Source: an uncultured Bacteroidia bacterium
GTDB lineage: Bacteria > Bacteroidota > Bacteroidia > J057 > CALLMJ01
DNA length: 44,251 nucleotides
Assembly (NCBI GenBank): GCA_938005475.1
Contig: CALLNY010000090.1
Span: 1 to 44,251 of the forward strand
Reading direction: 5' to 3'
A program made the translations under genes and the position numbers. Each line of letters starts with the position of its first letter. Position 1 is the stretch's first letter. The notes below the pieces were generated by a model. That model did no database searches and was not told the origin of the DNA. It saw only the letters and a list, made by a program, of their open reading frames with translations. Below, in pieces: positions 1 to 44,251 of the stretch.

Positions 1-1317
1 TATCCTTATCCTATTTTCAAGTAGTGTTGCCCAGTTGGCATTCTTGTAATTTGTTCTATACATAAATTGATCGGATGAATCCAGATTAAACGGCGGATCA
101 ATATAGATTGTTTGCACTTTTTCTCTGAATTTTGGTAGTACTGTATTCAATGCTTGATAGTTTTCGCTCTTTATCAGCCAGCCATCTAATTGATTATCTA
201 AATCATCAAATAAATTCAAAATCTCAAGTTCTAAATCTTTAAAATACTTTGTGTCGATAGGTAAATGTTTGTATTTTTGAGTTAAATGTTTACCTGTTAA
301 GTTGCTTTCAAAAATGTCTTCCACTTTAAAGTTTTCTTCTATCATTCCCAGTTCCTTCCATTCTTTAAGTTGTTCTTCAATATTTTGGTGGTTAATTATA
401 TTTTCTATCACAGAAATTCCATCTTCTTTATTGGCTATCCTATCCAGTGTAATCACATAATTGCTGTTTTTTACAAACTTTGGTTTATTCCATAACTTTA
501 CCAGTTCGTCTTCAAACTGAGAAACAAAATCGATTATTTTAAAGGCAATATCCTTTAATATAGCAAGTTGATTTACTCTATCGGCTGTCCATTCTTTTGC
601 ACCATCCCAAAAATATTGATATGCCCAAAGTTTAAATTGCTCTTGTAAAAACGCTTTTGCATTCTTGTTGATAAAAAAATCTACTTCACTCTGCTTCTCA
701 AATATTCGTATGGCTTTTTCTAGTTGCTCTTCTGTTATTCTTATACCTTGCTTCTTTAATTCTCTTAAAATTTCTTCTGTTTTGGTTACTCTTCCTTTTT
801 CTGAATAATATACGTTTAAATGAATGGTTCCCTCTTCTGTTCCTTCTTTGAATTCATATATCAAACTTTTTCTTTCATTGGCTTTTTTGTGTTCAAGATT
901 ACATACATCAAAAAAGAATTTTTGATTTTCAACTTCTATCTCAAGACTTCTAAATATTTTGTCAGTTTTTACATAATAAAGCATCTGGGTTTTCCAAAAT
1001 AAAATAACATCTTTATCATTTGTATATATTTTTTCATACACATTATTGTGAAATGGTGTAGAGTTGAAATAAATAGCCCCACTTTCAGTGAAATATTTTT
1101 TAAAGAAAGAATATAGTTTATCAAAAAGTTCTTCCCTAAAATTAGGATATTGCTGTAAGGCTTTGGATACATCATTTTTAAGAATTTGTTCAATTTTTTG
1201 GTAGTAGTTGGATTTGATTTTCATTAGATTGACGAAGCCACCTTGTCCTTGAATTTTAGCTCCGATAAAAATATCTTGAAGGGTTGTGTAAAATATTTTT
1301 TCTTTACTTTCTACCAT
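1..1317 (-). CDS. Type III-like adenine-specific DNA methyltransferase (Mod), C-terminal part outside window
   Basis: Open frame of 439 codons reading leftwards from an ATG at 1315-1317 and running off the window edge without a stop. Near the visible end it carries GWLIKSENYQALNTVL, like the SAM-binding motif I region of Mod proteins (GDNLxAL), followed by IDPPFN with D407-P-P-F410, the catalytic motif IV of amino-methyltransferases. This order (SAM motif, then DPPF) fits beta-class N6-adenine enzymes of the type III Mod kind. About 390 residues precede the SAM motif, rich in aromatic and charged residues and with no domain I recognise; this is long for a Mod protein, and it may take part in target recognition or be a fused module. 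The target domain and any restriction subunit would lie beyond position 1. The protein is certain as a reading frame; the exact R-M type is an inference. Confidence 0.85.
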   Translation of the reverse strand, partial: MVESKEKIFYTTLQDIFIGAKIQGQGGFVNLMKIKSNYYQKIEQILKNDVSKALQQYPNFREELFDKLYSFFKKYFTESGAIYFNSTPFHNNVYEKIYTNDKDVILFWKTQMLYYVKTDKIFRSLEIEVENQKFFFDVCNLEHKKANERKSLIYEFKEGTEEGTIHLNVYYSEKGRVTKTEEILRELKKQGIRITEEQLEKAIRIFEKQSEVDFFINKNAKAFLQEQFKLWAYQYFWDGAKEWTADRVNQLAILKDIAFKIIDFVSQFEDELVKLWNKPKFVKNSNYVITLDRIANKEDGISVIENIINHQNIEEQLKEWKELGMIEENFKVEDIFESNLTGKHLTQKYKHLPIDTKYFKDLELEILNLFDDLDNQLDGWLIKSENYQALNTVLPKFREKVQTIYIDPPFNLDSSDQFMYRTNYKNANWATLLENRIRI

Positions 1318-1343
1318 GGAAAACAATCATTAAAACTTAAGAG

Positions 1344-1351
1344 CAAATATA
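1344..1351 (-). promoter_or_regulatory. -7 element of the methyltransferase gene
   Basis: TATATTTG on the minus strand, a full match to TAnnTTTG, 26 bases before the methyltransferase ATG. No TTG is seen at 19 to 21 bases upstream, so the -33 half is missing or weak. Confidence 0.45.
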
Positions 1352-1400
1352 AATGCTTTGTTTAATTAGAGAGTGTTTATTATAAATTTAACTTTTGGTA

Positions 1401-2471
1401 TTAATGAGATTTTATGGACAAATTTTTCCATTGAAAGACGGTGTGATTATGAATGGTTTCAAAAACTTGAAGGCTTGCATGATGGTTAATAGAGGGGGCG
1501 TATACAGGATTTTTCGTAGAGATAGTTTCAGGATTGACGATTACGTAAGCGTAGTCCCATAAACCTGTTGATAAGATACTACGAAGAATGGTACTTCCCC
1601 CTTCTATGAGAATACTACCAATTTGATACTGTTTGTAAATGGTAGAAAGGTTATTTTTCCAGTCATGCATATCATGCACTTGTAAGAAATGCCAATGGAC
1701 TTTTTGGTCTTGAATTTTTTTATTGATAGTAATTCCGTGACGATTAGAGAAATACTGTTGAGGGTTTATTTCTGCGTGAGTATCAAGAAGGATGATGGTG
1801 GGATTTTTTCCAATGGCATATCTTAAATTGAGTTGGGGTTTATCAATGAGAACGGTATTTTTTCCGACTAAAATTGCTTGATGATTAGCACGTAAAGCAT
1901 GGGTGAAGTATTGGGTATAGGGATTCGAAATGAATAATCGATGTTGAGTATCGCCCATAATTTTATTTTGGTATTCTGCCCATTTGAGAGTAATGAGGGG
2001 TCTATGGTGTATTTGATTGACATAAAAATGTTTGTTGATATTTTTTTGGATAGGTTCAAATTGTTGATGTGCTAAAAAAACTTTTATGCCTGCTTGTTGT
2101 AATTTTTGTATTCCTTTACCTTGGACATGAGGATTAGGGTCTAGAGTTCCAATTACCACACGGGGTATTTTTTTTTGTAGGATTAAATCGGTACAGGGTG
2201 GTGTTTTTTTATGGGAATGACAACAGGGTTCTAAACTCACATACAAGGTACAATCATGATAATCAAAATTTTGAGGTAATTGAGTAATTGCAAGGACTTC
2301 GGCGTGGGGTTCACCAAATTTTTGATGCCAGGCTTCTGCAATGACGTTTCCATAAGCATTGGTGATTAAAGCGCCCACTTTGGGGTTAGGGAGCGTGTAG
2401 TTAAAAGCGTTTTCTGCCAAGGTGAAACAACGTTTCAAAAGTAATAGGTCGTAATCCGATAAATTATTCAT
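1401..2471 (-). CDS. ribD: Riboflavin biosynthesis bifunctional deaminase/reductase RibD
   Basis: Catalyses two steps of riboflavin synthesis: deamination of the pyrimidine from the GTP cyclohydrolase II product, then NADPH-dependent reduction of the ribosyl side chain. The N-terminal deaminase domain (about residues 5 to 145) has the zinc site HAE at H56 and PC...TPPC at C83 and C93. The C-terminal half is the RibD_C reductase domain, with LKWAEYQNKIMGD and ILIEGGSTILRS typical of it. At 356 residues it has normal family length. I chose the ATG at 2469-2471, two bases after the mutS2 stop. An upstream in-frame GTG at 2492 would overlap mutS2 and add seven residues unlike the family. It is probably co-transcribed with mutS2; no other rib gene is in the window. 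Confidence 0.95.
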   Translation of the reverse strand: MNNLSDYDLLLLKRCFTLAENAFNYTLPNPKVGALITNAYGNVIAEAWHQKFGEPHAEVLAITQLPQNFDYHDCTLYVSLEPCCHSHKKTPPCTDLILQKKIPRVVIGTLDPNPHVQGKGIQKLQQAGIKVFLAHQQFEPIQKNINKHFYVNQIHHRPLITLKWAEYQNKIMGDTQHRLFISNPYTQYFTHALRANHQAILVGKNTVLIDKPQLNLRYAIGKNPTIILLDTHAEINPQQYFSNRHGITINKKIQDQKVHWHFLQVHDMHDWKNNLSTIYKQYQIGSILIEGGSTILRSILSTGLWDYAYVIVNPETISTKNPVYAPSINHHASLQVFETIHNHTVFQWKNLSIKSH

Positions 2472-2472
2472 T

Positions 2473-4827
2473 TTACAAAGATTGAATATCACAAACGGTT
2501 ACTCCTGCGCCTCCGAAATCTGGATGTTCTTCGCGGAATTGAATATGATTATGCTTTTTTAGCATCTGCCGTACTGCAATTTTTAAAGCTCCGGTTCCTG
2601 TACCGTGAACTATCCTAAACTGGTTTAAACCAGCAACTGTCACATTCTCCAAATATTTATCTAAAATTTTTAGTGCTTCCTCTACACGCAAGCCGCGTAA
2701 ATCCAATTCAGGACTGATATCTAATTTTTTACTATATAACGGTATACTCGAGACTGAATTTTCTACTGATAATGATTCTTTTAATTTTTTGATTTCCTTT
2801 AATTTAACTTGTAGTTTCATTACTCCTGCACCGAGCGTGGCTACTTCATTCTGAATTTGTAACACATCAAAAACTTGTGATTTCCATAATACTTTGTCTC
2901 CAATTTTGATTTCAGTATTTTCAATGATTTCAGGTTCATGGGGTATTAATTCTTGTAGTTCCTCTGATAATTGTTTTTCTTCTTTTTTAAGTATATCCTG
3001 AATAGATTTTAATTTTTGAATATCTTTTTGAGATTTTTTAGCTTCTTTGAGTAATTTTTGAATTTGTAAGATACCTTGTTGTAATTCGGACTGAGCTTTT
3101 TTACGAATATCCTTTTGTAAATTTTTACGTTCTTCTTCTAACTTGGCTTTCAATTTTTGGTTGTAGTCGATAAGATTTTGGAGTTGTTCATTTTGGAATT
3201 TGTAGGTATCAAGTTCTTTTTGCATTTCAGTTATTTTAGTTTTTAGGTTAAGGTACAATTCTTCAATATTGGATTGAGATTTACCGATTTTATTTTTGGC
3301 ATTTTCAAGGATAGTAGTAGGGATACCAACTTTTTGAGCAATTTCAAAGGCGTAAGAGGAGCCTGGAATACCTTGAATAAGTTGATAAGTTGGGCTTAAA
3401 GTTTTATTTTCAAACATCATAGCGGCATTGACAACTACAGGATGTTGTTCAGCGAAGAGTTTAAGATTAGAAAAGTGAGTTGTAATTACTCCAAAAGCTT
3501 GTAAATCAATAAATTGTTCAAGTATAGCTTCAGCAATTGCACCCCCTACTAAGGGGTCAGTACCAGAACCGAACTCATCAATTAAAAATAAGGAGCGAGG
3601 GGTCATTAGAGATAACATATTTTTAAGTTGTTGTAAATGAGAGGTATAAGTAGAAAGTTGGTCTTGTAGGGATTGGTCATCACCAATAGATAAAAACCAT
3701 CGGTCAATCCAAAAGAAATGAGAAGAGGGCTCACAAGGAACTAATAAGCCACAATGTAACATCCAAGTGAGTAGTCCTATGGTTTTAAGGGCAACGGATT
3801 TTCCACCTGCATTAGGTCCTGAAATTAATAAGATTCTATGATTATGATCTAATTCAATAGAAAGCGGAACAACGTTATGATTTTTTAAGAGTAGAAGCGG
3901 GTGTTTAGCATTTATGATTTTAAGATAAGGTTTTTCGGATATAGTGGGGAATTGTGCTTTTAAATGAATAGCTAATTTAGCTTTTGCATGGTAGTAATCA
4001 ATTTCCTGTAAATATTCTTCTATTTTGTGGATATCATATAGATAGTTTCGGAAGTATTCAGTTAATTCCAGGAGGATACGCTGTACTTCTTGCTCTTCTT
4101 TAATTTCAAGTTCCTTGAGTTCGTTGTTTAATTCAAGGGTTTCAGTGGGTTCAATGAAAAGGGTATAACCTGTATTAGAAATATCATGTACAAAACCTTT
4201 GATTTTTCCTTTGAAATCAGCTTTTAGAGGGATGACCCAGCGGTCGTTACGAATAGTGATTTCCATATCTTCAGACCATCCTTGCTGTTTAGCAAAACGA
4301 AGGATTTTTTGGAGTTTATTTCTTAAAATTTGTAATTTTTGAGCATATAAAGAACGTATTTCTTGTAATAGAGTAGAGGCATTATTTTTAATTTTTCCGT
4401 CATCATCAATAACCTGTTCAATTTTTTTTATCCAGGAGGGGTCATAAACGAACTGATTGGCAAATTCGAAGAATAAAGGAGCTTTTTCTTTGTTAGCGAG
4501 CAAAAAAAGTTGAGTATTTCGAAAAATTTTAAGCGCGTTTAAAAGTACTTTCCAGTCATTTTCTTGAACAATAGCGTTTTCTATATGGAGTCTTTGAAGT
4601 AGATTCTCAAAACTACCAAAATCGCTGAAAGGGAAATTTCTATCGTCCAACAATAAATTTTTGAGTTCATTTGTTTTTTGTAGTTCATGATGAATGAGAG
4701 ATAAATCTTGAAAAGGCATAAGATTATTAAAGCGTTGTTTAGTGTAGGAGCTTTTAGAAAATGCTTGTAATATTTGTATAATATCCTGAAAACCAAGTTT
4801 TTCACTTACAATGTTATAGTAGTACAT
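2473..4827 (-). CDS. mutS2: Endonuclease MutS2
   Basis: MutS-family ATPase lacking the mismatch-recognition domain. Known members act on recombination intermediates or rescue collided ribosomes, depending on species. The 784-residue chain has the core/clamp helices, a Walker A GPNAGGKS near residues 337-344, Walker B LFLIDEFGSGTDP, a long coiled coil rich in K, E and Q (about 520 to 640), and a C-terminal Smr domain with LDLRG and HGTGTGALK, the motifs of the nicking or RNase module. All key residues are present, so it should be active. The start is the ATG at 4825-4827. No full TAnnTTTG was found upstream; the hairpin at 4857-4880 lies just before the gene and ends the previous operon. ribD follows two bases after the stop. 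Confidence 0.96.
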   Translation of the reverse strand: MYYYNIVSEKLGFQDIIQILQAFSKSSYTKQRFNNLMPFQDLSLIHHELQKTNELKNLLLDDRNFPFSDFGSFENLLQRLHIENAIVQENDWKVLLNALKIFRNTQLFLLANKEKAPLFFEFANQFVYDPSWIKKIEQVIDDDGKIKNNASTLLQEIRSLYAQKLQILRNKLQKILRFAKQQGWSEDMEITIRNDRWVIPLKADFKGKIKGFVHDISNTGYTLFIEPTETLELNNELKELEIKEEQEVQRILLELTEYFRNYLYDIHKIEEYLQEIDYYHAKAKLAIHLKAQFPTISEKPYLKIINAKHPLLLLKNHNVVPLSIELDHNHRILLISGPNAGGKSVALKTIGLLTWMLHCGLLVPCEPSSHFFWIDRWFLSIGDDQSLQDQLSTYTSHLQQLKNMLSLMTPRSLFLIDEFGSGTDPLVGGAIAEAILEQFIDLQAFGVITTHFSNLKLFAEQHPVVVNAAMMFENKTLSPTYQLIQGIPGSSYAFEIAQKVGIPTTILENAKNKIGKSQSNIEELYLNLKTKITEMQKELDTYKFQNEQLQNLIDYNQKLKAKLEEERKNLQKDIRKKAQSELQQGILQIQKLLKEAKKSQKDIQKLKSIQDILKKEEKQLSEELQELIPHEPEIIENTEIKIGDKVLWKSQVFDVLQIQNEVATLGAGVMKLQVKLKEIKKLKESLSVENSVSSIPLYSKKLDISPELDLRGLRVEEALKILDKYLENVTVAGLNQFRIVHGTGTGALKIAVRQMLKKHNHIQFREEHPDFGGAGVTVCDIQSL

Positions 4828-4847
4828 AAATTTTAAATATTGAATAT

Positions 4848-4880
4848 AAACAAAAACTACTCACAAAGGATTGTGAGTAG
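4848..4880 (-). terminator. Intrinsic terminator after the hbd operon
   Basis: On the minus strand a perfect 10-base-pair stem (4871-4880 with 4857-4866), a 4-base loop, and then TTTTTGTTT. It starts 26 bases after the hbd stop and lies 30 bases before the mutS2 ATG, so it separates the two operons. Confidence 0.85.
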
Positions 4881-4906
4881 AATAAAATTATGAAAAAAAA
4901 TGAAAA

Positions 4907-5773
4907 TTATATTTGAGCGTAGTCATAAAAACCTTTACCAGTTTTTTTTCCGAGATGCCCTGCGGTAACCATATTGACGAGTAAAGGACAGGGAGCATAT
5001 TTAGGATTTCCAAAGCCTTCATGTAAAACTTTGAGGATAGCTAAACAAACATCTAAACCGATAAAATCGGCGAGGGTAAGAGGTCCCATGGGGTGGTTCA
5101 TACCTAATTTCATGACGGTATCAATAGCTTCTTTGGTAGCAACGCCTTCATAAAGAGTATAAATAGCCTCATTAATCATAGGCATTAAAATACGGTTAGC
5201 GACGAAGCCGGGGTAGTCATTAACTTCTACAGGTTCTTTTTCTAAATCTTTGGAAAGGTCTAAAATCGCATTACAAACTTCGTCAGTGGTGTCGTAGCCT
5301 CTGATAACCTCAATAAGTTTCATCACGGGGACAGGGTTCATGAAGTGCATCCCAATAACTTTACTGCTTCTTTTAGTGAAGGAAGCTAATTTGGTAATGG
5401 AAATAGAAGAAGTATTGGAAGCTAAAATACAATTTGGGGGAGCGTTTTTATCTAAAAGTTCAAAGATTTTAGCTTTTATTTCGAGGTTTTCTGTAATAGC
5501 TTCTACGATGATATTCGCATTTTTTACTGCTTCTGTTAAGTCTATTGAAGGTACAATACGACTTAACGTTGCGTTTTTTTGTTCTTCAGAGATAGAACCT
5601 TTTTTGACTTGTCTATCTAAATTGGAGGAGATAGTACCAAGGGCATTTTTCAAAATTTCGTGGTTTAGGTCTACAATCGTTACCGAATAACCTTTCAAGG
5701 CAAAAACATGAGCTATTCCATTACCCATGGTACCACACCCTACTACAACTACATTTTTGAATTTTTCTATCAT
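4907..5773 (-). CDS. hbd: 3-hydroxybutyryl-CoA / 3-hydroxyacyl-CoA dehydrogenase
   Basis: NAD-dependent oxidation of 3-hydroxyacyl-CoA, used in short-chain fatty acid or butyrate-type metabolism. The N-terminal Rossmann domain opens with VVVVGCGTMGNGIAHVF (GxGxxG at residues 12-17). The family signature continues with LASNTSSISITKLA, IGMHFMNPVPVMKLIEVI (the catalytic His is in GMHFMNP) and PGFVANRILMPMINEA. The C-terminal dimerisation domain includes MGPLTLADFIGLDVCL. The 288-residue length matches stand-alone Hbd/PaaH enzymes rather than the fused FadB type. It is the last gene of an operon after the VWA-FHA and unknown secreted proteins (26-base gap) and is followed by the terminator at 4857-4880. 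The operon context does not explain its role, and no other beta-oxidation gene is in view. Confidence 0.93.
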   Translation of the reverse strand: MIEKFKNVVVVGCGTMGNGIAHVFALKGYSVTIVDLNHEILKNALGTISSNLDRQVKKGSISEEQKNATLSRIVPSIDLTEAVKNANIIVEAITENLEIKAKIFELLDKNAPPNCILASNTSSISITKLASFTKRSSKVIGMHFMNPVPVMKLIEVIRGYDTTDEVCNAILDLSKDLEKEPVEVNDYPGFVANRILMPMINEAIYTLYEGVATKEAIDTVMKLGMNHPMGPLTLADFIGLDVCLAILKVLHEGFGNPKYAPCPLLVNMVTAGHLGKKTGKGFYDYAQI

Positions 5774-5799
5774 GTATTATATCAATTTTAGTTATTTTC

Positions 5800-6882
5800 T
5801 TACTTTTTTTGAGGGAGTTGAATACCTGCTTTTTGTAATCTTTTTCTTTCTGCTTCGGCTTGTTTTTTTATTATTTTGGGGTTATATTTTTCTAATTCAG
5901 GGACATATACATCAACATTTTTGTGATATCCAAAAAAACCTTTTCGGTTTTCATAAAATTTATTGTAAAAAGCTAATGCATCATAAGTTCCATCAGAACC
6001 AGCTTGCCAGAAAACAGTAGGTCTAGTATTTTGTGGCATGACTATATGGTCAAAAACAATCATTTCTTGTTTTTTCTTAAAACCAAGGAAACCTTTTCTG
6101 ATGACTTTTGCGTAATTTAATGTAACCGAAGAATTATCAGAGTATTCAATGACAACGCGTGATTTAGGAACTCTTGAAAAATAAAATATAGGTAGTCCAA
6201 AAGTTACAATAGAAGTATCTTCTTTATCTTCGAAGTTGATGGTATCAATAATTTTGTAGTTGGTTGATATATCATGCCCGTTCCAACCGAGCAAGACGTA
6301 AAACTTATATTTTTCTTTTATATGTTTTTGTTTGATAGGGTGATAACGATATATCAAACCTTGATAGGTAGTGACACCAAATTCTTTATTTTTGGGGACA
6401 TAGTATAGAGCGCCCATCCAGTTTTGAGGGGTTAAAACAGTAGCTTCAGCGGCGGGCAGGTTATCGGTTTTATCAATAAGAGGGATAACAATAATTTTGT
6501 TTTTTCCATCTTTAGTAGTAATTTTTCTTTGCACCATACCATAATAATGACAAAATTTGTAAGTAAAATCAGTGATGTACCAAGTAAAAATTCTGAAAGA
6601 ATTATCTTCGGGATAGATACGGGAAATGGTTTTTAGGTTAGAAAATTTATAATTATAACTATCTTCCCGTTGCAGAATATTGAACATACGTTTTTGAAAC
6701 GTTAGATTAAGTTCCAATTTGTATTCAAGGGAGTCATTATTTAAGATTTCATCGGCTATGTTTTTTAGCTCTTCTTCTAATTCGGAAAGAGGAGCGGTAT
6801 GGTCTTTATCATTAGAAAAAGCCCAATTGTAATCTAAAAGTCCCCAAAATAAAAGCAATAACGTTGTTAAATATCTAATCAT
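5800..6882 (-). CDS. Conserved secreted protein of unknown function
   Basis: A 360-residue protein starting at the ATG 6880-6882, with an N-terminal signal peptide (MIRYLTTLLLLFWGLL, predicted cleavage near residue 22). The rest is soluble and mixed alpha/beta, with a run around residues 125 to 215 rich in aromatic residues (NWMGALYYVPK, YKFYVLLGWNGHDIST). The tail is basic and helical (KKQAEAERKRLQKAG). Similar proteins are, to my recollection, common as hypotheticals in Bacteroidota, but I cannot name a function. It lies 11 bases after the VWA-FHA gene and 26 before hbd, so it belongs to that operon. A periplasmic or outer-membrane location is inferred from the signal peptide; no lipobox is seen. 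Confidence 0.8.
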   Translation of the reverse strand: MIRYLTTLLLLFWGLLDYNWAFSNDKDHTAPLSELEEELKNIADEILNNDSLEYKLELNLTFQKRMFNILQREDSYNYKFSNLKTISRIYPEDNSFRIFTWYITDFTYKFCHYYGMVQRKITTKDGKNKIIVIPLIDKTDNLPAAEATVLTPQNWMGALYYVPKNKEFGVTTYQGLIYRYHPIKQKHIKEKYKFYVLLGWNGHDISTNYKIIDTINFEDKEDTSIVTFGLPIFYFSRVPKSRVVIEYSDNSSVTLNYAKVIRKGFLGFKKKQEMIVFDHIVMPQNTRPTVFWQAGSDGTYDALAFYNKFYENRKGFFGYHKNVDVYVPELEKYNPKIIKKQAEAERKRLQKAGIQLPQKK

Positions 6883-6893
6883 AGTGTAGAAAT

Positions 6894-8360
6894 TTATGCT
6901 AAATAAAGTTCAATAGTTGCGTTACCTAAATAAACCTTTTCGTTTTCTTTCAATTGAACTTTGGAAATTTTTTGCCCATTTACTACCAAGCCATTGGTAG
7001 AGTCTAAGTCTTCAAGGTAAAAGTAACCGTTATCAAAATAAAGTTTGGCATGCGTTTTAGAAACGGAGTTATCTTGAATGATAATGTGATTGGAGGGGTC
7101 TCTACCGATTAGTAAGGGTAATTTTTGTATAGGGAAATTTTGAATACCACCCATAGAGACAATTTTGAGTGTAGGGATGTTTGCGGAGGCAATTGCGGTT
7201 CGTTGAATATCAGGAATAATTGAAGTATTAACAACGGTGTTCATTAAATTTGATTTGATTTCTGATGTATTGGAGGTAGGATTTATTTTGCTTATAGTAG
7301 GGGTTTCAGGAATAAAGGATGGAGTTTTAGTGGTATCTTCATCTTTTTTCTTGGCTTTCATGAATAAGCCTACTCCAATGAGAATAATACCGAGACCAGC
7401 GGTAATAAATAAAATAGTTTCAAATTGGGTATTCATTTTCTTTTCTATAATAAATTCACCTTGTATTTTCTCATCAGCGGCTTGTATTTCAAATGAGTTC
7501 AAACCAGACTGTACTTTATCGGGGAAAAAAACTAATTCATAATGATAGGCTAGTACGGATTCCTGTTTCTGCAAATTTAGAGCGGCAGATAAAAATTCTG
7601 ATATTTCCTTGTCCTTACTTACAAATTTAAAACGTCCATGTGTATTATCGGAAAGCAATTTAAAGTTATCTCCAGAGTAAGCTGTCCAAGTTTTATGGAT
7701 TACAGAATAAATAGGTATGTCTAATTTAATAGATTTATTTTCACAATCTTCACGATTGATAGAGGATAAACTATGGTTAATTCCTGCAGAAAAAACAATT
7801 AAATACTTTTGTTGGGGTAAATCTTTTTGTTCAGCCATCCAGTCTAAGGCTTCATAGATACTTTTATAAATATCGGACTTGGCATTAGTATCAATTTTAG
7901 TAACTAATTGAGAGGTAAGTTTTTTGATATTATTCTTATCTTCTGTAAACTCTTTAGATAAAATTTTAAGGCTAGTGCCTTGATTTAGATTTGCTTCGCT
8001 AAAACTACATAGTGCTACTTTGTCTTGTTCGTTTAACCATGCTAAAATTTGATGAATAGCATTTTTAAAATTTTTAATAGGCTCAAAGTGAGTGAATCCA
8101 GTCGTTTCAACTAAAATACAAAAGGCTCTGGAATTATTACTTAGATTTTCTGATTTGGATTGAAAATCAAAATTTAGCTTTTGATTACCATAAGTCAATT
8201 GGATATCTTCTTTTTTCAAGATTTTACTGCTTGTGAAATAAACTTTAACTTCATAGGGGTTATCATTTAAGATTTGTGTATCATCAATATTCAAGATTTG
8301 AGCCCATGAATCGTTACTTAATGCTAAAAGAAAAAGCAAAAGCAAAAAATATTTTTTCAT
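6894..8360 (-). CDS. Secreted VWA-like domain, membrane anchor and cytoplasmic FHA domain protein
   Basis: Signal peptide at residues 1-20, an extracytoplasmic VWA-like fold (about 78 to 265), one transmembrane helix (about 314 to 334), a low-complexity Thr/Pro/Ser linker, and a C-terminal FHA domain (about 405 to 488). The FHA domain keeps the phosphothreonine-binding residues: GR at 419-420, S434, H437, and STNG ending at G457. The VWA-like part is degenerate. The first metal-site motif DxSxS reads ETTGFT (85-90), and the later DG position reads SAG (191-193), so metal binding is unlikely. The layout suggests signal transfer across the inner membrane to a phosphoprotein partner, which is an inference. 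It is the first gene of an operon with the unknown secreted protein and hbd; no Ser/Thr kinase is in the window. Confidence 0.88.
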   Translation of the reverse strand: MKKYFLLLLFLLALSNDSWAQILNIDDTQILNDNPYEVKVYFTSSKILKKEDIQLTYGNQKLNFDFQSKSENLSNNSRAFCILVETTGFTHFEPIKNFKNAIHQILAWLNEQDKVALCSFSEANLNQGTSLKILSKEFTEDKNNIKKLTSQLVTKIDTNAKSDIYKSIYEALDWMAEQKDLPQQKYLIVFSAGINHSLSSINREDCENKSIKLDIPIYSVIHKTWTAYSGDNFKLLSDNTHGRFKFVSKDKEISEFLSAALNLQKQESVLAYHYELVFFPDKVQSGLNSFEIQAADEKIQGEFIIEKKMNTQFETILFITAGLGIILIGVGLFMKAKKKDEDTTKTPSFIPETPTISKINPTSNTSEIKSNLMNTVVNTSIIPDIQRTAIASANIPTLKIVSMGGIQNFPIQKLPLLIGRDPSNHIIIQDNSVSKTHAKLYFDNGYFYLEDLDSTNGLVVNGQKISKVQLKENEKVYLGNATIELYLA

Positions 8361-8393
8361 AAATTACAAGCGAAGTCAGTCAAAAAATTTCAG

Positions 8394-8401
8394 CAAAGAT
8401 A
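8394..8401 (-). promoter_or_regulatory. -7 element of the VWA-FHA operon
   Basis: TATCTTTG on the minus strand, 33 bases before the ATG. A TTTG lies 15 bases further upstream (8417-8420), shorter than the usual 19 to 21, so the -33 assignment is weak. Confidence 0.45.
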
Positions 8402-8553
8402 AATAAATTATTAATTCAAAATAAGAAATTTTAGATTAAAAGATAAATAAATACAGTCATGGAATTTGCAGAAGGGCTTATTCAAATCTTGATTCAATTC
8501 TTCCCACCTTTGATTTTTATGTTGTTAAATTTCAGAGAATGTAACACAGTAAG

Positions 8554-9072
8554 TTATTTTTTAAAGTCTAGGTCATATTTCAAACATTGCAAGATTCTTT
8601 CTATAACATTACTTTCTCCATCAATGATATAATTAGCTTGTTTGTAGAAAGGTTCCCGAATTTCTAAAACTTCAATAATCTTATCTAACCATTTTTCTTT
8701 AGGGATGCTTTTAAACATGGGTCTTAGGTTGTGGGATTTAATAAGTCTTTGATAAATAGTTTCAGGTTGGGTTTTAAGATAAAAAGATTTACCACTATTT
8801 TTAATGATTTCAATATTGTTTAAGAAACAAGGAGTTCCGCCACCACAAGCAATAATAGCATGTTCATGCTCTTCAATCGTTTTTATTAGTATTTGATTTT
8901 CACACGCTCTAAAAAATTGTTCACCTTTTGAAAATAGTTCACTGATGGGCGTTCCATAAAAATACTCTATTTGTTGGTCTAAATCAACAAATAGTAAATC
9001 TAATTGTTTAGATAAGAGCTTACCGTAGGTAGTTTTTCCACAAGACATTAACCCCATCAAATAGATTCGCAT
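8554..9072 (-). CDS. aroK: Shikimate kinase
   Basis: ATP-dependent phosphorylation of shikimate in the pathway to chorismate and aromatic amino acids. The 172-residue size is typical. It has Walker A GLMSCGKT (residues 7-14), D30 and D32 in VDLDQQIE (the shikimate/Mg2+-binding DxD position), R54 in FRACENQIL (substrate binding), GGGTP in the shikimate-binding loop, and LRPMF with the lid arginine. All key residues are present. The start is the ATG at 9070-9072, 13 bases after a TAATTTTG element. It stands alone: the START-like gene upstream has its own promoter and a 68-base gap. Downstream, 8361-8553 holds no gene or terminator that I can support. Confidence 0.96.
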   Translation of the reverse strand: MRIYLMGLMSCGKTTYGKLLSKQLDLLFVDLDQQIEYFYGTPISELFSKGEQFFRACENQILIKTIEEHEHAIIACGGGTPCFLNNIEIIKNSGKSFYLKTQPETIYQRLIKSHNLRPMFKSIPKEKWLDKIIEVLEIREPFYKQANYIIDGESNVIERILQCLKYDLDFKK

Positions 9073-9085
9073 GAAAATGAAAATG

Positions 9086-9093
9086 CAAAATTA
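9086..9093 (-). promoter_or_regulatory. -7 element of aroK
   Basis: TAATTTTG, 13 bases before the aroK ATG. No well-placed TTG upstream. A perfect 12-base palindrome, TTTGCATGCAAA, at 9112-9123 sits just upstream and could be an operator. Confidence 0.45.
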
Positions 9094-9140
9094 AGGAATT
9101 TAAACCCAAATTTTGCATGCAAATTTAAAAGGAAAATGAT

Positions 9141-9809
9141 TTAATTATTATTAGGTTCAGATTGCGGTTCTTGCTGCTGTTCTTGTTCTTGCTGTTGGAA
9201 TTGTTGTTGCTGTTGTTGGAATTGTTGTTGGGAATTAGTGTTAGTCTCTTTTGGAGTATCTACCATTTGAGTATTTTCAATATAATCTTTAAGCTTATTA
9301 AGAGATTTTTGCATTTGCTGATATAATTTATAACGTACAGCAGCCATAACAACTTTTCCCATAGGATAACCTAATGGTCCGCCTGTTAGGGTCCATGTAA
9401 CCGTAGTTCTATGTTGAGTTTCCATTAAATCAAAAGTTTCAGTACCTGTTGTATTCAAATTATATTTCATGAATCCTGCATTGATGGGATAATTTATAAA
9501 TTTTACTTTATTCTCTATTTTTTTGACATCAGAGAGTACTACTTCTACTTCACCGTTATTCCAAGTAAATTTAGAACCGTTATCCCCTTCACCAGAAATT
9601 TGAATAGTAGAAACCTGATTCGAATCAACGATTGTATACCAATTTTTTCTCTCTTCTAATTTTTTTAGAATGTTAAATACTGACTCTTTTGACCTCTCTA
9701 TTTCAATGAATTGAGAGATATTGAATCTTGAAGGTAAAACCAAAGCAAATAATAAAAATGATGACACAAAAGAAATAACAAAGAGTCCAGCTAATTTTAG
9801 AATTTGCAT
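9141..9809 (-). CDS. Membrane-anchored SRPBCC/START-like protein with glutamine-rich tail
   Basis: A protein of 222 residues from the ATG at 9807-9809; an in-frame TTG at 9833 lies within the -7 element and is not likely the start. One N-terminal hydrophobic helix (LAGLFVISFVSSFLLFALVL) is followed by a START-like fold (about 30 to 180), recognisable from the polyketide-cyclase pattern: IEIERSKESVFNILKKLEERKNW, then GEGDNGSKFTWN and TTVTWTLTGG. SRPBCC proteins bind hydrophobic ligands; no ligand can be named here. The last 45 residues are almost all Q, E, N, P, S and F and look disordered. The nucleotide repeat behind the tail is described separately. Monocistronic by its own promoter. Confidence 0.82.
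   Translation of the reverse strand: MQILKLAGLFVISFVSSFLLFALVLPSRFNISQFIEIERSKESVFNILKKLEERKNWYTIVDSNQVSTIQISGEGDNGSKFTWNNGEVEVVLSDVKKIENKVKFINYPINAGFMKYNLNTTGTETFDLMETQHRTTVTWTLTGGPLGYPMGKVVMAAVRYKLYQQMQKSLNKLKDYIENTQMVDTPKETNTNSQQQFQQQQQQFQQQEQEQQQEPQSEPNNN
9165..9232 (-). repeat. CAA/CAG low-complexity tract with an in-frame 17-bp direct repeat
   Basis: Codes for the glutamine tail of the START-like protein. Within it TGTTGGAATTGTTGTTG occurs at 9193-9209 and again at 9214-9230, 21 bases apart, so copies differ by whole units of seven codons (QQQFQQQ pattern). Such a tract can expand or contract without breaking the frame. Confidence 0.8.
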
Positions 9810-9830
9810 ATTTATAAAATTTATAGGGTG

Positions 9831-9838
9831 CAAATTTA
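9831..9838 (-). promoter_or_regulatory. -7 element of the START-like gene
   Basis: TAAATTTG on the minus strand, 21 bases before the ATG at 9809; no clear -33 partner. Confidence 0.45.
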
Positions 9839-9972
9839 ATAGATATTTTAATATAAATCACTACTAAAATATAATTTTATCAACAAATTATCCCGAAATA
9901 AACCTTTATAATTTATATGCTTGAAAATATGAAATTTAAAAATGATTAGTTTATTAGGGTGATTTTTTAGAG

Positions 9973-9980
9973 TATTTTTG
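9973..9980 (+). promoter_or_regulatory. -7 element of dnaB
   Basis: TATTTTTG on the plus strand, 25 bases before the dnaB ATG. The region about 20 bases upstream has TTA rather than TTG, so the -33 half is weak. Confidence 0.45.
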
Positions 9981-10005
9981 TAATGATATTTCATAATTTA
10001 TAATA

Positions 10006-11523
10006 ATGGCAAAAATTGAAAATAAAATTACCAAGAAAAATATTCCACTAAATTTAATGGCTGGTAAAATACCGCCGCAAGCTATTGATTTCGAAATGGC
10101 AGTTTTAGGTGCTCTACTTTTAGAAAAAGACGCTCTTCCCAAAATTATAGACCTCATAAAACCTGAACACTTTTATAAAGACGCTCATACTATCATTTAT
10201 GAGGCTATACTTACTTTATTTCGAAATTCTGAACCTGTTGACTTGCTAACGGTTAGCCAATTTATAAAACAACTGGGTAAATTAGAGATTATCGGAGGGA
10301 ACGCTTATTTAGCAGAACTTACCTCCCGAGTTTCTTCTGCCGCCAATATTGAATACCATGCTAGAATTATTGTTCAAAAATATATTTTGAGGGAGTTAAT
10401 TAGGATAAGTGGTGAGATTCTAACTGATGCATACGATGATACTACCGATGTATTCCAATTATTAGATAAAGCGGAGCAATCATTATTTGGGCTTTCAGAA
10501 ACTAATCTAAGACGACATTATGAAACCATGCCCAGCCTTACTCATCAAATGATTCAGCGTTTAGAAGAATTAAAAGCTAAAGGTAATGCTATCACTGGAA
10601 TTCCTTCTGGTTTCCAAGCATTAGATAATATGACCGCAGGTTGGCAGAAGTCTGACTTTGTGATTATTGCCGCAAGGCCTGCTATGGGTAAAACTGCTTT
10701 TACCTTGAACATCGCAAGAAATGCCGCTATTTTAAATAATTCTCCTGTTGTAATTTTTACATTGGAAATGGCGGCTATTCAGTTGGCACAAAGGCTTCTT
10801 TTCGCAGAAGCCGAAATAGATCTATCCAAAGCAAGAACAGGAAATCTATCCGTTCAAGAATGGAACCAACTCAACGCTCGTATCAGCGAAATTTCTAAAG
10901 CCCCTATCTATATTGACGATACTCCAGCACTCTCCATCATGGATTGTAGAGCAAAATGTAGAAGACTTAAAGCCGAAAAAGGTATCCAACTAGTAATTAT
11001 TGACTACCTGCAACTCATGCGAGGCGATAACCGAACAGGAAACCGTGAACAAGAAATTGCGATGATTTCTCGTTCCTTGAAAGAACTTGCTAAAGAATTA
11101 GACGTCCCCGTAATCGCTTTATCCCAGTTGAGTCGTGCTGTGGAAACCCGTGGTAGTGACAAAAAACCTATGCTCTCAGATCTACGAGAATCAGGCTCTA
11201 TTGAACAAGATGCAGATATGGTCATGTTTTTGTATCGCCCCGAATACTATGGCTTTCAAACGCTTGAAGATGGAACACCCACCGAAGGAATTTGCCAAGT
11301 CATTATCGGAAAACAAAGACATGGACCCGTAGGTGAAATCTCCCTTTACTTTGATAAAAATTATGGCAAGTTCAGAGATTTCAATACTCAATTCACTCCC
11401 AAATTCTCCTCCTCTATAAACCCCAATTTTGACCCCGCCCCCTTTAATACTATTCAACTCCCCTCAAAAATGAACTCCTTAAATTTAGAAGATTTAGACG
11501 AATTCGGAGATACTCCCTTCTAA
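10006..11523 (+). CDS. dnaB: Replicative DNA helicase DnaB
   Basis: Hexameric 5'-3' helicase of the replication fork. The N-terminal primase-binding domain starts near residue 23 (PPQAIDFEMAVLGALLLEKDALPKI), followed by a linker and the RecA-like ATPase domain with Walker A ARPAMGKTAF (K229), Walker B LVIIDYLQLM, and the DnaB motifs SLKELAKELDVPVIALSQLSR and SDLRESGSIEQDADMVMFLYRPE. The 505 residues have normal length and no intein. The last 60 residues are a poorly conserved tail ending DEFGDTPF, as in many Bacteroidota DnaB. The ATG at 10006 has no Shine-Dalgarno. The gene is alone on its strand, and 58 bases with no visible hairpin separate it from the convergent cysQ. Confidence 0.97.
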   Translation: MAKIENKITKKNIPLNLMAGKIPPQAIDFEMAVLGALLLEKDALPKIIDLIKPEHFYKDAHTIIYEAILTLFRNSEPVDLLTVSQFIKQLGKLEIIGGNAYLAELTSRVSSAANIEYHARIIVQKYILRELIRISGEILTDAYDDTTDVFQLLDKAEQSLFGLSETNLRRHYETMPSLTHQMIQRLEELKAKGNAITGIPSGFQALDNMTAGWQKSDFVIIAARPAMGKTAFTLNIARNAAILNNSPVVIFTLEMAAIQLAQRLLFAEAEIDLSKARTGNLSVQEWNQLNARISEISKAPIYIDDTPALSIMDCRAKCRRLKAEKGIQLVIIDYLQLMRGDNRTGNREQEIAMISRSLKELAKELDVPVIALSQLSRAVETRGSDKKPMLSDLRESGSIEQDADMVMFLYRPEYYGFQTLEDGTPTEGICQVIIGKQRHGPVGEISLYFDKNYGKFRDFNTQFTPKFSSSINPNFDPAPFNTIQLPSKMNSLNLEDLDEFGDTPF

Positions 11524-11581
11524 TCTAATGATAATCTATACCACTTTATTATTCCATGATATCTCTTAATGAGTACCTATC

Positions 11582-12418
11582 TTAAAACCTTTTTCCGTCA
11601 GCATTCATCATTTCTAATAAAACTTGTTTAATATTATCAAATACAGTGCTATTTTTATTAAGATAGTTTCGTGAGAATGCCACTAAACTTGGATTATTTA
11701 AATTAGGTTTACCATATAAAAGTTTTTGATTGTGCTGGGTTAAAATCATTCCTCCCGATGCAGTTAATAAAGCATCAGCAGCCGCAGTATCCCATTCTGA
11801 AGTTTCCCCTAAACGTAAATAAATATCCGCTTGATTAAACGCTAACTTACATATTTTTAAACTACTGCCCATTGGAATTTTATGAGTTACACCTAAAAAC
11901 TCTAAAATATGCTGTTCCTTGGGATGAGTATGATTTCTACTAACTAATGCAATGACCCCATCCCAAGACTCATCGTTTACATTTTGTATTATTCCATTTT
12001 TTTCATAATATAATCCATAATCTTTTCCTCCATAATATAACTCTTGATAAATCGGAGCATAAACCATCCCCCAAACAGGAAAACCCTCCTCAATATAACC
12101 AATATTTAGCGTAAAATCACCTGTTTTATTAATAAATTCTCTTGTGCCATCTATAGGATCTATCAACCAAAAAGCATTAGGGAATTGGTAATTACGTTTT
12201 AGCTTTATTTCCTCTGAAACAATAAAATCGTAAGGAAACACCTTTAAAATAGCCTTAGTAAGTATTTCATTAGCAATTAAATCGGCTTGAGTCAGAGGGC
12301 TATTATCCTCTTTATAATGAACATCAAATTCAGAATTATAAATAGCTAATACTTGTTTGGAAGCTTCATAAAATTTATCTTTGAAAAACAATACTGCCTG
12401 ATGTCCAATCTTTAACAT
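11582..12418 (-). CDS. cysQ: 3'(2'),5'-bisphosphate nucleotidase CysQ
   Basis: Lithium-sensitive Mg2+-dependent phosphatase of the inositol monophosphatase superfamily. It hydrolyses PAP to AMP during sulfate assimilation and so controls PAPS/PAP levels. The 278-residue chain shows the family metal sites: EEIKLK (Glu), DPIDGTREFINKTGDFTLNI (DPxDGT, with the CysQ-specific REFI and DFTLNI), and EWDTAAADALLTASGG near residue 210. CysQ is favoured over inositol monophosphatase by the REFI/DFTVNI-like motif. It is the last gene of a three-gene operon, 8 bases after a beta-rich secreted protein and downstream of an unknown 198-residue protein; neither partner has an evident link to sulfur. Confidence 0.93.
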   Translation of the reverse strand: MLKIGHQAVLFFKDKFYEASKQVLAIYNSEFDVHYKEDNSPLTQADLIANEILTKAILKVFPYDFIVSEEIKLKRNYQFPNAFWLIDPIDGTREFINKTGDFTLNIGYIEEGFPVWGMVYAPIYQELYYGGKDYGLYYEKNGIIQNVNDESWDGVIALVSRNHTHPKEQHILEFLGVTHKIPMGSSLKICKLAFNQADIYLRLGETSEWDTAAADALLTASGGMILTQHNQKLLYGKPNLNNPSLVAFSRNYLNKNSTVFDNIKQVLLEMMNADGKRF

Positions 12419-12426
12419 AGGTCTTT

Positions 12427-13140
12427 TTAATAATTATTACCAATCATAAACCCTAAAAATAAAGAAAAGAAAAATTGTGGATTATAGGTGGTATCCATGA
12501 CTTGTGGTCTTTGAGAAAAAAAATCAACTTGAGTACCCGTATAAATTGCACGAACCAAAAACTTTTCTTTTCCTATATCTATAGCAGTATGAAGTTTAAT
12601 ACGTAAACCCTGTACCATTTTTAACCTATCAAAACCTTGAAAAAAATCAGACTCTCCTACAATATCATTAACAGTATATTTAGCAGAACTATATTGATCT
12701 ACTTCTATTCTTGATAATTGTGAATTGATAACCTCAACAAAATACGGTTTTAAAATAACGAATGCTATACCACCACTCAAACCCATCTTAAAACTTACGT
12801 GGTTAATATTTCTTTTAGGGATTAGGCACCACTGTTGCCCATAAGTTAAAGATAAATTATACGCATAATTCGTTTTACCATAGATATAAGCTTTACCGCC
12901 TTGGTCCCTATAAATTGAAGGATTGCGGGATTCATTCTTATTTTTCAAAGATGCTATATCTAACTTAAATATATGCTCTTTTTTTTCTGAAACCTTAAAC
13001 GTTTGATGAAAATCAAAACCCCAACCAAAAGTATATGTATGTACACCTAAAGCCGTACTTTTTGTATAAGATTTAAGGGATTCCTCCTGTGCATTCAGCC
13101 AATAAAAACCAATCAAAAATATCCAAATAAACTGTTTCAT
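12427..13140 (-). CDS. Predicted outer-membrane beta-barrel-like protein, unknown function
   Basis: 237 residues from the ATG at 13138-13140; a TTG at 13149 would overlap the upstream stop. A signal peptide (MKQFIWIFLIGFYWLNAQ) is followed by a chain of alternating polar and aromatic segments ending in a strand-like FFFSLFLGFMIGNNY with a C-terminal aromatic. This resembles small Bacteroidota barrel proteins; no family name can be given. It starts 5 bases after the stop of the preceding gene and ends 8 bases before cysQ, so it is in an operon with both. The barrel call rests on composition only. Confidence 0.75.
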   Translation of the reverse strand: MKQFIWIFLIGFYWLNAQEESLKSYTKSTALGVHTYTFGWGFDFHQTFKVSEKKEHIFKLDIASLKNKNESRNPSIYRDQGGKAYIYGKTNYAYNLSLTYGQQWCLIPKRNINHVSFKMGLSGGIAFVILKPYFVEVINSQLSRIEVDQYSSAKYTVNDIVGESDFFQGFDRLKMVQGLRIKLHTAIDIGKEKFLVRAIYTGTQVDFFSQRPQVMDTTYNPQFFFSLFLGFMIGNNY

Positions 13141-13145
13141 CCTAC

Positions 13146-13742
13146 TCAAAAATCCATATCTATTTCAAAATCTTCGATTATTTCCCCATTATCTGCAAGC
13201 TCAGGTACAATGTTATCAAGCCCTAAATATTCAAAATTTGCCATAGAACCAACCACCATAAAAACTTCTTTCTCATTAGAAAGTAAAAAAGCATCATTAG
13301 GCTCATAGCTTTCGCGATAATTAAATGCTATTCTAAAAATTTGTTGTTTTAGTAATTCCAATAATTCTGGGTCATCAATTTGTAATTGATAAATACTGCT
13401 AACATTCAAAGACAAATACTCCTCAATGGTTGCGGTTTGTGATAATAAAATTTTTTGGTCAAAAGATGAGGGTATTTTAGATAGTAAGTTCCCTTCTAGA
13501 TCGTATGCCATTAGATCATCTCTTGAAATTAAATTTCCATTTTCATCAAGAATATTATACGCAATAGCTCCCTTAGGTATCACGGACAGTCCATCTTCTG
13601 TTAATGTAGCAAACTCACATTCAGAATTATTAGAATCAAAATATTTGATTAAGGAATATCCGTAGATTTTTTTCCTTTCAATTTTAATAGGTTCAGCCTG
13701 AAACTCTTTATCTTGATACAAAAAGATAAGTTTTTTTGCCAT
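13146..13742 (-). CDS. Unknown acidic cytoplasmic protein
   Basis: 198 residues, no signal peptide or membrane segment, strongly acidic C-terminus (NGEIIEDFEIDMDF). A beta-rich N-terminal half contains a hairpin-like repeat (ILDENGNLISRDDLMAYDLE then GNLLSKIPSS), followed by a helical part. I recognise no family. It is the first gene of the operon with the barrel-like protein and cysQ. Its ATG (13740-13742) comes 4 bases after a full TTTG-N20-TATTTTTG promoter, so the mRNA is predicted to begin at or next to the start codon. Confidence 0.75.
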   Translation of the reverse strand: MAKKLIFLYQDKEFQAEPIKIERKKIYGYSLIKYFDSNNSECEFATLTEDGLSVIPKGAIAYNILDENGNLISRDDLMAYDLEGNLLSKIPSSFDQKILLSQTATIEEYLSLNVSSIYQLQIDDPELLELLKQQIFRIAFNYRESYEPNDAFLLSNEKEVFMVVGSMANFEYLGLDNIVPELADNGEIIEDFEIDMDF

Positions 13743-13746
13743 TTTG

Positions 13747-13778
13747 CAAAAATAATAAAAACTCTAAACTAAATCAAA
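13747..13778 (-). promoter_or_regulatory. Promoter of the cysQ operon (leaderless geometry)
   Basis: Minus strand TTTG (13775-13778), 20 bases, TATTTTTG (13747-13754). Only 4 bases separate the -7 element from the ATG at 13742. Confidence 0.7.
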
Positions 13779-13851
13779 CAAACTTCAAAAAGAATTATAC
13801 TTTCAAGCAGAATATTTATTTTTGTAGGAATAATTTTTGTGGTGATGTAAT

Positions 13852-16611
13852 TTATTTCAATTCTGTTTCTTTAGGTAAATTCAGAGCTTTTTTAATGAGA
13901 TAGGCTTGTTGGCTTGCATGTTGTTTTGGGGAACCCGTAGCTGGGCTAGCAGATTCTTTTCTACTGATTACATCTAAAGCATGCTTTCTAAATTTTCTAA
14001 CATAGATAGGCCATGCCCCCATATTTTCAGGCTCCTCTTGTACCCAAAACCATTGTTTTGCTTGGTTATACTTTTCCAACACTTGATGGATTGTATTTAT
14101 TGGAATGGGATATAACTGCTCTACACGTACGATAGCTACGTTTTCTATTTTAAACTGTTGGCGATATTTATCTAAATCATAGTAGATTTTGCCCGTACAG
14201 AATAAAACTCTTTCTACTTTTTTAATTTCTACGCTGTCATCAATTACCTCCTGAAAACCTTTCTGGGTAAAATCTTCTATTGTTGAATAACATTGAGGAA
14301 GGCGTAATAAGGATTTTGGTGTTGCAACGATTAGTGGTCTTCGGTATTCACTATGAATCTGGCGCCTCAAAGCATGAAAAAGATTTGCAGGAGTTGTAAA
14401 ATTACATACGTACATATTATTTTGTGCGCACAAATTCAAGAAACGTTCATAACGACAAGAAGAGTGCTCAGGACCTTGCCCTTCATAGCCATGGGGTAAT
14501 AACATTACTAAACCATTGAGCCTTCTCCATTTAGATTTAGCGGCTGAAAGGAACTGGTCTATGATAATTTGAGCACCGTTCACAAAATCCCCAAATTGCG
14601 CCTCCCAAATCGTTAAACTGAATGGAGCAGAGGAAGCATAACCGTACTCAAAACCCAAAACCCCAAATTCGGATAGTAAAGAGTTATAACAATAAAATTT
14701 AGCTTTATCACTTAAATTCAATAATGGAGAATAAACTTCATTGGTCACATTATCCGTTAAATACGCATGACGGTGCGAAAAAGTACCTCTTCTTACATCT
14801 TGTCCTGTAATTCTTACATCAAAACCCTCTGAAAGTAATGTTGCATAAGCCATCATCTCTCCCATCCCCCAATCTATTTTATTGGTTTCAAAAACCATTT
14901 TCTTACGATTAGTGTAGAGCTGTGCAACCGTTTTATGGGGAGTAAAATCAGAAGGTATCTTAGTAATTTTTTCGGTCAATGATTTAAAAAGTTCTTCAGA
15001 GACACAAGTATCTGGATTAGGCTCTAATTTATTATCATCATAAACTTTAATACCATTCCAACTTCTTCGCGGTGTACTATCAATTTTAATATCTTCTTTG
15101 GATTTAGAAACATCAAACTGGCTTTGCATTAAAGCAGTCGTTTCAATTTCGAAGTTTTCTATATCCTTCGGAGTTAGAATTCCTTCTTGCAGAAGTTTAT
15201 CGGTATAAATTTTCCAGGGATTGGGATGTTTATCAATAGCATTATACATATTAGGTTGAGTGAAGCGGGGCTCATCGCCTTCGTTATGCCCATATTTTCG
15301 GTAACAAACGATATCAATAAACACGTCACGATGGAAGGTTTGTCGGAATTCCATAGCTAATTTGGTTACGTAAGCTACGGCTTCTGGGTCATCTCCATTC
15401 ACATGAAAAACAGGAGAAAGCGTTACTTTTGCGACGTCCGTACAATATGTTGAGGAACGGGAATCTTTAGAATCGGTAGTAAACCCAATTTGATTATTGA
15501 TAACGATATGAACGGTTCCTCCCACTCTGTAACCCTCCAGTTGGCTCATTTGTTGAACTTCATATACAATGCCTTGCCCCGCAATAGAAGCATCGCCATG
15601 AATAAGAATAGGACAAACTTTGTTCTCATCACCATTATAAAGCGCATCCATTTTAGCACGAGTCATTCCTAATACCACAGGATTAACTGCTTCTAGGTGA
15701 GAGGGATTGGGAGCCATAGATAAATGCACTTGTAAACCATTCCCCAGCACAGGGTCATCACTATAGCCCATATGATATTTTACGTCCCCATCAAAAACTT
15801 CATCACTGATACCTTTATCTTGGAACTCACCAAAAATCAATTCGTAAGGCTTACGCATAATATTTGTAAGAACATTAAGCCGCCCTCTATGAGCCATTCC
15901 TAAAACAAATTCTTTAATTCCTAACTCAGCACCACGTTCTAATGTCATTTCTAATGCAGGGATTAAGGCTTCGCCCCCTTCCAAAGAGAATCGCTTTTGT
16001 CCTACAAATTTTTTATGTAGAAAGGTTTCAAAGAGATGGGCTTTACCTAACATCTGCATGATAAATTTTTTTTCTTCTGGAGTATATTTAGGGGTGTTTT
16101 GGGTGGCTTCCATACGAGTTTGAAGCCAAGATACAATTTCAGGATGACGAATATAACGAAACTCCGCTCCAATAGTACCGCAATAAGTTTTTTTAAGAAA
16201 ATCTACAATTTGTTGTAAAGATGCATTAGGCAAGCCAATCTCTGCCCCAGCAAAGAAGGGCTTATTCCAATCATCTTGGTTAAAACCATAGTTTTCTATG
16301 TCTAAATTGGGTTTATAGGTTTTGTTAGGTAAAATAGGATTGGTTTTAGCAAATAAATGCCCTCGTGAGCGATATGCATTGATTAAATCTAATACTTTAA
16401 GTTCCTTTTGTAATTGTTCAGTTGTGGCGGGAGTAGAAACCGTAGAAATTGAAGATTTACCATTTTTAGGGTATTGTTTTATACCAAATTCAAAACCTTC
16501 AAAGAAACGTCTCCAACTCTCTTCAACAGAACCAGGATTTTTTAAGTACTCTTGATACAATCCATCAATATAGAGGGAATCCGATGTATTTACAAAATTA
16601 AGTTTGTCCAT
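13852..16611 (-). CDS. sucA: 2-oxoglutarate dehydrogenase E1 component
   Basis: Thiamine-diphosphate-dependent decarboxylase of the 2-oxoglutarate dehydrogenase complex of the TCA cycle. The 919-residue length is typical. The N-terminus keeps the E2-binding pattern (LYQEYLKNPGSVEESWRRFF). ThDP and Mg2+ are bound by the GDAS...NNQIGFTT motif near the middle, after MAHRGRLNVL and HLSMAPNPSHLEAVNPV. The C-terminal transketolase-like domain has GPEHSSCRYERFL and WVQEEPENMGAW. No E2 (sucB) gene adjoins it, unlike many bacteria; it must be elsewhere. The start is the ATG at 16609-16611, 20 bases after a near-consensus promoter. The gene is divergent from uvrA across 170 bases. Confidence 0.97.
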   Translation of the reverse strand: MDKLNFVNTSDSLYIDGLYQEYLKNPGSVEESWRRFFEGFEFGIKQYPKNGKSSISTVSTPATTEQLQKELKVLDLINAYRSRGHLFAKTNPILPNKTYKPNLDIENYGFNQDDWNKPFFAGAEIGLPNASLQQIVDFLKKTYCGTIGAEFRYIRHPEIVSWLQTRMEATQNTPKYTPEEKKFIMQMLGKAHLFETFLHKKFVGQKRFSLEGGEALIPALEMTLERGAELGIKEFVLGMAHRGRLNVLTNIMRKPYELIFGEFQDKGISDEVFDGDVKYHMGYSDDPVLGNGLQVHLSMAPNPSHLEAVNPVVLGMTRAKMDALYNGDENKVCPILIHGDASIAGQGIVYEVQQMSQLEGYRVGGTVHIVINNQIGFTTDSKDSRSSTYCTDVAKVTLSPVFHVNGDDPEAVAYVTKLAMEFRQTFHRDVFIDIVCYRKYGHNEGDEPRFTQPNMYNAIDKHPNPWKIYTDKLLQEGILTPKDIENFEIETTALMQSQFDVSKSKEDIKIDSTPRRSWNGIKVYDDNKLEPNPDTCVSEELFKSLTEKITKIPSDFTPHKTVAQLYTNRKKMVFETNKIDWGMGEMMAYATLLSEGFDVRITGQDVRRGTFSHRHAYLTDNVTNEVYSPLLNLSDKAKFYCYNSLLSEFGVLGFEYGYASSAPFSLTIWEAQFGDFVNGAQIIIDQFLSAAKSKWRRLNGLVMLLPHGYEGQGPEHSSCRYERFLNLCAQNNMYVCNFTTPANLFHALRRQIHSEYRRPLIVATPKSLLRLPQCYSTIEDFTQKGFQEVIDDSVEIKKVERVLFCTGKIYYDLDKYRQQFKIENVAIVRVEQLYPIPINTIHQVLEKYNQAKQWFWVQEEPENMGAWPIYVRKFRKHALDVISRKESASPATGSPKQHASQQAYLIKKALNLPKETELK

Positions 16612-16631
16612 TACTTATAATTTTTAAAGAA

Positions 16632-16663
16632 CAAAATTGATATTTTTTTTTCAAAGAAACAAA
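16632..16663 (-). promoter_or_regulatory. Promoter of sucA
   Basis: Minus strand TTTG (16660-16663), 20 bases, CAATTTTG (16632-16639), one mismatch to TAnnTTTG. It lies 20 bases before the sucA ATG. Confidence 0.5.
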
Positions 16664-16769
16664 TTTTTGATGTCTTCATTTAGCAATTAAATAGAAAAAA
16701 AGTTTAACTTTAGGATTGGTAATAATACATTTTTTTCAGCATTGAATTTTAGGTTAAGGTATTTATATT

Positions 16770-16777
16770 TAATTTTG
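16770..16777 (+). promoter_or_regulatory. -7 element of uvrA (leaderless geometry)
   Basis: TAATTTTG ends 4 bases before the uvrA ATG at 16782. The -33 position has TTTT, so only the -7 half is strong. Confidence 0.5.
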
Positions 16778-16781
16778 CGAA

Positions 16782-19559
16782 ATGAAAGTTCAAACGCTTA
16801 AAGTCGTTGGTGCAAGGCAAAATAACTTAAAAAATATTTCTCTTGAAATTCCTAAAAAGAAATTAGTTGTTTTTACGGGAGTTAGTGGTTCAGGGAAGAG
16901 TTCGTTAGTTTTTGACACAATTTATGCGGAGGGTCATCGTAAATACGCAGAAAGTTTATCTAGTTACGCAAGACAATTTTTAGCTCGAATGCAAAAACCA
17001 GATGTTGATTACATAATAGGTCTTTCTCCTGCTATTGCTATCCAACAAAGAACTGCTTCTAATAATCCTCGTTCTACGGTTGGTAGTATCACTGAAATTT
17101 ATGACTACCTCAAAATTCTTTTTGCAAGAATCGGAAAAACTTACTCTCCTATCTCTGGGGAAGAAGTCAAAAAAGATAATGTGACCAATGTAGTAGATTT
17201 TATTTTAAGCCAACCTGAAGGCTCTAAAATTTATATTTTATCACCATTTACTATCCCTCAAAAGAAAAGAAAATTCGAAAAAGAATTAAAAATTGCTTTA
17301 CAAAAGGGTTTTTCGAGGATTTATCATAATGGTGAGATTATAGATATAGAAGATGCCCTAAAAAACAACCAATTAGAGCTAGATTATCATACCACACGCC
17401 TTTTGGTAGACCGTTTGATAATAGATGAAAGTTCAAAATCAGAAGATTTTCAATATCGTATTGCTGATTCTGTTCAGACAGCATTCTTTGAAGGATTAGG
17501 AGATTGCTACGTTATAGTAAACGAAAAAGTACATCATTTTTGTGAGCGATTTGAGAAAGATGGAATAGTATTTGAAGAGCCAAGTCCTCAGATGTTCAAT
17601 TTTAATTCTCCATTAGGAGCATGCCCTGATTGCCAAGGAACAGGAGAAGTGAACGGATTAAACTTAAAATTAGTCATTCCGAATCCTAAATTATCGGTAC
17701 GGCAGGGAGCAGTAAAACTATGGGATTCACCTTATACCGAAAAATTTCTTAAGGAGTTTATTAAAGGAGTAGAAAAACATCACCGATATTTTGATTTAGA
17801 TAAGCCCTATGAAAAGTTATCAAATACAGAAAAAAAAATTTTGTTTAATGGTGCAGAGATGGTGATGGGGATTTATGAGACATTTGAGTTTATGTTAAAT
17901 CGTTCATATGATTTACGTGGATTTGCTTTGAAATTTTTCAGTAAAATTGACTGCCCTGCTTGTTTGGGGTCACGTATCAAGAAAACGGCTGGATATGTAA
18001 AAATTCATGGTTTCTCTATTCAAGAATTACTACAACTGCCTGTTTCCAAGCTATTACCTACTTTTCAATCATTACCGTTCAATGATTATGAAAGAAAAGC
18101 GGCTCAACGTTTAATCTATGAAATAGAAGCCCGCTTATCTTATCTAATAGAAGTGGGATTAGGTTATCTGACGTTAAATCGTAGAGCTAATACACTTTCT
18201 GGTGGAGAAATGCAACGTATCAAACTTTCTACTTCATTAGGCTCTAATTTGACAGGGTCGTTATACATTTTAGATGAGCCTAGTATCGGCTTACATGCAC
18301 GCGACTCGCTAAGGCTTTTAAATATACTAAAAAAACTTCGTGATTTAGGCAATACTGTTTTAGTGGTGGAACACGATGAAACCATTATGCAATCGGCAGA
18401 TTGGATTGTAGATATAGGTCCTAAAGCTGGAGAACATGGCGGTGAAATAGTATTCTCTGGCGAATATAACCAAATGATTTATAGTAATTCCTTGACTAGC
18501 CAATATCTAACTCAAAAAATAGAAATTCCTATTCCTAATTATGAAAGACCATTACAAAATTATATTAAACTTCACCAAGTCAATATTCATAATATCAACA
18601 ATTTAGATGTAAAAATACCGCTGAATGGCTTAATCGTGATTGCTGGCGTATCAGGTTCAGGAAAGACAAGTTTGATAAAAGAAGTCTTTTATCCCGCCGT
18701 TAAAAACTATCTGAATGGAACAAGATGGGACTCCAACTTATTACAAAAATTAACAGTTACAGACCCTAATCTACAAGAAATAGAAATGGTTTCTCAAAAT
18801 ACTTTAAGTGTCAGCTCTCGCTCGAATCCAGCTACTTATTTAGGAATTTTTGACTTTATTCGTGATTTATTCGCTAAAAAAGCCGATTTTAAACACGATT
18901 TAAGTCCGCTTCATTTTTCTTTTAATGTAGAAGGAGGACGCTGTGATGCTTGCCAAGGAGAAGGAATTATAACCGTTGAAATGCAATTTTTACCAGACGT
19001 GGAAATGGTTTGTGAGGTCTGCAATGGAAAAAGATATAAAAATTATGTTCTCGATGTAACTTTCCAAGGTAAAAACATCTATGAGGTATTACAAATGACA
19101 GTTAGCGAGGCATTAAGTTTTTTCTCTAAACATTTTAAAATTACAGAAAAATTACAAGCACTTCAAGAAGTAGGTTTAGAATATTTAAGATTAGGGCAAA
19201 GTACTAACACACTTTCCGGAGGAGAAGCACAACGACTTAAATTAGCTTCCGCTTTATCTAATCAACAATCCAACACTATCTTCATTTTTGATGAACCTAC
19301 AACAGGTTTGCATTTTGCCGATATTCAAAAATTATTAAATGCTTTTTATCGTTTAATTGATAATGGTAATACCGTTATAATCATTGAGCATCAATTAGAT
19401 GTGATTAAATGTGCTGATTGGCTTATTGAGATGGGACCCGAAGGTGGTGATGAAGGTGGGCAAATTATTTTTGAAGGTAAACCTATAGATCTAATCAATA
19501 AAAATACCCCCACATCACCCTTCCTGAAAGAAAAATTCCAAAGCAAAATAACAAGATAA
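16782..19559 (+). CDS. uvrA: Excinuclease ABC subunit A
   Basis: DNA damage-recognition ATPase of nucleotide excision repair, working with UvrB. The 925 residues hold two ABC ATPase modules: the first Walker A GVSGSGKSS near residue 31 and the second GVSGSGKTS near residue 622, each with an LSGGE signature (TLSGGEMQRIKL and TLSGGEAQRLKL). Zinc modules are visible as CPDCQGTG with CPACLGSR, and as CDACQGEG with CEVCNGKRY. SLSSYARQFLARM and KPDVDYIIGLSPAIAI are the canonical UvrB-contact region. The length fits UvrA1. The ATG at 16782 follows the -7 element by 4 bases and there is no Shine-Dalgarno. It converges on the PAS-GAF gene with a 17-base gap and no terminator hairpin. Confidence 0.97.
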   Translation: MKVQTLKVVGARQNNLKNISLEIPKKKLVVFTGVSGSGKSSLVFDTIYAEGHRKYAESLSSYARQFLARMQKPDVDYIIGLSPAIAIQQRTASNNPRSTVGSITEIYDYLKILFARIGKTYSPISGEEVKKDNVTNVVDFILSQPEGSKIYILSPFTIPQKKRKFEKELKIALQKGFSRIYHNGEIIDIEDALKNNQLELDYHTTRLLVDRLIIDESSKSEDFQYRIADSVQTAFFEGLGDCYVIVNEKVHHFCERFEKDGIVFEEPSPQMFNFNSPLGACPDCQGTGEVNGLNLKLVIPNPKLSVRQGAVKLWDSPYTEKFLKEFIKGVEKHHRYFDLDKPYEKLSNTEKKILFNGAEMVMGIYETFEFMLNRSYDLRGFALKFFSKIDCPACLGSRIKKTAGYVKIHGFSIQELLQLPVSKLLPTFQSLPFNDYERKAAQRLIYEIEARLSYLIEVGLGYLTLNRRANTLSGGEMQRIKLSTSLGSNLTGSLYILDEPSIGLHARDSLRLLNILKKLRDLGNTVLVVEHDETIMQSADWIVDIGPKAGEHGGEIVFSGEYNQMIYSNSLTSQYLTQKIEIPIPNYERPLQNYIKLHQVNIHNINNLDVKIPLNGLIVIAGVSGSGKTSLIKEVFYPAVKNYLNGTRWDSNLLQKLTVTDPNLQEIEMVSQNTLSVSSRSNPATYLGIFDFIRDLFAKKADFKHDLSPLHFSFNVEGGRCDACQGEGIITVEMQFLPDVEMVCEVCNGKRYKNYVLDVTFQGKNIYEVLQMTVSEALSFFSKHFKITEKLQALQEVGLEYLRLGQSTNTLSGGEAQRLKLASALSNQQSNTIFIFDEPTTGLHFADIQKLLNAFYRLIDNGNTVIIIEHQLDVIKCADWLIEMGPEGGDEGGQIIFEGKPIDLINKNTPTSPFLKEKFQSKITR

Positions 19560-19576
19560 TTTCTTTAAACTCCTAA

Positions 19577-20488
19577 TCAATAATATTTCTCAATTAACAA
19601 TCCTAATAATTTAGAAAAGGATTGCATCAATTCGACTTCCGTTTCATTCCACTGATGTGTATGATACCTAACTTCGCAACAAATAATACCATATAACTGA
19701 TTATGCACCAATATTGAGCAATCAAATGTAGAGTAAATTTTTAAGGGCTCAAAATAAATTTCAGCAAATTCTCGCGTTGCCTCGTGGGTTATTGCATTTT
19801 CAATTGGTAGCATATTTCCTTGTAAAATGTAATCAAAATAAATAGGAAAATCTTTTTTAAAAAGTTGCATACCTGATTGATATGCTTTATTATATTTATC
19901 GTAAATTCTTATACATTCGATGTAAGAAGTCTCATTTTTCCATATCCCTACACGATGCACCCCAAGATATTCACATAACAAACGCGTAGCAAATTCAATA
20001 AACGTATGAAAAGAATTAGAAAAATCAAAATTTAGTAATTCCGTTAATATATTATTTTGTATTTTAGGCAAAATATCATATAAAGCTAATGCAAATTCTA
20101 TGTTTCCTTTAATATAGATGGGCTGCGCTAGTACTTTTAGTTTATACGGCTGTCCATGAGGGTTAATAATTTTCATTTGTTCTGAAATAATCTTTTCTTC
20201 TTTTAAAGCCCTTACAATCGGTAACTCATGAAAAGGATATTCTTGCTCTCCATTAGCAGCTTTATAAAGCTCTAAATAGTTCTTTATCTCTGAAAAATTT
20301 ATGTTTTCTATAAAAGACAAGCCTAATATTTCATTAGATCGCTTATTTGAAAATACAATATTATAGTTTTTATCAATTATAAAAACGCCAACTGGCATTT
20401 GTTCTAAAAACTGATAAAGCCTTGCTTCAGATTCTTTTATCAGTTCGATTTGCTTCACAAAATATTCATGGGATTGTCTCATTTGCAT
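19577..20488 (-). CDS. PAS-GAF sensor protein without output domain
   Basis: 303 residues. A short N-terminal helix leads into a PAS domain (about 20 to 130, with GVFIIDKNYNIVFSNKRSNEILG as the PAS core) and then a GAF domain (about 150 to 300, with HRVGIWKN, FDCSILVHNQLYGIICCEVR and WNETEVELMQSFSKLLGLLIE). The GAF boundaries match those of sensor histidine kinases, but the chain stops where a kinase domain would begin. No downstream kinase follows in frame; the next gene on this strand is cysQ-side sucA, beyond uvrA. It may act as a stand-alone ligand sensor or be a shortened kinase; the end is clean, without a visible remnant. It has a full promoter 28 bases upstream, back to back with that of xseB. 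Confidence 0.85.
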   Translation of the reverse strand: MQMRQSHEYFVKQIELIKESEARLYQFLEQMPVGVFIIDKNYNIVFSNKRSNEILGLSFIENINFSEIKNYLELYKAANGEQEYPFHELPIVRALKEEKIISEQMKIINPHGQPYKLKVLAQPIYIKGNIEFALALYDILPKIQNNILTELLNFDFSNSFHTFIEFATRLLCEYLGVHRVGIWKNETSYIECIRIYDKYNKAYQSGMQLFKKDFPIYFDYILQGNMLPIENAITHEATREFAEIYFEPLKIYSTFDCSILVHNQLYGIICCEVRYHTHQWNETEVELMQSFSKLLGLLIEKYY

Positions 20489-20516
20489 ATTTTAGTTCGT
20501 TAGTTTTTTAGTAATA

Positions 20517-20548
20517 CAAAAATAACTAATTACTTTTGATTAGGCAAA
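20517..20548 (-). promoter_or_regulatory. Promoter of the PAS-GAF gene
   Basis: Minus strand TTTG (20545-20548), 20 bases, TATTTTTG (20517-20524); 28 bases before the ATG. Confidence 0.65.
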
Positions 20549-20563
20549 TATGCACAACATTTT

Positions 20564-20595
20564 TTTGTTTTTTTAAGATTATTTTTATAGTTTTG
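20564..20595 (+). promoter_or_regulatory. Promoter of the xseB operon (leaderless geometry)
   Basis: TTTG (20564-20567), 20 bases, TAGTTTTG (20588-20595). The ATG of xseB at 20601 follows after 5 bases. Confidence 0.7.
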
Positions 20596-20600
20596 CCCCT

Positions 20601-20900
20601 ATGAATGAAAATAAATTTTCTTACGAAAAATCCATCAACCGCATAAAAGAAATCTCCGAAATCCTCAAAAATAATCCTACTAATTTTGAAGAGAACTTAC
20701 AACTCTTTAGCGAAGCAATGTTACTCATCAAAAAGTGCCAATCTTATATTCAAGAAGCAGAGCTTAAAGTTAAAGCAATAATTGATGGTGAAATTCAAGA
20801 ATATGATATTGAAAATCCAAAAATTATTTCTACAAAACCAATCAACTCCATCTCCTCTAATACAAAAACAGCTAATCAGGATGATGACCTCCCTTTTTAA
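20601..20900 (+). CDS. xseB: Exodeoxyribonuclease VII small subunit
   Basis: 99 residues. Residues 5 to 65 form the two-helix XseB pattern (FSYEKSINRIKEISEILK, then LQLFSEAMLLIKKCQSYIQEAE), the part that binds the large subunit XseA in the ssDNA exonuclease. A low-complexity tail ending DDDLPF follows, making it slightly longer than most XseB. xseA is not adjacent. It is the first gene of an operon; the next start codon (20881 or 20884) lies inside its last 20 bases. Confidence 0.85.
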   Translation: MNENKFSYEKSINRIKEISEILKNNPTNFEENLQLFSEAMLLIKKCQSYIQEAELKVKAIIDGEIQEYDIENPKIISTKPINSISSNTKTANQDDDLPF

Positions 20901-23900
20901 CTTTGTTCTCTGGATTGGTATTTTTAATTATACCTTTTCCCAAAATTGGTTTCGTTATCCCAAAATCTCTCCTGATGGTAATAAAGTAGCTTTTTGTTAC
21001 AATGGAGATATTTATGTAGCGTATTCAGAGGGAGGCGAAGCCAAACCAATTGTTTTTACGGATGCTCATGAAATCATGCCTGTATGGTCTAATGATGGGC
21101 AGTACATAGCTTTTGCTTCCGATAGATATGGAAATTTTGATATTTTCATTGTACCTGTCAATGGTGGCGAAGCGAAACGATTAACTTATCACTCCGCTAA
21201 TGACTATCCCTATACTTTTAGTAATGATAATCAGTTTATTTACTTTAATTCTACCCGTGTAGACGAACCCGAAAATAGACAATTCCCTTCCAGTATCTTA
21301 AATGAATTATACCAAGTATCTGTTCAAGGGGGAATTTCTAAAATAATTTTGACAACCCCCGCTCAAGATTTATCCGTGAGTAAAGATGGTAAATTTTTTT
21401 TGTTTCATGATGTAAAAGGTTACGAGGACCCTTGGCGTAAACATCACACCTCCAACGTTACAAGAGATATATGGCTCTACGATGTTTTCAATAAAGAACA
21501 CAAACAACTTACTAACTATGAAGGAGAAGATAGAAATCCCGTTTTCGCTCCCAACCAAAAAGATTTCTTTTTCCTCTCCGAAAGAAACGGCTCCTTCAAT
21601 GTATTTAAATCCAATATTGAAAAACCTACTACCCCAACCGCAGTAACCTCTTTTAAAAATCATCCCGTTCGATTTTTATCCATCGCACAAAATGGTACCT
21701 TATGCTTTGGTTATCACGGCGATATTTATGTTTTAAAAGAAGGACAAGACCCCAAAAAACTTAATATCTTAATTCATAATGAAAAAAAAATACAAGGAAA
21801 AAAATTCCTCTCGCTTACTGATGGAATTACCGAATTTGCCGTATCCCCCAATCAAAAAGAAGTAGCTTTTATAAATAGAGGAGATATTTTTGTAGCAAGT
21901 ATAGAAGGAAATCAGGTAAAACAAATAACTTTTACTCCTTACCAAGAACGCTCTATCAGTTTTAGCCCTGATGGAAGAAAAATTTTATTTGCCGCTGAAA
22001 AAGGTAATTCATGGAAAATTTTTACACTAGGAATTAGTAATCCGAAAGAATTATACTTTTATTCTGCTACCAGTTACCAAGAAGAGGTTATTGTTTCTAA
22101 TGAAAAAGAAAATTTTCAACCCGCTTTCTCGCCAAATGGTACTGAGGTCGCTTTTTTAGAAGAACGCACCACTTTAAAAGTTATCAATCTAAATACTCAA
22201 CAAGTTCGAACTATCCTTCCCGCAGAATGGAATTATTCTTACTCCGATGGTGACCAATATTATGAGTGGTCTCCTGACGGAAAATGGTTCTTAGTCAAAT
22301 ACTTACCAAAAGGTATATGGATTTCGGAAGTGGGGATTATAGCCAGCGATGGAAATGGTAAACTAACGAACTTATCGGTAAATGGTTACGATGATTATAC
22401 CCCCAAATTTCATTGGCATGGCAAAGCTATTTTATGGTTTAGCAATCGTCATGGCATGAAGAGTCATGGCTCATGGGGAAGCCAAAGTGATGTTTACGCA
22501 TGCTTCCTCTCTCAAGATGCTTACGATAAATTTTTACTTCCCAAGGATGATTGGAATACATGGAAAGAAGAAAACCCCGACGCCTATAAAAAAGATACTT
22601 CCGATAGAACAGTTCAAATAGATTGGCAGGATATACAACTCCGAAAAACCCGCTTAACTCCTTTCTCTTCGCTCCTCTATGATGCAGTATGGGCTAAAGA
22701 TTATGAAAAATTATTCTTTTTAGCGAAAACAGAAAACAAAATAGACCTATACATCCATAAATTTAAAGAAAAAGAGACCAAAGTACTCTGTAAACTAAAC
22801 GCAGAAAACGCAGGAAATCTTATTTTTTCCAAAGATTTTAAATTCCTTTTCGTTTTAACTGACGGTAAACTTCAAAAAATTGATATAGAAAAAGCAGAAA
22901 CCAAAACTATTAACACCACAATAGATTGGCTATACGACTATGAAGAAGAGAAAAAGTATTTATTTGAACATCAATGGAGACAAGTAGTTAAAAAGTTTTA
23001 TCGTAAAGACTTACATCAAGTAAAGTGGGATTTCTATAAAAAAGAATACGAAGCATTGCTTCCCCATATTCACAATAATTATGATTTTGCAGAATTATGT
23101 TCAGAATTACTGGGCGAACTGAATGCGTCCCATACAGGCTGTAGATATACTCCCGTTTTTCCTAATGCAGACCAAACGGCTTCATTGGCTGTATTTTATG
23201 ATTACTCCCATCAAGGTCCTGGTATCAAAATCAAAGACTTTATTCCTAAATCACCTATTTTAAGAAATCCATCCACTTTAATTGATAAAGGGTCTATTAT
23301 AGAAAGTATTGATAATCAATATATTGATGGGAAAATGGACTTTTATGCTTTCTTAAATAGAAAAGCAAGAAAATGGGTTCTACTAAAAGGAAAAAATTCA
23401 AAAGGACAAACTTTTGAAGAAAAGGTAAAACCTATTACTTTAGCGGAAGAGTCTGAACTTTTGTATCAACGATGGGTGGAGGTTAATCATCAGGAGGTAG
23501 AACAAATATCAAATGGCAAGGTAGGTTATGCACATGTAAGGAGTATGAATGATGCCGCTTTTCGGGAATTTTATGAACAAGTTTTAGGTAGGCATTCAGA
23601 TAAATTAGCGATTATCGTTGATACTCGTTTTAATGGCGGAGGATGGTTACACGATGATTTGTGTACTTTCTTATCGGGCAAAAAATATGTAGATTTTGAG
23701 CCCAGAGAACAAAAAATTGGTTTCGATCCACAAAGAAAATGGATTTATCCTTCTTGCGTTTTAGTAGGAGAAGGAAATTATTCAGACGCTCATTTCTTTC
23801 CCTATGTTTATAAAACATTAGGTATCGGTAAATTAATAGGTATGCCTATCCCAGGTACGGCCACAGCCGTTTGGTGGGAAAAAATGATAGACCCCACCCT

Positions 23901-24078
23901 CGTGTTCGGTATCCCGCAAGTTGGTGTAAAAACCCTAGAAGGGCAATTCCTAGAAAATACCCAACTCAATCCTGACATTAAAGTATTTAATGACTACGAT
24001 AACGTAGCTAATGGTAAAGATTTTCAACTAGAAAGAGCCGTCATGGAAATGCTTAAATCTATAACAAACAAAAAATAA
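20881..24078 (+). CDS. Tricorn-like serine protease (TolB-type propeller, PDZ and S41 domains)
   Basis: 1065 residues from the ATG at 20881 (the second ATG at 20884 is equally possible; 33 upstream in-frame codons lie inside xseB and precede the signal peptide). Signal peptide (about residues 1-21), two WD40/TolB-like propellers with repeated SPDG and FS motifs (about 25 to 680), a helical core domain, a PDZ-like segment (about 795 to 850), and the S41 protease domain. Tricorn catalytic residues appear conserved: S750-H751 in ELNASHTG, nucleophile S968 in GNYSDAHFFPY, and a late Glu in LENTQLNPDI (about E1025). Tricorn degrades oligopeptides; here a periplasmic location is inferred. It is co-transcribed with xseB and the next small gene. 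Confidence 0.92.
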   Translation: MMTSLFNFVLWIGIFNYTFSQNWFRYPKISPDGNKVAFCYNGDIYVAYSEGGEAKPIVFTDAHEIMPVWSNDGQYIAFASDRYGNFDIFIVPVNGGEAKRLTYHSANDYPYTFSNDNQFIYFNSTRVDEPENRQFPSSILNELYQVSVQGGISKIILTTPAQDLSVSKDGKFFLFHDVKGYEDPWRKHHTSNVTRDIWLYDVFNKEHKQLTNYEGEDRNPVFAPNQKDFFFLSERNGSFNVFKSNIEKPTTPTAVTSFKNHPVRFLSIAQNGTLCFGYHGDIYVLKEGQDPKKLNILIHNEKKIQGKKFLSLTDGITEFAVSPNQKEVAFINRGDIFVASIEGNQVKQITFTPYQERSISFSPDGRKILFAAEKGNSWKIFTLGISNPKELYFYSATSYQEEVIVSNEKENFQPAFSPNGTEVAFLEERTTLKVINLNTQQVRTILPAEWNYSYSDGDQYYEWSPDGKWFLVKYLPKGIWISEVGIIASDGNGKLTNLSVNGYDDYTPKFHWHGKAILWFSNRHGMKSHGSWGSQSDVYACFLSQDAYDKFLLPKDDWNTWKEENPDAYKKDTSDRTVQIDWQDIQLRKTRLTPFSSLLYDAVWAKDYEKLFFLAKTENKIDLYIHKFKEKETKVLCKLNAENAGNLIFSKDFKFLFVLTDGKLQKIDIEKAETKTINTTIDWLYDYEEEKKYLFEHQWRQVVKKFYRKDLHQVKWDFYKKEYEALLPHIHNNYDFAELCSELLGELNASHTGCRYTPVFPNADQTASLAVFYDYSHQGPGIKIKDFIPKSPILRNPSTLIDKGSIIESIDNQYIDGKMDFYAFLNRKARKWVLLKGKNSKGQTFEEKVKPITLAEESELLYQRWVEVNHQEVEQISNGKVGYAHVRSMNDAAFREFYEQVLGRHSDKLAIIVDTRFNGGGWLHDDLCTFLSGKKYVDFEPREQKIGFDPQRKWIYPSCVLVGEGNYSDAHFFPYVYKTLGIGKLIGMPIPGTATAVWWEKMIDPTLVFGIPQVGVKTLEGQFLENTQLNPDIKVFNDYDNVANGKDFQLERAVMEMLKSITNKK

Positions 24079-24083
24079 ATATC

Positions 24084-24536
24084 ATGAAAAATAAAGAATT
24101 AGCTTTATTATACCCTGAAATTTATATTGCACAGTCCGATTTACATACCGATAATTTACAGGAGGTTATTCCCGTAGACAAATTTTTGGTATTCAAAACA
24201 AAAACAAATTCCAAATTAACTGTTTTTTTGAAACCTGAAGAATTCAAAAATAAATCATTAACAGAATTTCTTAAAAAAATCTTAATTAACGGTCTGAAAG
24301 TAGCTCCCGAAGCCGTAAGTTTTGCGATTGTAAAAAATCCATTTCCCTCTATTTTATTAAAATATAATCCTAATTTTGTTGCTATTTTATTTGGAGATTT
24401 TTTGATGGATAGAAATAATATACCTCAAGAAATTTTAATTTGTGAAGTTTTTAGTTTGTCAGAAATGATTAACGATGAATCTAAAAAAAGAACCGCTTGG
24501 AACAAAATGAAAACCATTTTAAATAAAATTCAATAA
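24084..24536 (+). CDS. Small protein, unknown; possibly DNA polymerase III psi-like
   Basis: 150 residues, no signal peptide. The order of elements (a strand around LTVFLKPEEF, FLKKILINGLKV, AVSFAIVK, VAILFGDFLM, FSLSEMINDESKKRTAWNKMKTIL) reminds me of small conserved Bacteroidota proteins sometimes annotated as DNA polymerase III psi-like. That is recollection of layout, not a match I can verify. It starts 5 bases after the tricorn stop and closes the xseB operon. If correct it would pair two DNA-metabolism proteins with a protease, which makes the psi idea only modestly attractive. The reading frame itself is well supported by position and codon use. Confidence 0.7.
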   Translation: MKNKELALLYPEIYIAQSDLHTDNLQEVIPVDKFLVFKTKTNSKLTVFLKPEEFKNKSLTEFLKKILINGLKVAPEAVSFAIVKNPFPSILLKYNPNFVAILFGDFLMDRNNIPQEILICEVFSLSEMINDESKKRTAWNKMKTILNKIQ

Positions 24537-24642
24537 AACTATTCATAGCAACCGAAATAACACTGACTACAATAAGACTCATCAAACTCATTGACCATAA
24601 AATTGTTACTAATTTCACCCTATAATTATTTATCGGACAAAA

Positions 24643-25605
24643 TTACCTTGCAAGAATACCGAAACTAATACCCATTGTTAAGGTCAATGGAACAGTGCGA
24701 GTTGTGATGATGAAATGACTGTGGTAGTAATCCAAACCATAATCATTAGGATACCCTATTCCATTCGCTATTTTTTTTTCATAAAAACCATAGCCCATAC
24801 CCAAAAAGTAATCTAACAATAAGAAATCCGCTATTAACATCTGATGACCTAAACAAAAATTTAATGCAATACTATAATTATTAAAATCAGCTCTACTACT
24901 TATCCGTGAAGGTATAACACCAGGAAGATTGGTAATAAATACTGTCTCGTTAGTCCTTTTGTAGGCTAAAGATAACTGTGGTTTTAAATACGAACTATTG
25001 AGTGGATGCATCAATCTTTTTCTTTTTTTGTTTAGTAGTAATGCCGCAATCCCTATAAGCGGACTTATCGCTACTAAACTATACTTAACAAAATCTGTAT
25101 CCGTTTTTAATTTCAATGAAGGTGTTACATACAAACCATATTTCGTAATAACTTCATTATCAATAGATTGATTTTTCACAATTCCAATATATCCCGCTTT
25201 AATTTCACCAATGATTTTACTATTCATTAACCATTGATAACCACCACCTAAATGATTAAAAAGGGGCGAGAAAGCATCTACCATATAGGATTTCTGCTTT
25301 TCTAATATAAGTTTTTCTCTATCCGTTAATTCGTATACTTCATCTTTGTAATTTGTTTTAGTATTATACTGAATTACCGTACCACCTGATAAACGAATTT
25401 GTTGTATCTCCGTAACTGGTAACGTAAAAATGGCTCCTTCTGGGTCGCTAAATAGTTTATAACGTATACTTTTCTCTGTTATTTCTAAAACTTTTGATTG
25501 AATAATATCTTTATTTTTTTTAAAAATAGTATCCTGCCCGTAGCAATAAACCATAGAGAAACAATAAATTAAGAGTATCCTAAAAAATTTCATAAAGTAT
25601 TTCAT
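24643..25605 (-). CDS. Conserved envelope protein with PDGxI-like N-terminal domain
   Basis: 320 residues with a signal peptide (ending near QDTIF at residue 24). The N-terminal domain (about 25 to 85) has DTIFKKNKDIIQSKVLEITE followed by YKLFSDPEGAIFTLPVTEIQQIRLSGG, a small beta domain frequent in secreted Bacteroidota proteins. A middle hydrophobic helix (LVAISPLIGIAALLL) and a C-terminal strand-rich part follow. Function unknown; an envelope or outer-membrane role is inferred. The start is the ATG at 25603-25605, 4 bases after TAACTTTG. A second ATG four codons later (25593) would give a short leader instead. It lies 41 bases after the pbpC stop. Confidence 0.72.
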   Translation of the reverse strand: MKYFMKFFRILLIYCFSMVYCYGQDTIFKKNKDIIQSKVLEITEKSIRYKLFSDPEGAIFTLPVTEIQQIRLSGGTVIQYNTKTNYKDEVYELTDREKLILEKQKSYMVDAFSPLFNHLGGGYQWLMNSKIIGEIKAGYIGIVKNQSIDNEVITKYGLYVTPSLKLKTDTDFVKYSLVAISPLIGIAALLLNKKRKRLMHPLNSSYLKPQLSLAYKRTNETVFITNLPGVIPSRISSRADFNNYSIALNFCLGHQMLIADFLLLDYFLGMGYGFYEKKIANGIGYPNDYGLDYYHSHFIITTRTVPLTLTMGISFGILAR

Positions 25606-25609
25606 ATTA

Positions 25610-25617
25610 CAAAGTTA
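25610..25617 (-). promoter_or_regulatory. -7 element of the PDGxI-like envelope gene (leaderless geometry)
   Basis: TAACTTTG on the minus strand, ending 4 bases before the first ATG; no clear TTG at 19 to 21 bases. Confidence 0.4.
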
Positions 25618-25646
25618 AAAATTATGTTAAACTCCTTTCCACATCA

Positions 25647-27944
25647 CTAATAATATTTGACAGAAAAACGTATCTGATCTTTACGTCCTTTATTATCAAT
25701 AACTTGCAAATCGAACAGTCCAGGCGTAGGCTGAAAAAAAATTATTTCATTAACTGCTTGGCAACGATAAAACACCCCATTGATAAACCAATATAAACTA
25801 TCCGTATCTAAAGAAAACTCACATTCTAATGATAAACTTTTAGGATTCAGATGGTCTATTAAATATTCAGCACCATCTTTTGGCATAAAGATTTTTAGGG
25901 CTTGCTCTTCTTTTAGTTTTTTACAAGCGGGATTATGTACAGGAATTTTAACAAAAGGAACTTGATGGTCTAAATAAAATTTTACGAGCGGAGCAGGTAA
26001 GTTAGGATAATATTTTTCTTTATAAATCAAAGGTTTACAATACACACAGTACGAAATATTTTCTGAGTTATTTACTATTACTTTTTTTAGGTGGTCACAT
26101 TTTGAGTTGTTAGAAGTTAAAGGTAGATAAAAATCATCGGATACATGTTCACAAAAAGAATTTGGAGGAAGCCCTGTTTCAATACAAACCTTTCTATATT
26201 TTAAGCAGTTAGGCATGTTAAGTATAGCTTTTTTTTCTTTTTCAAGGGCAAGAAAGAGATTAAACAACAAAGGCGTTGCGAAGGTGGAGCCGTTTAATTG
26301 GAGGGCAGAGCGTGCATCATGGTTTCCTACCCATACGCCAATAGTATAATTGGCTGAAAAACCTACTGCCCAACCATCTTTCCATCCAAAAGAAGTTCCT
26401 GTTTTCCATGCTATTTCAGGAAGATTTTTTGTATCCTTAAAATTACTTGGAAAATCAGGACGCGTAAGTTGTCGTAAAATAGAATAAATGAAATAACAAG
26501 TCTCAGGCTTCAAAACCTGAAAAGTATCCACCTTTTGATTTTTTAAATATTTAATTTTCAAAAAATTACCTTGATTAGGAAAAGTTGCATACAACTGAAC
26601 AAGTTCAAATAACGATACACCGCACCCCCCCAAAATTGTAGACAATCCTAATTGATCGCGGTCTTTTTGTATTTGCTTAAATTCAAGTTGACATAGTAAA
26701 TCAATAAAATTTTTTTGTCCATATTTTTTCATTAGGTAAACTGCGGGGATATTGAGAGAGTGAGCTAAAGCCCATTCTGCGGTTACTTTTCCACGAAACT
26801 CTTCGTCATAATTTTGTGGGGCATACCCTGCAATATGCATTGGTACATCTAATAAAACTGTTTTAGGTGTAATAAAGCCCTTTTCAAAAGCCATTCCATA
26901 TACCAAAGGTTTTAAGGTAGAACCAGGAGAACGCACAGCCTGTACCGCATCTACCTGCCCCGCTATCGTCGTATCCCCAAAATCCGGTGAACCTACATAT
27001 GCAAGCACTTCCCTACTTTGATTCTCCACTACCAACACAGCCACATTATGAATCTCATTGATTTTCAAATTCGGATAATAATTTTGGACTATTTGTTCTA
27101 CTAACATTTGAGTTTTCAAATCCAATGTAGTAATAACCTGACTCGAATCAGAGTGCTGTTTTTGAATGAATTGACAAAAATGCGGAGCATATTTAGGAAA
27201 GCGCTCCTTAAAAACTTGAAGCGGTTCTTTAATACTTCGTTCATACTCTTCCTCACTTAAATAGCCTTCGTGATAATACTTTTTTAACCATACATTTCTT
27301 TTATGAAATATAGCATTATCTTGTTTTTGAATGTTCAACGAATTCGGTTGGTTAGGGATAATCGCTAAAACCATTTGTTCTGCTGGGGTTAAATTTTGAG
27401 GTAGTTTCTGAAAGTAATACCACGATGCACAATATACCCCTTCAATATTTCCTCCATAAGGTAACAAGTTCAAATAGAAACTTAAAATTTCTTTTTTGGA
27501 GTAGTTCCATTCTAGTTGTATGGCACGAAACGCTTCAATGATTTTATAAAACCAAGTTCTCGGATAACGAGTTTTTAACCTGACCACTTGCATAGTGATG
27601 GTTGATGCCCCTGAAACTCTTTTTCCCCTGAATAAATTAGAAAAAAGAGCCCTCACCACCGAAAAAGGATTGATACCATAATGCCAATAAAACCATTGGT
27701 CTTCTTTCCATAGCAAAGTTTTTACAAAGGCATTATCTATCTGTTCAAACTCAAAAGGGATACGCCATTTCTCTTCTTTATTCAAATAAACATGTAAAAT
27801 TTGATGATTTCTATCACGAAATACCGGGCTGTAGGTTATCTCCATTTTAAACGGAAATAAAACGTCTATCAAAAGAAAACCTAAAAATAAAGCCCCCCAA
27901 AAAACTCCCCAAAATTTGATTTTTCTTCTATAATTTGGGTTCAT
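25647..27944 (-). CDS. pbpC: Penicillin-binding protein 1C
   Basis: Bifunctional peptidoglycan synthase in the inner membrane, polymerising glycan strands and cross-linking peptides. 765 residues from the ATG at 27942-27944, overlapping the rimO 3' end by 17 bases; a TTG at 27965 is less likely. One N-terminal membrane helix. The GT51 glycosyltransferase domain has WKEDQWFYWHYGINP (catalytic Glu near residue 81) and SGASTITMQVVRL. The transpeptidase domain has S342-TLK345, HSLN and KTGT at 514-517, all intact. The C-terminal part (about 670 to 765) fits the BiPBP_C domain of PBP1C. It is the last gene of the operon purL, gamma-carbonic anhydrase, rimO, pbpC. Confidence 0.95.
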   Translation of the reverse strand: MNPNYRRKIKFWGVFWGALFLGFLLIDVLFPFKMEITYSPVFRDRNHQILHVYLNKEEKWRIPFEFEQIDNAFVKTLLWKEDQWFYWHYGINPFSVVRALFSNLFRGKRVSGASTITMQVVRLKTRYPRTWFYKIIEAFRAIQLEWNYSKKEILSFYLNLLPYGGNIEGVYCASWYYFQKLPQNLTPAEQMVLAIIPNQPNSLNIQKQDNAIFHKRNVWLKKYYHEGYLSEEEYERSIKEPLQVFKERFPKYAPHFCQFIQKQHSDSSQVITTLDLKTQMLVEQIVQNYYPNLKINEIHNVAVLVVENQSREVLAYVGSPDFGDTTIAGQVDAVQAVRSPGSTLKPLVYGMAFEKGFITPKTVLLDVPMHIAGYAPQNYDEEFRGKVTAEWALAHSLNIPAVYLMKKYGQKNFIDLLCQLEFKQIQKDRDQLGLSTILGGCGVSLFELVQLYATFPNQGNFLKIKYLKNQKVDTFQVLKPETCYFIYSILRQLTRPDFPSNFKDTKNLPEIAWKTGTSFGWKDGWAVGFSANYTIGVWVGNHDARSALQLNGSTFATPLLFNLFLALEKEKKAILNMPNCLKYRKVCIETGLPPNSFCEHVSDDFYLPLTSNNSKCDHLKKVIVNNSENISYCVYCKPLIYKEKYYPNLPAPLVKFYLDHQVPFVKIPVHNPACKKLKEEQALKIFMPKDGAEYLIDHLNPKSLSLECEFSLDTDSLYWFINGVFYRCQAVNEIIFFQPTPGLFDLQVIDNKGRKDQIRFSVKYY

Positions 27945-29238
27945 AAACTTTTCCCAATAAATCAAAGGCTTCTGCTTTGTCTATCAATACATTATAAAAC
28001 TCACCAATTTTTAAGTTCGGAGTATCTATAACCACTTCATTATCCACTTCGGGAGAGTCGTATTCTGTTCTACCGATGTAAAAATTACCTTCTTTTCTAT
28101 CTACAAGCACTTTGTAGATTTTCCCTATTTTTTGCTGATTTTTTTTCCATGAAATATCTTGTTGAATATGCATGAGTTCCGATTTACGTGCTTCTTTGAC
28201 TTCCTCAGGCACATTATCCTCCAAACTATAAGCGGCTGTATTTTCTTCATGGGAATAAGTAAAAGTACCTACTCTATCAAATTCTACTGCTCTCACGAAA
28301 TCACAAAGTTCCTGAAAATCTCTTTCCCTTTCGTTAGGATAACCTACAATAAAGGTTGTTCGTAATGCAATATCAGGTACTGCTTGTTTGATTTGATGAA
28401 GCAACTCATAAGTTTTTTCTTTGGTAATACCACGCTTCATGGATTGTAAAATCGTATTAGAGGCATGTTGCAAAGGTATATCCAAATACTTACAAATATT
28501 AGGTCTTTCTTGAATAGGTTTTAGAACATCTAACGGAAATCCCGCAGGATAAGCATATTGCAAACGTATCCATTCTAAACCCCGTATGTCGGACAGATGG
28601 TACAACAAATCCGCTAATTTACGAGAGTTGTATAAATCTAAACCGTAAAAAGTTAAATCTTGTGCAATTAGAATGATTTCCTTCACTCCTCGCGAAACCA
28701 AAAATTTTGCTTCTTGAACCAAAGAATCCATCGTACGAGAAACATGTCTTCCACGCATTAATGGGATAGCACAAAAAGAGCATGGCCTATTACAACCTTC
28801 CGAGATTTTAAGATATGCGTAATGACTATCTGTAGTAATAATACGTTCTCCGACAAGTTCTTTTTTATAATCTGCATTAAGCTTACTAAGCAAAGCAGGC
28901 AGTTCCATAGTACCCAAAAAAGCATCTACCTCGGGCAGTTCTTGATTTAACTCTTCTTTGTATCTTTCAGATAAACAACCTGTTACAAATAATTTTTCTA
29001 TTTTACCTTGTTTCTTTTTCTCGGCATACTCTACAATCGCTTGTATGGATTCTTCTTTTGCTTTATCTATGAAGCCACAGGTGTTAATAATTACAATATT
29101 AGATTTTTTGCGAGTCTCATGTTCTGCATCGATGTGGTTAGCCTTCAACTGCGTAAGAAGAACCTCCGAATCTACACGATTTTTGGAACAGCCCAACGTA
29201 ATAATATTGACCCGCTGTACTTTTTCCTTGGTTTTCAT
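27928..29238 (-). CDS. rimO: Ribosomal protein S12 methylthiotransferase
   Basis: Radical SAM enzyme that adds a methylthio group to the conserved aspartate of ribosomal protein S12. The 436 residues include the N-terminal MTTase domain with three cluster cysteines (C17 in TLGCSKNRVDSE, C54, C88), the radical SAM core with C149-x3-C153-x2-C156 in SEGCNRPCSFCAIPLMRGRH, and a C-terminal TRAM domain ending in the FDLLGKVYEPKL tail. TLGCSKNRVDSE and the CAIPLMRG sequence favour RimO over MiaB. The start is the ATG at 29236-29238, 2 bases after the preceding stop. The pbpC start lies within its last bases. Confidence 0.96.
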   Translation of the reverse strand: MKTKEKVQRVNIITLGCSKNRVDSEVLLTQLKANHIDAEHETRKKSNIVIINTCGFIDKAKEESIQAIVEYAEKKKQGKIEKLFVTGCLSERYKEELNQELPEVDAFLGTMELPALLSKLNADYKKELVGERIITTDSHYAYLKISEGCNRPCSFCAIPLMRGRHVSRTMDSLVQEAKFLVSRGVKEIILIAQDLTFYGLDLYNSRKLADLLYHLSDIRGLEWIRLQYAYPAGFPLDVLKPIQERPNICKYLDIPLQHASNTILQSMKRGITKEKTYELLHQIKQAVPDIALRTTFIVGYPNERERDFQELCDFVRAVEFDRVGTFTYSHEENTAAYSLEDNVPEEVKEARKSELMHIQQDISWKKNQQKIGKIYKVLVDRKEGNFYIGRTEYDSPEVDNEVVIDTPNLKIGEFYNVLIDKAEAFDLLGKVYEPKL

Positions 29239-29240
29239 AA

Positions 29241-29753
29241 TTAACCTTTACGATACCAGTCGCTGTACATGATATAATGTGTAGCAGATTGGTCTATAAT
29301 TTGTTTATGTTTTTCGGAGATAGGCTTTATTTTTTTTGCGGGACTACCAGCATAAAGATACCCTGCTTCTAATCTTTGATTTTCAAGAACTAACGAATTT
29401 GCTCCGACAATGCAATAACTTTCTACTACTGCGTTATCAATTATCGTTGAACCCATACCTATAAGTACGTTATCATGGATATGACAACCATGAATAATCG
29501 CACCATGCCCCACCGTTACGTTATCCCCTATAATAGCTCTTGTAGTCTGATAAGTACAATGCAAGATAGCACCATCTTGTATATTAGTATTATTACCGAT
29601 AACAATGGAATTAACGTCTCCCCTGATGACTACATTATACCATATAGAACAATTATCCCCAATGGTTACATCACCAATAATTACCGCATTTTCAGCAATA
29701 AATACGTTTTTACCTATTTTAGGTGTAATACCGTTTAATGGTCTTATAATCAT
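29241..29753 (-). CDS. Gamma-class carbonic anhydrase family protein
   Basis: 170 residues built mainly from left-handed beta-helix hexapeptide repeats ([IV]GxxxxI pattern, about residues 10 to 130) with a C-terminal helix. The three zinc-ligand histidines of gamma carbonic anhydrases are at H65, H83 and H88 (GAILHCTYQ, VGHGAIIHGC). Cam-type enzymes have further acidic catalytic residues that cannot be judged here, so activity is uncertain; many homologues (YrdA, PaaY, CaiE) lack clear carbonic anhydrase activity. It lies 4 bases after purL and 2 bases before rimO. Link to purine synthesis (bicarbonate supply) is only a speculation. Confidence 0.9.
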   Translation of the reverse strand: MIIRPLNGITPKIGKNVFIAENAVIIGDVTIGDNCSIWYNVVIRGDVNSIVIGNNTNIQDGAILHCTYQTTRAIIGDNVTVGHGAIIHGCHIHDNVLIGMGSTIIDNAVVESYCIVGANSLVLENQRLEAGYLYAGSPAKKIKPISEKHKQIIDQSATHYIMYSDWYRKG

Positions 29754-29757
29754 GATG

Positions 29758-31977
29758 TTAAGAATTTAAGATTTTTGGAATTGCGTTTTCGTATAAGTTT
29801 TGAAAGTCTTCAAAAGTTCCCCAGTTTTCATCATTCACGATAATTTCTTTGTTAGTAACGACACCAAGCGGTTTAAAATTGATTTTCAACAAGTTCAGAT
29901 GGTGAATAAGTTCATTTTCTTTATCTTTGGTGGCTGTAACCACCACTCTTCCCCCACTTTCTCCAAACCAAAAAGCATCTTCACGTATTTTAGAAAAATT
30001 TTTGACGTGGAAACCTTTTTTCCCTGCAAAAGCGCTTTCCATGAGCGTAATAATCAAACCACCATCCGATACATCATGTGCAGAGTTAATGATTCTTTGC
30101 TCAATCAGTTCTATGATCGCTTTTTGAAGCAATAGCTCTTCTGTTAAATTGAGGTAAGGGGCAGGAGAATAACGAACGTTGTGATAGTGATATAAATAAG
30201 CGGAACAACCCAAGTCCTCCACAATCTTACCGATTAAGAAAATGGTATCTTTTTCATTTTGGAAGGCTATACTAGTAATATTTTGAGGCTTTTCTATTAA
30301 CCCAACCATACCAATAGTAGGAGTTGGATAGACCGCGGCTTCTGGTGATTGATTATAAAAACTTACATTACCACCTGTTACAGGTAAATCAAACATTTCG
30401 CAAGCTTCTTTCATACCCAGAATAGCTTCTTTGAACTGAAAGTAAACTTCGGGATTATAAGGATTACCAAAATTTAAGCAGTTCGTTATACCGAGAGGGT
30501 GAGCCCCAGTACACACTAAATTCCTTGCCGCTTCTGCTACCGCTAATGCACAGCCTATTTTAGGATTTGCATATACATAACGCGAGTTACAATCTGTTGT
30601 CATAGCAATAGATTTTTGTGTTCCTTTAATATGTACAATAGCGGCATCCGCGGCTAAATTTGTCGTTACTGTTGCAACCCCCACCATACTATCATACTGG
30701 CGCGTCACCCAACGCTTAGAAGCAATGCTAGGCAATTGCAACAAAAATTCTGTTGCTTCTTTTAAATGCTTGGGCTGAGGCACTTTTTTAAGATTAAATT
30801 TTTGTATCTCCTGAAAATATTGAGGTTCTTGGAAGTCTCTATAATAAACAGGAGCACCTCCGCCCAATACCAAACTTTCCGCAGGAATTTCGCCTACTAA
30901 CTCATCATAAAAAAAATATCGTATTTTTTTGCTATCTGTAACAACTCCTATCTGTTCACAGGGCAAATCCCATTTTTCAAATACGGCTTTTACTATATCT
31001 ACTTTCTCTTTTTCTGCTACAATCAACATACGTTCTTGTGACTCAGAAAGCAATAATTCAAATGGTTGCATATCACTTTGCCGCATAGGAACTTTTTCTA
31101 ACCATAAATCCATACCTACCTTTCCTTTGGCAGACATCTCAGACGTCGAACAAGCAATTCCTGCCGCCCCCATATCTTGCATTCCTACTACAGCACCAGT
31201 CCGGATACATTCTAATGTGGCTTCTAATAACAATTTTTCGTAGAACGGGTCTCCGATTTGAATGGAAGGTAATTTCTCGGAACTTTTTACTGATAAATCT
31301 TCTGATGCAAAAGTAGCACCATGAATACCATCCTTCCCTGTTGCCGCACCCACAATAAAAACAGGATTTCCCACGCCTAATGCAATTGCTGATACGGTCT
31401 CCCCTTTTTTAACTATCCCCACTGACATTACATTTACCAATGGATTCGATTGGTAGCATTCGTCAAAATCTATTTCGCCGCCAACAGTAGGTACACCAAA
31501 ACAATTTCCATAATGCGAAATACCACTTACAACACCTTTCAATAAAAATTGAGTGCGTGGATGATTTAAATTACCGAAACGTAAAGAATTTAAAGTAGCT
31601 ATAGGTCTTGCTCCCATCGTAAAAATATCACGATGAATACCACCTACCCCTGTTGCCGCTCCCTGAAAAGGTTCTACCGCAGAAGGATGATTATGAGACT
31701 CTATTTTAAAACATACCGCTAAACCATCTCCGATATCCATCAAACCTGCATTCTCTTCTCCCGCTCCCGCTAATACACGCTTCCCCTTTTTCGGTAATTG
31801 CTTGAGCCATACAATCGAATTTTTATATGAACAATGCTCCGACCACATCACTGAATATACACTTAACTCCGTAAAATTCGGAACCCTTCCCAGTATATTA
31901 CAAATTTTTTGAAATTCCTCTTCTAATAATCCCAACTTCTTTGCTGTCTCTTCCGTAGTAAGTGGATTAAATACCAT
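29758..31977 (-). CDS. purL: Phosphoribosylformylglycinamidine synthase subunit PurL
   Basis: ATP-dependent step four of purine synthesis, converting FGAR to FGAM using ammonia supplied by PurQ. The 739-residue length fits the small PurL that needs separate PurQ and PurS, not the fused 1300-residue form. Motifs: YSVMWSEHCSYKNS (FGAR binding), GGIHRDIFTMGARPIA, MQDMGAAGIACSTSEMSAKG, and LPVTGGNVSFYNQSP in the second half. Both halves of the AIRS-type fold are present. No purS or purQ is in the window. It is the first gene of the tight four-gene operon with the gamma carbonic anhydrase, rimO and pbpC. Confidence 0.96.
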   Translation of the reverse strand: MVFNPLTTEETAKKLGLLEEEFQKICNILGRVPNFTELSVYSVMWSEHCSYKNSIVWLKQLPKKGKRVLAGAGEENAGLMDIGDGLAVCFKIESHNHPSAVEPFQGAATGVGGIHRDIFTMGARPIATLNSLRFGNLNHPRTQFLLKGVVSGISHYGNCFGVPTVGGEIDFDECYQSNPLVNVMSVGIVKKGETVSAIALGVGNPVFIVGAATGKDGIHGATFASEDLSVKSSEKLPSIQIGDPFYEKLLLEATLECIRTGAVVGMQDMGAAGIACSTSEMSAKGKVGMDLWLEKVPMRQSDMQPFELLLSESQERMLIVAEKEKVDIVKAVFEKWDLPCEQIGVVTDSKKIRYFFYDELVGEIPAESLVLGGGAPVYYRDFQEPQYFQEIQKFNLKKVPQPKHLKEATEFLLQLPSIASKRWVTRQYDSMVGVATVTTNLAADAAIVHIKGTQKSIAMTTDCNSRYVYANPKIGCALAVAEAARNLVCTGAHPLGITNCLNFGNPYNPEVYFQFKEAILGMKEACEMFDLPVTGGNVSFYNQSPEAAVYPTPTIGMVGLIEKPQNITSIAFQNEKDTIFLIGKIVEDLGCSAYLYHYHNVRYSPAPYLNLTEELLLQKAIIELIEQRIINSAHDVSDGGLIITLMESAFAGKKGFHVKNFSKIREDAFWFGESGGRVVVTATKDKENELIHHLNLLKINFKPLGVVTNKEIIVNDENWGTFEDFQNLYENAIPKILNS

Positions 31978-31994
31978 TACACTTTATTTGATGG

Positions 31995-32002
31995 CAAAGT
32001 TA
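31995..32002 (-). promoter_or_regulatory. -7 element of the purL operon
   Basis: TAACTTTG on the minus strand, 17 bases before the purL ATG; no good -33 at 19 to 21 bases. Confidence 0.45.
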
Positions 32003-32109
32003 GTAATTTTATGTTATCAGTTCTTTTTTCAGATAATAATTGGAAATTCAATTTTTACCCCTGATTATCAATATTTTATATACCATTCTAAAAAATATAC
32101 GTATTTTTA

Positions 32110-32141
32110 TTGACAAATATAAAAATTATTGCGTATATTTG
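32110..32141 (+). promoter_or_regulatory. Promoter of the candidate small RNA
   Basis: TTG (32110-32112), 21 bases, TATATTTG (32134-32141), a complete Bacteroidota-type promoter that is not close to any start codon. Transcription would begin near 32147. Confidence 0.6.
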
Positions 32142-32146
32142 CCTAA

Positions 32147-32251
32147 TAATTAGGTTCAATTTAAGTACTAGCTACACTATTCAAAACCTCTACAAGATAA
32201 CTAAACGCATGAGCTACCTGCCATAAATCATGGCAGGTATTTTGTTTTTTG
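32147..32251 (+). ncRNA. Candidate small RNA or leader/attenuator (about 105 nt)
   Basis: Region between a full promoter (32110-32141) and an intrinsic terminator (32215-32251). It has no long reading frame. ATG AGC TAC CTG CCA TAA at 32209-32226 encodes five residues (MSYLP) and its stop lies at the terminator loop, so a leader peptide controlling the hairpin is possible. The alternative is an independent small RNA. I recognise no Rfam family in it. The downstream plug gene has its own promoter, so read-through is not required. Confidence 0.4.
32215..32251 (+). terminator. Intrinsic terminator upstream of the T9SS plug gene
   Basis: Perfect 10-base-pair stem (32215-32224 with 32230-32239), 5-base loop, then TTTTGTTTTTTG. 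The end of the T-run is also the TTTG -33 element of the next promoter. Confidence 0.8.
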
Positions 32252-32278
32252 ATAATTCCATAAACCTTTATACTTTTG
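32248..32278 (+). promoter_or_regulatory. Promoter of the T9SS plug operon (leaderless geometry)
   Basis: TTTG (32248-32251), 19 bases, TACTTTTG (32271-32278). The ATG at 32283 follows after 4 bases. The -33 element overlaps the terminator T-run. Confidence 0.7.
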
Positions 32279-32282
32279 TAGT

Positions 32283-33539
32283 ATGTTCCGCATAATTTTT
32301 TATTCAATCTATTGGGCTTTATTCTTGGAGTGTAATGCTTTTGCACAATTTTATGAAAATAACGATAATGTATATAAAGAAAATATACGTTCAGTTCAAT
32401 GTTATAGAGGCAAAGATGAAAGGAATTTACCTTTCTTGTATTTAAAGGAAAGCAATCAAATAACCGTTGAATTTGATGAGTTAAGAGCTTCACCACAGGC
32501 TTATTATTTTTCTATACAACACTGTAATTACGATTGGGAACCTTCTCGTCTTATGGTATCCGATTATTGGGACGATTTATCCTACTTCCAAATTACCGAT
32601 TTTCGTTCGTCACAAAGTACTCTTATTCCTTATATTCACTACACCTTTCAAATCCCTAACAAGTTCAAAGTATCGGGAAATTATTTGGTAAAGGTATACA
32701 AAGATTTAGATGAAAATGATATCATTCTTACACGTAGAATTTTGGTTGTAGAAGACCCCCTAAAAATTAAATTAGGGGAGGGACAAGCAATTAGCGAAAA
32801 TGTTGCGGATAGATTTGCGATGCAATCCTTATTTTTTAATTTAATTCCAAATCCACAGTTTCCTTTACAAAATCCGCGTAGAGATATTAAAGTACGTGTA
32901 TTACAAAATGGGCGTTGGGAAACTTCCCGTGAATTAGAGCCTCTCTACATCTTGAATGACCGCATAGAGTACAGCTTTTCTGCTGCAAATGATTTTGAAG
33001 GGGGAAACGAGTTCCGAAGAGCAGACTTACGTTCCTATCGTTACCGCTCAGAAACAGTTGCCCGTTATGAAATACGAGAAGATATGGTCATCGCTTACCA
33101 AGTTGAAGATAAACCCAGAAGTTCTAATGTTTACCTGAAAGAATTTGATATGAACGGCGCTTTCTTTATTATCAATCGAGAATTTCCTATTTATGACGTA
33201 GAATCAGATTATATTAAAACCATTTTTACGTTAAAAGTAAATCAGCCCTACAAGCACGACGTGTATGTATTAGGAAGATTTAACGATTGGAAGTTTCGCA
33301 AGGAATGTAAAATGAAATATGACCCCGCTTATAAAGTGTATACCGCAGAAATTTGGCTTAAACAAGGGGTTTATGATTATTGCTACGCATTAAATAAAAA
33401 AGGGGAAATTGACGAACGCTCAATCGAAGGTTCTTTCTTTGAAACAGAAAATAATTACATGATTATCGTGTATTATCGCGGTCCTGCGGATTGGACCGAT
33501 AGGATTATTGGATTTAAAAAACTAGGAGTTAACGAGTAA
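32283..33539 (+). CDS. Type IX secretion system plug protein (DUF5103)
   Basis: 418 residues with an N-terminal signal peptide (MFRIIFYSIYWALFLECN, cleavage after about residue 22). The N-terminal domain carries the DUF5103 pattern: IRSVQCYRGKDE, LPFLYLKESNQITVEFDEL, YYFSIQHCNYDWEPSRL, YIHYTFQIPNKFKVSGNYLVKVY and LTRRILVVED. The C-terminal 90 residues (DVYVLGRFNDWKF) look like an Ig/CBM48-like module. In Flavobacterium this family was found as the plug bound to the SprA translocon of the type IX secretion system, acting at the outer membrane. The signal peptide fixes this ATG as the start, which the promoter places at or beside the mRNA 5' end. First gene of an operon with mazG and a flippase-like protein. 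Confidence 0.9.
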   Translation: MFRIIFYSIYWALFLECNAFAQFYENNDNVYKENIRSVQCYRGKDERNLPFLYLKESNQITVEFDELRASPQAYYFSIQHCNYDWEPSRLMVSDYWDDLSYFQITDFRSSQSTLIPYIHYTFQIPNKFKVSGNYLVKVYKDLDENDIILTRRILVVEDPLKIKLGEGQAISENVADRFAMQSLFFNLIPNPQFPLQNPRRDIKVRVLQNGRWETSRELEPLYILNDRIEYSFSAANDFEGGNEFRRADLRSYRYRSETVARYEIREDMVIAYQVEDKPRSSNVYLKEFDMNGAFFIINREFPIYDVESDYIKTIFTLKVNQPYKHDVYVLGRFNDWKFRKECKMKYDPAYKVYTAEIWLKQGVYDYCYALNKKGEIDERSIEGSFFETENNYMIIVYYRGPADWTDRIIGFKKLGVNE

Positions 33540-33544
33540 ATAAA

Positions 33545-34324
33545 ATGGAAAATACCCCCTTAAAACACGAACTAATATCCCTTGAATTTTTAAGGCTTCT
33601 TAATATCATGGAGGATTTACGTGCCCAATGTCCTTGGGATAAAAAACAAACGTTTGATTCTTTACGCTACCTTACCATTGAAGAGGTTTACGAGTTATCT
33701 GAAGCAATAATAGAAAAAAATTACGAAGCAATTCAAAGTGAATTAGGAGATTTATTGCTTCATGTGGTTTTTTATGCTAAATTAGGTTCTGAGACTCAAA
33801 CTTTTGATATTTACAAGATATTACATCAAATTTGCGAAAAGCTCATTCGTAGGCATCCCCATATCTATGGCGATGTGAAAGTAGAAAATGAAGAGGATGT
33901 AAAGCGGAATTGGGAACTTATTAAACACAAAGAAGAAAAAAAACGTATTTTAGGTGGTGTTTCTAAGGGATTACCTGCGTTAATTAAAGCGATACGAATC
34001 CAAGAAAAAGCGAAAGGTGTGGGTTTTGACTTTGAAAACGCGGAGCAAACCTGGCAAAAAGTATTAGAAGAACTTCATGAATTACGAAATGCTACTCCTG
34101 AAAAACAATTTCAAGAATTAGGGGATTTATTATTTGCAATAGTGAATTATGCTCGTTTTTTGGGAATAAACGCTGATGACGCCTTAGAAGCGGCTAACCA
34201 AAAATTTATAAGACGTTTCAATTACATAGAAGAACAAGTAGAACAATCTCAAAAATCCTGGAAAGACTTTAACCTTAATCAGTTAAACGAATTTTGGAAT
34301 CAAGCAAAAAACAAAGGGCTTTAA
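33545..34324 (+). CDS. mazG: Nucleoside triphosphate pyrophosphohydrolase MazG
   Basis: Hydrolyses NTPs and dNTPs to monophosphates and pyrophosphate, cleaning nucleotide pools and moderating (p)ppGpp in some species. 259 residues with tandem MazG domains: the first has CPWDKKQTFDSLRYLTIEEVYELSEAI and ELGDLLLHVVFYA (metal-binding E-x2-E and E-x2-D patterns); the second has KAKGVGFDFENAEQTWQKVLEELHEL and ELGDLLFAIVNYARF. Size and both motifs are standard. It starts 5 bases after the plug gene; the next gene's TTG start at 34294 lies inside its last 31 bases. Confidence 0.96.
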   Translation: MENTPLKHELISLEFLRLLNIMEDLRAQCPWDKKQTFDSLRYLTIEEVYELSEAIIEKNYEAIQSELGDLLLHVVFYAKLGSETQTFDIYKILHQICEKLIRRHPHIYGDVKVENEEDVKRNWELIKHKEEKKRILGGVSKGLPALIKAIRIQEKAKGVGFDFENAEQTWQKVLEELHELRNATPEKQFQELGDLLFAIVNYARFLGINADDALEAANQKFIRRFNYIEEQVEQSQKSWKDFNLNQLNEFWNQAKNKGL

Positions 34325-35238
34325 ATTTTTTAAAAAAAATCTATTACTTAACCCGTAAATCATGGAAGTACCTTCAAGTAGTAGTTACCCTTATAATATG
34401 GTTTACAGTAGCTTATTTTATTTTTTATGAGCAGGAACAACTCCTTCAAATTATTAACCACACAAAACTCACTTGGGAATGGATAGGGCTTGCTATTCTT
34501 TTGTTGCCTGTAAATATTGGATTAGAAGCATGGAAATGGTACTGGATGATTAGGGAATATTACCGTAATATCACTTATTTTACAGCTTACCAAGCTATTT
34601 TAGCGGGTGCTGCTTCTGCTTTCATTACGCCTCAAAAGTTAGGTGACTACATAGGAAGATTGTTATATCTATCCCCTGAACACAGAATTTCAGCCGCCTT
34701 AGTCACTTTTTTAGATAGACTATCACAGTTAGGTGCTACCTTGCTTTTTATGGTTTTTGCTTCTTACTACTTGAATTTGCCTTGGCTATACTCCTTTTTT
34801 TTAACTATTTTTACCATTCTCTTTCATTGCTTTCTATGGACATTCCCCCGTTGGTTCCCTTGGTTCAACCAATATATTCCTAAAATTGATATGTATGTTT
34901 CTCCTATTTCAATAAAATTACAAGTTTTAACTAGCGCTTTATCTGTGCTTCGGTTTACAATTTTTCTTGCTCAATACATTTTAATTTTTAAGGCGTTCGG
35001 AGTTCCTTTGAAAGGACTTTGGGCTTTGTGTTGTTTTACTTTTTTTATCAAGTCCTTTATACCGAGTTTAGCTTTCTCAGAGTTAGGAATACGTGAGGGT
35101 GTAGCGATATGGGTTTTTAGCCATTATAGCAATATAAATACGATGATAGTACTGCAAGCAACTTTTATTCTATTTATTATCAACACGTTAATTCCAGCCA
35201 CTCTCGGGGGATGGTTAATAAAAAATTTCAAGATTTAA
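34294..35238 (+). CDS. Lysylphosphatidylglycerol synthase TM-region (flippase-like) protein
   Basis: 314 residues, about 8 predicted membrane helices, basic N-terminus. SELGIREGVAIWVFS near the end matches the G-[LV]-[GR]-E pattern of the PF03706 family, whose members include the flippase half of MprF and proteins of uncertain role. No aminoacyl-transferase domain follows, so this is the membrane part only. No ATG exists before the first helix in this frame; the TTG at 34294, overlapping mazG, is the best start. Its end overlaps the convergent thiE by 11 bases. Confidence 0.85.
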   Translation: MESSKKQRALNFLKKIYYLTRKSWKYLQVVVTLIIWFTVAYFIFYEQEQLLQIINHTKLTWEWIGLAILLLPVNIGLEAWKWYWMIREYYRNITYFTAYQAILAGAASAFITPQKLGDYIGRLLYLSPEHRISAALVTFLDRLSQLGATLLFMVFASYYLNLPWLYSFFLTIFTILFHCFLWTFPRWFPWFNQYIPKIDMYVSPISIKLQVLTSALSVLRFTIFLAQYILIFKAFGVPLKGLWALCCFTFFIKSFIPSLAFSELGIREGVAIWVFSHYSNINTMIVLQATFILFIINTLIPATLGGWLIKNFKI

Positions 35239-35830
35239 ATTGTTGAAGCGTAAGCACAGGGTGTTCTGACAAAACAAAAGCAGATAACAAGACTATTCCT
35301 TCTAATTTTAAGGATATAAGTTCTTGATAATTATCGAGTTGTATATTACCAATAGCAAAAGCTGGGATTGAGGTTTGCGATAAAATAACTTTTAAACCTT
35401 CTAAGCCAAGCGGTGGGATAGTCATTTTTTTAGATTTCGTACCAAAAACTGGTCCTATACCAATGTAATTTATAGGAAATTTTTCTACTTGTTTAAGTTC
35501 ATGTAGATTATGCACGGTTGCACCTACAATAAAATGAGAGGGAAGTTTTTTTTGAAAAAGTAGTTCTAAACTTAAATCTTCTTGCCCTACATGTACACCA
35601 TCGGCATGTACATTTAATGCTAAATCTACATCATCGTTGATGATAAGTTGGGTTTTACTACCATATAACACTTCACGAATTTTTTTTAGTTCTTCAAAGT
35701 GCGAAGTATAATGGAAATGTTTCTCACGATATTGAAAGAACTCTACTTGGGCTTGTTTAGCGAAAATGGCTAAATCTAAATGAGAATAACGTTTTTGAAG
35801 ATGAGTATCCGAGATAACGTATAATTTCAA
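35228..35830 (-). CDS. thiE: Thiamine phosphate synthase (ThiE)
   Basis: Joins HMP-pyrophosphate with thiazole phosphate to make thiamine phosphate. The 200-residue TIM barrel has FQYREKH (QxREK), INDDVDLALNVHADGVHVGQEDL (the substrate and Mg2+ site), GPVFGTKSKK (GPxxxTxTK) and AIGNI. TenI-like proteins share the fold, but the intact QxREK, NDxxDLA and GPVF motifs favour ThiE. The start is the TTG at 35828-35830, overlapping the preceding stop as TTGA; no ATG occurs in the first 80 codons. No other thi gene is in the window. It is co-transcribed with the DUF1460 gene. Confidence 0.92.
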   Translation of the reverse strand: MKLYVISDTHLQKRYSHLDLAIFAKQAQVEFFQYREKHFHYTSHFEELKKIREVLYGSKTQLIINDDVDLALNVHADGVHVGQEDLSLELLFQKKLPSHFIVGATVHNLHELKQVEKFPINYIGIGPVFGTKSKKMTIPPLGLEGLKVILSQTSIPAFAIGNIQLDNYQELISLKLEGIVLLSAFVLSEHPVLTLQQFKS

Positions 35831-36756
35831 GGTTTATAATAATGAAGTTTGTTAAAAAGGGGTCTGTAAACGTAAATGCCTGTTATACTGTTTCTTCTGC
35901 TTAAATAATTACATAAATCTTCTTCTAAAACTACTTTCTTTTTAACGGAGGAAGCGTGAGTAAACAATAAGGAGTCATTTCGGAAAGTGATATATCCGCA
36001 GTGAGAAACGTCAAGTCCGGGGACATCAGTAGCAAGGGCAACGATATCACCTGTTTTAGCGTATAGTTTGTAGTCATCTAATCTATCTAAGGGATAATAA
36101 AAGCGTTTACGTTGAGACATATTGTTTTCAATGATTTGTATTTTAGTCCAATTTTTGATGGCACTCCATTGTTTTTTGTTACCTGAAATAAAATGAATTT
36201 TTTTGTTGATGGGTTCTCCATTGTATGCGGCAATATTTTCCAGTAGCCCATGTTGTTCTAATTGATAGAGGGCATCCGTGAAATAATGAATGCGGTCGTG
36301 GAGTTCACAATTGAGTCCATCGTAGTATTTGATGAAGTTTAAATTTTTTAGGAAAAGATTGAAAATTTGATTTTGTGTGAGGGGAAGGTTGATTTGCGAG
36401 ATTTGGTATTGAGTATAACATATAGCCCAAAACATTTCTATGAAAGTAACACAATTTAATACAGAGGTACAAACCAAAGTTTTATCTATTCCTACACTAT
36501 TAGGGGCTCCAGCGCCATAGGGTATATTTTTAAAAATGGGGATATGCTTTTCAAAGAAGATTTCGTAGTGAAAGGGCTCTGAAGGATTTAGTATTTTAAG
36601 TACCTCTTCTTTTGCGTTACCAACGATATAAACATCAGAAGGTAAGTTATCTGGGGGCAAAGGAAATTCATCGTGACATTTTTTGAGTTGCAGGTTATCT
36701 GTTCCTAATAAACCACTCAAGCAAGCAAAAATAACAAATAAACTGATGGATTTCAT
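35827..36756 (-). CDS. DUF1460 family N-acetylmuramoyl-L-alanine amidase-like protein
   Basis: 309 residues from the ATG at 36754-36756 (a TTG five codons upstream, at 36771, falls inside the -7 element and is unlikely). Signal peptide MKSISLFVIFACLSGLLG, then an NlpC/P60-like fold of the DUF1460 type. The nucleophile is in VLNCVTFIEMFWA, and the histidine is in DVSHCGYITFRNDSLLFTHAS. These families cleave peptidoglycan stem peptides in the periplasm. It is an operon partner of thiE (TTGA overlap). An accessory role in wall turnover is inferred; the homologues are found mostly in Gram-negatives. Confidence 0.85.
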   Translation of the reverse strand: MKSISLFVIFACLSGLLGTDNLQLKKCHDEFPLPPDNLPSDVYIVGNAKEEVLKILNPSEPFHYEIFFEKHIPIFKNIPYGAGAPNSVGIDKTLVCTSVLNCVTFIEMFWAICYTQYQISQINLPLTQNQIFNLFLKNLNFIKYYDGLNCELHDRIHYFTDALYQLEQHGLLENIAAYNGEPINKKIHFISGNKKQWSAIKNWTKIQIIENNMSQRKRFYYPLDRLDDYKLYAKTGDIVALATDVPGLDVSHCGYITFRNDSLLFTHASSVKKKVVLEEDLCNYLSRRNSITGIYVYRPLFNKLHYYKP

Positions 36757-36768
36757 GGTAATTTGTTG

Positions 36769-36799
36769 CAAAGGTAACTTGTTGCAAATTTAATTTCAA
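36769..36799 (-). promoter_or_regulatory. Promoter of the DUF1460-thiE operon
   Basis: Minus strand TTG (36797-36799), 20 bases, TACCTTTG (36769-36776), 12 bases before the ATG. The 10-base TTGTTGCAAA is repeated directly at 36763-36772 and 36779-36788 across this promoter. Confidence 0.6.
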
Positions 36800-36811
36800 T
36801 ACGGGAAAAAA

Positions 36812-37234
36812 TCAATCATCGTAGTCTTCTTCTTTAATTTTTTTGAGGACTCTTCCTTTTTCATTTATAAATACTACGTAATCGACATTTTTTTTGAAGA
36901 CGACACATTCATAAAATTCACCTTTGGGAGTAAAAACTTTTTCATGGGATTCTACGCCATCAAAGGATTCAAGCGTTTTTTTTACATTAAAAGGAAGTTC
37001 TTCTTTTTCTATTTCCATTTTGGTTTTAATCCAGTTACCGAGAATATCAAAGGTAGCTTCATATTCTTTCTCACCGATATCAAAAAGGACATGGTAATTT
37101 CCGTTCTCGTCTTTGGAGTATTTGGCTTCTTGAGCGTTGGGATACATAGAATCAAAGGTTCTTTTAACTGCATCATTGGTCTGCGCAAGAAGGAATTGAA
37201 AACTAATCAAACAAAGCACTATAAGATATTTCAT
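36812..37234 (-). CDS. PepSY-like secreted protein
   Basis: 140 residues with a signal peptide (MKYLIVLCLISFQFLLA). Two repeats of the PepSY-like (BLIP-like) pattern follow: VKRTFDSMYPNAQEAKYSKDE with YEATFDILGNW, and VKKTLESFDGVESHEKVFTPKGEFYECVVF. These small proteins are common in the Bacteroidota periplasm; no target can be named. Promoter TTG-N20-TATATTTG ends 4 bases before the ATG at 37232-37234. Stop to thiE operon promoter: 36800-36811 is free. Confidence 0.85.
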   Translation of the reverse strand: MKYLIVLCLISFQFLLAQTNDAVKRTFDSMYPNAQEAKYSKDENGNYHVLFDIGEKEYEATFDILGNWIKTKMEIEKEELPFNVKKTLESFDGVESHEKVFTPKGEFYECVVFKKNVDYVVFINEKGRVLKKIKEEDYDD

Positions 37235-37238
37235 GCTA

Positions 37239-37269
37239 CAAATATAGCAAAAAGGATGCCTAAAATCAA
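37239..37269 (-). promoter_or_regulatory. Promoter of the PepSY-like gene (leaderless geometry)
   Basis: Minus strand TTG (37267-37269), 20 bases, TATATTTG (37239-37246), 4 bases before the ATG at 37234. The -33 half lies inside the end of the glycosyltransferase remnant. Confidence 0.7.
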
Positions 37270-37523
37270 GTTAAATGAGGGGTTAATTCCTGAAGTATTT
37301 TGTCAGCTTGTTTAAGTACATTCTCAAAGGAGTATTTTTTTGCGTAATTAATACGTTTTTGTTTTAGGGAGCTATCTTCACCGTTGTATATAAAGTTTTG
37401 AAACATTTTCAGCAGTTCATCATGGTTATTATACAGATATAAAATATCCTCCAATCCTTGGTAGGCTTCGCATAAAATAGAAAAAACAGGCTTCCCTTGC
37501 GTCAGATATACCATCTCACGCAA
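37266..37523 (-). pseudogene. Remnant of a glycosyltransferase C-terminus
   Basis: Open frame of about 82 to 85 codons (TTG at 37521-37523, ATG at 37514). The frame stays open upstream to a stop at 37587-37589, inside the end of the M23 gene. The residues read like the last part of a GT4-type glycosyltransferase: SYFLILREMVYLTQGKPVF, a stretch like a donor-binding region (CEAYQGLEDILYLYNNHDELL), then RINYAKKYSFENVLKQADKIL, the usual C-terminal helix. The N-terminal and catalytic parts are missing. It is therefore probably a decayed fragment left after deletion, although a short translated product cannot be excluded. No start signal is seen. Confidence 0.6.
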
Positions 37524-37539
37524 AATTAGAAAATAACTA

Positions 37540-38430
37540 TTAGAAATTATGGAAATAATGTTGGGGATCCACTTTGACTCCGTTTTTTATAACCTCGTAA
37601 TGTAGATGAGGACCTGTAGACCAACCTGTACTTCCCGTTAGACCAATGATATCACCACGTTTTACTTTTTGCCCATATTTAACTTTGACTTTGGAAAGAT
37701 GTGCATATTTGGTAATATAACCATTACCGTGGTCAATTTCTACTTGAATACCGTAACCTTGCCCTGTTGCAGAATAACCTGCGCAGATAACTCTTCCACC
37801 TGCAGTGGCTTTTACTGGAGTGTTCATATACGCATGAAAATCTAATCCCGTATGGAGATGCCAATGCCCTAAATAAGGGTCATTTCTATAACCAAAACCA
37901 CTTACGATTCTAGAATTTATTGGCTTTATGGCAGGCATTGATTGAAGTTCTTCCTGTTTTTTTTCGGCAATAGTATAAGTTTTATCAAATGAAGATATCT
38001 GCAAACCTATTTTATATTTTAAATCAGAAATAAGTTTCTTACTTTTCTGAATTTCCGGTAAATCGTTTATAATACTATGAACTGCTCCACCTTGACCCGC
38101 ATTCCATATATTCTCATCTAATGGTTTAATATTCAATAAGGACTTATAAAAACTATTTTCACGTTGATGTATTTTCTCCAATGTAGGATAAAACGAAGAT
38201 AATTGCTCATTTTGATGGTTTAAAACTGCTTGACTATAAGCTAGTTTTTGAGATAAGTAAATTCCTTTGGGGCTACCAATAAAAAAGTAGCAAAAGGCAA
38301 GTAATGTAATTGCGATAAGTAATCCAAATGTTATTCCTTTCTTGATTTGATGTAATGCTTCCTTTTTTTCAAACTTAACTTCCTCATAATGAAAGGTTTC
38401 TGTATTAAAACGATACCTTGTTGCAAGCAT
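37540..38430 (-). CDS. M23 family peptidase (membrane-anchored murein endopeptidase)
   Basis: 296 residues: cytoplasmic basic N-terminus, one membrane helix (about 33 to 52), a coiled-coil stretch (about 60 to 165), and a C-terminal LytM/M23 domain. Zinc ligands are intact: H193 and D197 in HLHTGLDFHA, and H275-L-H277 in GPHLHYEV. GSTGWSTG precedes the latter as usual. With its ligands intact it should be an active peptidoglycan endopeptidase facing the periplasm, unlike the degenerate LytM activators such as EnvC. The promoter TTG-N21-TATTTTTG lies 28 bases upstream. Confidence 0.93.
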   Translation of the reverse strand: MLATRYRFNTETFHYEEVKFEKKEALHQIKKGITFGLLIAITLLAFCYFFIGSPKGIYLSQKLAYSQAVLNHQNEQLSSFYPTLEKIHQRENSFYKSLLNIKPLDENIWNAGQGGAVHSIINDLPEIQKSKKLISDLKYKIGLQISSFDKTYTIAEKKQEELQSMPAIKPINSRIVSGFGYRNDPYLGHWHLHTGLDFHAYMNTPVKATAGGRVICAGYSATGQGYGIQVEIDHGNGYITKYAHLSKVKVKYGQKVKRGDIIGLTGSTGWSTGPHLHYEVIKNGVKVDPQHYFHNF

Positions 38431-38458
38431 ATTTTTTGAGTTCAGTGATTAAACCTTG

Positions 38459-38490
38459 CAAAAATATTAAAATAATTTATTTATAAACAA
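38459..38490 (-). promoter_or_regulatory. Promoter of the M23 peptidase gene
   Basis: Minus strand TTG (38488-38490), 21 bases, TATTTTTG (38459-38466), 28 bases before the ATG. Confidence 0.65.
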
Positions 38491-38525
38491 GTTTTTAAAT
38501 ATTTTTTTCCACATAATATGTTTTT

Positions 38526-39128
38526 TTATCTTTTCATAGGTATTTTATCAAACTCAACAGGCAAATTTAGTGGTTGCAATATAACTTTTATAGTATTTTT
38601 TGCTTCTTCATAACAACGAGCTTTCAAGGTTTTATTATTAAGAAGTTCTGTTTTTTGCTTTTCATAGATTTTTTTCTCTAACTCCATAAATTTATCATCT
38701 TTTTGAAATATTAACCATCCCTCTTTGCTTATAATTTTCTTTTGATATAATTGTAAATCAAAACTTATCAGTTCTGGTTTAGGTAAATCTACATAAATTT
38801 TGGATTGAAAAAAATTAAAAACATTTACATTTTTTAAAGATATACCATAAGTGGCTTGAAATGGAACAACAATCTCATATTCCTTAGCAAACAAAGGATT
38901 GGTCAAACTTGAAAAAAAATGTTTATCTTTCTCCGAATATTTTAATTCTGCTATTCCCGAGACCTCTAAAGTTTGTAGATCAAAGATTTCTTGAACAGAT
39001 TTTAAGTATTTTTGAACAAATTCTTGTTTTTTCTTAGCATTAAAATGATGACTATCATAGAAAGCATAGCCAACACCTATTAAAACGCTCAATAAAAAGG
39101 TACCTAAAAATATCTGAAAAAAGTACAA
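38526..39128 (-). CDS. DUF4230-like membrane-anchored protein
   Basis: 200 residues. One N-terminal hydrophobic helix (FQIFLGTFLLSVLIGVGYAF), then a soluble domain resembling DUF4230: ELKYSEKDKHFF, VPFQATYGISLKNVNV, KIYVDLPKPELISFD. Such proteins are widespread and of unknown function. No ATG lies near the start of the frame; the TTG at 39126-39128, 11 bases after the preceding stop (39140), gives the expected membrane helix. It probably forms an operon with the secreted protein upstream; M23 downstream has its own promoter. Confidence 0.78.
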   Translation of the reverse strand: MYFFQIFLGTFLLSVLIGVGYAFYDSHHFNAKKKQEFVQKYLKSVQEIFDLQTLEVSGIAELKYSEKDKHFFSSLTNPLFAKEYEIVVPFQATYGISLKNVNVFNFFQSKIYVDLPKPELISFDLQLYQKKIISKEGWLIFQKDDKFMELEKKIYEKQKTELLNNKTLKARCYEEAKNTIKVILQPLNLPVEFDKIPMKR

Positions 39129-39139
39129 CTTGTAAAAAT

Positions 39140-39595
39140 CTAAATTTTCATATTTTTATTAAATTTTACTTTAATCTTCATTTCTACTTCTTTTCCTGAC
39201 GAAGCTGTATATTTAAGTAATGCGGTTCCACCCACGCCAGGCTTAGGAGTTTGAACCTCCAAATCCACTACCCCTTGATGATTAGATAAAAACATTTTAG
39301 TCTCCCCTACTTTCATTCCAATCTTTTGGAATTTTACCATTACATACGTATTAGGTTTTAATTGACTTACATTTACATATAGCCTTTGTCCTTCAGGTAT
39401 CTCTAAATTTTCTGTAATTTCAACAGGTTTACCATTAACCTTTACTAAAAATTTATCTGCTTTTACTATATTCGCAGGTAACTCTTCCTCATCTTCCTCA
39501 TCACCAATAACCTGCGCAGATAACGTACTAACTAACATGCCTAACATTAAGCATATTGCTAATAACCATCTATTCCATCCTACTAATGACTTCAT
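39140..39595 (-). CDS. Secreted protein of unknown function (Ig-like strand content)
   Basis: 151 residues from the ATG at 39593-39595 (the frame is open further up, but without an ATG that also gives a signal peptide). Signal peptide MKSLVGWNRWLLAICLMLGM with cleavage near SAQ, then an acidic stretch (GDEEDEEELPAN) and a beta-rich domain (KVNGKPVEITENLEIPEGQ and following). Family not recognised. It is followed by the DUF4230-like gene after 11 bases. Divergent from the Ca2+ antiporter gene across 117 bases; no promoter of the usual form was found for it. Confidence 0.72.
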   Translation of the reverse strand: MKSLVGWNRWLLAICLMLGMLVSTLSAQVIGDEEDEEELPANIVKADKFLVKVNGKPVEITENLEIPEGQRLYVNVSQLKPNTYVMVKFQKIGMKVGETKMFLSNHQGVVDLEVQTPKPGVGGTALLKYTASSGKEVEMKIKVKFNKNMKI

Positions 39596-39675
39596 CTCCT
39601 TGAAATTTATTACCCTTATCCATGCAAAAAACAAGCCAATTATCTGTCTTTTATAGCAAAAAATAATTTTTTTAC

Positions 39676-39707
39676 TTGACAATCCACGTATTCACGGTAT
39701 ATCTTTG
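39676..39707 (+). promoter_or_regulatory. Promoter of the Ca2+ export operon (leaderless geometry)
   Basis: TTG (39676-39678), 21 bases, TATCTTTG (39700-39707). The antiporter ATG at 39713 follows after 5 bases. Confidence 0.7.
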
Positions 39708-39712
39708 GAATT

Positions 39713-40708
39713 ATGATTTATGCTGTTGCGGGATTTATATTTTGTTCTCTAATAATATTTTATGCAGGCTCTAAATTATCATTTTACGGCGATTTAATCG
39801 CTGGAATACTAAATTTAGATAAAGGATGGATTGGATTAATTTTAATGGCTACCGTGACCTCTCTTCCCGAAGTGATTGTAGGAATATCTGCTGTTGCTTA
39901 TGTAGGCTCCGCTGATTTGGCTATTGGCAACGTGTTAGGTAGCTGTGTTTGTAATATTGCAATATTATCTGTACTAGACTTTTACTTACCTAAAAACCGA
40001 CCTCTCTTCGGCGTAGCTACTCAAAGTCATATTCTATCCGCTAGCTTAGGTATCATCTTGATAAGCCTTGCAGGGCTCGGTATTTTCCTGAAAAGAGAAT
40101 GGGAAATACTCCCAGAAATCGGTTTAATTAGTTTATCTTTTATGATAGTCTATCTTTTTTCTGTGAAAATTGTTTACGAATACAATCAAAAATATCCTTC
40201 TCACGAAACAGAACTTAACCCCTATACTCCCCAAAAATCACTTAAAAAAATAATCTTGTATTATATCTTTTTTGCCGTTCTTATCATTACAAGTGCTATT
40301 TTTTTACCTGATTTTGCAGACCAAATCGCTGAACAAGCTAATCTCGGTAAAACTTTTGTAGGTACTCTATTTTTAGCAGTTTCAACTAATCTACCTGAAA
40401 TTGCCGTTTCTATTGCTGCAGTAAGAATGGGAGTCGTTGATTTAGCTATCGGAAATCTACTCGGTAGTAATATCTTCAATATTTTCATATTGTTCATAGA
40501 AGATATTTTTTATACACAAGGACATTTATTACTCGACGCCTCCACTAATCATTTAATTTCTGTTTTCTTTTCTATTGTCATGGGCTGCATTGTTATTATT
40601 AGTTTGATGTTCCAACCTAATCAAAAAAGATATTTCCTTGGATTAGATACGCTCTTCATTCTCGTTCTATATATTTTGAATTTATTTTTACTTTACCATT
40701 TAGGATAA
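39713..40708 (+). CDS. CaCA-family calcium/sodium antiporter (YrbG-like)
   Basis: 331 residues, about 10 membrane helices arranged as two inverted halves. The two alpha repeats carry the ion-site pattern: ATVTSLPEVIVGISA with GNVLGSCVCNIAILSV, and AVSTNLPEIAVSIAA with GNLLGSNIFNIFIL. The E of each LPE motif is a known cation ligand of the family. It should exchange Ca2+ for Na+ or H+ across the inner membrane. First gene of an operon with a P-type Ca2+ ATPase, 7 bases upstream of its ATG. Confidence 0.93.
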   Translation: MIYAVAGFIFCSLIIFYAGSKLSFYGDLIAGILNLDKGWIGLILMATVTSLPEVIVGISAVAYVGSADLAIGNVLGSCVCNIAILSVLDFYLPKNRPLFGVATQSHILSASLGIILISLAGLGIFLKREWEILPEIGLISLSFMIVYLFSVKIVYEYNQKYPSHETELNPYTPQKSLKKIILYYIFFAVLIITSAIFLPDFADQIAEQANLGKTFVGTLFLAVSTNLPEIAVSIAAVRMGVVDLAIGNLLGSNIFNIFILFIEDIFYTQGHLLLDASTNHLISVFFSIVMGCIVIISLMFQPNQKRYFLGLDTLFILVLYILNLFLLYHLG

Positions 40709-40715
40709 TTACGTT

Positions 40716-43265
40716 ATGCATAATTTTAATATCACACAAGCATTAAAAGAATTAAATTCTCACGAAAATGGACTAAATAAACAAGAAGTTCAAAAAAGGA
40801 TAACTCAATTTGGAAAAAATGAACTTCAAGAAAAAAAGAAAAAGACAGCTTTTCAGATACTGTTAGGCCAGTTCATGGATTTTATGATTCTGATTTTAGT
40901 AGTTGCCGCTATACTTTCTGTCTTCATTGGTGACTACACAGATTCTATTATCATTTTGGTTATTGTCATTTTAAATGCTCTTATCGGTTTTTACCAAGAA
41001 TACAAAGCTGAACAGGCTTTAGAATCCTTAAAAAAGTTAGCAAGAACCCAAATTCAAGTACTCCGTGATGCAAAATGGGAACTCATTGATGCAGTAGAAT
41101 TGGTTCCTGGAGACATTATTATGCTAGAAGCGGGAAATTCCGTACCTGCAGACGTTCGGTGGATAGAAACGCACAGCCTCAAAGTAGATGAATCAGCACT
41201 TACAGGTGAGTCTATAAGCGTTGATAAAAACGCTCAAGACATCTACCCTGAAGAAACCCACCTTGCAGAACGTCACAACATGAGCTTTAAAGGTACTTTA
41301 GTGACCCATGGGCGCGGGCTTGCATTAGTTTATAAAACCGGCATGCAAACCGAAATTGGAAAAATTGCCGCTATGCTCCAAATGGAAGAAAGCGATACCC
41401 CCCTCAAAAAACGTATGTCCGATTTCTCCCAAAAACTAACTTACTTAATTATATTAATCTGTCTAATCATTATCGGATTAGGATATTTACGAAATGAAGA
41501 TTTATTCAAGATGATGATGGTAGGTATAAGCCTTGCCGTAGCCGCAATCCCCGAAGCCTTACCCGCTTTAATTACTATCGCTTTAGCTATCGGTGCTAAA
41601 AGAATGGTCAAAAAAAATGCCTTAATTCGTAAACTACACGCCGTAGAAACGCTTGGTTCTGTTTCTATTATTTGCTCCGATAAAACAGGAACACTTACCC
41701 TCAATAAAATGAAAGTTGTTCATTATAAAGATTTTAGTAATGCCCAAATTGAAAATTTTTCCCCTTTATTCCTAAGTTTAGCTTTAAATCATGAAGTAAA
41801 AATACAAGAAAATAAAGACTGGATAGGTGACCCCACTGAAATCGCTCTCGTCGAAAAAGCATTAGAAAGTTTTTCTTTTCATATATACCATCAAATCCTA
41901 CAAAAATTCCCTCGCATAGCAGAAATCCCTTTTGACTCGTTCAGAAAATGTATGACTACTATCCATGCTTTTGAAAATAAATATCTAGTTCTAACAAAAG
42001 GAGCTACTGAAGCTATTATAAAAAAATTACACGACCCCTCTTGCAACGTAGCCATAGAAGAACAAGCCGAAGCATGGGCAAATGAAGGTAACAGAGTACT
42101 AGCTTTTGCCTATAAACTCATTGACCACCTTCCTACAAAAGATAATTTAATGGAATTAGAACAAGATCTGACTTTTGCTGGCTTAGTAGCCATGATCGAT
42201 CCGCCCCGTGAAGAGGTCTACGCCGCCATACAAGAATGCCTACAAGCTGGCATTAAACCTGTTATGATTACAGGAGACCATCCTGCTACTGCTATTGCTA
42301 TCGGTAAATCTATTGGTATATTTAAAGAAGACCACCTTGCTTGGACAGGATCCCAAATAGAAAAAATGACAGACCACGAGTTTAATCAAAATATTCATAA
42401 AGTAAGCATTTTCGCCCGTGTTTCGCCTGAACAAAAACTTAAAATTGTGAATACCTTAAAAGCAAAAGGGTTTTACGTAGCAATGACAGGAGACGGTGTC
42501 AATGATGCTCCTTCTTTGAAAGCAGCTGATATAGGCGTGGCCATGGGCATTAACGGCACCGATGTAAGCAAGGAAGCATCAGATATGGTACTACTAGATG
42601 ACAACTTCGCCACTATTGTAAAAGCCGTGCGTGAAGGGCGTAGAATCTTTGATAATATCCGAAAGTTCATTAAATACATTATGACCTGTAACAGTGCCGA
42701 AATTATGACTATCTTATTTGCTCCTCTTTTAGGCCTACCCTTGCCTTTACTACCTATTCATATCCTATGGATTAATTTAGTTACCGATGGAATACCCGGC
42801 CTAGCCCTCGCTTACGAAAAAGAAGACCCCGACATCATGAATAGACCCCCTAGACCCGCCAACGAAAGCCTTTTTGCCCATGGTAATGGTTTCCATATTA
42901 TTTGGGTCGGCTTTCTAATGGCTTGTATTACTTTGTTGACGCAATACCTCTCAATGCAAAATTTCAAAACTCACTGGCAAACTATGGTATTTACTGTCCT
43001 CGCTCTATCGCAATTAGGACACGTTCTAGCCATTCGCTCCGAAAAACAATTTATCTTCCAAAAAGGTATCTTTTCTAATCCCTTTCTCATTCAAACAATT
43101 ACTTTTACCATCTTCTTACAACTCCTAGTTATCTATACTCCCATCGGAAATACTTTATTCAAAACAGAACCTTTAACTTGGACTGAACTTCTTTTCTGTT
43201 TTGTAATGTCTGCTGTAGTATTTCATACAGTTGAACTAGAAAAATGGATTAAAAATAAACTATAA
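40716..43265 (+). CDS. P-type Ca2+-transporting ATPase (P2A-like)
   Basis: 849 residues: N-terminal cation-ATPase domain, actuator with TGES, membrane motif AIPEALPALITIALA (PE[AG]LP typical of P2A pumps), phosphorylation site D322 in CSDKTGTLTLNK, nucleotide-binding domain, hinge TGDGVNDAPSLKAADIGVAMG, and about 10 helices in all. The PEALP motif and DGVNDAPSLK favour Ca2+ (Pmr1/SERCA-like) over heavy metals; substrate remains an inference. It follows the CaCA antiporter by 7 bases, so a primary and a secondary Ca2+ exporter share one transcript. Its stop is 3 bases from the convergent Fe-S gene. Confidence 0.94.
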   Translation: MHNFNITQALKELNSHENGLNKQEVQKRITQFGKNELQEKKKKTAFQILLGQFMDFMILILVVAAILSVFIGDYTDSIIILVIVILNALIGFYQEYKAEQALESLKKLARTQIQVLRDAKWELIDAVELVPGDIIMLEAGNSVPADVRWIETHSLKVDESALTGESISVDKNAQDIYPEETHLAERHNMSFKGTLVTHGRGLALVYKTGMQTEIGKIAAMLQMEESDTPLKKRMSDFSQKLTYLIILICLIIIGLGYLRNEDLFKMMMVGISLAVAAIPEALPALITIALAIGAKRMVKKNALIRKLHAVETLGSVSIICSDKTGTLTLNKMKVVHYKDFSNAQIENFSPLFLSLALNHEVKIQENKDWIGDPTEIALVEKALESFSFHIYHQILQKFPRIAEIPFDSFRKCMTTIHAFENKYLVLTKGATEAIIKKLHDPSCNVAIEEQAEAWANEGNRVLAFAYKLIDHLPTKDNLMELEQDLTFAGLVAMIDPPREEVYAAIQECLQAGIKPVMITGDHPATAIAIGKSIGIFKEDHLAWTGSQIEKMTDHEFNQNIHKVSIFARVSPEQKLKIVNTLKAKGFYVAMTGDGVNDAPSLKAADIGVAMGINGTDVSKEASDMVLLDDNFATIVKAVREGRRIFDNIRKFIKYIMTCNSAEIMTILFAPLLGLPLPLLPIHILWINLVTDGIPGLALAYEKEDPDIMNRPPRPANESLFAHGNGFHIIWVGFLMACITLLTQYLSMQNFKTHWQTMVFTVLALSQLGHVLAIRSEKQFIFQKGIFSNPFLIQTITFTIFLQLLVIYTPIGNTLFKTEPLTWTELLFCFVMSAVVFHTVELEKWIKNKL

Positions 43266-43268
43266 CTT

Positions 43269-44066
43269 TTAAAGTTTTTTAGCTTTCGCTATAATTTCTG
43301 CAATATCCATCACTTTGATATCCTCTTGCTTATTGCGATATTTAACACCATCAGTAAGCATGGTCATACAAAAAGGACAAGCAACAGCCACCACATTAGG
43401 ATTTACTTCTAAGATATCCTCGGTTCTTTCTGCATTAACATCTTTACTCCCTTTCTCTGGCTCTTTGAACATTTGTGCACCCCCAGCACCACAACATAAT
43501 CCATTACTTTTACATCGCTTTAATTCCACTAATTCAGCATCCAATGTTTCTATTACCTTACGTGGCGCTTCATAAATATCGTTAGCTCTACCAAGATAAC
43601 AAGAATCATGATAACTTATTTTTTTTCCTTTGAAATCACCACCTTCTACTTTAAGTCTTCCACTGTATAGAAGATCTTGCAAAAATTGAGTATGATGAAC
43701 TACCTCATAATTACCACCTAACGAAGGATACTCATTTTTCAAAGTATTAAAACAATGAGGACAAGTGGTTACAATCTTTTTAACGTTGTACATATTTAAA
43801 GTCTGAATATTCATCATAGCCTGCATCTGAAAAAGAAACTCATTTCCCGCTCTTTTTGCAGGGTCACCCGTACACGTTTCCTCAGGCCCCAAAATAGCAA
43901 ATTTCACTCCCACATGAAATAAAATTTTTGCAAAATCTCGCGTTATTTTTTGGGCTCTATCATCAAAACTTCCTGCACAACCCACCCAAAATAATACCTC
44001 TGCTTCTTCTCCTCGTGAAGCTAATTCCGCCATTAAAGGTATTTCTACTAATCTTTTTTCCGCCAT
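43269..44066 (-). CDS. CCG-domain (Fe-S) cluster-binding protein (HdrB/GlpC-like)
   Basis: 265 residues from the ATG at 44064-44066 (an in-frame TTG at 44093 overlaps the Uma2 frame and is rejected). Two CCG domains: the first has GCAGSFDDRAQ and TCPHCFNTLKNEYP, the second DSCYLGRANDIYEAPRKVIE, LCCGAGGAQMF and CPFCMTML. These cysteine motifs bind a [4Fe-4S] cluster, as in heterodisulfide reductase B, GlpC and LutA. It is a stand-alone electron-transfer subunit; partners are not visible. It starts 16 bases after the Uma2 stop. Confidence 0.9.
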   Translation of the reverse strand: MAEKRLVEIPLMAELASRGEEAEVLFWVGCAGSFDDRAQKITRDFAKILFHVGVKFAILGPEETCTGDPAKRAGNEFLFQMQAMMNIQTLNMYNVKKIVTTCPHCFNTLKNEYPSLGGNYEVVHHTQFLQDLLYSGRLKVEGGDFKGKKISYHDSCYLGRANDIYEAPRKVIETLDAELVELKRCKSNGLCCGAGGAQMFKEPEKGSKDVNAERTEDILEVNPNVVAVACPFCMTMLTDGVKYRNKQEDIKVMDIAEIIAKAKKL

Positions 44067-44082
44067 ATTTCTTATTGTCTTT

Positions 44083-44251
44083 TTAATCTTCAAATATTTC
44101 TTTTACATTGATGGTTAACTCAGAAAATAATATGCACTGCATACTATCCTCCTCCGTAAAATATCCGATAATCTCATACTTACCCCGAATCTCATCTAAA
44201 TAATACTGATGTATCAGTTTATTAACAGGGTCTGCAACCCAATACTCCTTT
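44083..44251 (-). CDS. Uma2-family endonuclease-fold protein, N-terminal part outside window
   Basis: The last 55 codons of a protein whose start is beyond the right edge; stop TAA at 44083-44085. KEYWVADPVNKLIHQYYLD, GKYEIIGYFTEEDSM, CILFSELTINVKEIF matches the C-terminal pattern of Uma2 (DUF820), a PD-(D/E)XK-like fold: EYWVxDP, a beta strand pair, and the hydrophobic LFSELxI ending. The active-site residues of this fold include acidic residues further upstream, which are not visible. Function of the family is unclear. Together with the Fe-S gene (16-base gap) it may form a transcript. Confidence 0.8.
   Translation of the reverse strand, partial: KEYWVADPVNKLIHQYYLDEIRGKYEIIGYFTEEDSMQCILFSELTINVKEIFED

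Follow-up and report, generated by a model that had tools for sequence, protein, structure and literature searches.

A predicted small RNA beside a type IX secretion plug gene is complementary to the core of a three-member small RNA family in an uncultured Bacteroidia bacterium

The sponge RNA QrrX of Vibrio cholerae is encoded in an intergenic region and pairs with the conserved core of Qrr1-4, thereby inactivating them; it acts together with Hfq, and a LysR activator is encoded next door (PMC9732341). In the Bacteroidota, the FopS family of Bacteroides thetaiotaomicron comprises 14 paralogous small RNAs that have a seed near the 5′ end and are bound by RbpB, and the accessible part of that report mentions no antisense partner (PMC11697453). 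Independent small RNAs of Flavobacterium psychrophilum, Rfp18 among them, are predicted to pair with mRNAs, and the excerpts of that study used here describe no antisense partner family for them (PMC9723704). Searches of the literature, which covered it in part and at the level of titles and abstracts, found no RNA sponge studied in the Bacteroidota.

The locus described here is in the window, the whole 44,251-nt stretch of contig CALLNY010000090.1 (assembly GCA_938005475.1) that was analysed, and all positions are in window numbering. It encodes a predicted small RNA (the window RNA) which, by analogy with QrrX, has a conserved segment that complements the conserved core of a paralogous set of small RNAs. 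Unlike QrrX, the window RNA adjoins a T9SS plug gene, its sequence is unrelated, the genome has no confident Hfq and the sponge function is a prediction. The paralogous set resembles FopS in being a small RNA family of the same phylum, in which an intrinsic terminator comes after a conserved, single-stranded segment, and differs from it in having three members, a core just 5′ of the terminator, no Rfam match and no RRM protein in the genome. With Rfp18 the window RNA shares an intergenic location, genus-level conservation and a host among the Bacteroidota with TAnnTTTG promoters.

The preliminary description of this DNA had proposed a promoter, TTG-N21-TATATTTG, upstream of the plug gene. Pattern scans confirmed it on the plus strand at 32110-32141, with the −33 TTG at 32110-32112 and the −7 box TATATTTG at 32134-32141, and in sigma-70 scans it matches at 11 of 12 positions and is the top site in 20 kb. 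Across ~430 kb of the window's genome (G000) the density of the Bacteroidota promoter motif is seven times higher in intergenic regions than in coding sequence. When the −7 box is set at −12 to −5, the position mapped in F. psychrophilum (PMC9723704), transcription is predicted to start at 32146, which would give an RNA of ~105 nt (32146-32250, plus strand). Hairpin scans likewise bore out the intrinsic terminator at 32215-32250, the stem of which (32215-32239) has 10 perfect pairs and a 5-nt loop and is followed by the T-run tail TTTTGTTTTT; it ranks first among 14 hairpin sites in 20 kb, with 0.1 terminator-like sites expected per 500 bases from local shuffles. Folding of the whole RNA outside the terminator is ordinary (z −1.6). 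An Rfam search of the unit gave no match above chance, in line with the earlier statement that no known RNA family is recognisable.

The ~430 kb of G000 yielded only two intergenic units in which such a promoter is followed by a strong terminator, the window unit being one of them; its own promoter and terminator make it a predicted independent transcription unit. The other is on the minus strand of stretch L125, from 19717 (G000:C24), where box and hairpin are 49 nt apart; it is ~140 nt 5′ of the next start codon and is a candidate small RNA or leader.

The unit was compared with that of one sister species of the same genus (G001; contig CALLMJ010000118.1, stretch L052), in which the DNA 5′ of plug has the same layout: TTG-N20-TAATTTTG is followed, after a brief interval lacking genes, by a GC hairpin and its T-run. 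The block ACAAGA.AAC....AACTAAACGC.TGA is conserved in both species save for a 4-nt insertion, with AACTAAACGC falling within 32189-32208 of the window RNA, and the terminator stem is altered on both sides in the sister with pairing preserved. The plug gene (PF17116, E 3e-38; 32283-33539, plus strand) encodes proteins that are 89% identical between the two species, and its four-fold degenerate sites are identical at 39/103 (38%), which indicates that neutral sites are near saturation. In both species the unit is found next to plug, despite a change in the genes that flank the two on the outside. In the window these are mazG and purL (29758-31977, minus strand), the latter being the divergent neighbour, which does not adjoin the unit in the other species; the sister has genes for an S1-domain protein and an M28 peptidase instead. 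The retention of promoter, core and terminator despite changed flanking genes and saturated neutral sites supports the small RNA that had been suggested from the window alone. In the interval from the S1-domain gene to the small RNA, the sister also carries a tandem array of GGTCATTGAGT(T/A)GGCGTTGCCGTAT in three almost identical copies (L052 ~2600-2680).

The expected conservation upstream of plug in relatives holds within the genus and not beyond it. Besides the unit itself and the family cores described below, a similarity search with the unit DNA across 60 relatives gave only short, chance-like matches. In 18 other genomes of the order, the DNA 5′ of plug contained nothing similar by eye, in a partial look with minus-strand loci unoriented, and motif searches of both strands of the same DNA found no copy.

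The reverse complement of the conserved block, GCGTTTAGTT, is found in several other intergenic stretches, and each copy is followed on its own strand by a GC hairpin that ends in a T-run. A sequence model built from six such sites identifies exactly three strong members in each genome, all intergenic: member a (G000 C52:10875-10921(−); G001 C4:25387-25435(−)), member b (G000 C105:9912-9960(+); G001 C34:8099-8146(−)) and member c (G000 C89:10020-10062(+); G001 C66:566-612(+)). Orthologues were paired from flanking and terminator sequence and from start-to-core distances; the pairing of c is weak on sequence, and those of b and c both rest on short sequences. The core AGCGTTTAGTT is invariant in all six, and the two species show no difference in member a over 40 nt. 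The adjoining genes differ from member to member, and most members are missing a good −33 box. The core is 13, 14, 13, 13, 13 and 7 nt from the hairpin in the six members, whereas the predicted start-to-core distances (G000/G001) are 37/35 nt for a, 12/14 nt for b and 46/48 nt for c. A core held 13-14 nt from the terminator in five of six members, at 12-48 nt from the start, suggests a role at the RNA level. Like the window RNA, the family members would be transcribed as small RNAs.

The family is previously undescribed. Its loci have no Rfam match above chance, and it is carried by two of 395 genomes of the class: searches of the 393 others did not find it and returned two weak matches, neither with a terminator and one of them inside a gene. 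A search for mRNA targets through AACTAAACGCT, allowing one mismatch, gave no excess over a reversed control, and start-site matches of AACTAAACGCT included no evident orthologous pair between the species. A 13-bp inverted repeat with arms AACTAAACGCAT and ATGCGTTTAGTT is present in G001 (L066 1501-1538; G001:C23:21149-21186), in a gene-free stretch beside the start of a plus-strand gene; it contains the core in both orientations, possibly by chance.

After these members, the match to the family model that ranks next in G000 falls on the window unit itself, on its minus strand (32187-32208, E 0.03). Sequence searches and duplex energies place the antisense segment of the window RNA, UCUACAAGAUAACUAAACGC, at 32189-32208 on the plus strand, and the core within it, AACUAAACGC (32199-32208), is the complement of the family's invariant core. 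Opposite GCGUUUAGUUAUUUUGUAGA of member a the segment forms 20 bp with one G-U; taken alone, this 19/20 antisense match has an E of ~0.06 in its own genome. Calculated duplex energies, terminators excluded, are −29.5, −28.0 and −18.4 kcal/mol for a, c and b, respectively. None of 500 dinucleotide-shuffled versions of one strand or the other equalled those of a and c, while member b and the three G001 pairings (~−19) amount to a ~12-bp core and are individually not significant against shuffles. Among 1433 intergenic segments (~430 kb), only family antisense strands pair with member a as well as or better than the window RNA; member c is paired slightly better by two unrelated segments, and for member b the window RNA does not stand out. 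The strongest argument is independent of these energies: the window RNA and the family each have a longest conserved run, and the two runs are exactly complementary, AACTAAACGC being antisense to the family's AGCGTTTAGTT. The window RNA thus has a conserved segment complementary to a small RNA core, as a sponge should, with strong pairing for a and c in G000. A point against the pairing is that some predicted folds leave the core only partly unpaired; duplexes in cells are a prediction.

Since its core exactly complements that of the family, the window RNA is probably an antisense sponge and not a leader of plug. We put at roughly 60% the probability that an independent, terminated small RNA of ~105 nt pairs with three paralogous small RNAs and most likely acts as their sponge, as read from sequence. 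It would be made from its own promoter and end at its intrinsic terminator, and the segment UCUACAAGAUAACUAAACGC, just 5′ of that terminator, would base-pair with the family core AGCGUUUAGUU, the pairing being extended by AUUUUGUAGA in member a. Such pairing would most likely titrate or destabilise the three family RNAs, which are encoded elsewhere in the genome. No RRM protein (PF00076) was found in G000, in a search with a positive Bacteroides control, and no Hfq match passed the curated cut-off, so there is no evident counterpart of RbpB, which binds FopS, or of Hfq, with which QrrX works.

The assignment of roles, with the window RNA as sponge and the family as regulators, is what we infer from these patterns. 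The roles may instead be reversed or mutual, the window RNA being a trans-acting regulator and the three family RNAs its decoys. Complementarity fits this equally well, and the window RNA has the better promoter match, most family members being without a good −33 box. Three paralogues with one invariant core nevertheless look like a regulator family, and the genome shows no enrichment of sites similar to the family core, so that no mRNA targets are visible for the window RNA either. Reversed roles are unlikely.

A second alternative, raised in part by the preliminary description, is a cis-acting leader or attenuator of plug in which the family RNAs, or translation of a five-codon frame, set read-through near the terminator. 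It would agree with the persistence of the unit next to plug under changed outer neighbours, and with the pairing segment ending 6 nt 5′ of the terminator stem. Against it stands a conserved proximal promoter, which the preliminary description had overlooked along with the antisense match to small RNA genes. In both species TTG-N19-TAnnTTTG is found between the terminator and plug, its box ending 4 nt before the ATG: in the window the TTG is at 32249-32251 and the box TACTTTTG at 32271-32278 (plus strand; placed from the sequence and from its position in the sister), and in the sister the box is at L052 2971-2978, within 2949-2983, the stretch that corresponds to 32249-32283 of the window. Under the box rule from PMC9723704, transcription of plug is predicted to start at 32283, the A of its ATG, and the mRNAs of this T9SS component are accordingly predicted to be leaderless in both species; leaderless mRNAs make up 5.5% of the mapped mRNAs in F. 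psychrophilum (PMC9723704). With a separate promoter 3′ of the terminator, the window RNA is unlikely to be a plug leader and plug is probably transcribed separately, which counts against the leader of a plug operon suggested earlier.

The proposed translation-coupled attenuation is not supported either. The frame MSYLP does exist (32209-32226, plus strand), but the sister has TTG instead of its ATG and different codons after it, and the 4-nt indel upstream leaves no possibility of a longer shared coding frame; MSYLP is probably not translated. No antiterminator or alternative pairing conserved between the two species was seen. Control of plug in cis is very unlikely.

About as improbable is a conserved small RNA that resembles the family's complement by coincidence, or because both contain a site acting in the DNA, such as an operator that occurs in either orientation. 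In favour of this, the sister pairings with single members do not exceed shuffles and the genome-wide 11-mer count is not above its control; the match nonetheless links the most conserved parts of the window RNA and the family, exactly and in both species, and the spacing of the core is fixed to the terminator, not the promoter, which argues against an operator. A particular operator shared by the window RNA and member a, TGATWATCAATAT, was considered and rejected: it is absent at the sister's window-RNA promoter and present elsewhere. This sequence, with five copies in ~430 kb, is found at 32062-32074, 5′ of the window RNA promoter, and also 5′ of member a in both genomes (G000 C52 ~10991(−), L129; L064); as it is missing 5′ of the window RNA in the sister, co-regulation is only a guess. 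A phage origin was rejected because the pattern matches in IMG/VR resemble protein-coding phage DNA and the family pattern has none.

The RNA family and its antisense partner are undescribed, and the proposed sponge mechanism is of a known kind. If the antisense sponge reading is true, it adds an undescribed small RNA family together with its sponge for the Bacteroidota, in which RNA regulation has been little explored, and gives a concrete RNA-RNA pair in a genome without an RRM protein or a confident Hfq. More tentatively, and with the balance clearly against it, the system may be an antisense network without known chaperones, in which one sponge beside plug titrates a three-member family and may couple it to type IX secretion.
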